A stretch of DNA of 47,787 nucleotides, taken from a virus. Of this stretch, positions 1-47,787 are shown piece by piece (the stretch's first letter is position 1; each line of letters starts with the position of its first letter). The stretch lies in IMG/VR virus record IMGVR_UViG_3300035670_000349, positions 1 to 47,787 of that record; one strand, given 5' to 3'. The position numbers and the translations under genes are program-made. The notes beneath the pieces were generated by a model. The model saw only the letters and a list, made by a program, of their open reading frames with translations. It was not told the origin of the DNA and searched no databases.

Positions 1-2
1 TA

Positions 3-845
3 ACGACACAAACTACCACATCACCAACTGGTGAAAAACAAACGGTGGCAATCTTTACTGGTCGATTCCAACCATTCCACGCAGGACATTTTAGTATTTA
101 TCAAGCATTGGTGAAGAAGTTTGGTAAGGATAATGTGTATATTGCAACGAGTGATGTAACCGAACCAACTAAGTCACCATTCGGATTTAAGGAAAAGCAG
201 CAAATCATTACACGTATGTTCGATATTCCAGCAGATAGAGTGGTACAAGTCAAAAACCCATATTCACCAAAAGAAATTCTTGGACAACTACCACCAGATA
301 CCACTTATGTCACCGCAGTCAGTCAAAAGGACTCGGAAAGATTAGCACACGGAAAATATTTCAAAAACTATGATGACGTAGTTGATGGAGAACGAAAAGG
401 ATACGGAGAACAGGGATATTATATTATCGCACCAGAAATGCAACTTCAGTTAAATGGTAAGAACATTAGTGGAACACAAGTACGAGCAATATTTGGTGAC
501 CCAAAAATTACAGATAGAGCAAAGCAAGAAATCTTCACTAAGATATATGGAAAGTTTGACCCAGACATCTTTAAGAAGATTATTAAAGTCACTACTGACT
601 CGGAAGAAGCATTAAAACTCACACAACAGCATGGTGGTGAAAAAGCTGCAAAGGCTAAGTTAAAGGATAAGAAACCTGTAGCAAAGAAACAACCAAAAGC
701 AAAACCAACACCAAAAGACCCATCATTCTATAAACCTGGTGAAACCTGGGAAACAGAAGGTGGAAATTTTGGTGGTAAGAATAAAAAGAATCAAGTACGA
801 TATTTTGGAACACAAGAAAGAGCAAAGAAATTTGCACAAACCTAA
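3..845 (+). CDS. Nucleotidyltransferase, cytidylyltransferase fold (5' partial)
   Basis: Adenylyl/cytidylyl-transferase fold enzyme of the NMN adenylyltransferase-like group. Counting from the GTG at 45, the nucleotide-binding motif GRFQPFHAGH (the HxGH signature) is at residues 6-15 and the second signature ISGTQVR is at 141-147. The frame is open and gene-like back to the window edge, and that GTG reads as an internal Val just before the first beta-strand, so the true start probably lies upstream and the gene is truncated here. The last 80 residues are a Lys/Pro/Ala-rich linker plus a short YFGTQERAKKF tail not needed for the fold. The substrate cannot be told. It may serve NAD metabolism, or modify a virion or host component, given that it sits directly before packaging genes. 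Confidence 0.8.
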   Translation, partial: TTQTTTSPTGEKQTVAIFTGRFQPFHAGHFSIYQALVKKFGKDNVYIATSDVTEPTKSPFGFKEKQQIITRMFDIPADRVVQVKNPYSPKEILGQLPPDTTYVTAVSQKDSERLAHGKYFKNYDDVVDGERKGYGEQGYYIIAPEMQLQLNGKNISGTQVRAIFGDPKITDRAKQEIFTKIYGKFDPDIFKKIIKVTTDSEEALKLTQQHGGEKAAKAKLKDKKPVAKKQPKAKPTPKDPSFYKPGETWETEGGNFGGKNKKNQVRYFGTQERAKKFAQT

Positions 846-854
846 GAGGTTATT

Positions 855-1469
855 ATGGCAAGAATGGATGAAAAAGCACTACACGATGTAAGACGAAAAG
901 TTAGTGAAGTAATGAATAAGCAGGATAAAAAACTCACCTTTGGATGGACACCGCAACAAGTGGAAAGAAAAGAAGGTGAGGTGTGGGAAGATGTGGACGG
1001 AAAGAAATGGACCAGAAAAAATGGTGTTATTCAATCAGTCACCAAACTAGACGGTTTTAAAACTCCTTTTTGGTGTCCCAAATGTGGAACACCATTAAAT
1101 GGTGTTCATTTAAAAGCATACAAGAAAGCAGGTCACTGTCACGAATGTATGTTAAAAGAAGAAATGGAATTGAAAAAGTCTGGTAAGTGGCACGATGTAA
1201 TTGTCGAACGGGGTCGCCAAAATCATATGGCGGCAATCAAAGACAAAATACAAGAGTTACAAAGCTATCACGATAATTTGTCACAACCAGAATTTCTTCA
1301 TGCCGACAACGAAAAGATTTTGATGATTGAAAAGTGGGATATGGATGTTGATACCGTTCGAAAAGATTTAGCAGAAGAAATAACTAAATTACAAAAGCAT
1401 TTGGATATGGTTGAGTCTGGTATGAGTGAAGAAGAAATCAGACAATACTATGAAACACAGGAGCAATAA
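855..1469 (+). CDS. Zinc-ribbon protein of unknown function
   Basis: A 204-residue soluble protein. A CxxC pair at residues 74-77 (CPKCG) and a second at 95-98 (CHEC) form a likely four-Cys zinc ribbon. The N-terminal 70 residues are charged, with a WxDVDGKKW segment, and the C-terminal half (about 120-204) is predicted helical and coiled-coil-like, very rich in Glu and Lys. It follows the nucleotidyltransferase by 9 bases with a GAGG Shine-Dalgarno, and it overlaps nothing. I do not recognise the family. A DNA-binding or assembly role beside the terminase is possible, but only by position. Confidence 0.7.
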   Translation: MARMDEKALHDVRRKVSEVMNKQDKKLTFGWTPQQVERKEGEVWEDVDGKKWTRKNGVIQSVTKLDGFKTPFWCPKCGTPLNGVHLKAYKKAGHCHECMLKEEMELKKSGKWHDVIVERGRQNHMAAIKDKIQELQSYHDNLSQPEFLHADNEKILMIEKWDMDVDTVRKDLAEEITKLQKHLDMVESGMSEEEIRQYYETQEQ

Positions 1470-1470
1470 T

Positions 1471-2067
1471 ATGAAGGTTAAACTATTAATAGTATTCCTT
1501 GTATTTGGTGTCGCTATGTACTGGCAAGACGCAACCAGCCAAGACAAGATGGACAAGTATATTGAAGAATACAAACAATTTCAAGCTAAGGCAGATTCGG
1601 TCACGAAACTTGCAGATAGTTTGAAAGCAGAAATTGTCATCGCAGATAATGAGTCCAGAGCAGCAGAAGGTCGAGCACAAATTCTTGGGCGTCAAGTCAA
1701 TTCATTGAAAAATGAAACATCAAATATGATGGAACGTGCGTCAGAACTACAAGAAACCTTGACGGATACTGTAGAAATGGCTCGTCAACTATTACCATTG
1801 AAGGATTCTATTATCGCACAACAACAAGAAACGATTAATACCCAATCAGCACAAGTATCAGAACTTGAACGAGCATTACAAAACAAAGACAACGCATTAC
1901 GATTATCGCTTATCCGTGGTGACAGTCTCCAAACAGTTATCAACTTAATTCCACCTGCACCAAAGAATCCTAACCGCATGTTAGGGTTCAAGTTACCAAG
2001 TCGTAAGGCATCATTCTTGGTTGGAGCAGCAATTGGACTTGGAGCATCGTTGTTGGTAATTAAATAA
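1471..2067 (+). CDS. Membrane-anchored coiled-coil protein
   Basis: A 198-residue protein. I place the start at 1471, because AGGAG lies 8 bases upstream and the protein then begins with MKVKLLIVFLVFGVAMYW, a hydrophobic anchor or signal segment. A longer in-frame version from 1426 would overlap the previous gene and add an implausible charged leader. Residues about 25-150 form a long coiled coil rich in Gln, Glu, Ala and Ser, followed by a Pro-rich turn (PPAPKNPNR) and a second hydrophobic segment (about 180-197, FLVGAAIGLGASLLVI). Two membrane segments around a coil resemble an i-spanin or a membrane-tethered scaffold, but no lysis genes are adjacent and there is no lipobox, so function is open. 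Confidence 0.7.
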   Translation: MKVKLLIVFLVFGVAMYWQDATSQDKMDKYIEEYKQFQAKADSVTKLADSLKAEIVIADNESRAAEGRAQILGRQVNSLKNETSNMMERASELQETLTDTVEMARQLLPLKDSIIAQQQETINTQSAQVSELERALQNKDNALRLSLIRGDSLQTVINLIPPAPKNPNRMLGFKLPSRKASFLVGAAIGLGASLLVIK

Positions 2068-2076
2068 GAGGTACGT

Positions 2077-3663
2077 ATGAACACAACAGCATTACAGTTA
2101 CGAGAACGTATTAAAGAAGAATATAAAAAGTGTGCGTTACAGCCTCAATACTTTTTATCAAAATATTCATACATTCAACATCCGATTCGCGGTCGGGTGT
2201 TGTTTGACTTATATCCCTATCAAGCTAAAGCAATGAGGGAATTTGAAGAAAATAGATACAATATTGTTCTTAAAGGGCGTCAGCTAGGATTTTCTACATT
2301 GGTGGCAGGATATGCACTATGGTTGATGTTATTTCACAAAGACAAGAACATTCTCGTTATTGCAACCAAACAAGAAACTGCAAAGAATTTGGTGACCAAG
2401 GTTCGGTTTATGCATCAAAACCTTCCTGTGTGGTTACGTGGTGAAATATTAACAGATAATAAATTGTCATTACAATTCACTAATGGTTCACAAATTAAGG
2501 CAGTGGCAAGTAGTAAAGACGCAGGGCGTTCGGAAGCGTTGTCCTTATTGATTCTTGACGAGTGTGCATTTATTGACAACGCAGATGTCATCTGGACCGC
2601 AGCATCAAGTACATTATCTACTGGTGGAAAGGCTATTCTTATTTCTACACCAAACGGTGTGGGTAACTTTTTCCACAAAATGTGGCAACAAGCAGAAAGT
2701 AAAGCAAATGAATTTAATCCGATTTTGTTAGATTGGAGAGTTCATCCAGAACGTGACCAAGCATGGCGTGACCGACAAACAGAAATTTTGGGTGAAATGC
2801 AAGCAGCACAAGAGCATGACGCTTCGTTTATCTTTTCTGGTAATACAGTTGTTCCACCTGAAATTATAGAATTTTATAAATCTACGTTCGTTAAAGAACC
2901 TATCAGTAAAGGTGGATTTGACGGAAACTTATGGATATGGGAGTATCCGCAGTCTGGTAAATCATATATTGTCTCGGCTGACGTATCTCGTGGGGATGGA
3001 GAAGATTATTCTGCATTTCACGTAATAGACGTAGAAACTTCTACCCAAGTTGCAGAATATAAAGGAAAGGTAGAAACCAAACAGTTTGGTAATATGTTGG
3101 TGTCCATCGCAACAGAATATAATGACGCACTACTCATCCCAGAAAATAGTAGTATAGGGTGGAACGCGATACAACAAGTTATAGATAGAGGTTATAAAAA
3201 TCTCTTTTATATGTCCAAAGATTTACAATATGTTGATGTTGAACACCAGATGACCGGAAAATATTATCGTGAAGAACGGAATATGGTTCCTGGTTTCACC
3301 ACATCACAAAGAACCCGTCCGTTGGTCATCGCACGATTAAAAGAATATATGTTAGAAAATAGTTTTACTATTCAATCATCCCGTATGTGTGCTGAACTGG
3401 ACACATTTATTTGGAAGAATGGTAGACCAGAAGCTCTTACAGGATATAATGATGATTTAACGATGGCGTTGTGTATTGGTCTGTGGGTCCGCGACACCGC
3501 CCTTAGATTACGTCAGGAAGGTATAGAATTGACCAAACTAGCCATAGACAAGACAAAGTACAATGTCATAGGAAACGTCTATACAAACAGTCACGTAACG
3601 CACAACCCATATGAAATGGAAATTGGTGGTAAAAAGGAAAATATATCGTGGTTACTAGGATAA
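2077..3663 (+). CDS. terL: Terminase large subunit (gp17-like)
   Basis: ATP-driven DNA packaging motor and headful nuclease, acting at the portal vertex. The ATPase domain has a Walker A-like GRQLGFST at residues 67-74 (T4 gp17 has a comparable RQLGKTT form), Walker B LLILDE at 157-162 and the coupling motif STPNG at 190-194. The RNase H-like nuclease domain follows, with D302 in SADVSRGD, E356 in IPENSS and the DD pair at 459-460 in GYNDDLTMAL. At 528 residues it is somewhat shorter than T4 gp17 (610), mainly at the N-terminus. Its start is supported by GAGG 7 bases upstream. No small terminase was recognised nearby. A terminator-like hairpin follows directly. Confidence 0.95.
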   Translation: MNTTALQLRERIKEEYKKCALQPQYFLSKYSYIQHPIRGRVLFDLYPYQAKAMREFEENRYNIVLKGRQLGFSTLVAGYALWLMLFHKDKNILVIATKQETAKNLVTKVRFMHQNLPVWLRGEILTDNKLSLQFTNGSQIKAVASSKDAGRSEALSLLILDECAFIDNADVIWTAASSTLSTGGKAILISTPNGVGNFFHKMWQQAESKANEFNPILLDWRVHPERDQAWRDRQTEILGEMQAAQEHDASFIFSGNTVVPPEIIEFYKSTFVKEPISKGGFDGNLWIWEYPQSGKSYIVSADVSRGDGEDYSAFHVIDVETSTQVAEYKGKVETKQFGNMLVSIATEYNDALLIPENSSIGWNAIQQVIDRGYKNLFYMSKDLQYVDVEHQMTGKYYREERNMVPGFTTSQRTRPLVIARLKEYMLENSFTIQSSRMCAELDTFIWKNGRPEALTGYNDDLTMALCIGLWVRDTALRLRQEGIELTKLAIDKTKYNVIGNVYTNSHVTHNPYEMEIGGKKENISWLLG

Positions 3664-3664
3664 T

Positions 3665-3689
3665 ACACTATTTATAATGTAGTGTTTTT
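3665..3689 (+). terminator. Hairpin terminator after terL
   Basis: ACACTA (3665-3670) pairs with TAGTGT (3680-3685) across a 9-base loop, followed by a run of five T. It lies 2 bases after the terL stop. The loop contains TATTTATAA overlapping the stem, the same octamer found before other transcription units, so the site may combine stop and start signals. Confidence 0.55.
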
Positions 3690-3702
3690 ATTGGATTTAA
3701 CT

Positions 3703-3861
3703 ATGATTAAATTAGTTGATATTTTACTGACAGAAAAGTGGACAAAGAAGTACAAAAAGTCCATAAATTGTAGTAATCCAAAGGGTTTCAGCCAAAAAGC
3801 ACATTGCGCAGGACGTAGAAAGCGTAAACGTGGTGGTGTCACAAAATCTAAACCGGTATAA
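3703..3861 (+). CDS. Small basic phage protein (52 aa)
   Basis: A 52-residue ORF between terL and the next gene. It begins with MIKLVDILLTE, a short amphipathic helix of the kind that recurs at the start of several neighbours, then runs into a highly basic segment with CSNPKGFSQKAHCAGRRKRK (residues 23-42), which contains two cysteines and many Lys/Arg. Similar NPKGF-AHC-R patterns are familiar to me from small proteins of aquatic T4-like phages, but without a named function. The helix followed by a basic body suggests an internal head protein cut by the prohead protease after LTE. No strong Shine-Dalgarno is visible, which lowers confidence in the start. Confidence 0.65.
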   Translation: MIKLVDILLTEKWTKKYKKSINCSNPKGFSQKAHCAGRRKRKRGGVTKSKPV

Positions 3862-3864
3862 GAT

Positions 3865-4419
3865 ATGACCAAAGATGAACTTTTAGAAATTATCCGTGAA
3901 GAATTAGATAATATCATGGCAGAATGGGATACAAAAAACCCAGATGATGATCCATCACCACGATGGAATAAGGCTGACCAAGATGCCGTGGATAAGCAAC
4001 GAGCAAATTTGTTTAAAAAGCAAATGGCAAAACAATCTATGATGGCACAAAAGGTCAAGTACAAGAACCCAGATGGAACCGAAGGTGAAGCTACCGTCAA
4101 AACACTATTGGGATATGATAAAGATCATCCAGGTCGTAAAGCTGCAGCAAGAATGTATGCACAGTATATGGCTAAAAATAAGGAAGAAAACACCATAGCT
4201 GAAACTGAATTGGATGAACGTACTGTGGCTCGTCGTGAACCACCACGTAAGATGTCGAAAGACCAAGTAACCAAACGTGATGGTATTGGTAAGAAGTTGA
4301 TGAAGAATAAGCGTGCACTTCGTTACTTCAAGGACAAGTTCGGTGATGACTGGAAATCATATCTTTGGGCAGCATCTACAAATAAAGCAATCGACGGTAA
4401 GAAAAAAGGTAAGAAGTAA
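3865..4419 (+). CDS. Basic, helical putative head-interior protein
   Basis: A 184-residue hydrophilic protein. It begins with MTKDELLEIIREELDNIMAE, an amphipathic helix containing an xAE site. The middle has VKYKNPDGTEGEATVKTLL (about 63-81), a beta-hairpin-like stretch, then GYDKDHPGRKAAARMYAQYM. The C-terminal 70 residues are strongly basic and end in GKKKGKK. It starts 3 bases after the preceding small gene and its TAATG stop overlaps the next start, so it is translationally coupled. I do not recognise a family. Basic composition, the leader helix and position among head genes suggest a packaged or scaffold-associated protein, which is inference. Confidence 0.7.
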   Translation: MTKDELLEIIREELDNIMAEWDTKNPDDDPSPRWNKADQDAVDKQRANLFKKQMAKQSMMAQKVKYKNPDGTEGEATVKTLLGYDKDHPGRKAAARMYAQYMAKNKEENTIAETELDERTVARREPPRKMSKDQVTKRDGIGKKLMKNKRALRYFKDKFGDDWKSYLWAASTNKAIDGKKKGKK

Positions 4420-4880
4420 TGGAATATAAAGAATATTATTCATATATTTTTGAAGATTGTGGATGTAGTCAAGAAGAAGGCTACCCTTGGGGTGGGTTTA
4501 AAGCAACTAAAAGTGATTTTGCCGACCCACGACTTCAAAAGATGGAAGAAATATCAGCAATATTAGAAAAGAATATTCCGACCAGCCCTGACAAGTGGGC
4601 GCGAGCAAAAGCAGCAGCTCGTTCAAAGTTCAAAGTCTATCCATCGGCATACGCAAATTTGTGGGCAGCAAAGAAATACAAGAGTATGGGTGGTGGATGG
4701 AAGAAGGGAAAGAAAGAAGAATATCATATTCCACATAAGCGCCGTGACCCTATGGGCCAAGAGGATGCAGATATCAATAATGATGGAAAGGTGGATTTAA
4801 CAGATAAGATGATGAAGGCAAAGCGAGATTTATATAAAAGATATCTAGTAGCAAAACAAAAAGGACAAACGAGTATTTAA
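4419..4880 (+). CDS. Basic protein with EF-hand/dockerin-like loop
   Basis: A 153-residue protein overlapping the previous stop by one base. It has an acidic, Cys-containing start (EDCGCSQEEGYPWGG), then a phage-typical block from PTSPDKWARAKAAARSKF through VYPSAYANLWAAKKYK to GGGW (about 50-92), then a calcium-loop-like segment with DINNDGKVDLTD at about 120-131. That segment has the DxNxDGxxD spacing of EF-hand and dockerin loops, and GQEDADINNDGK recurs in altered form in the next gene. The KWARAKAAARSKF/YPSAYAN block occurs in many T4-like environmental phages without assigned function. Ca2+ binding is inferred from the motif alone. Confidence 0.7.
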   Translation: MEYKEYYSYIFEDCGCSQEEGYPWGGFKATKSDFADPRLQKMEEISAILEKNIPTSPDKWARAKAAARSKFKVYPSAYANLWAAKKYKSMGGGWKKGKKEEYHIPHKRRDPMGQEDADINNDGKVDLTDKMMKAKRDLYKRYLVAKQKGQTSI

Positions 4881-4897
4881 CATTTTGGAGAGTTCCA

Positions 4898-5542
4898 ATG
4901 ATTAGATTAATGGGATTAGTACCTGGTATCAAGGCACTTGGTGAAAAACCAGTTGGATCGATGAACGAAGAGGAAAAGTGGATACAAAAGGCAATCAAGA
5001 AGCCAGGTGCATTAAAGAAGCAACTTGGAGTTCCAGCAGACGAACCAATTCCAGCAGGTAAGTTAAAGGCAGCTGCTGAAAAGGGTGGTAAAATGGGACA
5101 ACGTGCTCGTTTGGCTATGACCTTGAAGAAGCTCAAGGAAGAAAATGAACTTTCCGAAGAACAATCAGCAAAGCTTGATGAATTGATTGCACAATTAGAA
5201 GCAATGGACCCAGTTGGTCAAGAAGATGGTGACATCGATAATGACGGTGATAAGGACTCATCTGACAAGTATTTACAAGCTCGTCGTGATGCAATTGGTA
5301 AGGCAATGAAAAAAGAAGGTGCAGAAGGTGAAGATCACGAAGTTTCAATGGCAAACAACGCATTGGACGATATCATCAAGAATGCAACCGAATTAAAGGC
5401 AAAGATGGGTGAAAACGAAAAGGAAATTCCAGCATGGATTCAAGACCACGTTTCACAAGCACAAAATTTCATCAGTCAAGCAAATACTAACTATCACGAA
5501 TACGGACAAGAAGAAAAGCCAGAAACTCCTGGAGCAATGTAA
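4898..5542 (+). CDS. Multi-motif phage protein with Ca-loop-like segment
   Basis: A 214-residue hydrophilic protein assembled from recognisable phage segments. Residues about 27-75 carry WIQKAIKKPGALKKQLGVP followed by a GQRARLAMTLKK stretch, a block I know from several large phages. Residues about 104-125 carry PVGQEDGDIDNDGDKDSSD, a DxDxDGxxD-like loop paralogous to that in the preceding gene. The C-terminus carries MANNALDDIIKNATEL through IPAWIQDHVSQA, a helical block common in T4-like cyanophage proteins. Its stop overlaps the next ATG in TAATG. The role is unknown. Its setting between terminase and portal suggests a head-associated protein. Confidence 0.7.
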   Translation: MIRLMGLVPGIKALGEKPVGSMNEEEKWIQKAIKKPGALKKQLGVPADEPIPAGKLKAAAEKGGKMGQRARLAMTLKKLKEENELSEEQSAKLDELIAQLEAMDPVGQEDGDIDNDGDKDSSDKYLQARRDAIGKAMKKEGAEGEDHEVSMANNALDDIIKNATELKAKMGENEKEIPAWIQDHVSQAQNFISQANTNYHEYGQEEKPETPGAM

Positions 5543-5904
5543 TGGAAACTGTTGCAAAGTTTTTGTCTACGCTATTCAATAGTCGTGACCAGGCGCATAT
5601 CTTTCATTTGCAAACTTCATCATATGCTGCTCACAAGGCATTAAATTCGTATTATGAAGATATTGTAGATTTGATAGATAGTTACGCAGAAAATTTCCAA
5701 GGTCGTTATGGTATTATCCGTGGTTACACACCGCAAAAGCAATACTTTGAAGGTGAAGAAGTAGTAAAGTATTTTACTGGATTATCAACCTATATTGATA
5801 GTGTTCGTAAAGGATTACCACAAGATAGTGACCTCAATAATATCGTAGATGAAATTTCAAGTTTAGTTAATTCAACCATTTATAAGTTGAAGTTCTTAAA
5901 GTAA
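5542..5904 (+). CDS. Four-helix protein, ferritin/Dps-like pattern
   Basis: A 120-residue all-helical protein. Residues 19-50 carry H19, H22, H31, then YYEDIVDLIDSYAE, spaced like the first helices of Dps/ferritin-type bundles, where His, Asp and Glu form a metal site. The N-terminus (METVAKFLSTLFNSRDQ) has no leader-like cleavage peptide. It is linked by TAATG overlaps on both sides, so it is co-translated with its basic neighbours. I suggest a ferritin-like fold from the helix and His/Asp/Glu pattern, without being able to test it. If correct it could bind metal or DNA in the head. A purely structural helical bundle is the alternative. Confidence 0.65.
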   Translation: METVAKFLSTLFNSRDQAHIFHLQTSSYAAHKALNSYYEDIVDLIDSYAENFQGRYGIIRGYTPQKQYFEGEEVVKYFTGLSTYIDSVRKGLPQDSDLNNIVDEISSLVNSTIYKLKFLK

Positions 5905-6230
5905 TGAAATTACAAGATATTTTAGTTGAACTTACCGAAGATATTTTGGATGAGAAGTATAAACCAAAAGGTGAATTAGGTAAGTGGTTGAAGCAAAAAT
6001 GGGTGGATATTTCCAGAAAAGATAAGAAAACTGGAAAGCATCCACCGTGTGGTGCTTCAGCTGGTAAAAAGGAACGTAAAGGTGGTTCAGCTAAATATCC
6101 AAAGTGCAGACCCGCACGTTCCGCCGCAGCAATGACTAAAGGTGAAAAACGTTCAGCTGTAGTAAGAAAGAGAAAAGCAGGAAATCCAGGTGGAAAACCA
6201 ACGATGGTTTCTACCTTTAAAAAGAAATAA
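5904..6230 (+). CDS. Very basic small protein, putative internal head protein
   Basis: A 108-residue, strongly positively charged protein. It starts with MKLQDILVELTEDILDEKY, an amphipathic helix with VE and DE sites resembling the T4 capsid-targeting peptide, followed by GELGKWLKQKWVDISRKD and a Lys/Arg/Gly/Pro-rich body (about 40-108) with two Cys (HPPCGAS and YPKCRPA). Such a basic body could condense or coat DNA. The CGAS/KYPKCRPA layout is seen in other large-phage proteins but I know no assigned function. It is coupled to the previous gene by TAATG. Packaging into the prohead with removal of the leader by the gp21-like protease is inferred. Confidence 0.7.
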   Translation: MKLQDILVELTEDILDEKYKPKGELGKWLKQKWVDISRKDKKTGKHPPCGASAGKKERKGGSAKYPKCRPARSAAAMTKGEKRSAVVRKRKAGNPGGKPTMVSTFKKK

Positions 6231-6252
6231 ACTCTTGACTTTGAGAGCAAAT

Positions 6253-6852
6253 ATGATTAGATTGGCTGATATTCTATGTGAAGCTTGTTGGGACGGATAC
6301 AAGCAAGTTGGAATGAAAGAACTAAATGGTAAGATGGTTCCCAACTGCGTTCCAGTAGAAGAACTTTATGTTCGTCCCGAAAGTGATGTCACATCGGATG
6401 ACGAAATACACGAAGGTGAATTCTGTAATGAATGTTTAATAGAAGTTCTTGAAGGATTACACGAAAATCAACTTGGTGAAGCAGAATATCAAGGTCGTAA
6501 GGTTCCTCTTGGAAAGATTATGAGAGGAGACACCAAGAAGTTTAAGGTATATGTTCGTGACCCAAAGAGTGGTAATATCAAAAAGGTTAGTTTTGGTCAC
6601 GGTGGTTCATCCGCTCGTAAGCGTGGTGAAAAGACGATGAAAATTAAGAAGAACATTCCTTCTCGTCGTAAGGCATTCCGTGCAAGACATCGTTGCTCAA
6701 ACCCAGGTCCAAGAACAAAGGCTCGTTACTGGGCATGTCGTACATGGGAAGAACAACTCGTAGGACCTGGTGGGGCAATCAACGCAGCACCAAAACCACA
6801 AGATGTTAAGAAAATGCGAACAGCATTGGATAGGGAGAAGAAAAATGATTAA
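6253..6852 (+). CDS. Conserved T4-like phage protein, Cys-rich and basic
   Basis: A 199-residue protein. I choose ATG 6253 because it yields the leader MIRLADILCEA, matching the neighbours. An earlier in-frame ATG at 6190 would overlap the previous gene. Segments: CWDGYKQVGMKELNGKMVP (residues 11-29) ending in NCVP, an acidic linker with FCNECL, then YQGRKVPLGKIMRG followed by a KFKVYVRDPKSG beta stretch, and a basic end with RRKAFRARHRCSNPGP and KARYWACRTW. The CWxGYKQVGMK and RARHxCxNPGPxxKARYW blocks are widespread in T4-like aquatic phages with no known role. The Cys pattern allows a zinc site. It overlaps the next gene by 8 bases. Confidence 0.75.
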   Translation: MIRLADILCEACWDGYKQVGMKELNGKMVPNCVPVEELYVRPESDVTSDDEIHEGEFCNECLIEVLEGLHENQLGEAEYQGRKVPLGKIMRGDTKKFKVYVRDPKSGNIKKVSFGHGGSSARKRGEKTMKIKKNIPSRRKAFRARHRCSNPGPRTKARYWACRTWEEQLVGPGGAINAAPKPQDVKKMRTALDREKKND

Positions 6853-7195
6853 GCTCACAGATTTAATCACCGAAGCAGGTAAGGAAAACCGCATCAATTC
6901 AATGCGTTTGGTCGCATTACTTGAAAAGTTAGTTCCAACTTTAAAGGAAGCACAAGAAGATAAGGTAATGAAGTTGACAGCAGAATTATTGGCAGGTATT
7001 ACCAAGGTCAATGAAATGCCATACAACTACAATACAATGTCTCAATGGCATATGACCGAATTAGCAACCGTGGTCATGCCAGCACGTGATTTACGTGAAA
7101 TGTTAAATAGTCTATTGCAAAAACCAACTAAGGGTTTAGATACAACAGTTCTTGAAATGGTTATCAAGTCAATAGACGAATTGTATATCTACTAA
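6845..7195 (+). CDS. Small helical protein with leader MIKLTDLITEA
   Basis: A 116-residue, mostly helical protein. The start at 6845 is supported by AGGGAGAAG just upstream and by the N-terminus MIKLTDLITEAGKE, which closely parallels the T4 internal-protein leader (MKTYQEFIAEA), including an ITE/A cleavage-like site. The body (about 15-110) has heptad-like Leu/Met spacing, e.g. RLVALLEKLVPTLKE, and ends LYIY. It overlaps the upstream gene by 8 bases and precedes the portal gene by 14. Function unknown. A portal-proximal or core protein is possible from position. Confidence 0.65.
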   Translation: MIKLTDLITEAGKENRINSMRLVALLEKLVPTLKEAQEDKVMKLTAELLAGITKVNEMPYNYNTMSQWHMTELATVVMPARDLREMLNSLLQKPTKGLDTTVLEMVIKSIDELYIY

Positions 7196-7209
7196 CAAGT
7201 TGAGGGGTT

Positions 7210-9117
7210 ATGGCTGATAACAGCGTATTTGGTAGACTAAAGAAGTTATTTTCATCTAATACGGTAGTTCGTAACATAGGTGGAAAAAGACTCAAAGTAG
7301 CCGACACAGACAATATTCAATCGTTTATCAATAGACGCGGTATTGATAGATACCACCGTGTCTATTCGTCAATGACGGGTGGATATGGTGCAGCGGGTGG
7401 TCGTTACGAAGCAGCCGCAGCGTTCCAAGGTTCACGATTACAATTGTTCCGTGATTACGATATGATGGATAATGACCCAATTATCTCATCAGTAATGGAC
7501 ATCTATGCTGACGAATCAACTGTCAAAGATGAATTCGGTAATATTCTTACCATCCATTCCAAAAATACACAAATTCAAGAAATTCTTCATAACTTATTCT
7601 ATGACGTATTGAATGTCGAATTCAATCTCTGGCCTTGGGTCAGAAACATGGCTAAGTATGGAGATTTCTTTTTATACCTAGACATTGACCCAGAATATGG
7701 TGTTGTGAATGTATTACCATTGTCTGTTTACGAAACTATCCGTATCGAAGGCCAAGACCCAGGCAATCCATTCTCTGTTAAATTTAAGATTGAAAATGAT
7801 TTCCTAAATTTAGGAAAGACAGATTTTGATAATTACGAAATTGCTCACTTCCGTTTACTTTCGGACACCAACTTCCTTCCATATGGTAAGGCAATGATTG
7901 AAGGCGGTCGCCGTGTCTGGAAGCAATTACAATTAATGGAAGATGCGATGTTAATTCATCGTATTATGAGAGCAGCAGATAAACGTAAGATTTTAGTTGA
8001 CATTGGAAACATTCCACCAGCTGAAATCGATACGTTTATGAATCGTATCATTGACCGTATGAAGAAGATACCATTGGTAGACCCAGCAACGGGTGATTAC
8101 AATCTTCGTTACAATATGCAAAATATCACAGAAGATTTCTATCTTCCTGTTCGTGGTAAGGATTCTGGAACAGATATCCAAAATCTTCCAGGTCTCCAAT
8201 TCAATGCGATTGAAGATATCGAATACCTCCGTAACAAGTTAATGGCAGCATTCAAGGTACCGAAGTCGTTTATTGGATACGAAGAAGATATTAACGGTAA
8301 GGCAACGTTGGCAGCACAAGATGTTCGTTTCGCACGTACCATCGAACGTATTCAACGTATTATGGTATCGGAACTCACCAAGATTGCTATCGTACATTTG
8401 TATGTTCAAGGATTTACCGATGAAGATTTGATTGATTTCGAATTATCATTAACAAATCCTTCTGTTATTTACGAACAAGAAAAACTCAATCTGTGGAAGG
8501 AAAAGATTGGGGTAGCAGAACAAATTGCTGGTAGTAAACTTTTATCACAAGAATGGATTTACCATAACATTCTTGAATTGTCCGATGATGAAATTCAAGA
8601 TGAACGTAAAAAGATTGCAGAAGATGTCAAGAGAATGGCTGAACTATCCGCAGCTGAACAAGGTGGTGCGCAAGCAGGTGGAGCAGCACCGGAAGAACAA
8701 CCAACAGGTGAAGAACCAGTAGAAGCAGCAACGGAAGAAGAGGAAGGGCAACAAATAGATGATGTGGATGCGATAGTAGCATCTTTAGAACCTTCCGAAG
8801 AAGAAAGTGAATTAGAGGAAGTTCCAGAAGAAGAATTGGAAGAAGCTAAGATGGGCCGTCCAAAAGTGGGTGTGAAGTTTGGTCAAGATAGTCATCCACG
8901 AGGTCGTGATCCACTTGGTCACAAAGAAAATATGGGTTCATTAACTGTTGGAAAGCAACGTAATGATAAAAGAAAATCACCATTAGCGTTGACTAAAGAA
9001 ATGCAAGGGTTTATCAACAATCTTAAGTCAACAAGTCCAAAAACTAAGAAAATCATAATGGAAGATACTGAACCAACTGGTTCTATGTTGGATGAAAACA
9101 ATATTTTAGATATATAA
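7210..9117 (+). CDS. Portal vertex protein (gp20-like)
   Basis: Twelve-subunit ring at the head vertex that nucleates prohead assembly, docks the terminase and later joins the neck. The sequence shows the typical T4-group portal layout: an N-terminal arm; RLQLFRDYDMMDNDPIISS with SVMDIYADEST (about 75-105); WPWVRNMAKYGDFFLYLD (about 140-157); the RVWKQLQLMEDAMLIHR helix with IMRAADKRK; and the KVPKSFIGYEEDINGKATL channel segment. At 635 residues it is longer than T4 gp20 (524) because of a C-terminal extension (about 480-635), first Glu-rich and then basic (MGRPKVGVKFGQDSHPRG). Within it LEEAK and LEEV sites could be prohead-protease targets. GAGG lies just before the ATG. Confidence 0.92.
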   Translation: MADNSVFGRLKKLFSSNTVVRNIGGKRLKVADTDNIQSFINRRGIDRYHRVYSSMTGGYGAAGGRYEAAAAFQGSRLQLFRDYDMMDNDPIISSVMDIYADESTVKDEFGNILTIHSKNTQIQEILHNLFYDVLNVEFNLWPWVRNMAKYGDFFLYLDIDPEYGVVNVLPLSVYETIRIEGQDPGNPFSVKFKIENDFLNLGKTDFDNYEIAHFRLLSDTNFLPYGKAMIEGGRRVWKQLQLMEDAMLIHRIMRAADKRKILVDIGNIPPAEIDTFMNRIIDRMKKIPLVDPATGDYNLRYNMQNITEDFYLPVRGKDSGTDIQNLPGLQFNAIEDIEYLRNKLMAAFKVPKSFIGYEEDINGKATLAAQDVRFARTIERIQRIMVSELTKIAIVHLYVQGFTDEDLIDFELSLTNPSVIYEQEKLNLWKEKIGVAEQIAGSKLLSQEWIYHNILELSDDEIQDERKKIAEDVKRMAELSAAEQGGAQAGGAAPEEQPTGEEPVEAATEEEEGQQIDDVDAIVASLEPSEEESELEEVPEEELEEAKMGRPKVGVKFGQDSHPRGRDPLGHKENMGSLTVGKQRNDKRKSPLALTKEMQGFINNLKSTSPKTKKIIMEDTEPTGSMLDENNILDI

Positions 9118-9143
9118 AAGTAAGGTCTTAATAATATTCGTTA

Positions 9144-9166
9144 TATTTAATATATGACGGTATAAT
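9144..9166 (+). promoter_or_regulatory. Candidate promoter upstream of 9187 gene
   Basis: After the portal stop a 69-base gap holds TATTTAAT (9144-9151), a variant of the TATTTATA motif seen elsewhere, and TATAATG (9161-9167), a good -10-like box. No matching TTGACA is present 16-18 bases upstream of it, so a sigma70 promoter is only weakly supported. Confidence 0.3.
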
Positions 9167-9186
9167 GTCACCAAAATGGGATGTTT

Positions 9187-10065
9187 ATGAAAGCAAACGT
9201 CAAGCATAACAAAATTCGGAATACGGGCATACTATTTGAACTATTAGTCCGTAAAATTACCTCAGATACATTGGATAATCGTAGTAATGATACTGCGGTC
9301 AAACTAATGAAAGAGTATTTCAATTCTAAAACCGAACTTGGTAAAGAATTGATACTTTATCGTTCGTTTTTCAATGCACAACAACTCAGTGAAACAAAGG
9401 CATTTGAACTTATCAACGTATTAATATCGCAACGTAAAAAGTTAAATGAAGTGGCATTAAATACTCAAAAATATAAGTTAATTCGTGAAATTAAAAACAA
9501 TTATGATTTAAAAGAATTTTTAAATGCCCGCATTCCGTCTTACAAAGTTTATGCTTCTGTATATAAGGTGTTCGATGGTGCAGTGAATGAAATCCAAGAC
9601 TTCAACGAAATTGAAGGAATGGTTGAAGCAAAATTCACCATCGTGGAACATCTAAGTGGTAAAATTATCAGTAAGGAAATTAAGAACGACACTGCACTAT
9701 ATGAAACTGTAAAGGGTCAAGAAGAAGATTTACGTTTATTAACCTATAAGATTTTGATGGAAAAGTTCAATCAAAAGTATGTAGGACTAAATGACCGTCA
9801 AAAAGACCTTCTTCGTGAATATATTTACAATGTATCAAATTCAGCAGCACTTCGTTCATATGCAACAAATATGGCAAAAGAATTGATTTCTGAAATTAAA
9901 ACGAAGTCAGCAAAGTTAAATAATCAAGTAACAAAGATTAAGTTAGCAGAAGTTGTTTCTCAATTGGAAAAAATAAAAACAGTTCAGGTCGTTAAGGAAA
10001 ATCATATGACCGCATTGTTGATTGGCTTGGAAATTACCAAGACATTAGACACTTTAAAGAGTTAA
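9187..10065 (+). CDS. Conserved T4-like head-region protein, unknown function
   Basis: A 292-residue basic, helical protein. Two in-frame ATGs (9181 and 9187) are two codons apart. I prefer 9187, giving MKANVKHNKIRNTGILFELL. The N-terminal NTGILFELLVRKITSDTL signature (about 12-29) is strongly conserved in environmental T4-like phages at this position between portal and prohead protease, yet I know of no established function. The rest alternates charged helices, with SNSAALRSYATNMAKE near the C-terminus. No cofactor motif, Cys cluster or membrane segment is visible. A prohead-core role is plausible from synteny only. Confidence 0.75.
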   Translation: MKANVKHNKIRNTGILFELLVRKITSDTLDNRSNDTAVKLMKEYFNSKTELGKELILYRSFFNAQQLSETKAFELINVLISQRKKLNEVALNTQKYKLIREIKNNYDLKEFLNARIPSYKVYASVYKVFDGAVNEIQDFNEIEGMVEAKFTIVEHLSGKIISKEIKNDTALYETVKGQEEDLRLLTYKILMEKFNQKYVGLNDRQKDLLREYIYNVSNSAALRSYATNMAKELISEIKTKSAKLNNQVTKIKLAEVVSQLEKIKTVQVVKENHMTALLIGLEITKTLDTLKS

Positions 10066-10068
10066 TTT

Positions 10069-10566
10069 ATGGATAATGTACAAAAACTTCGTGAACTTAT
10101 CCGTGAACTTATCAAGAAGGAACTTGATGAAGCAACCACAACGGCAAGTGTTCCTGGATACTTAACTCCATATTCTTTCCGTGGTAATAAAGAAAAGAGT
10201 ATCGCTCGTTCTAAGCATATTGCAACCGCAACTACAGGATTTAAGTTGACTCCTAAAGGTGAAGAAGAAGCAGATAGACCTGCCGATAAAATGGAAATTG
10301 TTAAAAAAGAATTAAGTGAAAACAAGTATTACGAATACAAGAAAGACCCTACAAAGTCACCACATCAAAAAATCGCAGAAGCTATTTCACAACTGAATAG
10401 AAATCTTGAAGAAATTGAACGTGTAATTAAGATGAATTCACGTTTAAAAACAGAATCAGGCATCGCAGGTGAACAATTATGGAAGCGTACCCAAAAGGGA
10501 ATGTTAAAGTTGGAAGCAAAACTTCTTGGTTTAGCAACACGCATCCGTGAAATTCGTGGACAATAA
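10069..10566 (+). CDS. Conserved head-region protein with SVPGYLTPYSF motif
   Basis: A 165-residue hydrophilic protein. It begins with an amphipathic Leu/Arg/Glu helix MDNVQKLRELIRELIKKELD, then DEATTTASVPGYLTPYSFRG (about 20-39). A similar VPGYxTPxAF motif recurs in many T4-like phage proteins next to the prohead protease. LDE/A at 19-22 is a possible maturation site. The C-terminal 60 residues form a basic helical hairpin (LWKRTQKGMLKLEAKLLGLA). It starts 3 bases after the previous stop and ends 1 base before the protease ATG. Possibly a head-core or protease-associated protein. This is inferred. Confidence 0.7.
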   Translation: MDNVQKLRELIRELIKKELDEATTTASVPGYLTPYSFRGNKEKSIARSKHIATATTGFKLTPKGEEEADRPADKMEIVKKELSENKYYEYKKDPTKSPHQKIAEAISQLNRNLEEIERVIKMNSRLKTESGIAGEQLWKRTQKGMLKLEAKLLGLATRIREIRGQ

Positions 10567-10567
10567 T

Positions 10568-11155
10568 ATGCAAACACTACTCGTAGAATATAATGTTATC
10601 TCTTATGATAACGGATTGTTGTTGGAAGCAGCAGACACTTCAAAACCACTTATTTTGAAGGATGTGGTTTTACAACGTGCTGACCACAAGAATCAAAATG
10701 GTCGTGTATATCCAAAAGAAATTTTAGCACGTGAAGCTATGACATACAAAAATAATTTTGTATCACAACGCCGTGCATTAGGTGAACTCGACCATCCAGA
10801 AAGTCCAGTTGTAAACTTAAAGAATGTATGCTGCAACGTAACCGATTTGTGGTTTGAGGGTGCAGACGTTGTTGGTAACATTGAAATTTTATCCACCCCA
10901 TCTGGAAATATTGTTCGTGAACTTATCAAGAACAACATTCGATTGGGTGTATCTTCTCGTGGTATGGGTTCGGTCAAACCAATCGGTGAAAACACCGTAG
11001 AAGTCGGTGATGACTTTGCACTTATTTGTTTTGATATTGTCAGTAACCCAAGTACCCACGGGGCATTTATTAACGAAAACACGGGTGGTAAAATTATCAC
11101 CCCCTATAGTCGTATTGATACATTAATTTACGACTTCTTAGGTGAACTAAAGTAA
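10568..11155 (+). CDS. Prohead core protease (gp21-like, peptidase family S80)
   Basis: Serine protease that matures the prohead by cutting capsid, scaffold and internal proteins after [IL]xE sites. The 195-residue protein has the family layout: NGRVYPKEIL at 44-53, the catalytic His in GELDHPESP (H76), the catalytic Ser in GVSSRGMGS (S129 or S130) and the Asp in FDIVSNPSTHGA (D156). I start at 10568. A longer frame from 10547 overlaps the preceding gene and only adds seven residues. Its own N-terminus contains LLLEA (residues 17-21), a likely self-processing site. It lies upstream of scaffold and major capsid, the usual T4 order 21-22-23 with extra genes inserted. Confidence 0.92.
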   Translation: MQTLLVEYNVISYDNGLLLEAADTSKPLILKDVVLQRADHKNQNGRVYPKEILAREAMTYKNNFVSQRRALGELDHPESPVVNLKNVCCNVTDLWFEGADVVGNIEILSTPSGNIVRELIKNNIRLGVSSRGMGSVKPIGENTVEVGDDFALICFDIVSNPSTHGAFINENTGGKIITPYSRIDTLIYDFLGELK

Positions 11156-11166
11156 AAGGAGTTTTT

Positions 11167-11430
11167 ATGACAACGTTTTTCGGATTAGTAGTAGTATTGG
11201 CAGTAGTAATTTATTTCGTCAATCGTAAGGTAATGGCAGCACCTGCACCATTATTAAAGGCAACCAAGAAGGTTGAAGCAACTGTCGTTAAGGCAGTTGA
11301 TGTCAACGGTGATGGTAAGGTTGACTTTGCAGACGCAGTTGCTGCAGTCAAGACTGTTAAAGAAACTGGTAAGAAGGCTGTTAAGAAAACAACCAAGAAG
11401 ATTACAGGATCAAAGAAAAAAACTAAGTAA
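11167..11430 (+). CDS. Small membrane protein with dockerin/EF-hand-like loop
   Basis: An 87-residue protein with an N-terminal transmembrane segment (residues 3-18, TFFGLVVVLAVVIYFV), a positively charged linker, a single DVNGDGKVDFADAV loop (about 44-57) with the DxNxDGxxDxxD calcium-ligand spacing, and a Lys/Thr-rich tail ending SKKKTK. AAGGAG precedes the start. A membrane anchor plus Ca-loop plus poly-basic tail is unusual among structural genes. It could tether something to the inner membrane during head assembly. Family unknown. Confidence 0.65.
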   Translation: MTTFFGLVVVLAVVIYFVNRKVMAAPAPLLKATKKVEATVVKAVDVNGDGKVDFADAVAAVKTVKETGKKAVKKTTKKITGSKKKTK

Positions 11431-11431
11431 T

Positions 11432-11809
11432 ATGGCACATTTGCGACTCAAAGCTTTACTAAACGAAAATATAACAGATGAATTTGTAAAGTTTGTCGCT
11501 AAAGAGCTACAACTACAATCACTACCTGCGAGTATTAAATTCGTTGGTAGTGATTATTCTAAAGAAAATTTGACATTTGGTACATATAGACCAGATACAG
11601 ATGAAATTGTAATCGTTAAGGGTAACAGACATATCGCTGATGTATTACGTACTTTGGCACACGAAATGGTGCATCACAAGCAACGTATAAGTGGACAAGA
11701 ATTAAACGGTGAAGATGGATCAAGCACCGAAAACGAAGCAAACGCAGTGGCAGGAGAATTGATGCGTAAGTTTCGATATGTAAGACCAGAATTATATTTG
11801 GAGAGATAG
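11432..11809 (+). CDS. Zincin-like metallopeptidase domain protein
   Basis: A 125-residue protein with an HExxH zinc-protease motif, LAHEMVHHKQ (H77, E78, H81), and a downstream ENEANAVAGELMRKF helix whose Glu (E100 or E102) fits the third zinc ligand. This is the core of a minimal zincin (SprT/ImmA-like in size and arrangement). The start at 11432 gives MAHLRLKALLNENITDEF, again a leader-like Leu-rich helix with LNE. A longer overlapping frame from 11273 lies inside the previous gene and is rejected. It may cut a host or head protein, or be a structural relic. Substrate unknown. Confidence 0.75.
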   Translation: MAHLRLKALLNENITDEFVKFVAKELQLQSLPASIKFVGSDYSKENLTFGTYRPDTDEIVIVKGNRHIADVLRTLAHEMVHHKQRISGQELNGEDGSSTENEANAVAGELMRKFRYVRPELYLER

Positions 11810-11810
11810 G

Positions 11811-12293
11811 ATGCCAGCAGTCAGTAAAGCACAACAAAAACTTATGGGTATTGTTCATGCTATCCAAACTGGAAGAGCAAAGGCAACAGATTTTAGTCCA
11901 ACTGCACAAAAGTTGGCAAAAACGATGTCTAAGGGTGATGTGAAAAAATACGCATCAACTCCAATCTCCAAATTACCAAAGAAAAAAGATGAGGTTGCAG
12001 GAGCAGTACCTGCATCGGATATTCCTGTAGCATCTAATGATATGACACCAACAGTATCTAATGACCCATCATATGTGTCATACGATGAAAATTACAGTGA
12101 AAAACAAAACCAAATATTGAGTATTGTAAAGGATAGAAAACCAGCAGAGATCGATGGTGTTATGCTTGATATCTACACAGCTGCATTGTTGACAAAAGTT
12201 TTACATAAGTTGGCACCGGAAAATCGTAAGAAGATGTTAGCACTTCCAACAGAAAAGATGGTGGCAACTGCATACAAGTTAGTTACACGATAA
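11811..12293 (+). CDS. DUF3008-type small protein with C-terminal extension
   Basis: A 160-residue protein. The first about 55 residues, MPAVSKAQQKLMGIVHAIQ followed by an AKTMSKGDVKKYASTP segment and SKLPKK, match the pattern of the DUF3008 family, small basic helical proteins common in phages and bacteria with no established role. Residues about 56-100 are a Pro/Ser/Asp linker. The last 55 residues are a helical domain (IDGVMLDIYTAALLTKVL) not part of DUF3008. Start 1 base after the preceding stop, with AGAGATAGG as Shine-Dalgarno. Position among prohead genes suggests a head protein. Confidence 0.75.
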   Translation: MPAVSKAQQKLMGIVHAIQTGRAKATDFSPTAQKLAKTMSKGDVKKYASTPISKLPKKKDEVAGAVPASDIPVASNDMTPTVSNDPSYVSYDENYSEKQNQILSIVKDRKPAEIDGVMLDIYTAALLTKVLHKLAPENRKKMLALPTEKMVATAYKLVTR

Positions 12294-12297
12294 TATT

Positions 12298-12305
12298 AAG
12301 GAGGT
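12298..12305 (+). promoter_or_regulatory. Strong Shine-Dalgarno before bS21 gene
   Basis: AAGGAGGT ends 3 bases before the ATG at 12309, with GGAGG 4 bases from the start codon. It is among the best anti-SD matches in the window, equalled by the site before 18085, and fixes the start of the bS21 gene. The short spacing is notable for a protein that in bacteria sits next to the anti-SD helix. Confidence 0.75.
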
Positions 12306-12308
12306 TGT

Positions 12309-12527
12309 ATGTACGTTGAAGTACGAGGAGAAAGTCTTGGTGATTTAGATAGAGCACTTCGTCAATTCTCCAAACAGGTTAAGAAAGCAGAAATTGTAAA
12401 TGAAGTAAAGCGCCGTGAATTTTATGTTAAGCGGTCAAAGAAAAAGATACTTAAAAGACAAGAAGCACTTCGTCGTAGAATTAGAGAAGAAAAGAAGGTA
12501 GAGAAGAAAAAGAACTCTGAATGGTAA
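12309..12527 (+). CDS. rpsU: Ribosomal protein bS21 homolog
   Basis: A 72-residue homolog of the small-subunit ribosomal protein bS21, which binds the 30S platform near the anti-Shine-Dalgarno end of 16S rRNA and helps mRNA selection. The family signature is clear: an N-terminal VRGESLGDLDRALRQFSKQ, then EIVNEVKRREFYVKRSKK, then a long Arg/Lys helix with QEALRRRIREEK. Length is close to the usual 58-75. bS21 genes are known in several aquatic and huge phages, where exchange for host bS21 is proposed to bias translation to phage mRNA. Here it is the last gene of the prohead block before a double hairpin, so it is likely expressed with late structural genes. Confidence 0.9.
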   Translation: MYVEVRGESLGDLDRALRQFSKQVKKAEIVNEVKRREFYVKRSKKKILKRQEALRRRIREEKKVEKKKNSEW

Positions 12528-12533
12528 AAAATG

Positions 12534-12590
12534 GTGTTTTTTGTAAAAACACTAATATATATTATATAGATTACACCTCTTTTGGGGTGT
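12534..12590 (+). terminator. Double hairpin / terminator before scaffold gene
   Basis: Two hairpins follow the bS21 gene. GTGTTTTT (12534-12541) pairs perfectly with AAAAACAC (12545-12552) across a 3-base loop. ACACCTC (12573-12579) pairs with GGGGTGT (12584-12590) across TTTT with one G-T pair, followed after CTATGC by a T-rich tract. The second is the better terminator candidate. Confidence 0.6.
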
Positions 12591-12601
12591 CTATGCTTTT
12601 G

Positions 12602-12609
12602 TATTTATA
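12602..12609 (+). promoter_or_regulatory. Candidate late-promoter motif TATTTATA
   Basis: TATTTATA lies 47 bases before the scaffold ATG, just after the double hairpin. It is one of six exact copies found in intergenic DNA at unit boundaries (the others begin at 3669, 15547, 18046, 31535 and 36999). It is the reverse complement of the T4 late -10 box TATAAATA, so assignment as a promoter is inferred from recurrence, not from a direct match. Confidence 0.4.
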
Positions 12610-12656
12610 ACCATATAATAGTTTGAATAACTATTGAAATTAATGAGAGGCACAAT

Positions 12657-13871
12657 ATGGCAGAAATTACGAACGAACTTTTAAAGCAAGCTATCGCAGA
12701 CGCAGATGCTGTACGTGATATGGCAATTGCAAATGCAAAGCTCGCATTAGAAGAAACATTCACACCCCAAATCAAGTCCATGTTAGCAAAGCGTTTACGC
12801 GCTGAAGCAATGGAAACCGCAGAAGGTGCAGAAAAGGCAAAGGAAGAACCATTCCAAGATGGTGAACCAGTAGGTTCATCAGAAATGCCAGCAGATTCAT
12901 CTGACATTGGTGCAGGTGATAACAAGGAACCATCACCAGCAGCATTCGACTCAGCAGAAGATGATATGAGTGGTGAAGGTGAAACCGATTCATCAACCGA
13001 TTGGTATGATGATTGGTCAGAATCAGACTTTGACCTTGATGAAGTAATCAAGGAATTAGAAGAAGATGTAAAGGCACTTTCAGAAGCTGAAGAAGAGGAA
13101 AAGGAAGAAGAACTCGACGAAGCTAAGCACGAAGGTGAAGAAGAAAAGGAAGAAATGAAGGAAGGTATGGAAGCTGAAGAAGAAAAGGAAGAAAAGGCTG
13201 ACGAAGCATATCCTTCAGAAAATCCAGAAGCTGGCGTAGAAAAGCCAGAAATTCCAGCTAAGTCATCAGACATCGGTAAGGCAGAAGCAATGGCAGCTGA
13301 TGTTAATAAGTTTGTAACAGACCCATCAACTCCAAAGCACGAAGGTGAAATGGAAATGGGTGCAGAAAAGGGTCACGAAGCAGGTGAAGGCGAAGAAGAA
13401 CTCGACCTTGAAGCTATCATCCGTGAATTAGAAGCCCAAGATGCTAAGGATATGGAACAAAAGCATCAAATGGCTACTAAGATGGCAGACCTTCAAAAAG
13501 AACTTGCAGAATATCGTAAGGTGGTAGAAGTCCTACGAGGCAAGCTTAACGAAGTAAATCTTCTAAACGCAAAACTCCTTTATACCAACAAGATCTTCCG
13601 TAAGGAAGGTTTGACCAACGAACAAAAGGTCAGTATTCTTGAATCATTTGACCGTGCAGTAAATGTTCGTGAAGTTAAGATGGTATACGCAACATTAGCT
13701 GAAGCTATGACTGTAACAGCTAAGACAGCAAATAAGGGTCGCACCTCGTCAAGTAAGGTTGTAACTGAAGGTTTGGCATCAAAGCCAACCGCAAGTACAG
13801 CACCAAAGAAGGAAATTTTAGAAGAAAATACAGTCGCAAAGCGTCTACAACAACTCGCAGGCATTCTATAA
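12657..13871 (+). CDS. Prohead core scaffolding protein (gp22-like)
   Basis: Internal scaffold around which the capsid assembles, later digested by the gp21-like protease. The 404 residues show the typical scaffold plan: a helical start (MAEITNELLKQAIADADAVR), a very acidic Glu/Ser/Asp middle (about 55-260) and a C-terminal coiled coil (about 277-355) with KLNEVNLLNAKLLYTNKIF and VSILESFDRAVNVREVK, the part most conserved across T4-like scaffolds. Several [LV]xE sites (LSEAEE, LDEAK, LAEAM, VTEG) could be protease cuts. It is longer than T4 gp22 (269 residues) through the acidic insert. It precedes the major capsid gene by 19 bases. Confidence 0.9.
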   Translation: MAEITNELLKQAIADADAVRDMAIANAKLALEETFTPQIKSMLAKRLRAEAMETAEGAEKAKEEPFQDGEPVGSSEMPADSSDIGAGDNKEPSPAAFDSAEDDMSGEGETDSSTDWYDDWSESDFDLDEVIKELEEDVKALSEAEEEEKEEELDEAKHEGEEEKEEMKEGMEAEEEKEEKADEAYPSENPEAGVEKPEIPAKSSDIGKAEAMAADVNKFVTDPSTPKHEGEMEMGAEKGHEAGEGEEELDLEAIIRELEAQDAKDMEQKHQMATKMADLQKELAEYRKVVEVLRGKLNEVNLLNAKLLYTNKIFRKEGLTNEQKVSILESFDRAVNVREVKMVYATLAEAMTVTAKTANKGRTSSSKVVTEGLASKPTASTAPKKEILEENTVAKRLQQLAGIL

Positions 13872-13890
13872 CTTTTAGGAGATAAATCAT

Positions 13891-15471
13891 ATGTCAGGTG
13901 TATCAGAATTTATCAACGAAGCCGGTTCAGCACACCGCGTAGTAGTTGAACAAACCCGCCAATTAGCAAATAAGTGGGAAAAGTCAGGCCTTCTCGAAGG
14001 TTTAACTGGCCACGAAAAGCAAGGCATGGCAGTAATGTTAGAAAACCAAGCAACACAATTGTTGCAAGAAGCAACAACCACCAACCCAGGTGGTTCAGGC
14101 ACAGCTGGTGAAAACTGGGCAGGTGTCGCACTTCCATTAGTACGTAAGGTATTCGGTTCAATCGCATCGAAGAACTTCGTATCAGTCCAACCAATGAACT
14201 TACCAGCAGGTTTGGTATTCTTCATGGACTTCAAGTATGCAAACACAGTAAACGGTAAGACCGCAGGTGGTTCACTCTATGGTACAACATCTGGATCAGG
14301 TGTTCTTCCACGTGGTGGTTTCTACGGTGCTGGTGAATACGCATACTCAGTAAATGACGCAACCTTAACATTGAACCCAGCAATCGGTTCAGGTTCAGCA
14401 GTTGGTTATGGTGATGTAAACTACAACGATACATACTCATCATCATTCGCATCATTCTTCAAGTTCGTTGTTCCAGCAGTAAGTTTCTCAAACGCAGATT
14501 TCAACGCAGTTCGTTCATTCCGCGTAACAACAAACGTTGCAGGTGGCGCACTTCTTCCAGAATTCACCAAGTATGACGGAACAAACGTAACACTTATCGT
14601 AAGTGGTACATCAGCTCTTGGTGCAATGGTATCAGCTTCAGCAATCGAATACAGTAAGCAACCAACAGACACCACACGTGGTGACTTCGAAGATCGTGAC
14701 AACTCAGTAACAAACTTGAACATTCCACAAATTGATTTGGAACTTCGTTCAGAAACAATCGTAGCAAAGACCCGTAAGTTGAAGGCAGTCTGGTCACCAG
14801 AACTTGCACAAGACTTGAACGCATACCACAGTGTTGATGCAGAAGCAGAATTAACAGCAATGTTAAGTGATTACATCTCAACAGAAATCGACCTCGAAAT
14901 CCTTGATATGTTAATTGCAAACGCAACAACCACCGAATTCTGGCACGCAGAAGTAGGTAAGGTATGGAACGGTACCGCATTCGTACCAAGTGCAACACTA
15001 AGTGGCCAAGCTTGGACAAACATGACCTGGTATCAAACACTCGGTCAAAAGATGCAAAAGGTATCAAACAAGATTCATCAATTGACAATGAGAGGTGGTG
15101 CAAACTTCGCAGTAGTATCACCAACCGTTGCAACAATCATCGAAACAATCCCAGGATTTATGGCAGCAACAGACGGTGATAAGATGGAATTCGCAGGTGG
15201 CGTAACAAAGGTTGGTTCATTCCAAAACCGTTACACAATCTACAAGAACCCATACATGACAGAAAACGTAATGTTAATGGGCTTCCGCGGTTCTAACTTC
15301 TTAGAAACCGGCGCAGTATACGCACCATATATCCCACTTATCATGACTCCATTGGTATACGATCCAAACAACTTCACACCACGTAGAGGCGTAATGACCC
15401 GCTACGCTAAGAAGATCGTACGTCCAGAATTCTTCGGTAAGATTTACATCGACGGTTTAGCAACTGTCTAA
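13891..15471 (+). CDS. Major capsid protein (gp23-like)
   Basis: Main head shell subunit with the HK97-type fold of the T4 group. The N-terminal propeptide contains MLENQATQLLQEATTTNPG, where LLQE/A (cut after E60) matches T4 gp23, which is cut after E65 at FLTE/A. A second FINEA at residues 7-11 could also be cut. The mature part has GVALPLVRKVFG then VSVQPMNLPAGLVFFMDF, a classic gp23 segment, and ends RPEFFGKIYIDGLATV. Length 526 versus 521 in T4. Codon use is more uniform and GC-richer at wobble positions than in its neighbours, as expected for the most expressed gene. It is followed by a strong terminator. Confidence 0.96.
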   Translation: MSGVSEFINEAGSAHRVVVEQTRQLANKWEKSGLLEGLTGHEKQGMAVMLENQATQLLQEATTTNPGGSGTAGENWAGVALPLVRKVFGSIASKNFVSVQPMNLPAGLVFFMDFKYANTVNGKTAGGSLYGTTSGSGVLPRGGFYGAGEYAYSVNDATLTLNPAIGSGSAVGYGDVNYNDTYSSSFASFFKFVVPAVSFSNADFNAVRSFRVTTNVAGGALLPEFTKYDGTNVTLIVSGTSALGAMVSASAIEYSKQPTDTTRGDFEDRDNSVTNLNIPQIDLELRSETIVAKTRKLKAVWSPELAQDLNAYHSVDAEAELTAMLSDYISTEIDLEILDMLIANATTTEFWHAEVGKVWNGTAFVPSATLSGQAWTNMTWYQTLGQKMQKVSNKIHQLTMRGGANFAVVSPTVATIIETIPGFMAATDGDKMEFAGGVTKVGSFQNRYTIYKNPYMTENVMLMGFRGSNFLETGAVYAPYIPLIMTPLVYDPNNFTPRRGVMTRYAKKIVRPEFFGKIYIDGLATV

Positions 15472-15497
15472 TGTAAACGGGTAGTAGATTAGAAATT

Positions 15498-15524
15498 GGG
15501 GTGGCCGAAAGGTCACCCCTTTTT
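15498..15524 (+). terminator. Strong intrinsic terminator after major capsid gene
   Basis: GGGGTGGCC (15498-15506) pairs with GGTCACCCC (15511-15519), one G-T pair, across a GAAA tetraloop, followed by TTTTTCTTTTT. It lies 26 bases after the capsid stop and is a textbook rho-independent terminator. Confidence 0.9.
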
Positions 15525-15546
15525 CTTTTTATATAAAGTAAACTAC

Positions 15547-15554
15547 TATTTATA
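15547..15554 (+). promoter_or_regulatory. Candidate late-promoter motif TATTTATA
   Basis: Exact octamer TATTTATA (followed by TTAAG) 29 bases before the neck-gene ATG at 15584 and 22 bases after the terminator T-run. Its placement directly between a terminator and the next unit is the best support for a start signal. Confidence 0.45.
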
Positions 15555-15583
15555 TTAAGAGTTTTTCTATCCGTGAGATTAAT

Positions 15584-16750
15584 ATGGCAATATTGAGTGA
15601 TGACCCAATAGTATATGATGGAGATCCACAAAATCCATATGGTATTACACCGTTTGGTATTTTTGATGACGAACCTGCGTTTCAATCCGATGCTCCAAGA
15701 GTAGCGGAATATGTAGCTCGTCGCTTGGGGTATTCTGTTGTAGACGTTGAATTGGTAGATAAAATTTTCTATACATGTTTTGAAGAAGCTATCACAACAT
15801 ATGGGTCACAAGTAAATCAGTTTCAAGCACGTGAACATATGTTGTCGTTGCAGGGATTATCCACAGGAAGTATTCTTACACAAAAAAATATAGTTGGTTC
15901 CTCGTTGCCACAAATTGTAAAATTATCTTCTCAATATGGTACTGAAGCACAATCGGGTGGAAATGTACAAATAAAGAAAGGATATATATCTGCATCAGTT
16001 GCAACGCAATCATATGACCTAAAAACATTATGGGCAGACCCATTTGAAAGTGGTGCAGCGATTGAAATTCGTCGTGTATATCATTATATGCCACCAGCAA
16101 TCGCACGTTACTATGACCCATTTGCAACCACGGGTCTTGGTCTAACAAACTTGATGGGTGAATTTGGATTTGATGGATATTCACCACCAGTAACCTTCGT
16201 GATGATGCCAGCCTACGAAGATTTACTCCGTATTCAAGCAATCGAAGTCAATGATATGATTCGTAAGAGTCAGTATTCATTTGAAATATCAAATAATGTA
16301 GTTAGATTTAGTCCTATCTTTAAACAAAATGCAACCATATGGTTTGACTACATCGTAGTAGGAGATAAGCAAGGAGCAGGTACAACATATGATAGTTCAA
16401 CATCATTAGTATCTGATTTTTCAAATGTTCCTTATAATCACATACCATATTATAGTATAAATTCTATAGGTAGAAATTGGATTTTTAGATATACTCTTGC
16501 ACTAGCAAAGGAAACTTTAGGAAACATTCGTGGTAAATACGATAGAATTCCTATTCCAGACGCTGAAATAAAATTAGACGGAGATACACTTCGTCGTGAA
16601 GGGAAAGAAGAACGTGACCTTCTCATTAAAGAAATTCGTGATACATTGGAGCAAACTGGATTACAGGCACAAATGAAGAAGCAAGCAGAAAACGCAAAAA
16701 TGATGCAAGAAATGTTTTCTAAAGTTCCAAATTTAATTTACATCGGATAA
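15584..16750 (+). CDS. Probable neck/head-completion protein (gp13-like)
   Basis: A 388-residue structural protein. The N-terminal NPYGITPFGIFDDEPAFQSDA and the helical C-terminal half with IFRYTLALAKETLGNIRGKY, then IPIPDAEIKLDGDTLRREGKEERD, are typical of a phage head-tail connector family in large T4-like phages. The order here, with gp14-like and gp15-like genes next, matches T4 genes 13-14-15, so I assign it as the gp13 counterpart by synteny plus general character. The extended C-terminal helix (about 330-385, rich in Gln, Lys and Met) is coiled-coil-like. T4 gp13 is 309 residues. Direct sequence similarity was not tested. Confidence 0.6.
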   Translation: MAILSDDPIVYDGDPQNPYGITPFGIFDDEPAFQSDAPRVAEYVARRLGYSVVDVELVDKIFYTCFEEAITTYGSQVNQFQAREHMLSLQGLSTGSILTQKNIVGSSLPQIVKLSSQYGTEAQSGGNVQIKKGYISASVATQSYDLKTLWADPFESGAAIEIRRVYHYMPPAIARYYDPFATTGLGLTNLMGEFGFDGYSPPVTFVMMPAYEDLLRIQAIEVNDMIRKSQYSFEISNNVVRFSPIFKQNATIWFDYIVVGDKQGAGTTYDSSTSLVSDFSNVPYNHIPYYSINSIGRNWIFRYTLALAKETLGNIRGKYDRIPIPDAEIKLDGDTLRREGKEERDLLIKEIRDTLEQTGLQAQMKKQAENAKMMQEMFSKVPNLIYIG

Positions 16751-16751
16751 T

Positions 16752-17210
16752 ATGCCACGTTTCGTATCTCAAAAAGATTTTACTTTCTTTCAACATATCA
16801 ATCGTGAAATAGTTGTTGATGTTGTTGATGTTGATGTAATTTTATATAAAATTGCATTAGAAACCACTGCTGTCAACCTATATGGTGAAGCAACGGAAAA
16901 GGCAAGATATACACCTGTAGAATTGAAGGCATTGGTCAAGTATCCAAAAACAAATCAAGATACTAAAGATGGGTTTGGTTTGGACACGATGCAAAATATT
17001 GAATTTAGATTTGTTCGGTCATTGTTAGAACAAGTAGATGTATATCCTGAAGCTGGTGATATTGTATCATATAATGGATTGTATTATGAAATAGATAATA
17101 CAAATGATGTTCAATTGGTCGCAGGACAACCATACAATACCCACTCAATCATTTGTTCAGCACATTTGACTCGTCGTAGTGGTATTCAAATTGAGGAGGC
17201 TAATACCTAA
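16752..17210 (+). CDS. Probable neck protein (gp14-like)
   Basis: A 152-residue beta-rich protein. INREIVVDVVDVDVILYKI near the start, TAVNLYGEATEKARYTPVE (about 38-56) and a C-terminal PEAGDIVSYNGLYYEIDN loop (about 98-115) parallel head-closure/gp14-type proteins, in which a GD[IL]-x-[YF] strand pair near the C-terminus is typical. At 152 residues it is much shorter than T4 gp14 (256). It starts 1 base after the previous stop and its TAATG overlaps the next gene, so the three neck/tail-completion genes are co-translated. Assignment rests on order and weak motif similarity. Confidence 0.6.
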   Translation: MPRFVSQKDFTFFQHINREIVVDVVDVDVILYKIALETTAVNLYGEATEKARYTPVELKALVKYPKTNQDTKDGFGLDTMQNIEFRFVRSLLEQVDVYPEAGDIVSYNGLYYEIDNTNDVQLVAGQPYNTHSIICSAHLTRRSGIQIEEANT

Positions 17211-18019
17211 TGGCCGATTATAGTAATAGAACACCAGAACAACTAATAAAACAAGCTACAGACAATAAGCAGCCAACGGAATATCAAAATCGTGCAAATG
17301 ATACAAAGTCGGATGCAAGTGATATGCCAATCAGTATCACATTGATGACGATTGATGAAACGTTGATTAAGTATTTGACTAATAGAATAGAACCAATTCT
17401 CACACAAGATGGTAAATCGGTAAAAGTTCCAGTGATTTATGGAAATCCCGAACGCTGGAAAAGTGTTCAAAAAGACGGGGTATTAAGAGATAAATTCAAT
17501 AAAATACAACTACCGATTATCATGCTACGTAGAATTAGTATGAAAAAGAGTAAAATTAATTCATCGGTCAACAAATATTTGGAACATGATTTTGAACCCC
17601 GTGGATGGAACAAGTACAATCCATATGACAGATTCGCAGCGGTAAATGGAATACGACCAGTTAAACAATTGGTGGCAACCGTTACCCCAGATTATTTTGA
17701 CCTCACATATGAATGTGTCATTTGGACGGAATATGTGGAACAAATGAATAAGGTTGTAGAACAAGTATCTTTTGAAGATGACGAATATTGGGGTGAACGG
17801 GGGCAATATAAATTTTATACTAATATAAATGAATATAAAATGGATACCGTTTTACCCAACGTCCAAGATAGACTTGTTAGAACAACATTTACCTTGAATG
17901 TCAATGCATATCTCTTACCAGAGAAAATGTTGGATAAATACAACAAGGTAATGCGTACTACCCAACAAAGATTTTCCACTAAAAAAATCATTACTTTTAC
18001 TGAGGTAGAAGAGGGTTAA
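17210..18019 (+). CDS. Probable tail sheath stabiliser (gp15-like)
   Basis: Ring protein that caps the finished tail before head joining. At 269 residues it is almost the length of T4 gp15 (272). Matching features: an N-terminal helix region with ISITLMTIDETLIKYLTN, VPVIYGNPERWKSVQKDG (about 65-82; T4 has VPITYASKEHF), LPIIMLRRISM, the repeated beta pattern TYECVIWTEYVEQMNKVVEQ (T4 has IYELSIFTRYEDDMFQIVEQ) and FTLNVNAYLLPE near the end. These give a better case than for the two preceding neck genes. It is followed by the coil protein and tail sheath, as expected for a tail module. Confidence 0.75.
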   Translation: MADYSNRTPEQLIKQATDNKQPTEYQNRANDTKSDASDMPISITLMTIDETLIKYLTNRIEPILTQDGKSVKVPVIYGNPERWKSVQKDGVLRDKFNKIQLPIIMLRRISMKKSKINSSVNKYLEHDFEPRGWNKYNPYDRFAAVNGIRPVKQLVATVTPDYFDLTYECVIWTEYVEQMNKVVEQVSFEDDEYWGERGQYKFYTNINEYKMDTVLPNVQDRLVRTTFTLNVNAYLLPEKMLDKYNKVMRTTQQRFSTKKIITFTEVEEG

Positions 18020-18045
18020 AAGTAATGTTTGACGAAAATAATCTA

Positions 18046-18057
18046 TATTTATAATAC
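18046..18057 (+). promoter_or_regulatory. Candidate promoter before 18085
   Basis: TATTTATA (18046-18053) is embedded in TATTTATAATAC, which also holds TATAAT (18050-18055). TTGACG lies at 18029-18034, a 15-base spacing that is short for sigma70. The same octamer recurs at other unit starts. An AAGGAGG Shine-Dalgarno follows at 18074-18080. Confidence 0.45.
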
Positions 18058-18084
18058 GAGTACGAATATATTTAAGGAGGTTAT

Positions 18085-18360
18085 ATGAGTGAAGGTACAA
18101 AGATAACAGACGAAGAATTATCGTCTGTTAAAAGTTTACGTGATGAGATTGTTGGTGTTATTTCTAATGCGGGACAACTAAAGTTGACGCATGATTTAAT
18201 GGAAGAAGATTTAACGTCAGTCAAAACACGATTAAACGAACAAGTAGCAAAATATAAAGAATTGCTCGCAAAAGAAAAACAAGTAATTGACGGGCTTTTA
18301 CAAAAGTATGGAATGGGTTCTTTGGATGTAGAAACTGGTGTATTTACCCCTGAAAAATAA
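18085..18360 (+). CDS. Small coiled-coil protein before tail sheath
   Basis: A 91-residue, almost entirely helical protein with heptad Leu/Val/Ile spacing (EELSSVKSLRDEIVGVISNA and LTSVKTRLNEQVAKYKELL) and a short non-helical end (LDVETGVFTPEK). A strong AAGGAGG lies 4 bases before the ATG. Small coil proteins occur at this position in other environmental T4-like phages. A tail chaperone or tail-assembly role is possible, but I recognise no family. Confidence 0.7.
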   Translation: MSEGTKITDEELSSVKSLRDEIVGVISNAGQLKLTHDLMEEDLTSVKTRLNEQVAKYKELLAKEKQVIDGLLQKYGMGSLDVETGVFTPEK

Positions 18361-18379
18361 GTAATATTGGAGATTCCGT

Positions 18380-20740
18380 ATGGCAGAACGCATTGTTAGT
18401 CCTGGCGTTTTCACACAAGAGCGTGACCTTAGTTTCCTAGAACAAGGGGTCGGTGAAATTGCTGGTGCTTTTATTGGTCCAACACCAAGAGGACCAGCAT
18501 TTATTCCTACTATAGTTACAAGTCCAACTGATTTTGAAGCTAAGTTTGGTGTACCTGATGGTAAGTCATTCTTGGGTTCAACAGTTAAGAATTATCTTCG
18601 TGAATCAGGACAAGCAACGGTTGTTCGTGTTCTTGGTCTAGACGGATATGACAACGCAACTCACACACCAGTAGTTGTTAAAGCAACTGGAACTAGTGGT
18701 TCGTTTGTTTATGCAATTCTTCATCCTACCGTTTCTGGTAGTGACATTACCGCAGTAACTGGTAGTGGAGCAAGTTCAAACTTTAGTATCGCACTAACAA
18801 CCACCGGTGGTTCATTCACAGGATCATCACTATCATCAACATCAACTGCTGGTGGATATATCGGAAACTACTTTACCTTTGGACCAACAGGTACAAAGGG
18901 TGCATATATTTACTCTATCTTCCCAGAAGCTATAGTAAGTGGTGGTGCATCGGTATCAATTGAAGCAGCTGTAAATTCAGATGCATTAATGTTGTCTGGT
19001 TCAACATATGGAACCTACACATTCGCATCAACACCTTGGATTCAATCACAAGAACTTGGTGGTGTCAACCAAAACTTGTTTAAGGTTCACACATTAAGTG
19101 ATGGAACTTCCGCAAACAAGGAAGTCAAGATTTCTATCTTAGGACCAAAGAAGGCATTAATTGAAGGTGATTATGGTACATTCACACTTCAAGTTCGTGA
19201 TTTTAATGACACAGATGCAGTTCCAAGTGTATTAGAACAATATGATGGATTAACATTAGATCCAGATAGTCCAAACTACATTGCTCGTCGTATCGGTAAT
19301 AGTGCACCTGTAAATGACCCAAATACTGGTGAACGTTATTTCCAAGGTGATTTCCAAAATAACTCACGTTATATTCGTGTTGAAATGGCAGAAGGATCTG
19401 AAAATGTATCATCGGATGCATTACCATTTGGATTTGCTGCATTAAGTTCACCAATCGGTACATCAACTTCTGAAGTTGTTGCACCAACCTATACAGTATC
19501 TACTTGGGTGTCAGGAAGTACTCGTGGTTATAGTACCACAGCTACACAAAATGTAAATGAATATTATGGCTATCAATTCTCAACTGTACCAAATACCAAC
19601 ACATCGTTCTTAGCACCTATTCCAAGTGGCTCTGCAACTGTTGGTTCAGCATTCAGTCTTGAAAATTTGGCATCAAATGAATTGTACGAACCAGGTACAG
19701 GTACTAACTTTACAGTAACACAATATCTTGCAGGAAGTGCACCATCATTGGCAGCATTCTTGAAGTTTACCGTTCCATTCCAAGGTGGATTTGACGGATT
19801 AAATCCAGCAAGATTAATCAATATGTACGATGGTATTACAGCAACAAATACACAAGGATTTGATTTAAGTACATCAACTACCGCAGGTTCACGTGCATAT
19901 AAGAAAGCACTTGATGCAATTGCAAATCCAGACACATTTGATATTAACTTGTTGGTATTACCTGGTGTTGTATATTCACAACATTCATATATCGCAAATT
20001 ACGCATTGAATGTTTGTGAAACTCGTGGTGATTGTTTCTATATTATGGACATCGTAGGTGCAAGTGATACGATTACCTCAGCAATCAACACCGCAGCATT
20101 AATTGATAGTAACTACGCAGCAGCATACTATCCTTGGGTAAGAGTGTTGGATTCAGATACAAACAAGTTTGCATTTGTTCCACCATCAGCAGTTCTCCCA
20201 GAAGTATACGCATATAGTGATAATACCTCAGCAGAATGGTTTGCACCAGCAGGTTTGAATCGTGGTGGAATTCCAGGAGCAGCAGGTGTTAAGACACGAT
20301 TAACACAAGCAAATCGTGATGAATTATATGAAGGCAAGATTAATCCAATCGCACAATTCCCAGGACAAGGTATTTGTGTGTGGGGACAAAAGACCCTCCA
20401 ACGCCGTTCATCAGCTCTTGACCGTGTAAACGTTCGTCGTTTGTTAATCACCGTTAAGAAGTTCATCGCAAGTTCAGCACGATTCCTCGTATTCGAACAA
20501 AATGTTGAAGTAACTCGTCGTAGATTCCTCAACATCGTAAATCCATTCTTGGCAAATGTCCAAGAACGTTCAGGTCTATACGCATTCCGTGTTATTATGG
20601 ACGAAACCAATAATACACCAGACGTAATTGACCGTAATCTCTTGGTTGGTCAATTGTATCTCCAACCAACAAAGACTGCTGAATTCATTAAGTTAGAATT
20701 CAACATTCTCCCAACTGGTGCAACATTCCCAGGGGCATAA
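18380..20740 (+). CDS. Tail sheath protein (gp18-like)
   Basis: Contractile sheath subunit. The N-terminus RIVSPGVFTQERDLSFLEQ and GAFIGPTPRGPAFIPTIV (residues about 4-45) and the C-terminal domain (about 660-786) with GQGICVWGQKTLQRRSSALD, RVNVRRLLITVKKF and FLANVQERSGLYAFRVIMDE are the classic gp18 core, which polymerises around the tube. Residues about 90-420 are a Ser/Thr/Gly-rich outer insertion that makes it larger (786) than T4 gp18 (659) and likely forms surface domains. It is followed by the tube gene, as in T4. Confidence 0.95.
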   Translation: MAERIVSPGVFTQERDLSFLEQGVGEIAGAFIGPTPRGPAFIPTIVTSPTDFEAKFGVPDGKSFLGSTVKNYLRESGQATVVRVLGLDGYDNATHTPVVVKATGTSGSFVYAILHPTVSGSDITAVTGSGASSNFSIALTTTGGSFTGSSLSSTSTAGGYIGNYFTFGPTGTKGAYIYSIFPEAIVSGGASVSIEAAVNSDALMLSGSTYGTYTFASTPWIQSQELGGVNQNLFKVHTLSDGTSANKEVKISILGPKKALIEGDYGTFTLQVRDFNDTDAVPSVLEQYDGLTLDPDSPNYIARRIGNSAPVNDPNTGERYFQGDFQNNSRYIRVEMAEGSENVSSDALPFGFAALSSPIGTSTSEVVAPTYTVSTWVSGSTRGYSTTATQNVNEYYGYQFSTVPNTNTSFLAPIPSGSATVGSAFSLENLASNELYEPGTGTNFTVTQYLAGSAPSLAAFLKFTVPFQGGFDGLNPARLINMYDGITATNTQGFDLSTSTTAGSRAYKKALDAIANPDTFDINLLVLPGVVYSQHSYIANYALNVCETRGDCFYIMDIVGASDTITSAINTAALIDSNYAAAYYPWVRVLDSDTNKFAFVPPSAVLPEVYAYSDNTSAEWFAPAGLNRGGIPGAAGVKTRLTQANRDELYEGKINPIAQFPGQGICVWGQKTLQRRSSALDRVNVRRLLITVKKFIASSARFLVFEQNVEVTRRRFLNIVNPFLANVQERSGLYAFRVIMDETNNTPDVIDRNLLVGQLYLQPTKTAEFIKLEFNILPTGATFPGA

Positions 20741-20765
20741 TCGGTTATATTTTTGGATTATAGAC

Positions 20766-20773
20766 TATTTATT
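20766..20773 (+). promoter_or_regulatory. Variant TATTTATT motif before tail tube gene
   Basis: TATTTATT (one mismatch to the recurrent octamer) lies 23 bases before the tube ATG, with TTAGGAG as Shine-Dalgarno between. A weak ATAATC/GATTAT hairpin precedes it. A separate start for the highly needed tube protein would make sense. Confidence 0.3.
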
Positions 20774-20796
20774 TAAGAATCTGTTAGGAGATACAA

Positions 20797-21291
20797 ATGG
20801 CAAATAATATCGTAGCCGAAAATGAAATTTTCTTTACGGCGTTCGAACCAAAGGTCAAAAATCGTTTTCTAATGTTAATCGAAGGTGTTCCAGCCTACAT
20901 CGTTAGAAAGGTGAGTCGCCCTGAAATTCGTCAAGACACAATCAAGGTTCCACACATCAACACCGTTCGTTTCGTCAAGGGTGTGTCTGTATGGCAACCA
21001 ATCACAATGACTTTGTACGATCCTGTAGTTCCATCAGGGGCACAAGCAGTAATGGAATGGGTTCGTTTACATCACGAATCAGTTACAGGTCGTGATGGAT
21101 ACGCAGAATTCTACAAGAAGGATTTAACCCTTCAAGTATTAGGACCAGTAGGTGACAAGGTAGAAGAATGGATTATTAAGGGTGCACAAATTACACGTGC
21201 AACATTTGGTGATCTCGAATGGTCTGATACTAGTGATAACGTAGCAATCGAATTGGAAATCCAACCAGACTACTGCGTATTGAACTACTAA
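20797..21291 (+). CDS. Tail tube protein (gp19-like)
   Basis: Inner tail tube subunit (164 residues, T4 gp19 has 163). It has the beta-sandwich pattern of the family: FEPKVKNRFLMLIEGVPAYI at about 15-34, VSRPEIRQDTIKVPHINT at about 39-56, then WQPITMTLYDPVVPSGAQAV and the C-terminal strands GDLEWSDTSDNVAIELEIQ. Located right after the sheath gene and before a very stable terminator, ending the tail-shaft unit. Confidence 0.95.
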   Translation: MANNIVAENEIFFTAFEPKVKNRFLMLIEGVPAYIVRKVSRPEIRQDTIKVPHINTVRFVKGVSVWQPITMTLYDPVVPSGAQAVMEWVRLHHESVTGRDGYAEFYKKDLTLQVLGPVGDKVEEWIIKGAQITRATFGDLEWSDTSDNVAIELEIQPDYCVLNY

Positions 21292-21358
21292 TCTAAAAAA
21301 TTAGATGTATTTATCCCCTTCGTGATGCGAGTAATTGTATACTCACGAAGGGGATTTT
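21291..21358 (+). terminator. Tandem hairpins: ATCTAA stem and perfect 13-bp terminator
   Basis: ATCTAA (21291-21296) pairs with TTAGAT (21301-21306) across AAAA. Downstream ATCCCCTTCGTGA (21313-21325) pairs perfectly with TCACGAAGGGGAT (21343-21355) across a 17-base loop, followed by TTT. The second is the most stable hairpin I noticed in the window and separates the tail shaft from the fibre region. Confidence 0.85.
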
Positions 21359-21433
21359 ACTTATAAAATCTATTTGTATAGATTATTTTGATACTTATAT
21401 AGAGGTGAAAATATTTAACTTTAGGTGTACTTT

Positions 21434-21781
21434 ATGGCAGAACTTACAGAATTAAGAGTAGGTCAAGGGGAAACATTTGAAATTCTATTAAGTTTAATCC
21501 AAACAACATCTAATACACCACTCGACATTACACATTATAATATCACAGGACAAATTCGTGAAAACTATACCACGGATGAAGTGGCAGCAACTTTTACAAC
21601 AGTAAAAATGCTACCATATACATCTGGTAGTGTAGTTGTTCAATTAAATGAAGAACAAACATCAAATCTTACACAACGTAGATATGTGTATGATATTTTA
21701 ATTAGTAGCGGTTCTATTGTACCAGTAAATCGCCGTATTTTAGAAGGGCCATTCATCGTCCGTCCAGCTGCAACGAGATAA
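21434..21781 (+). CDS. Small beta-sandwich virion protein (baseplate/fibre-associated)
   Basis: A 115-residue protein. ATG 21434 is preferred to a GTG at 21425 because the ATG gives MAELTELRVGQGETFEILLS, the expected start of the family. Features: QGETFEI, PLDITHYNITGQIRENY, SGSVVVQLNEEQTSNL, RRYVYDILISSGSIV and RRILEGPFIV. This strand order is known from small proteins near phage tail-fibre genes (similar in outline to the N-terminal domain of BppU-like baseplate proteins). It ends 3 bases before the giant fibre gene, so it may form part of the fibre mount. Confidence 0.65.
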   Translation: MAELTELRVGQGETFEILLSLIQTTSNTPLDITHYNITGQIRENYTTDEVAATFTTVKMLPYTSGSVVVQLNEEQTSNLTQRRYVYDILISSGSIVPVNRRILEGPFIVRPAATR

Positions 21782-21784
21782 TAA

Positions 21785-24700
21785 ATGAGTTTACCAGACA
21801 TTACTGTAGTAATACAAAAACCAGATGTAGTTGTTAGAAACCTCGGTGGAACAGGATCATTCTTAAATGTGGCTGATGCCGCAGTAAGTTCCTCATATGC
21901 ATTTAGAGCCGAAGTTTTCATATCTGGTGGTGCAATAGAATATACTGATATTTCTGCATCAAATAGCGCATTTATCAATAATAGATTAATTGTAGGTACA
22001 TCGGTCACAGCAAGTTCATTTACAGGATCATTTGTTGGTAATATAGATTCTGCATCGTATGCTTTGACCGCTTCCTTTGCCGCAAATGCAACCAGTAGTA
22101 TTTCATCATCGTATGCGTTGACTGCATCATATGCGTTGAACGGTGGAACTGGTGATGGAGCTACGGGACCAATTGGACCAACAGGACCAACTGGACCCGC
22201 AGGTGTTACAGGTCCAACTGGTATTCAAGGACCAACAGGTATACAAGGTGTTACAGGACCAACAGGCCCACAAGGTATTCAAGGTGTTACAGGTGCAACT
22301 GGTATTCAAGGTCCAACTGGTACACAAGGACAAACAGGTCCACAAGGTGTTACAGGTGCAACAGGCATTCAAGGCCCAACAGGAAGTACAGGCCCACAAG
22401 GTGATACAGGTCCACAAGGTCCGCAAGGTGCTATCGGTCCTACAGGACCAACAGGTTCAACAGGTCCACAAGGTGCAATCGGTGCAACAGGTGCAACAGG
22501 TGCACAAGGTATAGAAGGACCAACAGGTGCAACGGGTCCGCAAGGTAATATTGGTGTTACGGGACCAACTGGTGCAACTGGTATTCAAGGACCAACAGGT
22601 TCAACAGGCCCACAAGGTGATGTCGGTGTCACAGGCCCAACAGGTGCAACAGGCATTCAAGGTCCAACCGGTAGTACTGGACCGCAAGGTGAAATTGGTG
22701 TTACAGGACCAACAGGTGCAACTGGTGCAGTTGGCCCAACAGGTAGTACTGGTATTCAAGGTGCAACAGGTGTCACCGGTCCTACAGGTCCAATTGGTCC
22801 TGGATTAAACATTAGTGGAAGTTTACCAGATACGGGCAGTTTACCTCCATCTGCTCCAACTGGTTCAGCATATATTATTGGTCAAGATTTGTGGGTGTAC
22901 AATGGAACTGAATGGGTAGACGTAGGGGATATTTACGGACCATCAGGTTCTACAGGTCCAACAGGACCAACTGGCCCAGAAGGTCCAACAGGTCCAATTG
23001 GTCCGCAAGGTGTAACAGGTAGTACAGGCCCAACAGGCCCATTGGGGCCAACTGGACCAATAGGTGAAACAGGACCAATTGGTGTTACAGGTCCAACTGG
23101 TGCAACAGGTGTTCAAGGACCAACAGGAAGCACAGGTCCACAAGGTGACATTGGTGTTACAGGGCCAACTGGTGCAACAGGTATTCAAGGACCAACAGGA
23201 AGTACGGGTCCAATTGGTCCACAAGGTGTAACAGGTAGTACAGGCCCTACTGGTGTTGAAGGACCAACAGGTGCAACAGGCCCACAAGGTATTACTGGTC
23301 CAGAAGGTCCACTTGGTCCAATCGGTCCAACAGGTCCAACAGGAAGCACAGGTCCACAAGGTAATGTTGGTGTCACAGGTGCTACAGGTCCTATAGGTGA
23401 AACAGGTCCAATTGGACCAACAGGCCCAACGGGTTCTACAGGTCCACAAGGTGATATTGGTGCAACGGGTGTAACAGGACCAACTGGTTCAACAGGACCA
23501 ATTGGTATCACAGGTCCAACTGGACCACAAGGTGATGTTGGTGTTACAGGTCCAACTGGTGCTAGCGGTCCAACAGGAAGCACAGGACCAACAGGACCAT
23601 CAGGTCCAACAGGTTTACCTGGTGACATCTACACTACTACGAGTAATACATCATTAACAATTGGAACAGGTACTCAAAATCTTACCATAGCTACTGGATT
23701 GGCATATGGTATTGGCCAATCTATTATTATTGCATATGACGCAAATAATAAGATGGAAGGTACAGTTACATCATATAATAGTGGAACGGGTGCATTAGTT
23801 GTAGACGTAACTACAGTAACAGGTTCAGGCACATACGCAACGTGGCAAGTAAGTTTGGCAGGTGCACCAGGTCCTGAAGGTGCAACTGGTCCAACAGGCC
23901 CTGCGGGTCCAAATATTCCTGGATTATTGAGTAGTTCTGCACAAATCAACGAACTATCGGGTATTACCGCATCATACGCAACTGCGGTAAGTGGTGGAAC
24001 TGCGGACTATCTCCCATTATGGACTACAGAAGATACATTAGGTAGAAGTATATTCTATCAAACTGGTTCAAGTATTCTTTTCAACGGAACAACATTCTTT
24101 GATGAAACCGCACCGGACATCTTTGGATTATACGGTGGTGCAACCGATTCGTTTAATTTAATTACCGCACACGCGACAATTGACGATTATCTACAAATTA
24201 ATGTTCGCAATTTAAGTACAGGTTCGCAAGCGTCATCTGATATAGTAGCGGTAAAGGAAAATGGTACAGAAATATTTGGTTTCATTGACATGGGTATCAA
24301 TGGTGATAACTATGTTGGTGATGCAATATATGATTTGCCTGGTGATGGATATCTCTACACCACAGGTAGTAATTTAGTTATTGGCACCGCAACCACAAAT
24401 GGTACAGTTAGTTTATTTGCTGGTGGTGAATCATTTGCAGACAAAAAATTAACACTTCGTGCAAATAACTTGCATGATATTACTGGTAGTTTAACACTAA
24501 CGGAAGGAATTACTGGTTCATTATCTGGTACCGCATCATTTGCGGCAGCTATTAGTGGTGGAACAACAAATTATATTCCGTTCTTTAATACACCAAATAC
24601 ATTATTTAGAAGTAGATTATATCAAACTGGTTCAAGTATCTTACTTGGTAGCACTACTTTCTTCGAGCCAAGCGCACCAGACGTACTTGGTATTTATGCA

Positions 24701-27613
24701 GGAACGGTAAATTCATACAATTTAATATCTGCACACGCAACAGTAAACAATTATTTACAAATTAATATCCGTAACTTCAGTACAGGATCAAACGCATCAT
24801 CCGACATCGTAGCTACATCCGATACGGGTACCGAAGAATCTGGTTATATCAATATGGGTATCAACGGAACCAGTTATGTCGGTGATGCAATACACGACTT
24901 ACCTGGTGATGGATATCTATTCCATACTGGAAGTAATCTAGTAATTGGTACGGCAACAGCTAATAGTACTGTTACTATTTTCGCAGGTGGTGAAGATTAC
25001 ACGGACGCTAAGTTACGATTAAAAGCAAACAATGAACACGAATTAACTGGTAGTTTAACCACAACAGCAGGTATTACTGTTGGTGGACATATTATTCCAA
25101 GTGTAGATGAACAATACGACTTGGGTAGTGCAAGTAATAAATTTAGAGATTTGTATCTTTCTGGCTCTACCATTTATCTTGGTGAAAAAGCATTAACAAT
25201 TATTAATGGATCTTTAGCGGTAATTGACTCCGGATCAAATCCATCAACAGCAACACCAGGACCACTATCTGGTTCATTTACAGGATCTTTCAATGGTGAC
25301 GGCAGCCAAATTACAGGAGTTCTTACAAGTTCATTTGCAACCACATCGTCATACGCACTAAATGTACAAAGTGTACCAGAAGGAACAGTCAGTAGTTCTG
25401 CACAAATTGATTATAACTCAATACAGAATAAGTTAAGTGGTGTTATTAGTAGTTCTGAACAATTTAACGCATTATCTGGTACATCTGCATCGTTTGCATT
25501 AACCGCAAGCTTCGTACCTGGTGCAGCAAGTGATTGGGACTCTGTGGCAAACAAGCCAGCAGATTTAGTTTCAAGTTCTGTTCAAGTTAAGGCATTTTTA
25601 CCTGATGGCACGGTATCAAGTTCAGCACAATACCCAGGATGGGTAACTGCATCATCGCAAATTGTCTGGTCATCTGTAAATTATAATTCTGGTATAGTAT
25701 CATCATCTACTCAGGTTAAACCATTACTACCTGGTGGTACAGTTACCAGTTCCGCACAATACCCAGGATGGGTCACCGCATCATCACAAATTGTGGTGCA
25801 AAATACAACTGGTATTGGTGCATTAGCAACAACTGGTTCAAATACATTTGTTGGCAACCAAGTAATTAGTGGTTCATTAACAACCACAGCAGATACAATG
25901 ACCTTTAATGGGTCAATGGCAGTATCGGGTACACTTTCTGTAACTGGTAGTTTAAATCTTACATCGGGTGGAGTAACAGGTTCACTGCTTGGAACTGGTA
26001 GTTGGGCAAATAACGCTATTTCATCATCATTTGCAACTACAGCAAGTGCAGCAACCAGTATAACATTTACACCAGCAACATCATCATTTGCATTAACTGC
26101 AAGTTATGTTCCTGGTGCAGCAAGTGATTGGAATTCTGTAGCAAACAAGCCAGCAGATTTAGTCAGTAGTTCTACGCAAATTAAGGCATTCTTACCAGAT
26201 GGTACAGTAAGTGCATCGGCACAATATTCTGGTTGGGTTACCGCATCATCACAAATTCAACTTGATGCAATAACTGGAACTACATTTGCAACTGCGGACT
26301 TTATATTCCCACAAAACTTGACTGTTGGTGGAACATTAACAGCACAAGAAATTCAAACCGAATATGTAACGTCATCAATTATTTACGAATCTGGTTCTAC
26401 CAAGTTTGGTGATACCGCAGATGACACACATCAATTTACAGGTTCACTAAGTGTTCTTGGTAGTATTAGTGGTGCATTAGTATTACCATCTGGAGTAGTG
26501 ACCGCATCTTCACAAATTGACTATAACTCAATTACTAACAAATTAAGTGGTGTAGTTTCATCGTCAACACAAGTAGCACCATTATTACCAAATGGTACAG
26601 TATCCTCATCCGCACAGTTCCCAGGATGGGTGACCGCTTCAAGTCAAATTGATTATAATAACATAACCAATAAATTAACTGGTGTTATTAGTAGTTCGGA
26701 ACAATTTAATGCATTAAGTAATACATCAGCATCGTATGCATTGACGGCATCCTTTGCATTAGCAACATCTGGTGTTGTAGAAAATGCAATCACCGCATCA
26801 TATGTAACATTTGCAAATATTGATAATAAACCAACACTGGTTTCATCATCAACACAAATTGATTATAATAGTATTCAAAATAAATTAAGTGGTGTTGTTT
26901 CATCTTCTACACAAGTGCAACCACTACTCCCAGCTGGAACAGTAAGTTCATCAGCACAAGCAAGTAGTTGGACTGTATTAAGTGCAAGTTTTGCATCAAC
27001 CGCATCATATATTTCTGGCAATATTGAATTTAGTAATGGATTAGATATTACAGGATCATTGTTGGTTGTCGGTGCAATATCTGCATCTTCGTTCACAGGT
27101 TCAATATTATCACCTGGAGTGGTATCAAGTTCTACACAAGTAGTTTCCTCATTACCAGGTGGTACAGTCAGTAGTTCAGCACAATATCCTGGTTGGGTGA
27201 CTGCATCAAGTCAAATTGATTATAATAGTATAACAAATAAGTTAAGTGGTGTTTATAGTAGTTCCGCATTTACTTCACCATCACAAGGTACCGCACGTCT
27301 TACACTTAATGGTGTAGCACTATCTGATGTTGATTTGGGTGTACAAACAACAGACACACCAACATTTGCTGGAGTAAGTAGTTCAAATCATATCACTCCA
27401 ACTGCAGATAATACTTATAACTTAGGTGCACCTGATAAACGTTGGGCAAATATTTACACGGGTGACTTAATCTTATCTAATGAAGGTTCTTCGGGTAATA
27501 TAGTGGATGGAACAACAGGCAACTGGACGATCCAAGAAGGTGAAGAACACTTATACATAATAAACAATAAATCTGGTAAAAAATATAGATTTATGTTGTC
27601 GGAGATTGAATAA
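21785..27613 (+). CDS. Giant collagen-like tail fibre/adhesin (1942 aa)
   Basis: Likely trimeric tail fibre. Residues 1-120: Ser/Ala-rich start with [13 protein letters not shown]. About 125-338: collagen-like G-x-y triplets, mostly GPT, GAT, GPQ and GIQ. About 339-384: a small globular insert ([18 protein letters not shown]). About 385-612: second triplet block. About 613-710: beta domain and a short third block. About 735-1105: two tandem copies of a roughly 187-residue domain. After that, [21 protein letters not shown]-type repeats (five YNSIxNKLSGV copies). The last 60 residues ([20 protein letters not shown], then [12 protein letters not shown]) match a C-terminal fibre module seen in T4-like aquatic phages. 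The stop overlaps the next ATG. Confidence 0.85.
22157..22800 (+). repeat. Collagen-like triplet block 1
   Basis: About 70 G-x-y triplets in the giant fibre gene, coded mainly by ggt/gga-cca-aca or ggt-gca-aca. Such GPT-rich blocks form collagen triple helices in bacterial and phage fibres. The antisense strand is also open here because of the repeat, giving false reading frames. Confidence 0.9.
22939..23620 (+). repeat. Collagen-like triplet block 2
   Basis: Second G-x-y block of about 75 triplets ([24 protein letters not shown]), separated from the first by a compact globular insert. Internal near-identical units such as [19 protein letters not shown] recur within and between both blocks, suggesting growth by unequal recombination. 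Confidence 0.9.
23989..25100 (+). repeat. Tandem duplication of ~187-residue fibre domain
   Basis: Two copies offset by about 561 bases inside the giant fibre gene. Shared landmarks: ISGGTxxYxPxF, LYQTGSSIL, TTFFxxxAPDxxGxY, AHATxxxYLQINxRN, DMGING or NMGING, [12 protein letters not shown] and [10 protein letters not shown]. The copies are clearly diverged, so the duplication is not recent. Confidence 0.85.
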
Positions 27614-30600
27614 TGGCAATATTTGCTGGTAATATATCTGGATCATCACTCACAGGTTCATTAAATTATTCTTCATTAATAGATGTACCTGCGGGTATTG
27701 TATCTTCATCCGCACAAGTACAACCACTACTTCCTGCCGGAACTGTAAGTGCATCCAATCAAGTAGATATTACACAAACTACTGGATATTCAACGTTTAG
27801 TTCTTCAATAGCAACTAAAAATGATAATCAAGATGTTTCTATTAACGCATTAAACGCAGCAACCAGTTCGTATGCAATCAACGCAACAATTCAATCACAA
27901 CTTGCTGGAGTTGCATCATCTTCAGCACAAGTTAAAGCATATCTTCCAGGTGGAACAGTATCAAGTTCTGGTCAAGTAGATATTACACAAACTACTGGAT
28001 ACTCTACATTTAGTTCATCACTTGCAACAGTAGACGCTACGCAACAAGTATCACTTGACGCATTAAACTCAGCAACAAGTTCATACGCAATTGATTCTAC
28101 AATACAATCACAACTTGCAGGAGTAGCATCATCTTCGGCACAAGTTAAAGCATATCTTCCAGATGGTACAGTATCCTCATCTGGTCAAGTAGATTATAAT
28201 TCTATTACCAACAAGTTAAGTGGTGTTGTGTCAAGTAGTGCACAAGTAAAACCACTATTACCAGCAGGTACACTTAGTAGTTCAACACAAGTTAATGCAA
28301 TTCTTGATGCAGATGGAGTACTCAGTAGTTCAGCACAAGTTGTGGTACAAAATACCACTGGTATCGGTGCAATAGCAACTACTGGTTCAAATATCTTTAC
28401 TGCAAATCAAACCATTACTGGTTCATTATTTATTAGTCAAAACTTAATAGTACAAGGTTCATCATCTGTTAGTTACATCTCACAAAGTACATTAAATATT
28501 GGTACTAATATAATAACGATGAATACCAATACACCGGGCACACGTTTTGGTGGTATCGAAGTTATTGACTCTGGTTCGTCACCACTTCGTAGTGGATCAC
28601 TTTATTTTGACTCAATCAATGACCAATGGATATTCGTTCACCAAAACACCGCAGGTGGTGTAACATCATCTGTTGTAATCGTTGGTCCACAAACATTTAA
28701 TAACATCGGTAACGAAACACTACTCACACAAAACAGAGTATTGAAGAGTAATGGTCTAGAACACGTAACTGACTCACAAATCAGTGATAATGGTGTAACC
28801 GTTTCTATTACTAATGGATTGTCAGTAGGAACAAACCTCACAGCATCAAGTGCTACAATTAGTGGTTTGACTGCAAACCAAGCAGTGTTTACAGATGCAA
28901 ACGATACATTAGTATCGGTCGCAACCACGGGTACTGGTGATGTAGTGCGAGCAGGGTCACCAACTATTACTGGAACATTGACCGCAGCAAATATTACCGG
29001 AACAGGTACAATATTGTTGGCTGGTATTTATTCATCATCAACACAAGTTGATTATAATAGTATTCAAAATAAGTTGTCTGGTGTAGTATCGTCATCAACC
29101 CAAGTTCAACCATTGTTACCTGGTGGAACTGTATCCTCATCGGGTCAAGTTGCTATTACAGGCACATCTGGATATTCAACATTTAGTTCTTCTATAGCAA
29201 CCAAAAATGATGTTCAAGATGTTTCTATCAATGCATTGAACGCAGCAACTAGTTCATACGCAATTAATGCAACTATACAATCACAACTTGCAAACGTAGT
29301 ATCATCATCGGCACAAGTTAAACCATTACTTCCTGGTGGTACAGTTAGTTCCTCAGGACAAGTTGATATTACGGCTACTACAAATTATTCAACGTTTAGT
29401 TCATCATTGGCAACGGTTGATGCGGGACAAACTACACGTATTGACAATTTAGCAAGTTTAACCAGTTCATACGCAATTAACGCGACTATACAATCACAAC
29501 TTGCAGGAGTTGCATCATCCTCCGCACAAGTAAAAGCATATCTACCAAACGGAACAGTCACCAGTTCAGCACAATATCCTGGTTGGGTCACTGCATCAAG
29601 TCAAATTGATTATAACAGTATTCAAAACAAGTTAAGTGGAGTTGTATCAAGTTCAACACAAGTACAACCACTATTACCAGCGGGTACAGTATCGTCATCT
29701 GGACAAGTGGATATTACCACAACTAGTGGATACTCTACATTTAGTTCTTCATTGGCAACCGTTGATGCAACACAACAAGTATCACTAAATGCACTAAATG
29801 CAGCAACCAGTTCATACGCAATTAATTCTACTATTCAATCGCAATTAGCAGGAGTAGTATCGTCATCAACACAAGTACAACCATTACTTCCTGGTGGTAC
29901 AGTTAGTAGTTCAGCACAAGTAGTTGCTGGTGTAGCAGGACAAACTATTGCACCAACCACGGTCAATGCAACAAATATTACGGCATCGGCATTAACAGCA
30001 AATCAAGCGGTCTTTACTAATGGTAGTGATGGACTAGTCAGTAATGCAATTACCGGTACTGGTAATGTGGTGATGAGTGCAAGTCCAACATTAACAGGTA
30101 CATTGACCGCAGCAAATATTACAGCAACGGGTACGATGTTATTGGCTGGTATTGTGTCGCAATCAAGTCAAATTGATTATAACTCAATTACTAATAAATT
30201 AAGTGGTGTAGTATCATCATCCGCACAAGTTAAACCATTACTTCCTGGTGGAACAGTCAGTTCATCAGCACAAGTTCAATTAAATGGAATCACGGGAACT
30301 ACATTTGCAACAGCAGATTTCACATTCCCACAAAATCTTACAGTAGCAGGAACACTTACAGCAGAAGAATTTATAACAGAATATGTATCTGCATCGGTCA
30401 TTTACGAATCGGGTTCATCTAAATTTGGTGATACTGTTGATGACGTAATGAGTGTAACAGGTTCTATCCTTGTTCTTGGTGGTAGAATTAGTGGTTCGAT
30501 GACTGGAATGTTCTCGTCATCAGCACAAGTAGATTATAATAGTATTCAAAATAAATTGAGTGGAGTGGTTTCTTCTTCAACACAAGTACAACCATTACTT

Positions 30601-31458
30601 CCTGGTGGAACAGTATCAAGTTCTGGTCAAGTTGATTATAACTCAATTACCAATAAATTATCTGGTGTATATAGTAGCTCCGCATTTACTTCACCAAGTC
30701 AAGGTACTGCAAGACTAACCTTAAACGGATCTGCTTTAAGTGATGTCGATTTAGGATTACAATCGGGTGACAGTCCAACATTTGCAGGATTAACTGTAAC
30801 CAATGCGGTAAGTGCAACAGCAGTAACTGCGTCAGGATTAACTGCAAACCAAGCAGTCTTTACAAACGCATCAGATGGATTAGTATCCAACGCAATTACA
30901 GGTACAGGAAATGTAGTAATGTCTGCATCACCAACCTTAACAGGTACGGTGACCGCAGCAAATATTACCGCAACAGGTACGATGTTGTTGGCAGGTATTT
31001 ATTCATCATCAACACAAATAGATTATAACAGTATACAAAATAAATTAAGTGGAGTTGTGTCATCATCGGCACAGGTCAAGCCATTACTTCCTGGTGGATC
31101 AGTATCTAGTTCTACAGCATCGGCACCAAGTCAGGGTACAGTTCGAATCACCATCAACGGTAATAATACCGATGTGGATACAGGATTACAAACAGGAGAT
31201 AGTCCATCATTTACTGGATTGACTGTAACTGGATTGGCTGCAAGTCAAGCAGTATTTACTAACGGGTCAGATTTATTAGTATCAAACGCAATCACCGGTA
31301 CTGGTAATGTGGTGATGAGTGCAAGCCCAACCCTAACAGGAACTATTACAGCAGACAAAATGGTAATGTCTGGGTCACAATTCTCTGGAATCGTTTCTGG
31401 TAGTGGAACACAGTATAGATTTGTTGTTCCTGTAGGAACCAATTTATACGCAACTTAA
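27613..31458 (+). CDS. Fibre-like repetitive protein (1281 aa)
   Basis: Second giant Ser/Thr/Ala-rich protein, translationally coupled to the first (TAATG). It consists almost wholly of fibre repeats: [18 protein letters not shown] units, seven YNSIxNKLSGV units, and TANQAVFTNxSDGLVSNAIT-GTGNVVMSASPTLTGT units. A one-off globular stretch (about 275-390) contains GTNIITMNTNTPG and GIEVIDSGSSPLRSGSLYFD. It ends GSGTQYRFVVPVGTNLYAT, almost the same end as the next fibre gene, marking them as paralogs with a common C-terminal module. Likely a trimeric beta-rich fibre shaft. No collagen block. A terminator follows. Confidence 0.8.
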   Translation: MAIFAGNISGSSLTGSLNYSSLIDVPAGIVSSSAQVQPLLPAGTVSASNQVDITQTTGYSTFSSSIATKNDNQDVSINALNAATSSYAINATIQSQLAGVASSSAQVKAYLPGGTVSSSGQVDITQTTGYSTFSSSLATVDATQQVSLDALNSATSSYAIDSTIQSQLAGVASSSAQVKAYLPDGTVSSSGQVDYNSITNKLSGVVSSSAQVKPLLPAGTLSSSTQVNAILDADGVLSSSAQVVVQNTTGIGAIATTGSNIFTANQTITGSLFISQNLIVQGSSSVSYISQSTLNIGTNIITMNTNTPGTRFGGIEVIDSGSSPLRSGSLYFDSINDQWIFVHQNTAGGVTSSVVIVGPQTFNNIGNETLLTQNRVLKSNGLEHVTDSQISDNGVTVSITNGLSVGTNLTASSATISGLTANQAVFTDANDTLVSVATTGTGDVVRAGSPTITGTLTAANITGTGTILLAGIYSSSTQVDYNSIQNKLSGVVSSSTQVQPLLPGGTVSSSGQVAITGTSGYSTFSSSIATKNDVQDVSINALNAATSSYAINATIQSQLANVVSSSAQVKPLLPGGTVSSSGQVDITATTNYSTFSSSLATVDAGQTTRIDNLASLTSSYAINATIQSQLAGVASSSAQVKAYLPNGTVTSSAQYPGWVTASSQIDYNSIQNKLSGVVSSSTQVQPLLPAGTVSSSGQVDITTTSGYSTFSSSLATVDATQQVSLNALNAATSSYAINSTIQSQLAGVVSSSTQVQPLLPGGTVSSSAQVVAGVAGQTIAPTTVNATNITASALTANQAVFTNGSDGLVSNAITGTGNVVMSASPTLTGTLTAANITATGTMLLAGIVSQSSQIDYNSITNKLSGVVSSSAQVKPLLPGGTVSSSAQVQLNGITGTTFATADFTFPQNLTVAGTLTAEEFITEYVSASVIYESGSSKFGDTVDDVMSVTGSILVLGGRISGSMTGMFSSSAQVDYNSIQNKLSGVVSSSTQVQPLLPGGTVSSSGQVDYNSITNKLSGVYSSSAFTSPSQGTARLTLNGSALSDVDLGLQSGDSPTFAGLTVTNAVSATAVTASGLTANQAVFTNASDGLVSNAITGTGNVVMSASPTLTGTVTAANITATGTMLLAGIYSSSTQIDYNSIQNKLSGVVSSSAQVKPLLPGGSVSSSTASAPSQGTVRITINGNNTDVDTGLQTGDSPSFTGLTVTGLAASQAVFTNGSDLLVSNAITGTGNVVMSASPTLTGTITADKMVMSGSQFSGIVSGSGTQYRFVVPVGTNLYAT

Positions 31459-31480
31459 TGATTAATAACAAGTTAATATT

Positions 31481-31514
31481 CGAAAAAGGCATCCAAAATG
31501 GGTGCCTTTTTTCG
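31481..31514 (+). terminator. Intrinsic terminator between paralogous fibre genes
   Basis: CGAAAAAGGCATCC (31481-31494) pairs with GGGTGCCTTTTTTCG (31500-31514) around AAAAT, with one G-T pair and a T-run within the descending arm. Because the A and T runs pair, the hairpin could act from either strand. Confidence 0.85.
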
Positions 31515-31534
31515 CTTCTTTGTATATAAAATGA

Positions 31535-31542
31535 TATTTATA
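31535..31542 (+). promoter_or_regulatory. Candidate late-promoter motif TATTTATA
   Basis: Exact octamer 31 bases before the ATG at 31574 and 21 bases after the terminator, the same arrangement as after the capsid gene. Confidence 0.45.
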
Positions 31543-31573
31543 CGGGGGTGTATACACTTTAGTTGAGTAGAAT

Positions 31574-34500
31574 ATGAGTATATTAAAAGTCAATAATATC
31601 AGTACCGCAAGTTCAGGAACCGATACTGTCACCTTTACCGAAAATGTGACGTTTAGTAAGGCGGTCAATATTTCCTCAGGATCTATTACTGCGAGTTTTG
31701 ATATTGCCAATGCATCCATTGAAAAAGAAAAACTAACGAATGACGCAAGAGATTTCGTAAATATTCTTAACAAACCAGCCGGTCTTATTAGTAGTTCTGG
31801 ACAATTCGTTACAGCTATTTCAGGATCTTCTTTGGAATTGGGTGGTATTCTCGCAACAGGTAGTATCAGAACTACATCCGTATTTAGTGGTAGTGGTGCA
31901 CAGTTATTTGGTATACCTAATGCAGCACTCAATAATAGTCAAATCACTATCAACGGCACCGCAGTATCACTTGGTGGGTCACGAACATTATCGACCACAG
32001 ATGTCGCTGAAGGTACTAACTTATACTACACCGATACTCGTGTAAAAAATAAATTGGATAATGAAACTGTAGTCAGTTCATCCAATCAAATTAATTATCA
32101 AGCAATTCAAGGACAACCAACTGTAAATACATTGGGTGGAGATGGTAATCAATCATTTACCATCACAACAGGAATATTCGTCACCGCATCCGGTGGGGCC
32201 GATGGTATTATCATAACGAACGATACACCAAATTATACATTACGTTTTAGAACTGTTGGTGGTACAGTATCATCATCAGCACAAGTTGCCGCAAGTTTAC
32301 CAGCGGGTACAGTATCTTCATCTACACAAGTAAAAGCTAATTTACCTGGAGGTACTGTCAGTAGTTCAACACAAGTAGTTGCTGGTGTGGCAAGTCAAAC
32401 TATTGCACCAACAACAGTAAATGCAACCAATATTACCGCATCGGCATTAACCGCAAACCAAGCGGTCTTTACTAACGCATCAGATGGATTAGTATCAAAC
32501 GCAATTACTGGTACTGGTAATGTGGTGATGTCGGCATCACCAACCTTGACTGGTACAATTACCGCACAAAATATTACAGCAACAGGTACAATGTTGTTAG
32601 CGGGTATTGTATCACAATCTTCTCAAATCGATTATAACTCAATTACCAATAAATTATCTGGTGTAGTTTCTGCATCAGGACAAGTAAAACCATTACTTCC
32701 TGGTGGAACAGTCACCAGTTCAGCACAATATCCTGGTTGGGTCACCGCATCTTCACAAATTGATGTTCGTAATACCACTGGCATTGCAACCATAGCAACC
32801 ACGGGGTCTAACACATTTATTGGTAATCAAACTGTATCTGGTTCGTTCACACTTACAGGTAATTTAAATGTATTAGGTTCATCATCGGTCCTTTACACTA
32901 CCGCATCTGAACTTGTTGTTGGTGATAATAAAATCGTAGTCAATTCAACCGATGCATTTAGATTTGCTGGGTTACAAATTATTGACTCTGGTTCAGCTTC
33001 ACCAACCACGGCATCATTTTATTGGGATAGTTTAAATCACAAGTTTATTTACGAAAATTTAAGTGGGTCCGATTACAATAGTGCAATATTTTTGGCAGGT
33101 CCAAAGAATACGGGAACACTTGGTAATGAACCAGTATTAACCACAGGTCGTATTCCTGTTGCAACGGGTGAGGACCATTTAGATAATAGAGTACAATCAA
33201 GTTCTATTCGTGTTGATTTTACAACCAGAAGAACGGATATTGAAGCAGGATTATATATTACGGGTTCAACCACAGCATCAGGACATATCGTTCCATCAAC
33301 AACAGATATTTATGACCTTGGTTCACCAACATTAAAGTTTAGAGATTTATATCTTTCTGGTTCAACATTATATCTTGGTACATTGGCAATTAGAGATAAT
33401 GGTGGTTCATTATCTATTGGACCATCTGGGTCAGCAATAGGAACAAATTCACCTGTATCTGGTGCATTTACGGGTTCATTCCGTGGAAATGGTAGTCAAT
33501 TAACCAATATCTCAAATGCAGCATTACCTGGTGGTATTATTTCTTCATCAACACAATTACCAGCGGGTACTGTTTCTTCATCAGCACAATATCCTGGTTG
33601 GGTGACAGCATCTTCACAAATTGACTATAATAGTATCACCAATAAGTTGTCTGGTGTATATAGTAGTTCTACACAAATTGCAAATAATCTTCCAGCAGGA
33701 ACTGTGTCAAGTTCTGGTCAAATCAACGCTGGTGCAACTGCAAACTTTGCAACAGCTGTAGCAGCACAACTTGGTGGTGTTCATTCGGCAAGTTTCTTGG
33801 GAACAGCAACAACTAACAATCTTGCAGAAGGTGTCACCAATCTTTATTATACAGATGCACGTGTTAAGGCAAAATTGAGTAATGACGTAGTACACTCAGG
33901 TAGCTTCTTGGGTACAGCAACTACGGACAACTTAACACAGGGTTCTACTAACAGATATTATGCAAATTCACTTGTATTAAATTATATTAATTCTCTATCA
34001 GTACTAAGTAGTTCACAACAAGTAGTGGATAGATTACCAACGGGTACAGTATCAAGTTCAACTCAAATCGCAGCGGTTCAGGTTACAAGTGCAAGTTATG
34101 CATTAACCGCAAGTTTGGCAATCGGAGTATCTGGTTCACTTGCGGTCAGTACTGATGGATTAAATGAAGGTACAATAAATTTATATTACACAGATGCACG
34201 TGTAAAAAATAAATTAAATGTTGAAAATGTACATTCTGCAAGTTTCCTTGGTACGGCAACCACAACAAACTTAACGGAAGGTGTAAATCTATATTTCACT
34301 AACGCACGTGCTATTGCAGCACTTCCAGGTGCAGTATCTTCATCAACCCAAGTTCAAACATTATTACCTGGTGGAACATTATCAAGTTCCGCACAATATC
34401 CAGGATGGGTGACCGCATCAAGTCAAATTGATTACAATTCAATTCAAAATAAGTTGTCTGGTGTAGTATCGTCATCAACCCAAGTTAAACCATTACTTCC

Positions 34501-35425
34501 TGGTGGTACAGTAACCTCATCAGCACAATATCCTGGATGGGTAACAGCATCATCACAAATTGACTACAATTCAATTACCAACAAATTAAGTGGTGTTGTA
34601 TCCGCATCTGGTCAAGTTCAACCATTACTTCCTGGTGGAACCGTCAGTAGTTCAGCACAATATCCAGGATGGGTAACAAGTTCTGGTCAAATTGATTATA
34701 ATTCAATTCAAAATAAATTGAGTGGTGTGGCATCGTCATCGACACAAGTGGTGTCGTTGGTTGCATCACAAAATATCGCACCAGCATCGGTCAACGCAAC
34801 ATTCATTACCGCATCATCACTAACTGTAAACCAAGCAGTCTTTACTAATGGTAGTGATGGTTTAGTATCCAATGCAATTACTGGTACTGGTAATGTAGTA
34901 ATGTCTGCATCACCAACCTTAACAGGTACATTAACTGCAGCAAACATTACCGCTAATGGTACGTTACTGTTACAAAATATAGTTTCACAATCTAGTAGCC
35001 CATCGTTTACAGCATTAACTGTTACAAACGCAGTTAGTGCAACGGCAGTAACAGCATCCGGACTTACAGCAAATCAAGCAGTCTTTACTAACGCATCGGA
35101 TGGACTAGTATCGAATGCAATTACTGGTACTGGAAATGTGGTGATGAGTGCATCACCAACATTAACAGGAACAATTACAGCACAAAATATCACAGCAACA
35201 GGCACAATGTTGTTAGCTGGAATCGTATCCTCATCAACACAAATTGATTATAACAGTATCCAAAATAAGTTAAGTGGTGTATACAGTAGTTCTGTGCAAA
35301 GTGTCGCATCACTTGCGGGACAATACATCGTTCCATCAGGATCAAATTTCCAAGGAGTAGTATCTGGTAGTGGTAATCAATATAGATTAGTGGTTCCTGT
35401 TGGAACTAATTTGTACGCATTATAA
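31574..35425 (+). CDS. Fibre-like repetitive protein (1283 aa), paralog of preceding
   Basis: Third giant fibre-type protein. The N-terminus differs (MSILKVNNISTASSGTDTVT). The body shares repeat units with the two preceding genes: six YNSIxNKLSGV units, several GTGNVVMSASPTLTGT units and the [10 protein letters not shown] motif. It also has a special block (about 735-925) of GVTNLYYTDARVKAKL-type units, a pattern known from many phage fibre proteins, and a [20 protein letters not shown] module (about 575-595). It ends GSGNQYRLVVPVGTNLYAL, like its neighbour. Very similar length (1283 versus 1281). Likely assembled into the tail fibre network or an alternative adhesin. Confidence 0.8.
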   Translation: MSILKVNNISTASSGTDTVTFTENVTFSKAVNISSGSITASFDIANASIEKEKLTNDARDFVNILNKPAGLISSSGQFVTAISGSSLELGGILATGSIRTTSVFSGSGAQLFGIPNAALNNSQITINGTAVSLGGSRTLSTTDVAEGTNLYYTDTRVKNKLDNETVVSSSNQINYQAIQGQPTVNTLGGDGNQSFTITTGIFVTASGGADGIIITNDTPNYTLRFRTVGGTVSSSAQVAASLPAGTVSSSTQVKANLPGGTVSSSTQVVAGVASQTIAPTTVNATNITASALTANQAVFTNASDGLVSNAITGTGNVVMSASPTLTGTITAQNITATGTMLLAGIVSQSSQIDYNSITNKLSGVVSASGQVKPLLPGGTVTSSAQYPGWVTASSQIDVRNTTGIATIATTGSNTFIGNQTVSGSFTLTGNLNVLGSSSVLYTTASELVVGDNKIVVNSTDAFRFAGLQIIDSGSASPTTASFYWDSLNHKFIYENLSGSDYNSAIFLAGPKNTGTLGNEPVLTTGRIPVATGEDHLDNRVQSSSIRVDFTTRRTDIEAGLYITGSTTASGHIVPSTTDIYDLGSPTLKFRDLYLSGSTLYLGTLAIRDNGGSLSIGPSGSAIGTNSPVSGAFTGSFRGNGSQLTNISNAALPGGIISSSTQLPAGTVSSSAQYPGWVTASSQIDYNSITNKLSGVYSSSTQIANNLPAGTVSSSGQINAGATANFATAVAAQLGGVHSASFLGTATTNNLAEGVTNLYYTDARVKAKLSNDVVHSGSFLGTATTDNLTQGSTNRYYANSLVLNYINSLSVLSSSQQVVDRLPTGTVSSSTQIAAVQVTSASYALTASLAIGVSGSLAVSTDGLNEGTINLYYTDARVKNKLNVENVHSASFLGTATTTNLTEGVNLYFTNARAIAALPGAVSSSTQVQTLLPGGTLSSSAQYPGWVTASSQIDYNSIQNKLSGVVSSSTQVKPLLPGGTVTSSAQYPGWVTASSQIDYNSITNKLSGVVSASGQVQPLLPGGTVSSSAQYPGWVTSSGQIDYNSIQNKLSGVASSSTQVVSLVASQNIAPASVNATFITASSLTVNQAVFTNGSDGLVSNAITGTGNVVMSASPTLTGTLTAANITANGTLLLQNIVSQSSSPSFTALTVTNAVSATAVTASGLTANQAVFTNASDGLVSNAITGTGNVVMSASPTLTGTITAQNITATGTMLLAGIVSSSTQIDYNSIQNKLSGVYSSSVQSVASLAGQYIVPSGSNFQGVVSGSGNQYRLVVPVGTNLYAL

Positions 35426-35443
35426 TAAGAGGTTATAATAGAT

Positions 35444-36298
35444 ATGGGTCTTAATGAACAAATTCTCGCAGGGTCAACTGCGTTGAAACGTGAAAATGTA
35501 ATAATACCAATCACTACAGCAAATGTACGATATACTGGGTCTGTAGATTTAGGTAGAACATTTACGTTGACAGCAATTCAATCTACAAAACGTTGTAGAA
35601 TAAGATTCTACGGAGATACAGGTAGTAGAAATGATGCAACAGAATTATCTCGTCCATTTATATCTCAAAGTATACCATCCGCTATAGGATTAATAGCAGA
35701 TATTAATTTGGGGGCAGAAAGCCTCTTCCATTTGGCACCACCTATTTTTGGTGTAAACCTTGACAATCCTATATCATCTAGTATATATTATACGATTGAT
35801 TCATCGTCTGGATTTAATTTAGACGCTGGAGATAGAGTTACTATTACCAGATTTTTAATGGAAGATCCTTCCGTTGCAAACTTGTCTGGTGTTGTGACAC
35901 ATACCACCACCATCATAAGTGCATCTGCACTCGCATCGGGTAGTCATAGAACAGGAAGTATCAGCACACCAAAAACATATTTGTTATACGCGGTAGAACC
36001 TACTGCGGCGCCGATACGTTTACGTTTGTATACGAGTCAAAGTTATCGTAATGATGTAACAGAAATATCAAGGTCATTTGGAACGGAACCAAGTTCTGGT
36101 AGTGGATTGATTGCAGACATTTATATGGAAGATGTTGCAAAAACACCAATGACACCTATTTTGGTGGGTAGAAACGATAACGATTTGGTAAGTACCGGAT
36201 TAGTATCACCTGATTCAGAAACGTACTACACTATAACAAATGGATCGGCAACAGGAACAATATCATCATCGATTTATTTATTTTCACTAGAAGATTGA
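35444..36298 (+). CDS. Beta-rich virion protein with internal duplication
   Basis: A 284-residue protein made of two related halves (about 20-145 and 165-284). Both contain a T[FY]xLxAxxxxxxxR[IL]RxY strand, a DxTExSRxF turn (NDATELSRPF and NDVTEISRSF), a GLIADI strand and a YYTI strand. A Ser/Thr linker joins them. No enzyme motif. It follows the fibre paralog by 18 bases with AAGAGG. Likely a small receptor-facing or fibre-cap beta-sandwich. Family not recognised. Confidence 0.7.
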   Translation: MGLNEQILAGSTALKRENVIIPITTANVRYTGSVDLGRTFTLTAIQSTKRCRIRFYGDTGSRNDATELSRPFISQSIPSAIGLIADINLGAESLFHLAPPIFGVNLDNPISSSIYYTIDSSSGFNLDAGDRVTITRFLMEDPSVANLSGVVTHTTTIISASALASGSHRTGSISTPKTYLLYAVEPTAAPIRLRLYTSQSYRNDVTEISRSFGTEPSSGSGLIADIYMEDVAKTPMTPILVGRNDNDLVSTGLVSPDSETYYTITNGSATGTISSSIYLFSLED

Positions 36299-36305
36299 GG
36301 TTATT

Positions 36306-36971
36306 ATGAGTTTACAAATGTTTCGTGAATTACAAGAACTGATAGATACAGCAGAGCATGTTGTAATCGCAGTTATCGTTGCAGAAGGTTGTGAAAATTA
36401 TAAAGGAAAGTTTTTGACTGATTTTGAAAATCAAATAAGAAATCAGGCAAATCCAGTTCATTTACACGTAATTTGTTATCGTGAAGAACCAATTATGTTT
36501 CCACGACCAATGACCCAGGCGGTGTATTATTTCGCACCAAAAAATCATACACCACTCTTTTATCGTCAAGGTCAACGAGCAATGGATGCACCAATTGATA
36601 TTGTTACGGCAATCAAGATGATGCAGGGAATGTCTTATGCAGAAGCAGCTTATGGTGAAGAAAAGAAAGAAAGTTACGAACGAACGGCAGCATTAGTCAA
36701 ATCAGAAGATACATCAAATTTTCCTTCATTGTTTCAACAAGCTCGTAATTTTGCAAAAGAAATGTGGCACGCAGGAAAGAACGCAGCAGTGGGATTACCT
36801 GTATTGGTTGACGCAGATATAGCATTTCAACGATTTGAAACGTGTCGTGGATGTGAGTTTTTAACACAAGATAGTTTTCGTTGTGAAAAATGTGGTTGTT
36901 TTATGAAAACCAAGACACAAATCGCAACATCGTCTTGTCCGATTGGAAAATGGTCAGCAGTAACACCCTAA
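36306..36971 (+). CDS. Protein with C-terminal six-Cys zinc module
   Basis: A 221-residue protein. Residues 15-60 (VVIAVIVAEGCENYKGKF, then VHLHVICYREE) suggest an alpha/beta, possibly thioredoxin-like, domain. Residues about 90-165 are helical. The C-terminus holds C180-x2-C183, C193-x2-C196-x-C198 and C211, in the pattern CxxC...CxxCGCFM..K...SCPIGKW. I have seen this Cys module in many phage and bacterial proteins of unknown role, and it probably binds zinc. It stands directly before the collagen/His-repeat gene set, so it may have a role in making or processing those proteins. That is a guess from position. Confidence 0.65.
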   Translation: MSLQMFRELQELIDTAEHVVIAVIVAEGCENYKGKFLTDFENQIRNQANPVHLHVICYREEPIMFPRPMTQAVYYFAPKNHTPLFYRQGQRAMDAPIDIVTAIKMMQGMSYAEAAYGEEKKESYERTAALVKSEDTSNFPSLFQQARNFAKEMWHAGKNAAVGLPVLVDADIAFQRFETCRGCEFLTQDSFRCEKCGCFMKTKTQIATSSCPIGKWSAVTP

Positions 36972-36998
36972 AAACAAAAGTCATATTTTGATGTTAGA

Positions 36999-37006
36999 TA
37001 TTTATA
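36999..37006 (+). promoter_or_regulatory. Candidate late-promoter motif TATTTATA
   Basis: Exact octamer TATTTATACTAG only 10 bases before the ATG at 37017. If it is a promoter, the mRNA would be nearly leaderless, and indeed no Shine-Dalgarno is visible before this ATG. Confidence 0.35.
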
Positions 37007-37016
37007 CTAGAATACT

Positions 37017-37748
37017 ATGTTAAAATTTTTTCCGTTTAGAACATTTACTTCTTCGTTCGCATACACAGGATCAACTGCCGCTACCGCGTCTTTCGTCTTG
37101 TCTGGTATGTCCGCATCGTATTCTATTGCAGGTGGTGGTGCAACAGGTCCGACAGGTGCAACATCAGTAGTACAAGGTGTTACAGGTGTCACGGGTGCAA
37201 CTGGTATAGGACCAACAGGACCAATTGGTGTTACAGGACCAACTGGACCACGTTCTGCAACAGGGCCAACAGGACCAACAGGTATTACTGGTCCTACGGG
37301 AGCAACAGGTGCAACGGGAGCAGCATCTACAGGTCCAACAGGACCAATTGGTGTATCTGGTAGTACAGGACCAACAGGTATACAAGGTGCAACAGGAATT
37401 GTGGGCATTACTGGTGCAACGGGTCCAACGGGACCAAGTGGACCAACAGGACCAACTGGTGTACAGGGTATTGGAGGACCACAAGGTGTTACGGGTGCAA
37501 CAGGTCCACAAGGTAGTACTGGTGTTGCTATCACTGGCATTTCTGGACCAACAGGTGTTACAGGCCCATCTGGTCCACGCGGTCCATCAGGTCCACAAGG
37601 AACAATCGGTGTAACAGGTCCAACTGGTCCAACAGGAGCACAAGGTACGGCATTTACAGGACCAACAGGTGCAACAGGTCCAACGGGTGCTACAGGACCA
37701 GCAGGAGCAGTGGGAGCAACTGGACCAACAGGTGTCAATACACCATAA
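37017..37748 (+). CDS. Collagen-like protein with FFPF N-terminus
   Basis: A 243-residue protein. N-terminus [16 protein letters not shown], then a Ser/Ala/Thr segment (to about 40), then G-x-y triplets to the end ([12 protein letters not shown]) with short interruptions such as TSVVQ and IGPTG. It lacks a globular end. The N-terminus is shared with genes at 37767 and 40515, so it is likely a common docking or assembly tag. GPT-rich repeats without proline-hydroxylation signals are typical of bacterial/phage collagens. Threonines in such repeats are often sugar carriers in bacterial spore collagens. Whether that holds here is unknown. Confidence 0.75.
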
Positions 37749-37766
37749 TAAGAGAGATTATAAGTT

Positions 37767-38888
37767 ATGACGTTTAAGTTTTTTCCGTTTGGAACACCAA
37801 CAACTAGTTCATTTGCACTAAATGTGGTAGGTAGAACCACCACCGCATCTATTGCTATTAACAGTGGGTCTGGGTTCTTAACAGCGTCATTTTCATTAGG
37901 TGGATTTACTGGACCAAGTGGTGTCTCAGGACCAACAGGAGCAACGGGTGCAACAGGTCCAACAGGACCAACTGGTGTATCTGGGTCAACTGGTGTTCTA
38001 GGTACCTCAGGTTCCACAGGACCACAAACATCGGGATCTACAGGACCAACAGGACCATCTGGTATACGTGGTGCAACAGGTCCAACAGGCCCAACAGGTA
38101 TTACAGGTTCTACTGGTGTTATTGGTGTAACTGGACCAACTGGACCACAAGGTATTTCTGGACCAACAGGTGTTACAGGTCCAACTGGACCATTAGGTAG
38201 AACTAGTATAGTAGCAGGTGTTATTGGTGTATCGGGTGTTACAGGACCAACAGGTTCATCTGGTCCAACAGGTCCACAAGGAGCAACAGGACCAACAGGT
38301 GTCGGACCAACGGGAGCAACAGGTCCAACTGGACCATCGGGGTCAACTGGAGCAACTGGACCTGTCGGCCCAACAGGTGCAACAGGAGCAACTGGTCCAC
38401 AAGGTTCAACAGGACCAAATACGTTCGGTATTTCGGGACCAACGGGTGTTACAGGACCAACAGGTGCAGTAGGACCAACTGGACCACAAGGTGCGGCAGG
38501 TCGAGCAGCATTTTTCGTTACTGGTTCATGTAACCAAACACATTCAGATATTACGGTTCCGCATAGTGATATAGCTGCAAGTCACACCAATATTGCGGCT
38601 GCGCACACAGACAACACTACAAATCCGTCACATTCGGATATAGTATCAACCACACCAGCATCACATACAGATAATACTACTCCACATAGTAATATTACAA
38701 TTAACGCAGCACATACGGACAATACCACCAATGCATCGCATTCTGATATTGCACATTCTAATATCACGATAAACGCAGCACATACAGATAATACGTTTGC
38801 ACCACATACAAACGTGTATACTGCACACGCAAATTCATACACACCTGGGCAACATACAAATTCATTTGGTGGTAATCCACCATTCTAA
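37767..38888 (+). CDS. Hybrid collagen-like / His-Asn-Thr repeat protein
   Basis: A 373-residue mosaic. Residues 1-45: [14 protein letters not shown] tag and Ser/Ala segment. About 46-242: collagen triplets. About 243-256: a short junction with [11 protein letters not shown] (one Cys). About 256-350: His/Asn/Thr repeat units of H-[ST]-[DN] type, for example HTDNTTNPS and HSNITINAA. End: [21 protein letters not shown], a C-terminal motif shared with the 41452 gene. It joins the two repeat types found separately in its neighbours, so the cluster is modular. Likely extracellular or virion-surface. Confidence 0.75.
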
Positions 38889-38900
38889 TTAGGATATTAT

Positions 38901-39641
38901 ATGGGACATTCAGATAATTACACTTCACCGGCACATTCCGATACAGCAGCAAGTCACGGAGACAGTCCTGGTGCGCATACGGATAGTACTATTCCTGGAT
39001 CTCACACAAATATTTCTCATGCAAATTTAACAATTAACGCAGCACATACAGATAGTACCACCCCATTTAGTAATATTGCATTTACTAACACTACGATTAA
39101 CGCAGCACATACAAATATTTCTCATACAAATATTTCAGCGGCACACACGGATACTACAATTAATGCATCGCATACTGACACCACTATTAACGCATCACAC
39201 ACAGATAATACTACACCATTTAGTAATATAGCGTTTGTCAATAGTACTATCAATGCATCGCACACTAATATTGCAGCATCACACACGGATAATACAACTG
39301 CAAAAACACACACTGATATTTCACACGGGAATACAAGTCTATCACACAGTGACACCACAATTAACGCATCACATACAGATAATACTACAAACGCAAGTCA
39401 TACGAATATTAGTCATAGTAATATATCTGCAGGACATCTAGATAATACTACCAACCCATCACATGCTGATAGTGTAACATTACATCAAAACGTGGCTTTT
39501 ACTAATACAGCGTTCGGCAACAACTATACACCAGCTCAATGTTCACAATGTGCAACATTTAACACTCCTGGGGAATGTGATGAATTCTGTGATTGTTATC
39601 CATACTGTGGATGTCAAGATGGTGTATGTGTATTCGTATAA
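38901..39641 (+). CDS. His/Asn/Thr repeat protein with 8-Cys tail
   Basis: A 246-residue protein. Residues 1-210 are almost entirely repeat units with H or F in first position, S/T/V in second, D/N in third, and lengths of 5, 7 or 9: HTDTTINAS (9), HTNIAAS (7), HTDNTTP (7), FSNIA (5). The last 35 residues form a separate Cys-rich module with eight cysteines in CSQC...GECDEFCDCYPYCGC...VC spacing, fit for disulfides or metal. TAGGA serves as Shine-Dalgarno. No family recognised. A surface fibre or metal-loaded structural protein is likely. Confidence 0.75.
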   Translation: MGHSDNYTSPAHSDTAASHGDSPGAHTDSTIPGSHTNISHANLTINAAHTDSTTPFSNIAFTNTTINAAHTNISHTNISAAHTDTTINASHTDTTINASHTDNTTPFSNIAFVNSTINASHTNIAASHTDNTTAKTHTDISHGNTSLSHSDTTINASHTDNTTNASHTNISHSNISAGHLDNTTNPSHADSVTLHQNVAFTNTAFGNNYTPAQCSQCATFNTPGECDEFCDCYPYCGCQDGVCVFV

Positions 39642-39668
39642 TAAAATGTTTATAACAGGAAATAACTA

Positions 39669-40508
39669 ATGCCAGGTCCACAACACTCAAATACCCCGCA
39701 TACCAACATAGCACACGATGATGTATCCGGTGCACACACGGATGTGACAATTAATGCGTCACATACGGACAATACTACTCCATTTAGTAACATATCGTTT
39801 TCAAATAGTTATATCGGCAATAATCATTCGGACACAACAATTAACTCGTCACACACGAATAGTACCATACCATTTGACAACGTAGCTTTCGTCAATACTA
39901 CTACACCAGGTACACATACAGATACTACTATACCATTTAGCAATAGTTATACTCCGAAAGCACATACCGATATTAGTCACAGTAATATTTCGGCAGCACA
40001 TACCGATACTACAATTAACGCATCACATACCGATACTACAATTAACGCATCGCATACTGATAATACCACACCATTCAATAATATTGCATTCGTTAATACA
40101 ACAATCAATGCATCACATACGGACATATCACACAGTAATATATCTGCAGCGCACACGGACAACACAACAAACGCAGCGCATAATGATATTTCGCATGGTG
40201 ATAGTACGATTCCAACACTCCACACCGATAATTACACAGGTCCATCACATAGTGATAATACAACACCAGCATCGCATAGTGATATAGCATTTAGTAATAT
40301 TACAATTAATGCAGCACACACCAATATTACAATTAATGCAAGTCACAGTGATATTTCGGCAGCACATACTGATATTACGATTAACGCAAGTCATACTAAT
40401 ATTTCAAGTACTACACCAGCAGCACATACTGATAGTACAACACCATTTACCAATAGTACTACCCCACATTCAAATGTTGCGGCAGCCCACAGTGACGCAT
40501 TCCTATAA
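39669..40508 (+). CDS. His/Asn/Thr repeat protein
   Basis: A 279-residue protein made of H/F-[ST]-[DN] repeats from end to end (start MPGPQHSNTPHTNIAHDD; end HSNVAAAHSDAFL). Units include [33 protein letters not shown] and HSNISAA. There is no globular domain, signal peptide or Cys cluster. It is close in composition to the 38901 and 42748 products, with which it likely co-assembles. The start is supported by ACAGGA 9 bases upstream. Codon choice for identical repeats varies, so the amino-acid pattern is under selection, not just DNA slippage. Confidence 0.75.
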   Translation: MPGPQHSNTPHTNIAHDDVSGAHTDVTINASHTDNTTPFSNISFSNSYIGNNHSDTTINSSHTNSTIPFDNVAFVNTTTPGTHTDTTIPFSNSYTPKAHTDISHSNISAAHTDTTINASHTDTTINASHTDNTTPFNNIAFVNTTINASHTDISHSNISAAHTDNTTNAAHNDISHGDSTIPTLHTDNYTGPSHSDNTTPASHSDIAFSNITINAAHTNITINASHSDISAAHTDITINASHTNISSTTPAAHTDSTTPFTNSTTPHSNVAAAHSDAFL

Positions 40509-40514
40509 TAAGAT

Positions 40515-41378
<864 letters not shown>

Positions 41379-41451
41379 CGTTATTTTTATAGGTAAAGAT
41401 ATGAGAAATACTACTTATATGAAGGTAGACGTTATGTGGAGATTTTAATAT

Positions 41452-42726
41452 ATGCCAAAGGCACCTGGTAGTATATGGGTTGATGGAGAAACCTTTAGAT
41501 TTGTTGACGGGTCTGGTAATGAATACTATTACACAGGCACGGCGGGTAGTAGTCCTGTGGGAGCAAAACCTGGGTCAATCTGGGTAGATGGAAATGATTT
41601 CCATTATATTTCTGCTACTGGTGTTGACCGCACCATCGCATACACCGATTTAGGTTCTGTTGCAGGGTCTAAGCCAGGATCAGTTTGGGTAGAAAGTACA
41701 TTCTGGTACTGGATTTCTAGCGCTGGTGTAGAACGTAGAGGACACACTGACGTAACGGCAGCGCATACGGATAATACTACTCCGGCATCACATACTAATA
41801 TTGCATTCGTTAATACCACAATTAACGCAGCACATACGGACAATACCACCCCAGCAGCACATACCGACATCGCAGCAGCTCACACCGATACTACTATCAA
41901 CGCGTCACATACTGACACCACTATTAACGCATCACATACCGACATCGCAGCAGCTCACACCGATACTACTATCAACGCGTCACATACTGATAATACCACA
42001 CCATTCGTAAATACTACAATTAACGCATCACATACGGATAATACCACAAACGCAAGTCATACAGACAATACCACTCCGTTCGTAAATACCACAATTAACG
42101 CATCACATACGGATAATACCACTCCATTTAACAATATTGCGTTCGTTAATACCACAATTAACTCATCACATACAGACAACACCACACCGTTTAATAATAT
42201 TGCGTTCACCAATAGTTACACACCTAATAATCACACGAACAATACCACTCCGTTCAATAATATTGCGTTTACCAATAGTTACACCGGAAATAATCATACG
42301 AACAACTATACACCGCATACTAATATTGGGCATAGTAATATTGGACATAGTAATATTGGATTTACCAACATTGGATTCAGTAATATTGGATTTACCAACA
42401 CAACAATCAACGCATCACATACCAACATAGCACATAGTAATGTCGGTGCGGCACACACCAATATTGGACACACCAATATCGGTGCAGCACATACCAATAT
42501 TGCTCATAGTAACGTTGGATTCAGTAACTCGTATACCCCATTTAGTAATGTTGGATTCAGTAATGTTGGATTCAGTAATATTGGATTTAGTAATATTGGA
42601 TTTTCAAATTCCACAACACCATTTGCAAATTCTACCACACCATTTAGTAATTCATATACAGCGCATGCGGATAATTACTCAGCTGGTTCGCACGGTAATT
42701 CGTTCGGTGGTAACCCACCAACCTAA
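41452..42726 (+). CDS. His/Asn/Thr repeat protein with threefold Trp-rich head
   Basis: A 424-residue protein. The N-terminal head has three degenerate repeats (about 4-25, 38-60 and 73-97): PGSIWVDGETFRFVDGSG, PGSIWVDGNDFHYISATG and PGSVWVESTFWYWISSAG. The rest is repeat array: H-type units first (HTDTTINAS, HTDIAAA), then F-rich 5-residue units (FSNIG, FTNIG, HSNIG), closing with [21 protein letters not shown], the same end motif as the 37767 product. A 58-base exact direct repeat at 75-base spacing lies at 41858-41990. The head may be a beta-propeller-like or small sandwich attachment domain. Confidence 0.75.
   Translation: MPKAPGSIWVDGETFRFVDGSGNEYYYTGTAGSSPVGAKPGSIWVDGNDFHYISATGVDRTIAYTDLGSVAGSKPGSVWVESTFWYWISSAGVERRGHTDVTAAHTDNTTPASHTNIAFVNTTINAAHTDNTTPAAHTDIAAAHTDTTINASHTDTTINASHTDIAAAHTDTTINASHTDNTTPFVNTTINASHTDNTTNASHTDNTTPFVNTTINASHTDNTTPFNNIAFVNTTINSSHTDNTTPFNNIAFTNSYTPNNHTNNTTPFNNIAFTNSYTGNNHTNNYTPHTNIGHSNIGHSNIGFTNIGFSNIGFTNTTINASHTNIAHSNVGAAHTNIGHTNIGAAHTNIAHSNVGFSNSYTPFSNVGFSNVGFSNIGFSNIGFSNSTTPFANSTTPFSNSYTAHADNYSAGSHGNSFGGNPPT
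41858..41990 (+). repeat. 75-bp direct repeat in 41452 gene
   Basis: Copy 1 starts at 41858 and copy 2 at 41933. The first 58 bases are identical and then diverge. It encodes 25 residues, HTDIAAA plus HTDTTINAS twice, i.e. unit lengths 7+9+9. The same 75-base period occurs in the 42748 gene. Confidence 0.85.
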
Positions 42727-42747
42727 TCGGTCAATATAGGATAATAT

Positions 42748-43734
42748 ATGGGACATACAAATTTCTATAACGCACCTTCACACGGTAATTCTGCTGGTGG
42801 GCACACCAACATCGGTGCAGCGCATACCAATATCGGTGCATCGCATACTAATATCGCGCATAGTAATATCGGTCATAGTAATATTGGACATAGTAATATT
42901 GCTCATAGTAACATTGGGGCAAATCATACTAATATAGGATTTAGTAATGTCGGATTCGGTAATTCTACCACACCATTTAGTAATATTGCATTCGGTAATT
43001 CTACCACACCATTTAGTAACATTGCGTTCAGTAATTCATACACACCAAACAGCCATACTAACATCGCACATAGTAATGTAGGATTTACTAACATCGGATT
43101 TAGTAATATTGCATTCAGTAATATCGGATTTAGTAATATTGCTAAGGCACATACGGACAATACTACGAACGCAAGTCACACTAACATTGGTCACACCAAC
43201 ATTGGTGCAGCTCATACTGACAATACCACGAACGCAAGTCACACCAATATTGGTCATACGAATATTAGTGCAGCACACACCGATACTACCATCAACGCAT
43301 CGCATACTAACATCAGTCACACCAATATTGGTGCAGCACACACGGACACCACGATTAACGCAGCACATACTAATATCGCAGCAGCCCACACCGACACCAC
43401 CATTAACGCAGCACACACGGACACCACGATTAACGCAGCACATACTAATATCGCAGCAGCCCACACCGACACCACCATCAACGCGTCACATACAGACAAC
43501 ACCACACCATTCGTGAACACCACGATTAACGCATCTCACACCGACACCACTATCAACGCAAGTCACACAGATAATACCACTCCATTTGTGAATACCACTA
43601 TTAACGCGGCCCACACAGACACCACTATCAACGCAAGTCATACAAATATCGCACACACAGATACGACGATTAACGCAGCACATACCGACACCACCATTCC
43701 TCACAGCGACCAACCAGTACTAGTTGGTCCATAA
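42748..43734 (+). CDS. His/Asn/Thr repeat protein, Ile/Gly-rich first half
   Basis: A 328-residue protein, all repeat. The first half is dominated by 5- and 7-residue units (HTNIGAA, HSNIG, FSNVG, FGNSTTP, FSNIA), the second half by 9-residue HTDTTINAA/S and 7-residue HTNIAAA units, ending HSDQPVLVGP. A nearly perfect 75-base tandem duplication lies at 43333-43482. The start MGHTNFYNAPSHGNSAGG resembles the start of the 38901 product (MGHSDNYTSPAHSDTAAS). It is the last of the repeat genes, directly before the radical SAM promoter. Confidence 0.75.
   Translation: MGHTNFYNAPSHGNSAGGHTNIGAAHTNIGASHTNIAHSNIGHSNIGHSNIAHSNIGANHTNIGFSNVGFGNSTTPFSNIAFGNSTTPFSNIAFSNSYTPNSHTNIAHSNVGFTNIGFSNIAFSNIGFSNIAKAHTDNTTNASHTNIGHTNIGAAHTDNTTNASHTNIGHTNISAAHTDTTINASHTNISHTNIGAAHTDTTINAAHTNIAAAHTDTTINAAHTDTTINAAHTNIAAAHTDTTINASHTDNTTPFVNTTINASHTDTTINASHTDNTTPFVNTTINAAHTDTTINASHTNIAHTDTTINAAHTDTTIPHSDQPVLVGP
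43333..43482 (+). repeat. Tandem 75-bp duplication in 42748 gene
   Basis: Copies at 43333-43407 and 43408-43482 differ at one base (T to C near the end). They encode two rounds of the same 25-residue repeat (9+7+9 units). The low divergence marks a recent expansion, while other units in the gene are diverged at silent sites. Confidence 0.9.
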
Positions 43735-43741
43735 TTGGGGC

Positions 43742-43770
43742 TTGACAAGTGGTGAGTTGTTATGTATATT
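43742..43770 (+). promoter_or_regulatory. Sigma70-like promoter before radical SAM gene
   Basis: TTGACA (43742-43747), a 17-base spacer, then TATATT (43765-43770): a perfect -35, ideal spacing and a -10 with one mismatch. The ATG follows at 43800 with CGAGG Shine-Dalgarno. A 7-bp GACCAAC/GTTGGTC hairpin (43708-43729) just upstream, within the end of the previous gene, lacks a T-run. It is the only strong host-type promoter I noticed in the window and suggests separate, earlier expression of the enzyme cassette. Confidence 0.75.
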
Positions 43771-43799
43771 ATAAAATGATTTATTAATCACGAGGTTAT

Positions 43800-45113
43800 A
43801 TGACTATTGAATTAGAACCAGTTGGTGTAGTATGTAATTTGAGTTGCCCATATTGTTACGAACATCCTATGCGTGACGCGGGTAATTTCCGTCAAAAGAC
43901 ATACTCCGTAGAGAAAATGTTAGATGGTTTGGCCAAAGAAGGTGGTAATTTTACCCTATTTGGTGGTGAACCATTATTAACTGATATTGACGATTTAGAA
44001 ACTATTTTTAAGTGGGGTTATGAACGCTATGGAATGAACGGCGTTCAAACAAATGGTGTTTTAATCACCGACCGCCACATTGAAATGTTTAAGAAGTATA
44101 ACGTTCACGTTGGTGTGTCCCTCGACGGACCCGATGAAATGAACGATACTCGTTGGGCTGGGTCACTTGAAAAGACCAGAGAAGCCACCCGTAAATCATT
44201 TGAAGCTATTAAAAAGTGTTTAGCAAATAAGCTATCACTTGGATTGATTATTACTATCCACAAGAAGAATGGATTGCCAAAACATCGTGAACGTTTTAAG
44301 GCGTGGATTAAGGAACTTCAATCGTGGGGAGTTGACGGAGCACGACTTCATCCATTAGAAATCGACCATAGTTCAGTCGGTGAAACTTTGGCACTTACAC
44401 CAGAACAAAATATTGAATTCCTCCTTGATATGTGGGAATTTGAAATCACCGAATTGAATGTTCCTGGTAAGCGTTCTTTCCATTTTGATATTTTCCGTGA
44501 TGTAGAAGATATGTTACGAGCAGAAGATAATAACGCTACTTGTACGTTCTTATCATGCGACCCATATACCACGCACGCGGTGCAAGGTATTGACTCACAG
44601 GGTAATAAGGCAAATTGTGGTCGTGGAAACAAGGAAGGCATTAACTGGATTAAGGCGGATGTTGACGGATTTGAACGTCAGATGGCATTGTATAATACAC
44701 CACAGGAACACGGTGGTTGTCAAGGATGTCGTTTCTTCATTATGTGTAAATCACATTGTCCTGGTACTGGTGCTGATATGGATTGGAGAAATCGCACAGA
44801 CACTTGCATGAACTGGAAAGTAGCGTTTGGTATTTATGAAAAGATGATGGTACAGAAAGGTGAAGTACCATTGTCACTCAGCCCTGACTTGAAGAAATAT
44901 GAAGATATTTTAATGTATGGATATAGTCGTGGTGTAGAACTTCGATTAAAGCATATTAAGCAATACTTAAATGGTAATTTTAATATAGAAGCATTTATAG
45001 ATAGTTATTTAACTGCACAGAAGTTTGGTGGACTTATGCCACACGCAGATCATACTGACGAAACTGGTAAGTATGCGATGGAGTACAAAGAGAAACACGG
45101 TTTTTTACCTTAA
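43800..45113 (+). CDS. Radical SAM/SPASM protein- or peptide-modifying enzyme
   Basis: A 437-residue radical S-adenosylmethionine enzyme. The SAM-cluster motif CNLSCPYC gives C12, C16 and C19 (CxxxCxxC), and GGEP is at 55-58. The C-terminal SPASM domain shows the CX2CX5CX3C signature exactly (C307, C310, C316, C320), with C253 or C248, C273 and C336 completing two auxiliary 4Fe-4S sites. This class (anSME, PqqE, sactionine and RiPP maturases) modifies peptides or protein side chains. Residues 415-425, HADHTDETGKY, lie beyond the SPASM domain and recur twice in the next gene. It lies behind its own sigma70-like promoter and immediately after the repeat proteins. The substrate is unknown. Confidence 0.9.
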   Translation: MTIELEPVGVVCNLSCPYCYEHPMRDAGNFRQKTYSVEKMLDGLAKEGGNFTLFGGEPLLTDIDDLETIFKWGYERYGMNGVQTNGVLITDRHIEMFKKYNVHVGVSLDGPDEMNDTRWAGSLEKTREATRKSFEAIKKCLANKLSLGLIITIHKKNGLPKHRERFKAWIKELQSWGVDGARLHPLEIDHSSVGETLALTPEQNIEFLLDMWEFEITELNVPGKRSFHFDIFRDVEDMLRAEDNNATCTFLSCDPYTTHAVQGIDSQGNKANCGRGNKEGINWIKADVDGFERQMALYNTPQEHGGCQGCRFFIMCKSHCPGTGADMDWRNRTDTCMNWKVAFGIYEKMMVQKGEVPLSLSPDLKKYEDILMYGYSRGVELRLKHIKQYLNGNFNIEAFIDSYLTAQKFGGLMPHADHTDETGKYAMEYKEKHGFLP

Positions 45114-45131
45114 TTAAAGAGGATATGTAAA

Positions 45132-45509
45132 ATGATTAGTTTGCACGCAGACCACGTAGACGCTTCAGGAGCGTATGGTCAAAAATTCGCAGTAGTAGAA
45201 GAATTGGTTAATAAGGGATTGTTAACAGAAATTCCAGAAGAGTTTCGTGATACTGGAGCTCCTGTACAAGAAAACGTTCCTGTTGTAACCACTTCACAAA
45301 CAGTAGTTGCTGATGAGTTTGATATGACGAACGGACATGCTGACCACGTTGACGAAACTGGTCGTTATGCACGCGCATACGAAGAAAAGTTCGGTGCAGG
45401 ATCACTTAGTGAATCTTCAAACTCACAGCAAGAAGAGCAAGCTGGTAGTTCGTGGAAGTCTTTCTTACAAAAGATTATCGCTGAAGAAAAGAGTAAGTTG
45501 AAGGTTTAA
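45132..45509 (+). CDS. Small HADH-motif protein, possible SPASM substrate or partner
   Basis: A 125-residue acidic protein. HADHVDASGAY (residues 5-15) and HADHVDETGRYARAYEEKFG (69-88) both match the C-terminal tail of the preceding radical SAM enzyme (HADHTDETGKYAMEYKEKHG). The segment between is a Val/Pro/Thr linker. The C-terminus SSWKSFLQKIIAEEKSKLKV is a helix. There is no Cys, so it is not a sactipeptide-type precursor. It could be a maturase partner, a substrate carrying a recognition tag, or a protein built by exchange of a small domain. AGAGG lies 11 bases before the start, and it is co-transcribed with the enzyme. Confidence 0.7.
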   Translation: MISLHADHVDASGAYGQKFAVVEELVNKGLLTEIPEEFRDTGAPVQENVPVVTTSQTVVADEFDMTNGHADHVDETGRYARAYEEKFGAGSLSESSNSQQEEQAGSSWKSFLQKIIAEEKSKLKV

Positions 45510-45528
45510 TCTAAACACAGAAGGGGTT

Positions 45529-47013
45529 ATGCAAAGAATAAAGCACGTCCTACCAGATTGGACTCGTGTGCAGTGGACTAGTATTGAAAATAGAAATAAA
45601 TACGAACCTATCATCAATTCTATTAATTCTGCATGGAAGCATATTGAACGTATGTCGGTGGTGCATGATATTAGGCCATCCTCGTTGGATATCGTATCAC
45701 CTAAAGAACTTGTACAACTTACGGAAGAATATAAAAAGTACGGAGTACTTGTAGTTCCTATTGCCAAAGAAGGTAAATCGGGATTATATTCGTCTACCAG
45801 TAAAACATATAATGGTAATGGTGATTATAATGTTCGTGTCGTATTTACGAAATCAGAACGTTTAGCTGATGAGTGGTTCAATATCTGGCAAGCAGAACCA
45901 AAGATTCGTGACCGTGAAGCTGGTCGTTTATTGGGATATCCGACTTGTTGTACCAATCACTTTATGAAGTATTGGGTTGAGCAAGGATTTGTGGATTCCA
46001 CATGGACGATGGCAGCTGATAGTATGGAACTTAATGACGATGACGAAACACATCGTACAATTCACATCAAGGCAGATACTCCACCAGAAGCTAATATTAT
46101 GTGGAGATGGCAAGGTGTTCGTTTAGTTTCACATCTTCCGTGTTCATTCGATTGTAAGGCAACCGAAGAACTTGGTATGAAGATGGCAGAGTTGGGTCGT
46201 AAACTTGGATTTGAAACTGAGGTGAAGTGGATATATGAACTTCTCTCGTGGCCTGTTGAATGGTCTGCTTTACACGGCATCGCTGAAATTCGTACCCCGA
46301 TTAATAAAATATCTTCTCGTACCGACATGACTCCGTGGAAATATGTGGTACAGAAGCATAGTCACGAATATCCAGAAGATGGTATGTCGGGTATTACGTA
46401 TCCATATAATCAAAAGAAAATTAAGGTAAAACCAGTTACAAAGACGATTTCGTTCGCAAAATCCCTTGAAGATACTTCTGTATGGGAAGAGAACGGATTT
46501 AGTAATAAGGAAGCAATGGATCACTTCCATCAAGTCATTCTTGACGCAATCGGGGACACCAAGTATATTCCTGGTGGTAATGTCCTCGACCTCGGTTGTG
46601 GTAATGGTGTCTTGTTAGGTCGTGTTGTTGGTGATAGATTTGACCTTGTTCCGCATGGTGTAGAAATGGATCGTCAACGTTGTATGTCCGCAGCAACAAC
46701 TATTCATTGGGGAGTCTTTACGATGGGTAGTATTTTCGACCTCAACACGTGGAAGGAAGATATGTACAGCTTGGTACTCCTGATGCCAGGTAGACTTCTC
46801 GAAACCACACGTGCAACAGCAGAACAAGTACGTAAGCAACTTTATGAAAAGACAGACTTACTCCTTATCAACTTGACCTGTGATTGGACACAACAATACG
46901 GTTCAATTGAGAATATTATGAAGGTTACTGGTCTTGACCAAGAGTGGGAATCTGCGGGTAAGTTAATTCATCGTCAAGATGATATGGCACAACTCTTTAA
47001 GCGAAAGGTATAA
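45529..47013 (+). CDS. CC-motif domain fused to class I SAM methyltransferase
   Basis: A 494-residue two-domain protein. Residues about 50-270 contain AGRLLGYPTCCTNHFMKYW (C140, C141) and a later HLPCSFDCKAT (C205, C209), the LGYPxCC pattern of the DUF483-like family, possibly a metal or cluster site. Residues about 325-490 are a class I methyltransferase: motif I NVLDLGCGNG (351-360), acidic E379 in VEMD and a downstream GSIFDL. The GGGGTTATG-type start overlaps nothing, and it follows the HADH gene by 19 bases. The product is most likely a second tailoring enzyme in the same cassette. The target (protein, peptide or nucleic acid) cannot be deduced. Confidence 0.8.
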   Translation: MQRIKHVLPDWTRVQWTSIENRNKYEPIINSINSAWKHIERMSVVHDIRPSSLDIVSPKELVQLTEEYKKYGVLVVPIAKEGKSGLYSSTSKTYNGNGDYNVRVVFTKSERLADEWFNIWQAEPKIRDREAGRLLGYPTCCTNHFMKYWVEQGFVDSTWTMAADSMELNDDDETHRTIHIKADTPPEANIMWRWQGVRLVSHLPCSFDCKATEELGMKMAELGRKLGFETEVKWIYELLSWPVEWSALHGIAEIRTPINKISSRTDMTPWKYVVQKHSHEYPEDGMSGITYPYNQKKIKVKPVTKTISFAKSLEDTSVWEENGFSNKEAMDHFHQVILDAIGDTKYIPGGNVLDLGCGNGVLLGRVVGDRFDLVPHGVEMDRQRCMSAATTIHWGVFTMGSIFDLNTWKEDMYSLVLLMPGRLLETTRATAEQVRKQLYEKTDLLLINLTCDWTQQYGSIENIMKVTGLDQEWESAGKLIHRQDDMAQLFKRKV

Positions 47014-47014
47014 T

Positions 47015-47242
47015 ATGTCAGACGAAATTAAAGAAGTTCCAGTTCCGTTAGCAATTCGTCAATTAATTGAACTTCACAATACTCGTATTCGTGAATATCA
47101 ACAAAAGTCATTACGAGAAATCCAAGATGCAAGTGTTGAATTAATGAATATTATCGGATTACTTCCACAAGATGGATGGCGTTTGGACATAGAAAGTATG
47201 AAGTATATTAAGGTTAATACGGATGGAAATACACAAGTCTAG
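47015..47242 (+). CDS. Small helical protein, unknown
   Basis: A 75-residue protein (MSDEIKEVPVPLAIRQLIEL...). The start at 47015 follows the methyltransferase stop by 1 base. An upstream in-frame ATG at 46979 lies inside that gene and is rejected. Residues 10-50 are one helix with a coiled-coil pattern, followed by DGWRLDIESMKYIKV, a short beta hairpin. Its end overlaps the next gene by 20 bases. It may be a small accessory subunit. Family not recognised. Confidence 0.65.
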   Translation: MSDEIKEVPVPLAIRQLIELHNTRIREYQQKSLREIQDASVELMNIIGLLPQDGWRLDIESMKYIKVNTDGNTQV

Positions 47243-47787
47243 TGAATACATAATCTTCACTTGGGGAAGATTTAAAGGACACTCCTTAGCACACGTTGCA
47301 AGGAGTGTTCCTTCGTATTTGGAATGGATGTCTAGTCAAGAGGGATTACCTGAGCAGTGGCGGATTGCCGCAGCAAAGACATTACTCGGTGAAGATGTTA
47401 GCGAACTAGACCTTCCACGAACCAATAATATTTCGTTTTCATATAAAGATTTACCACAACCATCAACAGATAAAGTTGAAGTGTTGTTGGTGGATAATAA
47501 GACCGCCGCTATCATTATGCCATACGACAAAGTAATGTTGGCAAAGTTCAAATATGAAATAGATGGTCGTAAATGGAACAATGACGAAAAACACTGGGAG
47601 TTCCCAGTAGTTCACTTACCCAAAGTATTCAAATTATTTTCAAACATCAAATGCGACCAGAAGGTATTGGACAAAGTTGAAGAATTAAACTCTCGTCGGC
47701 AAGACCTTGATGAAATTCGTGTTCAAGAAGATACGAACTTTGATATTAAGGGAATGAAACTCAGTCTTTATCCATACCAAAAAGTCG
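47223..47787 (+). CDS. HARP/SNF2-type helicase, N-terminal part (3' partial)
   Basis: The frame runs open from ATG 47223 to the window end (188 codons). Residues about 9-50 (IIFTWGRFKGHSLAHVA with PSYLEWM) match a short domain found at the ends of phage/bacterial nucleases and helicases. Residues about 105-140 (KFKYEIDGRKWNNDEKHW then EFPVVHLPKVFKLF) have the [FY]-x-W-x-FP pattern of HARP-like domains. The last residues (MKLSLYPYQKV) are the Q-like start of an SNF2 helicase core. HARP proteins such as SMARCAL1 anneal or remodel branched DNA, which suits phage replication or recombination. The catalytic motifs lie outside the window. No good Shine-Dalgarno is seen. Confidence 0.65.
   Translation, partial: MEIHKSSEYIIFTWGRFKGHSLAHVARSVPSYLEWMSSQEGLPEQWRIAAAKTLLGEDVSELDLPRTNNISFSYKDLPQPSTDKVEVLLVDNKTAAIIMPYDKVMLAKFKYEIDGRKWNNDEKHWEFPVVHLPKVFKLFSNIKCDQKVLDKVEELNSRRQDLDEIRVQEDTNFDIKGMKLSLYPYQKV

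Follow-up and report, generated by a model that had tools for sequence, protein, structure and literature searches.

The window analysed here (47,787 nucleotides of IMG/VR virus record IMGVR_UViG_3300035670_000349) probably encodes a protein-modification module, in which a radical SAM/SPASM enzyme and a DUF483 protein act on neighboring repeat proteins, most likely by forming three-residue cyclophanes. It is very probable that the enzyme modifies the H-x-[D/N] (or F-x-[N/D]) repeats of its neighbors, since enzyme and repeats are so tightly linked; that the reaction is cyclophane chemistry is the reading that we favor, with less assurance.

An earlier note on this DNA had likened the genes to RiPP maturation clusters that tailor repeat proteins, and had called for a survey of the surroundings of the enzyme's homologs. 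In that survey, H-x-[DN] repeats occur with the enzyme in 40/44 clusters (made at 80% identity) and in 0/73 control radical-SAM loci (Fisher p 4e-27), which supports the earlier proposal. Among the four clusters without such repeats, the gene directly upstream bears an HxK tail in L054 and a tail with seven HxD in L057, and in L055 the contig ends there. The reverse search agrees: when viral contigs were searched with the motif only (90 loci, of which 6 are spurious simple repeats), the enzyme was found on the contig in about 70 of the 84 genuine cases, 62 times in the DNA of the locus and 8 times elsewhere on the contig. For about 14 genuine repeat proteins, no radical SAM gene was detected on the contig; most of these contigs are fragments, but three related ones of 36–78 kb also have none.

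The repeat genes are mostly directly upstream of the module and sometimes on its other side. The repeat gene overlaps the start of the enzyme gene in 22 loci, and is at most 100 bp away in 27. The linkage spans unrelated phages and bacteria: the enzyme family is present in many phages, including isolates from hot springs, and occasionally in bacterial chromosomes. A scan of bacterial genomes with a single sequence gave no match to the enzyme; an alignment-based scan did recover matches. The family is rare in the cellular surveys (6/1289 genomes, five seeds included), and the one newly found actinobacterium that has the enzyme also has an HxD tail upstream.

All the features of the window that are discussed here are on the plus strand. 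Five proteins carry the repeats, and in each of them D or N occupies the second position after (nearly) every His. In the collagen-like protein encoded at 37767..38888, the repeats make up the last ~123 residues (14/14 His). The other four are candidate substrates: the products of 38901..39641, with a Cys-rich C-terminus (30 motifs, 23/23 His), of 39669..40508 (37 motifs, 28/28 His, 9/9 Phe), of 41452..42726 (51 motifs) and of 42748..43734 (48 motifs, 35/35 His, 13/13 Phe); the remaining count for His is 27/28. Shuffled sequences of the five proteins give on average 3.7–13.5 motifs per protein. The product of 41452..42726 begins with a triple PGSxWV(D/E) domain, which is also present in the Thermus phage proteins Cumys_13 and phiMa_29. 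No Pfam match to a proteusin-type NHLP or Nif11 leader was obtained for the 41452 or 42748 products. The position of the genes suggests that the repeat proteins are tail-associated and present in virions.

Over 69 repeat proteins, D or N is found at position +2 of 2155 of the 2201 His (98%), compared with 5–32% at other offsets; Ser is found there in 7/2201 cases. In the lineage of the window, Phe substitutes for His and is then followed by N at +2 (13/13, 9/9 and 20/25). The spacing between motifs is irregular (3–9 residues and more), as expected of independent three-residue units. The codon spellings vary (15 HTN are written in 8 different ways, for example), so that selection acts on the protein, and the repeats are not the result of DNA slippage only. 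The earlier idea that the dense Asn, Thr and His side chains are the targets must be replaced: the target unit is the triplet [H or F]-x-[D/N], and this triplet is the aromatic-X-X3 motif recognized by three-residue cyclophane (triceptide) enzymes. Known cyclophane enzymes link residue i to residue i+2 on Phe-Asn, Trp-Asn/Asp, Tyr-Asp, His-Ala and His-Arg (PMC11002830). Most repeat regions contain no Cys, and thioether formation on the repeats was rejected on this ground.

Directly 3' of the H-x-D/N repeat genes, the three consecutive ORFs of the cassette (437, 125 and 494 aa) were confirmed, and the features that had been read in them hold up. The first (43800..45113), the proposed cyclophane synthase, is a radical SAM enzyme according to Pfam (PF04055, E 4.4e-15) and has the full signatures: CxxxCxxC at C12/C16/C19, and C307-x2-C310-x5-C316-x3-C320. 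Its eight SPASM cysteines (248, 253, 273, 307, 310, 316, 320 and 336) are invariant in 34 relatives, hence two auxiliary clusters are expected. The best TM-score of the predicted fold in the PDB is obtained with ChlB (0.61, versus 0.54–0.58 for anSME), which is cited in the literature as a multiple cyclophane synthase; ranking by Foldseek E-value puts anSME first. The best NCBIfam matches, which include AmcB, DynA and YhhB, are all far below cut-off, and the score of anSME is as high as those of the cyclophane families. The enzyme is below the cut-offs of AmcB, YhhB, GrrM, FxsB and XyeB, and in a tree that includes FxsB members its family forms a clade of its own on a long stem, outside the FxsB-type cyclophane enzymes.

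The enzyme ends with a tail that contains HADHTDETG (45042..45110), and HxD-bearing C-terminal tails are present in 53/73 of its relatives. The 125-aa protein (45132..45509), with its two HADHVD(E/A)(T/S)G motifs, is a free-standing relative of this tail (phmmer about 1e-5), and is present only in close relatives of the window.

The third ORF (45529–47013) is the two-domain Cys/methyltransferase protein that had been described. Its DUF483 domain (45529..46398; GYPxCC, and a later C..C) matches PF04467 with E 2.9e-5 and 24.5 bits, the Pfam gathering score being 25; relatives score above this cut-off (26.5 and 31.7 bits), and C140/C141/C205/C209 are nearly invariant. DUF483 is the constant partner of the enzyme, to which it is sometimes fused. 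The archaeal genomes searched with Pfam DUF483 offered no gene context that could be used. The second domain (46399..47013) is a SAM-dependent Rossmann methyltransferase (VLDLGCGNG), and Foldseek of the model of the whole fusion returned only methyltransferases among the matches listed. This domain is often present, yet it is missing in the Thermus phages and in loci L023/L168, L056 and L052. Since it is optional, methylation is not the core reaction, a point on which the earlier note needs correction.

In the mechanism that we propose, the radical SAM/SPASM enzyme, aided by the DUF483 protein, would modify the H-x-[D/N] and F-x-[N/D] units, most likely through a bond between the ring of the His or Phe at position i and C-beta of the Asp or Asn at i+2; each motif would lose 2 H on becoming a three-residue cyclophane. 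With dozens of staples per chain, a flexible Ser/Thr/Gly/Ala-rich chain could become a stiff and protease-resistant fiber; this stiffening we suggest only tentatively. The enzyme's own HxD tail, like the 125-aa protein, would probably be a substrate mimic, or a docking or auto-modified segment, and the methyltransferase domain might contribute an optional second modification; the roles given here to DUF483, the methyltransferase and the HADH tails are weakly held. That the tail-associated fibers bear tens to hundreds of enzyme-made cyclophanes, and form a structural material that is genetically encoded and stapled covalently by its own dedicated module, is a conceivable outcome, for which the chances are slightly less than even.

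Another radical reaction on H-x-D/N is a less likely possibility: epimerization of Asp/Asn, beta-hydroxylation or desaturation, or a dynobactin-like cross-link between His N and C, possibly together with methylation by the fused methyltransferase. It shares the same co-occurrence and motif evidence, and the presence of DynA among the top NCBIfam matches and the frequent methyltransferase domain are in its favor, but Phe in place of His suits ring C–C chemistry better than chemistry on the His nitrogen, epimerization of a single residue needs no strict i/i+2 pairing of an aromatic residue with D, N or K, and many members of the family have no methyltransferase.

We consider it improbable that the H-x-D/N units are metal-binding repeats, comparable to His-x-His in phage tail spikes and fibers, the radical SAM/DUF483 pair acting otherwise in assembly. 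His and Asp do bind metals well, T4-type fibers are known to have iron/His sites, and DUF483 has four conserved Cys. However, Phe-x-Asn replaces His-x-Asp in the lineage of the window, where all or most Phe follow the rule, L054 has His-x-Lys, the spacing of the motifs is irregular, and nothing would explain why the repeats are so tightly linked to a radical SAM enzyme.

It is even more improbable that the module modifies phage DNA and is next to the repeat genes by chance. The module comes with repeat genes in 40/44 clusters and its association with DNA modification is weaker, the enzyme itself often bears the repeat motif, and SPASM enzymes act mainly on peptides. In cyanobacteria, homologs are reported close to deazapurine genes for DNA modification (PMC11437467), but the Thermus phages have no deazapurine genes, as the authors of that article, who noticed the module, themselves remark. 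Last, an ordinary anaerobic sulfatase maturase (Cys/Ser to formylglycine), present here by chance, has a negligible probability: anSME is the best sequence match in the PDB and NCBIfam, but TIGR03942 scores 72.7 bits against a cut-off of 349, the Asp that follows the third auxiliary Cys of anSME is aligned with Gly, Cys is rare or absent in the repeats, and the real anSMEs of the control set never adjoin H-x-[DN] repeats.

The cyclophane reading brings the module close to the triceptide systems (XncB, OscB/GrrM, MscB, YxdB, HaaB, YhhB and ChlB), where a SPASM enzyme also adjoins a substrate with repeated aromatic-X-X3 motifs, X3 is often Asn or Asp, and one of the enzymes, ChlB, gives the best fold TM-score. 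A peptide beta-hydroxylase of the aKG-HExxH type (TIGR04267, above cut-off) is encoded between the enzyme and DUF483 in Fulvivirga (L054), and a known member of these hydroxylases has as targets the Asp and His of a cyclophane that is already in place. Triceptide substrates, however, are short precursor peptides with few motifs, whereas those of the phage module are mostly large structural proteins with tens of motifs; the phage module also differs in its DUF483 partner, its separate enzyme clade and a chemistry that is predicted. It is less usual for an enzyme to act tens of times on a single large protein. In the HXS system HxsA-HxsB-HxsC (Haft and Basu, cited in PMC9062424), radical SAM enzymes also go with His-x-residue repeats, and two tandem enzymes likewise occur in four of the loci analysed here, but in these X3 is Asp or Asn, DUF483 takes the place of the HXS partners, and the setting is a phage. 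The HxsB equivalog of NCBIfam is a distant match, far below its cut-off (E 3.1e-11 at best, cut-off 370 bits), and HxsC is not among the NCBIfam matches listed for the enzyme. In the TvgAB poly-cyclopropylglycine system (PMC9062424), a radical SAM enzyme also modifies every unit of a repetitive chain; it acts on Val in TVGG repeats, and the enzyme family and motif differ.

Three isolated Thermus phages, Cumys, phiMa and phiLo, have this combination of genes as well (radical SAM enzyme, DUF483 and H-x-D repeat protein). The "rSAM module" of Cumys and phiMa was noticed in 2024 and DNA modification was suggested, and the H-x-D repeats are absent from the account of the module in the accessible part of that article (PMC11437467). 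The module is not unique to the phage of the window, which corrects the earlier note on this point. The Thermus enzymes are 44–45% identical to that of the window, and DUF483 about 31%; a repeat protein with the homologous N-terminal domain is directly upstream in these phages, and the window has besides the methyltransferase domain, the HADH protein and F-x-N motifs. Campylobacter phages with 11–12 radical SAM genes are described with no link to repeat or tail proteins. Our literature search returned no paper in which repeat or tail proteins of phages are connected in this manner with radical SAM enzymes, and no earlier record of the repeat–enzyme link was found. If our proposal is true, radical-SAM peptide stapling is no longer confined to small peptides and reaches large structural proteins of phages, DUF483 gains a function, the module for which DNA modification had been guessed is explained, and there is a source of enzymes that act many times along one chain. 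The presence of the module in three isolated Thermus phages makes the proposal directly testable.

Regarding expression, the sigma70-like promoter that had been pointed out before the cassette, TTGACA-17-TATATT at 43742..43770, is the best site of its stretch (11/12 positions), where such sites are no more frequent than in shuffles. The −35 box is kept in 8/8 aligned relatives and the −10 box in 6/8 while the spacer diverges, so that this promoter is probably real. The operon probably runs on into ORFs 46979 and 47223, which overlap.

The window (47,787 bases) is that of a myovirus, in which terminase, portal, major head, head–tail adaptor and tail sheath are recognised with PHROGs. The late part of its structural region contains collagen-like genes and five genes for proteins with H-x-[DN] repeats (His with Asp or Asn at +2), which start at 37767, 38901, 39669, 41452 and 42748. 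The cassette described in the earlier note is indeed present directly downstream (43800–47013): a radical SAM/SPASM enzyme (43800–45113), a 125-aa HADH protein (45132–45509) and a DUF483-methyltransferase (45529–47013). The promoter at 43742 strongly matches the consensus; its -35 element is kept in eight relatives and its -10 element in six, around a divergent 17-base spacer. The genes that start at 46979 and 47223, downstream of the cassette, overlap each other (46979–47787), and the operon probably extends to them. The second gene after the cassette, about 630 aa in relatives, has an ExoX-like C-terminal motif at its start, and its position is conserved in close relatives.

Among phage records searched by tblastn, close and near-full-length homologs of the enzyme were found only in the Thermus phages phiLo, phiMa and Cumys, each time with a DUF483 neighbour. 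In Cumys and phiMa, an H-x-D repeat protein is encoded directly upstream of the enzyme, all its His obey the +2 rule (54/54 and 53/53), and it shares a homologous N-terminal domain with the 41452 product of the window; in phiLo, three repeat proteins with 58–104 motifs each are encoded a few kb from the enzyme. Alignment-based scans gave 67 viral and 7 close cellular enzyme loci, beyond which similarity falls sharply. When a repeat ORF is defined throughout by a minimum of 6 H-x-[DN] motifs that include at least 70% of the His, one is found in 65 of the 77 family loci and in none of 73 loci of other radical SAM enzymes, these controls being bacterial and not matched for phage origin; after dereplication at 80% identity, the count is 40/44 clusters (Fisher p 4e-27). 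Viral DNA seldom contains the motif: across 2.9 million viral contigs, a given spacing of four motifs was found in just 85 stretches.

The association also holds in reverse. When viral contigs were scanned for two H-x-D spacings, the enzyme not being used as a query, 90 loci with repeat ORFs were obtained, with the enzyme nearby in 62 and elsewhere on the contig in 8 more. The other 20 are six simple-sequence artefacts and 14 genuine loci, mostly on short contigs. At three of these loci (L215, L244 and L266, on contigs of 78, 64 and 36 kb), which encode related proteins with both collagen and H-x-D parts, the contig's record contains no radical SAM gene, which suggests that a few repeat proteins may manage without the enzyme or have it elsewhere.

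Some family loci, those that are exceptions in the co-occurrence count among them, depart from the usual arrangement. In Fulvivirga (L054, 6841–12867), the protein encoded directly upstream carries the tail HLKHIKAPHIKHIKAPHIKHVKLPHVK, where H-x-K (7/7) takes the place of H-x-D. In Frankia (L057) and in an actinobacterium found independently (L396), a large upstream protein ends with seven H-x-D. The Acidobacteria have small peptides upstream of the enzyme (for example, L051 MPHIDAHIPHDDVKPHADTTAHSDTPHADTPHADG...) that look like peptide precursors. The L055 locus is incomplete, its contig being cut off, and the stretch examined at L188 contains no repeat protein, the enzyme itself having an HxD tail. 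In Chengkuizengella (L056, 7164–8599), two related proteins with WHID-type motifs, upstream of the repeat genes, have no profile match and are perhaps oxygenases.

In 69 nonredundant repeat proteins, Asp or Asn occupies +2 of His in 2155 of 2201 cases (98%, against 5–32% at other offsets), the height of this value, not the offset, being partly by construction since the set was chosen at 70% or more. Codon spellings of the motifs vary. The window proteins apply the same rule to Phe (13/13, 9/9 and 21/25, the last count taking in a folded N-terminal domain), the partner being nearly always Asn, while Tyr does not obey it. Motifs follow one another at irregular distances, with maxima at 4, 5, 7 and 9 residues, which favors independent three-residue units over a regular fold. 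Thioethers are disfavored by the lack of Cys in most repeat regions, and metal binding by the Phe and Lys substitutions.

The enzyme has a CxxxCxxC motif and eight SPASM cysteines, all invariant in 34 relatives. AlphaFold gives a good model of it (mean pLDDT 88.5); in a Foldseek search of the PDB, the top TM-score (0.61) is that of ChlB (9gmc), a radical SAM multiple cyclophane synthase according to a citation in PMC12636437, while anaerobic sulfatase maturase (0.54–0.58) comes first by E-value. The closest sequence profiles (anSME, AmcB, DynA and YhhB) are all far under cut-offs, and at the position that follows the third auxiliary Cys, Asp in anSME, the enzyme has Gly. The family forms its own clade on a long stem when placed in a tree with anSME, FxsB-type, CefB and PapB-like enzymes, so that the reaction cannot be read from phylogeny by itself.

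Characterised triceptide enzymes join the ring of residue i (Trp, Phe, Tyr or His) to the C-beta of residue i+2 (Asn, Asp, Arg, Ser or Ala; PMC11002830). The earlier note proposed that the cassette modifies the adjoining repeat proteins; the survey supports this reading, which we narrow to one specific and testable reaction. The comparative case that the repeat proteins are the enzyme's substrates is strong, and we infer that the reaction on the H-x-[DN] units would be cyclophane formation. The repeat proteins are candidate virion components with a possible mechanical role. The Cumys paper describes rSAM, DUF483 and a third gene as a module of phages, prophages and cyanobacteria, for which DNA modification is suggested (PMC11437467). 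The closest known idea is Haft and Basu's HXS system of His-x-Ser repeats and radical SAM enzymes, but the HXS families are not a match for this cassette. Four loci (L165, L172, L175 and L023) have two family enzymes instead of one, in tandem or nearby, which recalls the paired enzymes of HXS. Among open-access papers, we found none that connects enzymes of this kind with fibre-type proteins of phages.

DUF483 is a near-constant companion of the enzyme, the two being fused in L051, L055, L057 and apparently L396, which suggests that DUF483 has a role in the reaction or in handling the substrate; the Cys conserved in it (140, 141, 205 and 209) suggest a metal site. The methyltransferase domain retains VLDLGCGNG and is absent from the Thermus phages, L023/L168, L056 and L052. 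In L054, an aKG-HExxH peptide beta-hydroxylase is encoded between the enzyme and DUF483; a relative hydroxylates Asp and His of a preinstalled cyclophane. Of 73 members, 53 have HxD motifs in the C-terminal tail of the enzyme (250 in all, against 39 in shuffles), and the HADH protein is a free-standing copy of a tail of this kind; both may serve in docking, auto-modification or feedback.

Collagen-like GPTG proteins (37017–38888 and 40515–41378) alternate with the repeat genes, and in 37767 a collagen-like part is fused to H-x-[DN] repeats. The C-terminal end of the repeat protein at 38901–39641 is rich in Cys, with 8 in about 30 residues (CSQCATFNTPGECDEFCDCYPYCGCQDGVCV); the C-terminal segment of the collagen-like 40515 product likewise bears Cys, and these two ends are possible disulfide tips. 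The protein at 36306–36971, which adjoins the collagen-like genes, has a Cys-rich C-terminal match to DUF6171.
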